A stretch of 10,662 nt of DNA, from positions 1-10,662 of the forward strand of contig JASHYW010000181.1 of assembly GCA_030042885.1 (NCBI GenBank). Direction: 5' to 3'. The DNA is from Streptosporangiaceae bacterium (GTDB lineage: Bacteria > Actinomycetota > Actinomycetes > Streptosporangiales > Streptosporangiaceae). Under the pieces are notes generated by a model, which searched no databases, was not told the DNA's origin, and worked only from the letters and a program-made list of their open reading frames with translations. The stretch's first letter is position 1; every line of letters starts with the position of its first letter. A program made the translations under genes and the position numbers. This document shows, in pieces, positions 1 through 10,662 of the stretch.

Positions 1-1691
1 GTGTGCACGTCGAGCGCGGACAGCGGGTCGTCGAGGATCAGCACGTCCGGGCCGGCCAGGATGGCCCGGGCCAGCGCGATGCGCTGCCGCTGGCCGCCGG
101 ACAGGGCCATGCCCTGCTCGCCGATCCTGGTGTCCAGGCCCCACGGCAGGTCGTACGCGAACCGGGCCTGCGCCGCAGTCAGCGCGGCCTCGACCGCGTC
201 CTCGCCGGCGTCCGGCGCGCCGAACGTCACGTTCTCCCTGACGCTGGCCGAGAACAGCGTGGCGTCCTCGAACGCGCAGCCGACGGCGGCGCGGAGCTGT
301 TCCAGGGGCAGGTCACGGATGTCCGTTCCGTCCAGCCGGACCGTCCCGGACGTGGCGTCGGCCAGCCGCGGCACGAGCTGGAGCAGGGTGGACTTGCCCG
401 AACCGGTCGCCCCGGTGAGGACCACCGTCTGGCCGGGTGGCAGGTCGAGCACGATGTCCCGGAGCACCGGCTCGGCCGCGCCCGGGTACGTGAAGCTCAC
501 ATGGTCGAACACCAGGTGGCCGTGCTTGCTCCGGGGGGGCGACCCATTTCTCCCGGGGGGACCCATCCCCCCGGACCCCCCTTGGGAATCCCCCCGCTCA
601 TGGGAGGGCTTCCCGCCCCCCCATACCCCCCTGCGCACCCCGGACCGTTCGGCAGAATCCTGATCTTGATCCTTGCCGGTGATCTCCGGCTGAGTGTCGA
701 AGATCTCCAGGACCCGCTGTGCGGCGGTGGCCGCCTCCTGGCCGGAGGCGATAATGTAGCCGAGGGCCTCGACCGGCCAGACCAGCTGGAGCGCGAGCGT
801 GATGAACGCCACCAGGCCGCCGAGGGTCAGCGTGCCGGTGCTGACCGCGATCGCGCCGAGCACCATGATCAGGCCGATGACGGCGTTCGGGATCAGGTCG
901 AGTAGCGCCCAGAAGGAGCCGAGCAGGCTCGCCTTCTCCACCTGGGTTCGGTACACCTCAGCGGCCTGGGCGCCGTGCCGGGCGGCGGCCTGCTTGCCCC
1001 GGCCGAGCGCCTTCAGCACCCGGATGCCCGTCGCCGCCTCCTCGATGAGAGTGGCCAGGTCGCCCTGCTGGTCCTGGACCCGGCGGGAGAGCACCCGGTA
1101 GCGCTTCTCGAACCTGAAGCAGACCGGCAGGACGGGCGCGAACACCACGCCGGTGACCAGGCCGAGCCACCAGTTCAGGTGGATCAGCAGCGCGACCACC
1201 GCGACGAACGTCATCACGTTGGTCACCATGAAGATCAGGCCGAACCCGGCGAACCTGCGGATCGAGGACAGGTCGGTGGTGGCCCGCGACAGCAGCTGGC
1301 CCGACTGCCAGTTGTCATGGAATGATGCTGGCAGCCGCTGCAGGTGGGCATACAGGTCATCCCTGATGGTCTTCTCCATCGCGGCGACCGCGCTGGCCTG
1401 GATCCAGCGGCGGATCAGGTTCAGCAGCGCCTCGGCCGCGCCGAGGCCGATGGCCGCCAGCGCGAGCGGGATCAGCAGCCGCTTGTAGCCGTGTGCGATC
1501 GCGCCGTCGATCACAGCCTTGGTGAGCAGCGGGATCGTGATCTCGGCGGCGACCGCGCCGAACGCCGCGGCGAACATCACGATCATCTGGAAACGGAACG
1601 GCCTCAGATAGCCGCGCAGCCGCCACAGCGCCCCGACTGGCCGTACCCTGGCGGAGGCGCGCGTGACCAGCAAAGGGGTGACAGGGGGCAT
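1..1691 (-). CDS. ABC transporter permease/ATP-binding protein, degenerate half-exporter (3' end outside window)
   Basis: A continuous frame from ATG at 1691 runs off the left edge after 563 codons. It encodes an N-terminal type IV ABC exporter membrane domain (about residues 1-340, with several hydrophobic segments such as FGLIFMVTNVMTFVAVVALL), a glycine-rich linker (about 351-387), then a nucleotide-binding domain. Visible motifs are Walker A GATGSGKST (427-435), signature LSGGQRQR (530-537) and Walker B VLILDDPLSALD (550-561). The Q-loop position reads CAFED (472-476), with Glu475 where Gln is usual, and the catalytic Glu after Walker B is Asp555. That pattern is typical of the degenerate half of heterodimeric exporters, so a partner half is expected beyond the left edge. 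The family uses ATP to export lipids, drugs or peptides; the substrate cannot be told. The start is the first ATG after an in-frame stop upstream. No good Shine-Dalgarno is visible, and a palindrome lies 12-27 bases upstream. A G-rich repeat is inserted in the linker. Confidence 0.93.
   Translation of the reverse strand, partial: MPPVTPLLVTRASARVRPVGALWRLRGYLRPFRFQMIVMFAAAFGAVAAEITIPLLTKAVIDGAIAHGYKRLLIPLALAAIGLGAAEALLNLIRRWIQASAVAAMEKTIRDDLYAHLQRLPASFHDNWQSGQLLSRATTDLSSIRRFAGFGLIFMVTNVMTFVAVVALLIHLNWWLGLVTGVVFAPVLPVCFRFEKRYRVLSRRVQDQQGDLATLIEEAATGIRVLKALGRGKQAAARHGAQAAEVYRTQVEKASLLGSFWALLDLIPNAVIGLIMVLGAIAVSTGTLTLGGLVAFITLALQLVWPVEALGYIIASGQEAATAAQRVLEIFDTQPEITGKDQDQDSAERSGVRRGVWGGGKPSHERGDSQGGSGGMGPPGRNGSPPRSKHGHLVFDHVSFTYPGAAEPVLRDIVLDLPPGQTVVLTGATGSGKSTLLQLVPRLADATSGTVRLDGTDIRDLPLEQLRAAVGCAFEDATLFSASVRENVTFGAPDAGEDAVEAALTAAQARFAYDLPWGLDTRIGEQGMALSGGQRQRIALARAILAGPDVLILDDPLSALDVH
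531..624 (-). repeat. G-rich interspersed repeat, copy 1 (long form), inside the ABC exporter linker
   Basis: On the minus strand this begins ATGGGGGGGCGGG and ends GGTCGCCCCCCCGG. The same start and end occur at 1883-1939. This copy carries about 37 additional bases before the shared end. It has several G-runs and internal self-complementary C-runs. It is translated in frame as a Gly/Pro/Ser-rich linker (about residues 356-387 of the exporter) between the membrane and ATPase domains, a place that tolerates insertions. Confidence 0.8.
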
Positions 1692-1702
1692 CAGCCGTGA
1701 GG

Positions 1703-1718
1703 TTAACCGTGCGGTTAA
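1703..1718. promoter_or_regulatory. 16-bp palindrome, candidate operator of the ABC exporter gene
   Basis: The sequence TTAACCG-TG-CGGTTAA is a perfect inverted repeat of 7-bp arms around 2 bases. It lies 12-27 bases before the exporter ATG on the minus strand, in the divergent region between the exporter and the isomerase gene. On the minus strand a GTGACA hexamer stands 17 bases upstream of TTAACC, so the palindrome could span spacer and -10 of a promoter that gives a near-leaderless transcript. Such short palindromes commonly bind dimeric TetR- or MarR-type repressors. No regulator gene is in the window, so the role is inferred. Confidence 0.5.
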
Positions 1719-1828
1719 GACGTTGTCACCTCATTTTTCTTACCGCGTACTCCTTGCCGACGGGCCATAACTCTGGCACGCTGGCTGCCCCAGAGGCTTC
1801 GCCAGACGGTTGCCGGGAGTTACCGGCA

Positions 1829-1836
1829 GGGGAGGA
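1829..1836 (+). promoter_or_regulatory. Shine-Dalgarno that fixes the GTG start at 1840
   Basis: GGGGAGGA ends three bases before GTG at 1840. This strong match favours 1840 over the upstream in-frame start at 1810, which has no comparable site. It also shows that the G-rich repeat at 1883-1939 lies inside the translated region, not in the leader. Confidence 0.7.
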
Positions 1837-1839
1837 ACC

Positions 1840-2568
1840 GTGAAGCGCAGCAGCCCAGGCGGGCCAAGGGGGCCAGGGGAGAATGGGGGGGCGGGCAGCC
1901 CCCCCATGCGCGGGGGGTTCCGGGGGGTCGCCCCCCCGGGCCAGCACCGCATCCTGGCCACCTACCGCGACGGCGTCACCGTCATCTGCGAACTGGCCGC
2001 CCAGTTGACGGACATGGCGTGGCTGGCCGCTACACCCTGCACGGAGTGGCGAGCGGTCGATCTGGCCGGTCACCTGCGGTGCGTCGCTGACGATTACCAC
2101 GAATACCTGGACGACGCCCCGGCCAGCAGGCTGGCGCGGCTGATGGCTACCGACCTGCCGGCGGCCTCACTCGCCCGCAAGCTGGCCCGGCAGAACGCGG
2201 CCGAGCTCGCGGCGCTGCCGGACGTGCCCGGGCCCGAGCACATCGCGGCGTTCGCCGAGTCGGCCCGGTCTTACGTACGGCGGCTGCCCCCGTCCTGGGA
2301 CCTACCTCATCACCGTTACCGGGGGAATGTGGTCACCGTCGGCGCGGTGGCGGGAGCGGCGTGCGCCGAATGGCATCTGCACGCCTGGGACCTGGCCCGG
2401 TCGCTCGGTAAGGATTACCGTCCCGCCGATCCCGAGCTCGTGCTGGCGGCCTGGCGCGGCGGCCTACCGCAGCTGTGGCCCGAGTTCCGCGCCCGGTCGG
2501 ACAGCGACGATCCGTGGCGCTACCTGCTCGGCGCGTGCGGGCGCGATCCCGGCTGGACCCAGGTGTGA
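1840..2568 (+). CDS. Maleylpyruvate isomerase family / DinB-fold mycothiol-dependent enzyme
   Basis: A 242-residue protein of the MDMPI (mycothiol-dependent maleylpyruvate isomerase) N-terminal family, a four-helix metalloenzyme fold. The hallmark segment TPCTEW (65-70) leads into DLAGHL, with His78 as the likely first metal ligand. The second motif EWHLHAWDLAR gives Glu177 and His181 as the other two ligands, followed by the typical WD (183-184). Many relatives act on mycothiol or other small thiol adducts, but most are uncharacterised, so the substrate is unknown. The GTG start follows a strong Shine-Dalgarno. Residues about 6-34 are a Gly/Pro-rich stretch encoded by a G-rich repeat that also occurs in the exporter gene; the conserved fold begins only at about residue 36 (HRILATYRDG). 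The stop lies 28 bases before the next gene on the same strand, so the two are probably co-transcribed. Confidence 0.85.
   Translation: MKRSSPGGPRGPGENGGAGSPPMRGGFRGVAPPGQHRILATYRDGVTVICELAAQLTDMAWLAATPCTEWRAVDLAGHLRCVADDYHEYLDDAPASRLARLMATDLPAASLARKLARQNAAELAALPDVPGPEHIAAFAESARSYVRRLPPSWDLPHHRYRGNVVTVGAVAGAACAEWHLHAWDLARSLGKDYRPADPELVLAAWRGGLPQLWPEFRARSDSDDPWRYLLGACGRDPGWTQV
1883..1939 (+). repeat. G-rich interspersed repeat, copy 2 (short form), inside the isomerase N-terminus
   Basis: It starts ATGGGGGGGCGGG and ends GGTCGCCCCCCCGG, as does the minus-strand copy at 531-624, but lacks about 37 internal bases and has a few substitutions. Here the element is read in a different frame (GGAGSPPMRGGFRGVAPPG) from copy 1 (GGGKPSHERGDSQGG). 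Sense transcripts of both genes carry the G-rich strand. Multiple G-runs and a GC hairpin sit within 100 bases of the start codon. Confidence 0.8.
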
Positions 2569-2596
2569 GAGGTTCGCAGGATAGAGTCTGTGATTC

Positions 2597-3814
2597 GTGA
2601 CATTTGACGTGAGCCGCGTGCGGGCGGCCTACCCCTCTCTCAGCGACGGCTATGCCTACCTTGACGGCGCCGCGGGCACCCAGGTGCCCGCGAGCGTCAT
2701 AGAGGCGATCGCGGATGCCTACCGCTTGGGGATCGGCAACGCGGGGGGCGCGTTTCCCGCCAGCGGGCGTGCCGACGGCATCGTGGCCGAGTGCCGCCGG
2801 GCCCTCGCGGACCTGACCGGCGCCGATCCGCAGGGCGTGATCCTGGGGCCGAACATGACCACGCTCACCTACCGGCTGGCGGACACGCTAGCCCGCCGGT
2901 GGGGGCCGGGGGACGAGGTGGTGGTGTCCCGGCTCGACCACGACGCGAACATCAGGCCCTGGGTGCAGGCCGCCGCGCGAAGCGGGGCCACGGTGCGCTG
3001 GGCTGAAGTCGATATATCGACCGCGGAACTGCCCGCCGCCCAGTACGCCGGCCTGCTGTCCGAGCGCACCCGGCTGGTCGCGGTCACCGCGGCGAGCAAC
3101 ATCGTCGGCACCAGGCCAGACGTGGCGGCCATCGCCGCCGCGGCCCACTCGGTCGGCGCGCTGTGCTACGTGGATGGCGTGCACGCCACCCCGCACGTGC
3201 CGGTGGACGTCCGGTCGCTGGGCGCGGACTTCTACGCCACCAGCGCCTACAAGTGGTCCGGCCCGCACATCGGCACCGTGGTAGCCGATCCGGCGCTGCT
3301 CGAGACCCTGCACCCGGACAAGCTCGCGCCCGCCCCGGCCGGCGTGCCCGGCCGGTTCGAGCGGGGCACCGCGGCGTTCGCCGACCTGGCCGGCGTGGTC
3401 GCGGCCGTCGACCACCTGGCCGGGCTGGACCCCGTCGCCGCGGGCAGCCGACGCGACCGGGTACTGGCCTCCATGGCCGCTGTGGAACGGTACGAAGGGC
3501 AGCTGTTCACGCGCCTGCTCGGCGGGCTGGCCCAGATGCGGCATGTGACCCTCCACGGCAACGCGGCCCGGCGCGCGCCGACCGCCTTCTTCACCGTGAC
3601 CGGGTACACACCTCGTCAGGTCGCGGAGCGGCTGGCGGCCCGCAAGATCAACGTGTGGAACGGCGACAACTACGCGTGGGAGCTGACCGGCGCACTCGGC
3701 CTGCGCGAATCCGGCGGCGGGGTCCGCGCCGGGCTCGTCCATTACAACGACGAAGCCGAGGTGGAGCGGCTGCTGGCCGCGGTCGCAGAACTGGCACCAG
3801 ACGGCGTACCCTGA
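2597..3814 (+). CDS. Cysteine desulfurase-like class V aminotransferase (PLP enzyme)
   Basis: A 405-residue fold-type I PLP enzyme. Lys219 in SAYKWSGPH is the likely Schiff-base lysine. Asp193 in YVDGVHATPH should pair with the PLP pyridine nitrogen, and His114 in RLDHDANIRPW matches the ring-stacking region. The N-terminus (YPSLSDGYAYLDGAAGTQ) and the C-terminal GVRAGLVHYN (375-384) fit the cysteine desulfurase-like (TIGR01976-type) branch. SufS-type enzymes have RAGHHC near that C-terminal site; here there is no Cys, and the only cysteines are at 66 and 190, so classical desulfurase chemistry is unlikely. The GTG start at 2597 has only a weak purine-rich stretch upstream; GTG at 2609 is an in-frame alternative. 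It follows the isomerase gene by 28 bases, an arrangement that suggests a shared pathway whose substrate is unknown. Confidence 0.88.
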   Translation: MTFDVSRVRAAYPSLSDGYAYLDGAAGTQVPASVIEAIADAYRLGIGNAGGAFPASGRADGIVAECRRALADLTGADPQGVILGPNMTTLTYRLADTLARRWGPGDEVVVSRLDHDANIRPWVQAAARSGATVRWAEVDISTAELPAAQYAGLLSERTRLVAVTAASNIVGTRPDVAAIAAAAHSVGALCYVDGVHATPHVPVDVRSLGADFYATSAYKWSGPHIGTVVADPALLETLHPDKLAPAPAGVPGRFERGTAAFADLAGVVAAVDHLAGLDPVAAGSRRDRVLASMAAVERYEGQLFTRLLGGLAQMRHVTLHGNAARRAPTAFFTVTGYTPRQVAERLAARKINVWNGDNYAWELTGALGLRESGGGVRAGLVHYNDEAEVERLLAAVAELAPDGVP

Positions 3815-3869
3815 GAGCTAGTTCTCCCTCGCGGGGACGGGGGAGTGCCGGCGGAGGATTTTTGAGGTC

Positions 3870-4205
3870 GTGGGGTCGATGGCGATGACGGCGGTCGGCG
3901 GCCTGCTGGCCATGCTGGCCGGGTTGCTGTGCGACCTGATGCAGCTCGCGGTGAGCCCGTCGGGGGTGACCGCCCTGGCCGCGGCCGTCCTGGCCGGCGC
4001 CATGCTCGCGGCAGTGCTGGCCCTGCTCACCTCGGTTGTCGGCACGTCCGGCCTGGCCGCTGCCATCCCGCTGATTCGCCGCGCCTCCGCCTTGCGGGAG
4101 AAATCATGGCGTGCGGCGTTCTTGCGCCAGCGCGATCCGGACGCCGCGGGACGGATCAGACCGCGAGCGCCATCGGCGGCCCCAGCGGCCGCCACGTCTC
4201 GCTAA
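3870..4205 (+). CDS. Small two-helix membrane protein, DUF6412 type
   Basis: A 111-residue protein with two predicted membrane helices (about 8-27 and 33-57), then a basic cytosolic tail. The tail carries DPDAAGRIRPRAP (89-101), which I recognise as the conserved motif of DUF6412 proteins that commonly precede a YidC/Oxa1 gene in actinomycetes. Its function is unknown; the pairing suggests a role near membrane-protein insertion. The start is uncertain: GTG at 3870 lies 11 bases after GGAGGA (3853-3858), while ATG at 3879 or 3885 could also serve. The stop codon lies inside a 14-bp tandem duplication, and the YidC gene follows after 74 bases. Confidence 0.75.
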   Translation: MGSMAMTAVGGLLAMLAGLLCDLMQLAVSPSGVTALAAAVLAGAMLAAVLALLTSVVGTSGLAAAIPLIRRASALREKSWRAAFLRQRDPDAAGRIRPRAPSAAPAAATSR

Positions 4206-4224
4206 CCCGGTCTCGCTGACCCGC
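4197..4224 (+). repeat. 14-bp tandem duplication over the DUF6412 stop codon
   Basis: TCTCGCTAACCCGG is followed directly by TCTCGCTGACCCGC. The first unit contains the TAA stop of the upstream gene. A further inverted motif CCGCGG-ATA-CCGCGG lies just downstream, before the YidC start. This may be simple slippage, or it could form a structured leader for YidC. Confidence 0.55.
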
Positions 4225-4279
4225 GGATACCGCGGCCGCTTCCAGCAACTCATCCGTCCTAGCTGGAAGGCCGTTTCCC

Positions 4280-5092
4280 ATGCCCAGTATCTTTGGCGTC
4301 CCGGTAGACGCCGCATACCACCTTGTTTCCGGATTCACCAGCATTCTGACCCCGGTTCTCGGCGGGGTGGCCGCCGTTGCCGCGATCATCGCCGTCACCG
4401 TAGCCGTCCGGCTCCTCCTGATGCCGCTCAGCTTCCGGGCCCTGCGCGGGCAGGCGGCCGCAGCCCGGCTGGCGCCGCAGCTGCAGGCCCTGCGCAAGCG
4501 CTACGCCCGCCAGCCGGAGCGGCTGCAGCGCGAGATGGCCGCGCTGTATAAGCGGGAGGGCACGAGCATGTTCGCCAGCATCACGCCGTTCCTGCTCCAG
4601 TGGCCGCTGCTGTCCGTCATGTACCTGCTGTTCCGGTCCGCGCAGGTCGGCGGGAAGCCGAACACGCTGCTCACCCACGACCTGTTCGGCGTGCCGCTCG
4701 GCAGCCACTGGCTGGCGGGAGCCGGCCCGGTCAGCGGGCGGGGCCTGGTGTTCCTCGGCGTGTTTGCGCTGCTGGCCGGGCTGATCTGGCTGTCCGTCCG
4801 CCTGGGACAGCTGATGACCGCCCAGGCTCCGGCCCGCTCGCAGGCTCCGGCCCGCTCGCAGGCTCGCGGGGCGGCCAAGGCCGAGGCCGCGTCGGGAACG
4901 ATGGCAAAGCCCACGCCGGTCCCGGGCGGGGCGCTGGTCAAAGTGCTGCCGTACCTGACCGTGGTGATCGCCGCCTTCGCGCCGCTCGCCGCCGGGATCT
5001 ACCTGCTCGTCTCCACCGGCTGGTCCTTGGTCGAGCGCCGCTTCTGGCGATCTGGCCGTGTCCCCGGCTGGATGGGCGGGACTTCGGGTTAG
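4280..5092 (+). CDS. YidC/Oxa1 family membrane protein insertase
   Basis: A 270-residue insertase that would help fold and insert membrane proteins, with or without SecYEG. Arg44 in VAVRLLLMPL matches the conserved groove arginine of the first core helix. A charged helical loop follows (about 50-95, PQLQALRKRYARQPERLQRE), then helix TPFLLQWPLLSVMYLLF (about 102-118), helix GLVFLGVFALLAGLIW (about 155-170) and a C-terminal helix near 221-245. There is no lipoprotein Cys and no large periplasmic domain, so this is a short Gram-positive type, probably a second copy beside the housekeeping one. GGAAGG (4265-4270) sits 9 bases before the ATG. The loop before the last helix contains a perfect 18-bp duplication encoding QAPARS twice. 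The TAG stop overlaps the TAA stop of the convergent HNH relic, and the final residues WRSGRVPGWMGGTSG look atypical. Confidence 0.92.
   Translation: MPSIFGVPVDAAYHLVSGFTSILTPVLGGVAAVAAIIAVTVAVRLLLMPLSFRALRGQAAAARLAPQLQALRKRYARQPERLQREMAALYKREGTSMFASITPFLLQWPLLSVMYLLFRSAQVGGKPNTLLTHDLFGVPLGSHWLAGAGPVSGRGLVFLGVFALLAGLIWLSVRLGQLMTAQAPARSQAPARSQARGAAKAEAASGTMAKPTPVPGGALVKVLPYLTVVIAAFAPLAAGIYLLVSTGWSLVERRFWRSGRVPGWMGGTSG
4823..4858 (+). repeat. 18-bp perfect tandem duplication within the YidC gene
   Basis: CAGGCTCCGGCCCGCTCG occurs twice in succession, followed by a partial third unit CAGGCTC. It keeps the frame and encodes QAPARS-QAPARS-QAR in a hydrophilic loop between membrane helices, so copy-number change here would be tolerated. 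Confidence 0.9.
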
Positions 5093-5840
5093 ATGGGGTG
5101 CCGGGTCGGTTCGGTGGTGTGCTGCCGCCCCGAGGGGGTGGTCCACCGGATGTCCCCGTTGGGGAGCTGCTCGGACCTCCACCGCAGGTCTTGCTTCATT
5201 CGGTGGCACTTGGGGTGACCGTTGCACAGGCAGGTCCTGCCGCTGGTTTCGTACGGGGTGTTGTGCTCGAAGTCGCAGCTGGCCGCGGGGCGGCGGCAGG
5301 CCGGCCCGGTGCAGGTGGCGTGCCGCACCTGGGCCAGGTGTCCATGGTGCCGTCCAGCCCGGCCTGCTTCAGCTGCCGGGCCCAGGCGGTGACCCGCTGG
5401 TCGGCGGCCAGCACCTGGGCGGGCGGCAGCTCCCGCCCGGCCAGCGCCGCGTTCCCGCTGTCCTCGGCCCACCGCTCCACCCGCGCGTCCCGGGCCGCCT
5501 GCTCCCGCCGCTTCCTGGCCTTCTCCGGCGCCACCTCCATGACGGCCCGGGCGATCGCGGACCGCAGCCCGCCCGGCGTCAAGGACCCGGCCCGGCCCAG
5601 CACCAGCGCCTCGGCCGCCCGGGCCTCGGCCGGGTCCAGCACCGCGGCGGCCGCCGCGATGATCTCGGCCTTCTCCGCGGTCACGATCCCGGCCCAGAAC
5701 GCCGCCCGGGTGCCGGGCAGCTTGACCTCCAGGTCGTGCGCCAGCCCCAGCAGGTCCTCGGCCGCCCCCCGGGGCTGGCCCAGCGCCGGGGCCAGCTCCG
5801 CGCAGGTGAACTCATCCCACGCCGCCGGCATGCCGGCCAC
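5089..5840 (-). pseudogene. DUF222-HNH endonuclease relic (internal deletion and frameshift)
   Basis: The first part (GTG at 5840 down to about 5340) encodes a DUF222 domain, for example MPAAWDEFTCAELAPALG and the alanine-rich helix KAEIIAAAAAVLDPAEARAA, ending in LDGTMDT at about residue 161-168. Intact relatives continue with a long linker, but here a different frame takes over at about 5337. That frame reads LAQVRHATCTGPACRRP, then the HNH-like core CDFEHNTPYETSGRTCLCNG and ends TTEPTRHPI at TAA. So linker sequence was lost and the junction is out of frame. The last HNH helix (PKCHRMKQ) seems about three residues shorter than the HxxHRLK pattern I know. An in-frame TAG at 5883-5885 cuts the N-terminus. 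DUF222-HNH genes are multi-copy in actinobacteria, including the REP13E12 repeats of Mycobacterium tuberculosis. Confidence 0.8.
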
Positions 5841-5932
5841 CCCCTCCAGGGCGCAGCCCGAGGCGGGGCGCCGCCGGATCCGCTAGCGGAAAAATTGCAT
5901 CGTGATTGGCGTCACATCAGCTTCGCTCGCGT

Positions 5933-5962
5933 CCCTTCGGACGCAGGCCCTTCGGACGCCGG
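5933..5962. repeat. 15-bp tandem duplication, one mismatch
   Basis: CCCTTCGGACGCAGG is followed directly by CCCTTCGGACGCCGG. It lies between the HNH relic and the transporter-like scrap, in a stretch with no intact gene. Confidence 0.7.
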
Positions 5963-5988
5963 GCTGCTGCCGCGCACGGCTCCCTCGC

Positions 5989-6102
5989 CGTCGGCCGCGC
6001 GGTTTCCGGTAGGGCGGAGCCGCCCAAACCAGTGGCGACGGCGATGAAGGCGATGGCCAGGGTCGGCTTCCCCGTGGATTGGGCGAGGGTGACCAGCGCC
6101 AA
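5989..6102 (-). pseudogene. Possible C-terminal scrap of an MFS-type transporter
   Basis: The minus-strand frame reads LALVTLAQSTGKPTLAIAFI followed by AVATGLGGSALPETARPT. The pattern of a loop Gly-Lys-Pro, a hydrophobic helix and then LPET resembles the end of the last helix of metabolite:H+ symporters of the major facilitator superfamily. Nothing before or after it extends the match, and the surrounding frame is a short one beginning at 6168. The call rests on a brief pattern and could be chance. Apart from this and a 15-bp tandem repeat, 5841-6209 shows no gene I can support. Confidence 0.3.
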
Positions 6103-6209
6103 GCGCGAGGGCACCGGGCCACCCGGGCCACGTGCCCGGTTCCCCCGGAGCACGACCAGCGCGGTCATCCGTGCACGTCACGATGATCATTGACTCGTGG
6201 CAGCTGGTC

Positions 6210-6233
6210 CGGGCATGATCGTTTAGATGCCCG
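6210..6233 (+). promoter_or_regulatory. Hairpin enclosing the start codon of the zinc-ribbon-like gene
   Basis: CGGGCAT (6210-6216) and ATGCCCG (6227-6233) are perfect complements around a 10-base loop. The right arm contains the ATG. No Shine-Dalgarno precedes this start, so the original gene may have been leaderless, in which case the hairpin would form only on a longer transcript or in DNA. Confidence 0.35.
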
Positions 6234-6438
6234 TTTCTCTGTTCGGGAACAAGCCTGGATCCTGCCCGTTCGGTCACCAGCTGTGGCCCGGCAAGGCGCA
6301 GGTGAGCTGGACGCCGTGCCTCTGCGAGCCGGCCCGGGAGGCGGCCGGGCGCGGCCGCGGCATGGGACACGCCCGGGTCGCGTGCACCAGCTGCCAGGCC
6401 AGCTCCGGCAGACGGTGTTCGTCGAACCGCCGCACGAC
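6227..6438 (+). pseudogene. Small zinc-ribbon-like hypothetical gene, frameshifted
   Basis: From ATG at 6227 the frame reads MPVSLFGNKPGSCPFGHQLW, continues through CLCEPAREAAGRGRGMGHARV and reaches CTSCQ. I recognise this start as that of a small conserved actinomycete protein of unknown function. The CPFGH, CLC and CTSC motifs could bind zinc. At about 6395-6400 the familiar continuation QLRQTVFVEPPHD is found one frame away, which a single lost base in TGCCAGGCCAGCTCC would explain. Past that point neither frame looks like a natural end: the first frame runs on into a scrap of an acyl-CoA dehydrogenase. The gene is therefore judged broken, unless a sequencing error is involved. Confidence 0.65.
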
Positions 6439-6490
6439 CGCGGGCACCGTCCGCTCTCCGACCCGAGCGTCAGCTTCAGCGGCTCACGGT

Positions 6491-6541
6491 GCCCAGCCGA
6501 TCTTCGGCGGCACCACCGAGATCCAGAAGGAGATCATCGCC
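6491..6541 (+). pseudogene. Acyl-CoA dehydrogenase C-terminal scrap
   Basis: The plus strand encodes AQPIFGGTTEIQKEIIA. This matches the C-terminal signature of acyl-CoA dehydrogenases (pattern IFGGTNEIMKEIIAR), where the Glu and neighbouring residues lie near the FAD/acyl-CoA site. Only about 17 codons remain; the rest of the roughly 380-residue gene is absent. Because it is joined to an unrelated small gene, it looks like debris from a deletion or rearrangement. Confidence 0.55.
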
Positions 6542-6573
6542 CCGCGGCCTCGGCGCGAGCGGACCACGGGGGG

Positions 6574-6774
6574 TCAGGTGGTGCTGGTACCAGCTGCTTG
6601 GCGCCAGGCGTCGGTTTCGGCATGGCTTCTGAAGTCGCTGCTCAGCGCCGTAGCAGCGGCAAGCGCGAGCGTCGCATGTACCTGAGCGGTGGCGATGTTC
6701 CCGGGATCTGGGTGTGCTGCGCTGAGGCCGCTGAGAAGTTCCTCGGCACGCAGGTAGTGCTCGGGGCCAGTCAT
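6574..6774 (-). CDS. Small conserved hypothetical protein (66 aa)
   Basis: A complete 66-residue frame starting MTGPEHYLRAEELLSGLSAA, with an Ala/Leu-rich helix AQVHATLALAAATAL and ending AWRQAAGTSTT. I recognise the MTGPEHY...AE.LL...AQVHATLALAAATAL pattern from many short actinomycete proteins that recur near phage, integrative-element and accessory genes; their function is not known. The protein should be mostly helical, soluble and cytosolic. GGAG about 7 bases before the ATG supports the start. Unlike its neighbours at 5089-6541 it has no visible damage. It is transcribed toward the pseudogene cluster and away from the large cyclase-STAND gene. Confidence 0.7.
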   Translation of the reverse strand: MTGPEHYLRAEELLSGLSAAHPDPGNIATAQVHATLALAAATALSSDFRSHAETDAWRQAAGTSTT

Positions 6775-7166
6775 TTATTCTCCGTTGTTACGCGTCCTTC
6801 GCCATAAGCACGGGACGTCACTGGCGGCGAGCCCGGTTTGCTGGCATACCTATCCAGTGGTCGCCTTCACCGTGCTCACCTTGGCACCAGGATGCTCACC
6901 TTGGCGGCATCCGGTCGGCGCATGGCCATACCCCGGCCCACGTCACGGACGGTGACGGCGGGGCGAGGATAGGGCGCGAGATCCGCCTGATCGCAGGTGT
7001 GAGCTGGTGGCTGGGCGCGTCTAGCCGCTCGCGAATGGATGATCTGGGTGTCCTTTCGGTTGCGGCGGCGCGGGGGATCAGCGGTCACTGCGGTCGTCGG
7101 CCGGATATGTTTTGCTTACCCGCAAGCTAGATACCCAGCGGGGCTGGCTGGCGCGATGCTGTAATC
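6775..7166. other. Intergenic region upstream of the cyclase-STAND gene
   Basis: About 390 bases lie between divergent genes. I see no convincing protein in any frame: the minus-strand frame at 6876-7088 has no recognisable composition or family pattern. The only clear structure is a pair of 13-bp direct repeats (6873-6905). A TAGATA hexamer at 7128-7133 could be a -10 element for the downstream gene, but no -35 stands at a good distance. Confidence 0.4.
6873..6905. repeat. Two 13-bp direct repeats, 20-bp period
   Basis: TGCTCACCTTGGC occurs at 6873-6885 and again at 6893-6905, exactly, separated by 7 bases. The 20-bp period places both copies on about the same face of the helix, as expected for a tandem protein-binding site, but a small duplication is equally possible. 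Confidence 0.75.
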
Positions 7167-9947
7167 ATGCGGAGCATGAGGCGTGCGGGCGGTGGGTACC
7201 GGCTGGACTTCTGGGTGCGGCATCGGCCGGGCAGCGCCTCTGAGCGGCCGGCCGCAGCGGGACTGGCCGGGCGAGGGGTGCTGCCGACGGCGCATCGGGC
7301 CATTGTGTGCGTGGATGTCGAGGAGTTCGGCGACCAGCGCCGGACCAATGCCGATCAGGTTGCGGTCCGTGATGGTCTGTACGGCGCGCTCGGCAAGGCA
7401 TTCGCCAGATCGGGGGTGAGCTGGGAGGACTGCTATCGCGAGGACCGCGGTGACGGGGTGCTGGTGCTGGTGCGGCCCGAGGTGCCGAAGACCGTCCTGG
7501 CAGCGCGGGTTCCCCTCGAACTGGCCGCGGCTCTGGTCAGGCACAACCGGGCACACGGGGGTGAGGCGCGGATCCGGCTGCGGATGGCGGTCCACGCTGG
7601 GGAGATTGTCTACGATCGGCACGGGGTGGCGGGCACGGCGATAAACCACGCCTTCCGGCTGCTGGAGGCCGTGGCCGTCAAGGATGCGCTGGGCAGCTCA
7701 CAGGGTGTCCTCGCGGTCATCGTCTCAAGATGGTTCTTCGATGAAGTCGTACGCCACGACCCGGCGTGCGGGCCGGCCTCGTACCGGCAGGTCCAGGTGT
7801 CGGTCAAGGAGACCGAGGACAGCGCGTGGGTCTGCCTGCCCGACAACCCGTACCCGCCGGAAGCGGGAGCCTGGCTCCCGCCAGTGCCGGAGGCGGCAGC
7901 GCCCCGTCAGCTGCCCGCCGCTGTCTGCGGCTTCGCGGGCCGCGCTGTTGAACTGAGCGCGCTCAGCCGACTGCTGGACCAGGCACCTGGGACAGGAGGC
8001 ACGGTGGTGATCTCGGCGATCGGCGGGACGGCCGGGGTCGGCAAGACCGCGCTGGCGGTCACGTGGGCGCATCAGGTTGCCGACCGGTTCCCTGACGGGC
8101 AGCTGTACGTGAACCTGCGGGGGTTCGATCCGGTCGGGGCGCCGATGACCCCGGCCGAGGCGATCCGGGGCTTCCTGGACGCCTTCGAGGTGCCGGCGGA
8201 GCGGATCCCGGTCAGCCTAGATGCCCAGGCGGCGTTGTACCGCAGCCTGCTGGCCGGGCGGCGGGTGCTGGTCGTGCTGGACAACGCCCGGGACGTCGGC
8301 CAGGTCCGGCCGTTGCTGCCCGGCTCGCCGGGCTGTTTGGTGGTTATCACTAGCCGTAACCAGCTCACCAGCCTGATTGCCGCCGAGTCGGCTCATTCGA
8401 TGACGCTGGACCTGCTGACCACCGCCGAAGCCCGGCTGCTCCTGTCCCACCGGCTCGGCCCGGACCGGGTGGCCACGGAGCCGCTGGCGGCGGAGGAGAT
8501 CATCACCTTGTGCGCGCGGCTGCCGCTAGCGCTTGCCATCGTGGCCGCCCGCGCGGTCACTCATCCCGGGTTCCCGCTGGCGGCGCTGGCCGGCGAGCTC
8601 CGCGACGCCCACGGGAGCCTGAACGCCTTCCATGGCGGGGACACCGCAGCCGATGCGCGGGCGGTGTTCTCCTGGTCCTACCAGCAGCTCAGCTCGCAGG
8701 CCGCCCGGCTGTTCCAGCTACTGGGCCTGCACCCCGGGCCCGACACCACCGCCTACGCCGCTGCCAGCCTGTCCGCACTGTCCCCGGATCAGGCGCGCAG
8801 CCTGCTGACCGAGCTGGCACAGGCGCATCTGGTCACCGAGCGCACCCCCGGCCGGTTCGCCTTCCACGACCTGCTGCGTGCCTACGCCATCGAGCAAGCC
8901 CACGCTCACGAGACCGATGATGAGCAGAACGCAGCCATGAGCCGGGTACTCGATCACTATCTGCACAGTGCGCAAGCCGCCTCCCTCCGGCTTCATCCGC
9001 GGATCAGGCCCCTGACCGTTCCGCCGCCCCCACCCGGCGTGCTGCCCGAGGATCCGCCCGACTTCGCCGCGGCGTGGGCCTGGTTCGACGCCGAGCACCC
9101 AGTGCTGCTCGCCGCCATCGATCAGGCAGCCGCCCTCGCACAGGACACCCGCGCGTGGCAGCTCGCCTGGACGCTCACGGACTTTCTGGACCGGCAGGGG
9201 CGATGGCATGACTGGGCAGCGACCCAGCACACCGCCCTGAACGCCGCCCGACGCCATAACGACCGGTCAGGGCAGGCCCACGCGCATACGGTCATCGGCC
9301 TCACATACCGGCGGCTCGGCCGTTACCAGCAGGCTCACACCCACCTTCAACAGGCACTAGACCAGTTCGGGGAACTGGGCGACCGGCCGGGCCAAGGCGA
9401 AGCGCACACCATGCTAGGCGGCGTCCTTCTACGCCAGAACCGTCTCACAGATGCGCTACTGCATCATCAGCAGGCTCTCACCTTGTTCCGCGCCGCCGGT
9501 GACCGCTGGGGCCAAGGGAGAGCCCTCAACTACGCGGGCTGGGTTCACGCCCTGCTCGGAGACCACCACGAAGCTCTCGCTCACTGCGAGCAGGCGCTGG
9601 ACCTGAACCGGGAAGCGGGCGACCGCTATGGCGAGACTCAAACCCTTGCCACCCTCGGCTATGCCCACGGCCACCTAGGTAACTATCAGCAGTCAGCCGA
9701 CTACTGTCAAAAGTCGCTCGCCTTGTGCCGGGAAGTGCGGAACCGCTACATGATGGCCCTGGCTCTTGGCCACCTCGGCGATGCGCTCGATGCCGCCGGT
9801 AACCAGACTGCCGCCCGAGCCGCGTGGCGGCAGGCACTGGACACCCTCGACCACCTCGGCCTCGTCATCCCGTCGGCTCCGGGTCCCGGTGACCCGGACA
9901 CCGCCCAGATCCGCGCCAAACTGGCCCGCCAGAATGGCCTTCTGTAG
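7167..9947 (+). CDS. Class III nucleotidyl cyclase-like / NB-ARC STAND ATPase / TPR fusion protein
   Basis: A 926-residue cytosolic protein. Residues about 43-225 form a class III cyclase homology domain: metal Asp50 (CVDVEEFG), metal Asp96 (RGDGVLVLV), then RMAVHAGEI and GTAINHAFRLLE with the transition-state pair Asn160 and Arg164. Residues about 252-480 are an NB-ARC NTPase: P-loop GTAGVGKT (287-294), Walker B VLVVLDN (367-373), the ITSR segment (394-397) and GLPL-like RLPLAL (451-456). A winged-helix part ends in FHDLLRAYA (566-574), the MHD equivalent. After a spacer come five TPR units starting near 702, 742, 782, 822 and 862. No transmembrane or DNA-binding domain is seen. STAND proteins are ATP-driven switches, with TPRs sensing or binding partners; here the cyclase would be the output, or a sensor. 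The start is uncertain: ATG at 7167 has no Shine-Dalgarno, and ATG at 7176 is an alternative. Confidence 0.88.
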   Translation: MRSMRRAGGGYRLDFWVRHRPGSASERPAAAGLAGRGVLPTAHRAIVCVDVEEFGDQRRTNADQVAVRDGLYGALGKAFARSGVSWEDCYREDRGDGVLVLVRPEVPKTVLAARVPLELAAALVRHNRAHGGEARIRLRMAVHAGEIVYDRHGVAGTAINHAFRLLEAVAVKDALGSSQGVLAVIVSRWFFDEVVRHDPACGPASYRQVQVSVKETEDSAWVCLPDNPYPPEAGAWLPPVPEAAAPRQLPAAVCGFAGRAVELSALSRLLDQAPGTGGTVVISAIGGTAGVGKTALAVTWAHQVADRFPDGQLYVNLRGFDPVGAPMTPAEAIRGFLDAFEVPAERIPVSLDAQAALYRSLLAGRRVLVVLDNARDVGQVRPLLPGSPGCLVVITSRNQLTSLIAAESAHSMTLDLLTTAEARLLLSHRLGPDRVATEPLAAEEIITLCARLPLALAIVAARAVTHPGFPLAALAGELRDAHGSLNAFHGGDTAADARAVFSWSYQQLSSQAARLFQLLGLHPGPDTTAYAAASLSALSPDQARSLLTELAQAHLVTERTPGRFAFHDLLRAYAIEQAHAHETDDEQNAAMSRVLDHYLHSAQAASLRLHPRIRPLTVPPPPPGVLPEDPPDFAAAWAWFDAEHPVLLAAIDQAAALAQDTRAWQLAWTLTDFLDRQGRWHDWAATQHTALNAARRHNDRSGQAHAHTVIGLTYRRLGRYQQAHTHLQQALDQFGELGDRPGQGEAHTMLGGVLLRQNRLTDALLHHQQALTLFRAAGDRWGQGRALNYAGWVHALLGDHHEALAHCEQALDLNREAGDRYGETQTLATLGYAHGHLGNYQQSADYCQKSLALCREVRNRYMMALALGHLGDALDAAGNQTAARAAWRQALDTLDHLGLVIPSAPGPGDPDTAQIRAKLARQNGLL

Positions 9948-10023
9948 TACGGCGATGCCACGCCTGGGTCAGTATTCACCTGCCGTCGACAAGAACGGAT
10001 GATCTGCGCGCATGGGGCTAACA

Positions 10024-10054
10024 CATTCCTATTGCTTCAGCAGGCATTCCTATT
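10024..10054. repeat. Two 10-bp direct repeats, 21-bp period
   Basis: CATTCCTATT occurs at 10024-10033 and 10045-10054 without mismatch. The spacing equals two helical turns, which fits a tandem protein-binding site, but no partner is identified. Confidence 0.7.
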
Positions 10055-10161
10055 CGGCGATCTGTAATTGTTCGAGGTAATTAAAATATGCCCGCTCGTC
10101 ACGTTATGCGACCGCGAAGAGCGCTGACCGAGACGGTCGTCTACGTCCGAGACCATCATCG

Positions 10162-10203
10162 CCAGCAAGATAATACAGCCCAGTTCACCCGCATCTTTGC
10201 TGG
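10162..10203. other. Inverted repeat / hairpin A
   Basis: CCAGCAAGAT (10162-10171) pairs with ATCTTTGCTGG (10193-10203) with one bulged T and a 21-base loop. No T-run follows on the plus strand, so it does not look like a simple intrinsic terminator. Confidence 0.6.
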
Positions 10204-10242
10204 TCACTAGACTTATACGGTCATGGCAGTAGTGGTGCCGCC

Positions 10243-10306
10243 GTGTACCGGGTAGTGCCGTCTTGTTCGGGTTATCGGTGTGTTAATCTCTACTGCGACC
10301 CGAACT
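10243..10306 (+). repeat. Diverged 64-bp direct repeat, copy 1
   Basis: Aligned without gaps to 10457-10520 (offset 214), 44 of 64 bases agree, and 32 of the first 42. The shared core includes TGCCGT, CGTGTT-like and GACCCG blocks. It contains both arms of the hairpin at 10265-10305. Confidence 0.6.
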
Positions 10307-10313
10307 CCGGCAC
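10255..10313 (+). other. Two-tier inverted repeat / hairpin B (repeat copy 1)
   Basis: Outer arms GTGCCG (10255-10260) and CGGCAC (10308-10313) and inner arms GTTCGGGT (10265-10272) and ACCCGAAC (10298-10305) are both perfect complements. A 4/2-base internal loop separates the tiers, and the terminal loop is 25 bases. This looks like a stable RNA or cruciform element. Confidence 0.65.
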
Positions 10314-10387
10314 AACAGATTATGCTATTGAGCTTCCGCTTTTCAGAAGGTCTGTCGCTCCCGATGCCACCGGGTAAGTATCGATCA

Positions 10388-10430
10388 GTCAGCCCAGCTA
10401 GAGCGCATCCATCGTGGTAGTTGGGCTGAC
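10388..10430. other. 13-bp stem hairpin C
   Basis: GTCAGCCCAGCTA (10388-10400) pairs with TAGTTGGGCTGAC (10418-10430): 12 Watson-Crick pairs and one G-T, around a 17-base loop. TATTTT follows about 6 bases later, so it could terminate plus-strand transcription, though the gap is longer than usual. It lies midway between the two copies of the 64-bp repeat. Confidence 0.65.
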
Positions 10431-10456
10431 ACGACTATTTTAACGCTGGCGCCATC

Positions 10457-10520
10457 GTGTGCCGGAGAATGCCGTTTTGTCCGTGTTACGGGCGTGTTGG
10501 ACGCATCCCGGACCCGGACT
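10457..10520 (+). repeat. Diverged 64-bp direct repeat, copy 2
   Basis: Counterpart of 10243-10306. The inner stem is kept as GTCCGTGT (10479-10486) with ACCCGGAC (10512-10519): relative to copy 1 one T-A pair is now C-G, while one G-C pair became a T-C mismatch. The outer arms of copy 1 are not conserved here. Confidence 0.6.
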
Positions 10521-10662
10521 TGTGTTGGTCTTGTGTGTGCCGACCGAAGACCGGCTGCCGCCGGCTACCCGCTGGCCTGCCAGCCATCTCGTTACCCCTC
10601 GGCCAGGCCGGGAATGACCCACTGTGACGAACAAAGCATGCGCTGACGGATCAAAAGCACCC

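Follow-up and report, generated by a model that had tools for sequence, protein, structure and literature searches.

The stretch of DNA analysed here (the window, 10,662 nucleotides from a contig of a Streptosporangiaceae bacterium) carries a gene for a 926-residue protein in which a class III nucleotidyl cyclase domain is followed by an NB-ARC-type STAND module and an array of TPRs (Table 1). Its neighbours include genes for an ABC exporter, a maleylpyruvate-isomerase-like protein, a cysteine desulfurase-like protein, a DUF6412 protein and a YidC-like protein, together with a DUF222 remnant. DUF222 is usually part of HNH-endonuclease-type proteins. A sample of 296 genomes from a single class gave best matches to the desulfurase-like protein at 72% and 69% identity and thus includes no close relative of the host. 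The GC content drops from about 0.70 to about 0.60 (9501-10500), the stretch from 9950 to 10662 contains no open reading frame of at least 80 amino acids lying wholly inside it, no repeats of at least 14 bases occur in 9900-10662, and the Rfam search gave no match at gathering score; the stretch 9950-10662 is possibly an insertion boundary. The initial annotation had expected a cyclic-nucleotide effector nearby and saw none in the window, and a six-frame scan agrees, with neither Crp nor PycTM recovered; neither a PycTM nor a PycTIR effector was found in the window, which stops 715 bases past the gene.

Table 1. Features of the cyclase-STAND-TPR gene and of two neighbouring genes, in window coordinates
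Feature	Position	Strand	Remarks
Cysteine desulfurase-like protein (TIGR01976)	2597..3814	+	
DUF222 remnant	5196..5840	-	Between YidC-like and cyclase genes
CDS, cyclase-STAND-TPR protein, 926 aa	7167..9947	+	Listed start ATG 7167; GTG 7278 may be the true one
Class III nucleotidyl cyclase domain	7287..7835	+	Residues 41-223
D50, first metal Asp	7314..7316	+	D in 143/145 members with this column filled
E92, where adenylyl cyclases have their base-specifying Lys	7440..7442	+	E in 65, Q in 51 of 148 members
D96, second metal Asp	7452..7454	+	D in 147/148 members
G153, second base-specifying position	7623..7625	+	G in 133/143 members; Ma1120 has Asp and Cya2 has Gly here
N160, transition-state Asn position	7644..7646	+	N in 47/148 members, 15/20 STAND-fused
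F163-R164	7653..7658	+	R164, transition-state Arg (143/147 members); F163 at the Cya2 Tyr position
NB-ARC NTPase core of the STAND module	7944..8561	+	Residues ~260-465
P-loop GTAGVGKT	8025..8048	+	Residues 287-294
Walker B strand, D372 at its end	8265..8288	+	From sequence and predicted structure
HDL, MHD-like motif	8865..8873	+	Residues 567-569
TPR array, helix pairs of ~40 residues	9204..9854	+	Residues ~680-896, from Pfam and predicted structure

That the open reading frame is a genuine gene is supported by its codon-position GC bias (0.77, 0.51 and 0.83 at positions 1, 2 and 3) and by the recurrence of the same architecture in other genomes. Translation may start at GTG 7278 instead of ATG 7167, because residues 1-38 are disordered in the predicted structure (pLDDT about 30), the N-termini of relatives fall near this GTG codon and a GAGGG precedes it; ATG 7176 is an additional candidate. 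The N-terminal domain has a cyclase fold in the predicted monomer structure, and the residues on which the initial annotation based its claim of a catalytic cyclase, D50 and D96 (46 apart), N160 and R164, are present and map to the metal Asp pair and the Asn and Arg positions when a family profile is aligned to solved cyclases. The cyclase homology fold, both metal Asp residues and the Asn-Arg pair are as expected of class III members. The domain escapes standard annotation because Pfam does not call it, either in the window protein or in its family. The P-loop, the Walker B strand and the MHD-like motif proposed for the central part are likewise in place and, with a helical and winged-helix region and C-terminal repeats, they support its reading as a STAND switch, whose core is Apaf-1-like. 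The repeats that follow are TPRs, with the best Pfam stretches from residue 704 on; they resemble the peptide-binding Rap and NprR proteins, which is at most a hint at the ligand. Across 15 fused proteins aligned over their full length (from the 17 with an N-terminal cyclase), K293 and D372 are invariant and H567, D568 and L569 nearly so, and D50, D96 and R164 are also invariant.

Relatives of the cyclase domain were drawn from 11 plasmid records, one genome-contig scan (3 relatives) and genome samples. They occur in at least 26 of 148 class-wide genomes (E 1e-8), at least 32 of 81 genomes of one order and at least 25 of 80 genomes of one family (E 1e-20), these counts being lower bounds since the surveys scored 22 to 41 candidates per genome; the three genomes hit first (G001, G002 and G003) hold 12, 15 and 18 copies of the domain. 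Phage records contained no relative at E 1e-5, and two 13-residue matches in viral contigs were discarded. Residue statistics were computed on 148 members (nr90, window included, from 234 domain hits). Of the 109 full-length relatives with context, 101 were scanned for Pfam domains (eight among the longest, including five STAND-fused ones, were omitted for their size); the domains comprised NB-ARC (15), EAD2 (14), EAD1 (12), TIR_2 (11), VMAP-M0 (7), VMAP-C (6) and cNMP_binding (6), counts that may overlap. The three-domain architecture is present in other genomes: a STAND part like that of the window protein occurs in 20 of 109 context genes, 17 of which have the cyclase on its N-terminal side and 3 on its C-terminal side. 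Genes are called 'STAND-fused' here if they match a profile built up from the STAND part of the window protein; two further genes (L155 and L203) have a P-loop motif and no match to this profile. The five tree rows nearest the window are all STAND-fused and all keep N160. The fused label changes 10 times on the best tree, but only 2 changes are forced by supported branches, so that repeated fusion of cyclase and STAND parts, as opposed to a single origin, is no more than likely. One relative (L154:4252-7926, minus strand) has tandem cyclase domains ahead of NB-ARC and TPRs in a single 1224-residue protein; its first cyclase domain is degenerate and its second has D-D-N-R at the catalytic positions, possibly a built-in pseudo-heterodimer. 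On a Streptomyces plasmid (L007:1525-6591, plus strand), a 1688-residue SAV_2336-type protein beside a MoxR ATPase ends in a divergent cyclase domain (E-D-V-R).

An effector nearby, absent from the window, is found beside many relatives. A Crp-like gene occupies 16 of 208 slots adjacent to a cyclase versus 3 of 803 farther slots (Fisher p 3e-9), a count in which both query Crps were themselves cyclase neighbours and which left out six loci with no called cyclase gene, two of which (L202 and L204) have a Crp beside the cyclase. In an independent count over 45 whole genomes, using only cyclase places above the survey cut-offs, 23 of the best 150 PF00027 places (351 in all) are no more than 2 kb away from a cyclase, four of the 23 in the cyclase's own frame (fusions), where 0.37 would be expected, and 7 of 21 PF18967 (PycTM) places lie within 8 kb of one, where 0.18 would be expected. 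Family members also lie near PycTM genes on two plasmids (L009 and L008). Several of the linked loci are orthologous and thus do not represent independent events, and gene calls followed a simple codon-composition rule, which makes some starts and neighbours uncertain. A 181-residue protein at a further locus (L229) was dropped as a PycTM candidate, Pfam giving no support.

Two kinds of gene arrangement stand out among these loci. In two genomes (loci L159 and L164, about 75% identical to each other), a divergent Crp with cNMP_binding and HTH domains is followed by a cyclase with D-D-N-R, E-G-F and a C-terminal EAD2 (Pfam E 1e-23 and 1e-22) and by an EAD2-TPR protein that matches the STAND profile with no NB-ARC call; in a third genome (L231), Crp and STAND-like genes accompany a cyclase that is incomplete. 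Judged by their domains, these split cassettes supply in trans the kinds of parts that the window protein joins in cis, with a putative receptor adjoining. In L159, Pfam calls no NB-ARC in the STAND-like protein (858 residues) and no canonical P-loop was noted in it, so the split form may not be ATP-driven. In the second arrangement, found at 11 loci (L184, L199, L200, L204, L210, L212, L216, L218, L220, L223 and L224), the cyclase has a neighbour of 680-1162 residues from one similarity cluster; four such proteins (L210, L212, L220 and L223) gave no match in a Pfam scan. The order is Crp, cyclase, cluster protein and PycTM in L212 and L223, and equal in L226, with a 698-residue HEAT-repeat protein in place of the cluster protein. 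A second protein of 324-593 residues is often present in these cassettes (10 loci). This recurrent actinomycete cassette of Crp, cyclase and a large protein that mostly lacks Pfam matches, with PycTM in some loci, looks like an undescribed Pycsar-like system. A Crp-like gene is found among the called genes of 1 of the 20 STAND-fused loci (L150), so the linkage evidence stems from other branches of the family, and the STAND-fused genes look like orphans.

Cyclic-nucleotide output, as proposed initially, is plausible from the predicted fold and active-site positions, and the window protein is probably an active cyclase. Class III cyclases act as dimers. We propose, with a probability of roughly 0.6, that the window protein acts as a class III nucleotidyl cyclase gated by its STAND module. 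In this model, the TPRs would sense a ligand or partner, upon which the AfsR/Apaf-1-type NB-ARC module would exchange nucleotide and oligomerise; assembly would pair the N-terminal cyclase domains as dimers and complete their shared active sites, and the paired domains would make a 3',5'-cyclic nucleotide. The receptor of this messenger would be encoded at another place in the genome and would most likely be a cNMP-binding regulator of the Crp type. Assembly on a signal is a property of STAND proteins described in the available part of Kaur et al. (PMC7159879).

Several other readings of the protein were weighed. The one that survives best overlaps with the STAND-gated cyclase in mechanism and differs in purpose: the protein would control secondary metabolism or development in the manner of AfsR, its cyclase making cAMP or cGMP for ends other than defence. 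It draws on the closest match of the STAND-TPR part, which is to AfsR (E 1.4e-87) and also to HaaT, on the PADLOC models, which match the window protein only with a generic TPR, and on the neighbours scanned in the window, which include no defence gene. The N-terminus of AfsR is a SARP transcription-factor region, whereas the window protein has its cyclase there; neither SARP or other DNA-binding domains nor BTAD gave a match in it, and its alignment to the AfsR model starts only at model position 281. Many relatives, moreover, carry the EAD, TIR and VMAP conflict modules counted above. We therefore regard a purpose in metabolism or development as doubtful, if a serious contender, and a role of the window protein in stress or phage response may be envisaged.

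A second possibility is a pseudo-cyclase: the domain would form no product and, by binding a cyclic nucleotide or metal-NTP, would provide the STAND switch with an allosteric sensor or a head for dimerisation. The N160 column is what suggests it: the residue is replaced in 101 of the 148 members, mostly by V (42), I (24), D (13) and T (11), and the column ranks 123 of 179 in conservation. The concern that relatives might routinely lack the active-site residues was therefore borne out for N160, but not for D50, D96 and R164, whose columns rank with the most conserved ones. The available text of Kaur et al. (PMC7159879) describes several cyclase domains fused to vWA as inactive and proposes nucleotide binding for them. 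However, Ma1120, an active adenylyl cyclase, naturally has Ala at the transition-state Asn position, and replacing this Ala by Asn reduced its adenylyl activity and left it with no guanylyl activity, according to the accessible part of that study (PMC4215837); loss of N160 alone thus does not mean inactivity. A dead family, considered on account of the N160 losses, was set aside given Ma1120 and the near-invariant metal Asp pair. In addition, Asn is kept in 15 of 20 STAND-fused versus 26 of 89 other members (Fisher p 2e-4 with kinship ignored; only two supported pairs remain when kinship is taken into account), five STAND-fused members lacking it, and cNMP receptors adjoin the cyclase family. 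A pseudo-cyclase is hence unlikely.

Returning to the STAND-gated cyclase, its product can be guessed at from the base-specifying positions. E-G-F is the commonest base triple of the cyclase family (39 of 148 members), and in a profile alignment that is gap-free around R164 the residues E92, G153 and F163 correspond to Ma1120 positions 101, 157 and 167. Cya2 presumably has Glu at the corresponding base-specifying position. In Ma1120, K-D-A at the three positions goes with ATP, K101E/D157G gave the best guanylyl activity, and the triple mutant (E-G-Y, with Gly and Tyr as in Cya2) made equal use of ATP and GTP, as far as the accessible text describes (PMC4215837). The residues of the window cyclase, which has E-G-F versus the E-G-Y of this mutant, agree with the positions by which Ma1120 was shifted towards GTP use. 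Because of this alignment and the frequency of the triple in the family, our best guess is that the cyclase uses GTP, or both GTP and ATP, and so gives a guanylyl or a mixed product, which is more likely than a pyrimidine one. A Pycsar pyrimidine cyclase coupled to STAND sensing, with cCMP or cUMP as its product, would fit the PycTM linkage in genomes and on plasmids, but is improbable, since the window protein has C48/E92/R94 and not the pocket F100/R142/Q144 of EaPycC (-2, -4 and -2 from D102/D146 by offsets computed here from the available part of PMC11224242; one clade was compared, and other PycC clades differ), position 48 is aromatic in 0 of 9 PycTM-linked members compared and F in 6 of 148 members, and no effector was found in the window, up to its end 715 bases after the gene.

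If the STAND-gated cyclase is correct, it offers a defined, testable route from STAND sensing to a second messenger in actinomycetes, in which a module type shared with immune and antibiotic-control proteins is joined to a predicted cyclase head. It also draws attention to a cyclase family that has no Pfam model, although three genomes carry between 12 and 18 copies apiece. More tentatively, and at somewhat less than even odds, the family might form an unannotated cNMP alarm network in large actinomycete genomes, an expanded set of cyclases triggered by STAND modules in cis or via EAD2 pairs in trans and having several outputs. With up to 18 cyclase copies per genome, the network would have Crp-like regulators, PycTM membrane effectors and cNMP-domain fusions as outputs; the window protein would be its one-gene cis form and would broadcast to receptors used in common, as a bacterial counterpart to those NLR sensors whose effector head produces a nucleotide signal. 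Because the split cassettes hold maker, partner and receptor in three adjacent genes, AfsR-like STAND sensing and function may be approachable by a simple cyclic-nucleotide readout.

Among known proteins, the STAND part is AfsR-like: NB-ARC and a helical C-terminal part align with AfsR (PDB 8k60, 8jke) over residues 243-818. Ma1120 and Cya2 are the closest folds to the cyclase domain, tied within about 1 Z with many others; they share about 20% identity with it and have no STAND part. Cyclase-ATPase-LuxR proteins are known in mycobacteria (Mclx: Rv0386, Rv1358 and Rv2488c), where Mclx1 has adenylyl cyclase activity with a guanylyl side activity of about 20%, and some members lack active-site residues, as given in the accessible sections of that work (PMC4452763). 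By this published description, and not by sequence, they resemble the window protein in having an N-terminal class III cyclase followed by AAA/NB-ARC; however, they end in a LuxR HTH, whereas the window protein ends in TPRs with no HTH match and has an AfsR-like STAND part. For vWA-MoxR and related systems, Kaur et al. (2020; available part of PMC7159879) put forward cNMP cyclases as predicted messenger-making modules, and they observed regulators of the CRP type in the vicinity of peptide systems with AP-ATPases; AP-ATPases with TPRs and CRP-like regulators have been linked to EAD/VMAP conflict systems (PMC7159879 and, from 2021, PMC8195603, likewise as available). The cyclase family shares EAD1, EAD2, VMAP and TIR domains with these systems, whereas EAD, VMAP and vWA gave no match in the window protein or in the neighbours scanned. 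A cis cyclase-NB-ARC-TPR fusion is not named in the accessible portions of Kaur et al. (PMC7159879, PMC8195603), and a literature search covering few subscription journals returned no cyclase-NB-ARC-TPR protein of this family beyond the related systems named here. The joining of a STAND or other ATPase to a cyclase is therefore not a new idea, since the Mclx proteins are known and cNMP messenger modules had been predicted; what is added here, as far as our searches tell, is the cis form with cyclase, AfsR-like STAND module and TPRs, and a Pfam-invisible cyclase family with residue statistics and a counted linkage to Crp and PycTM genes.
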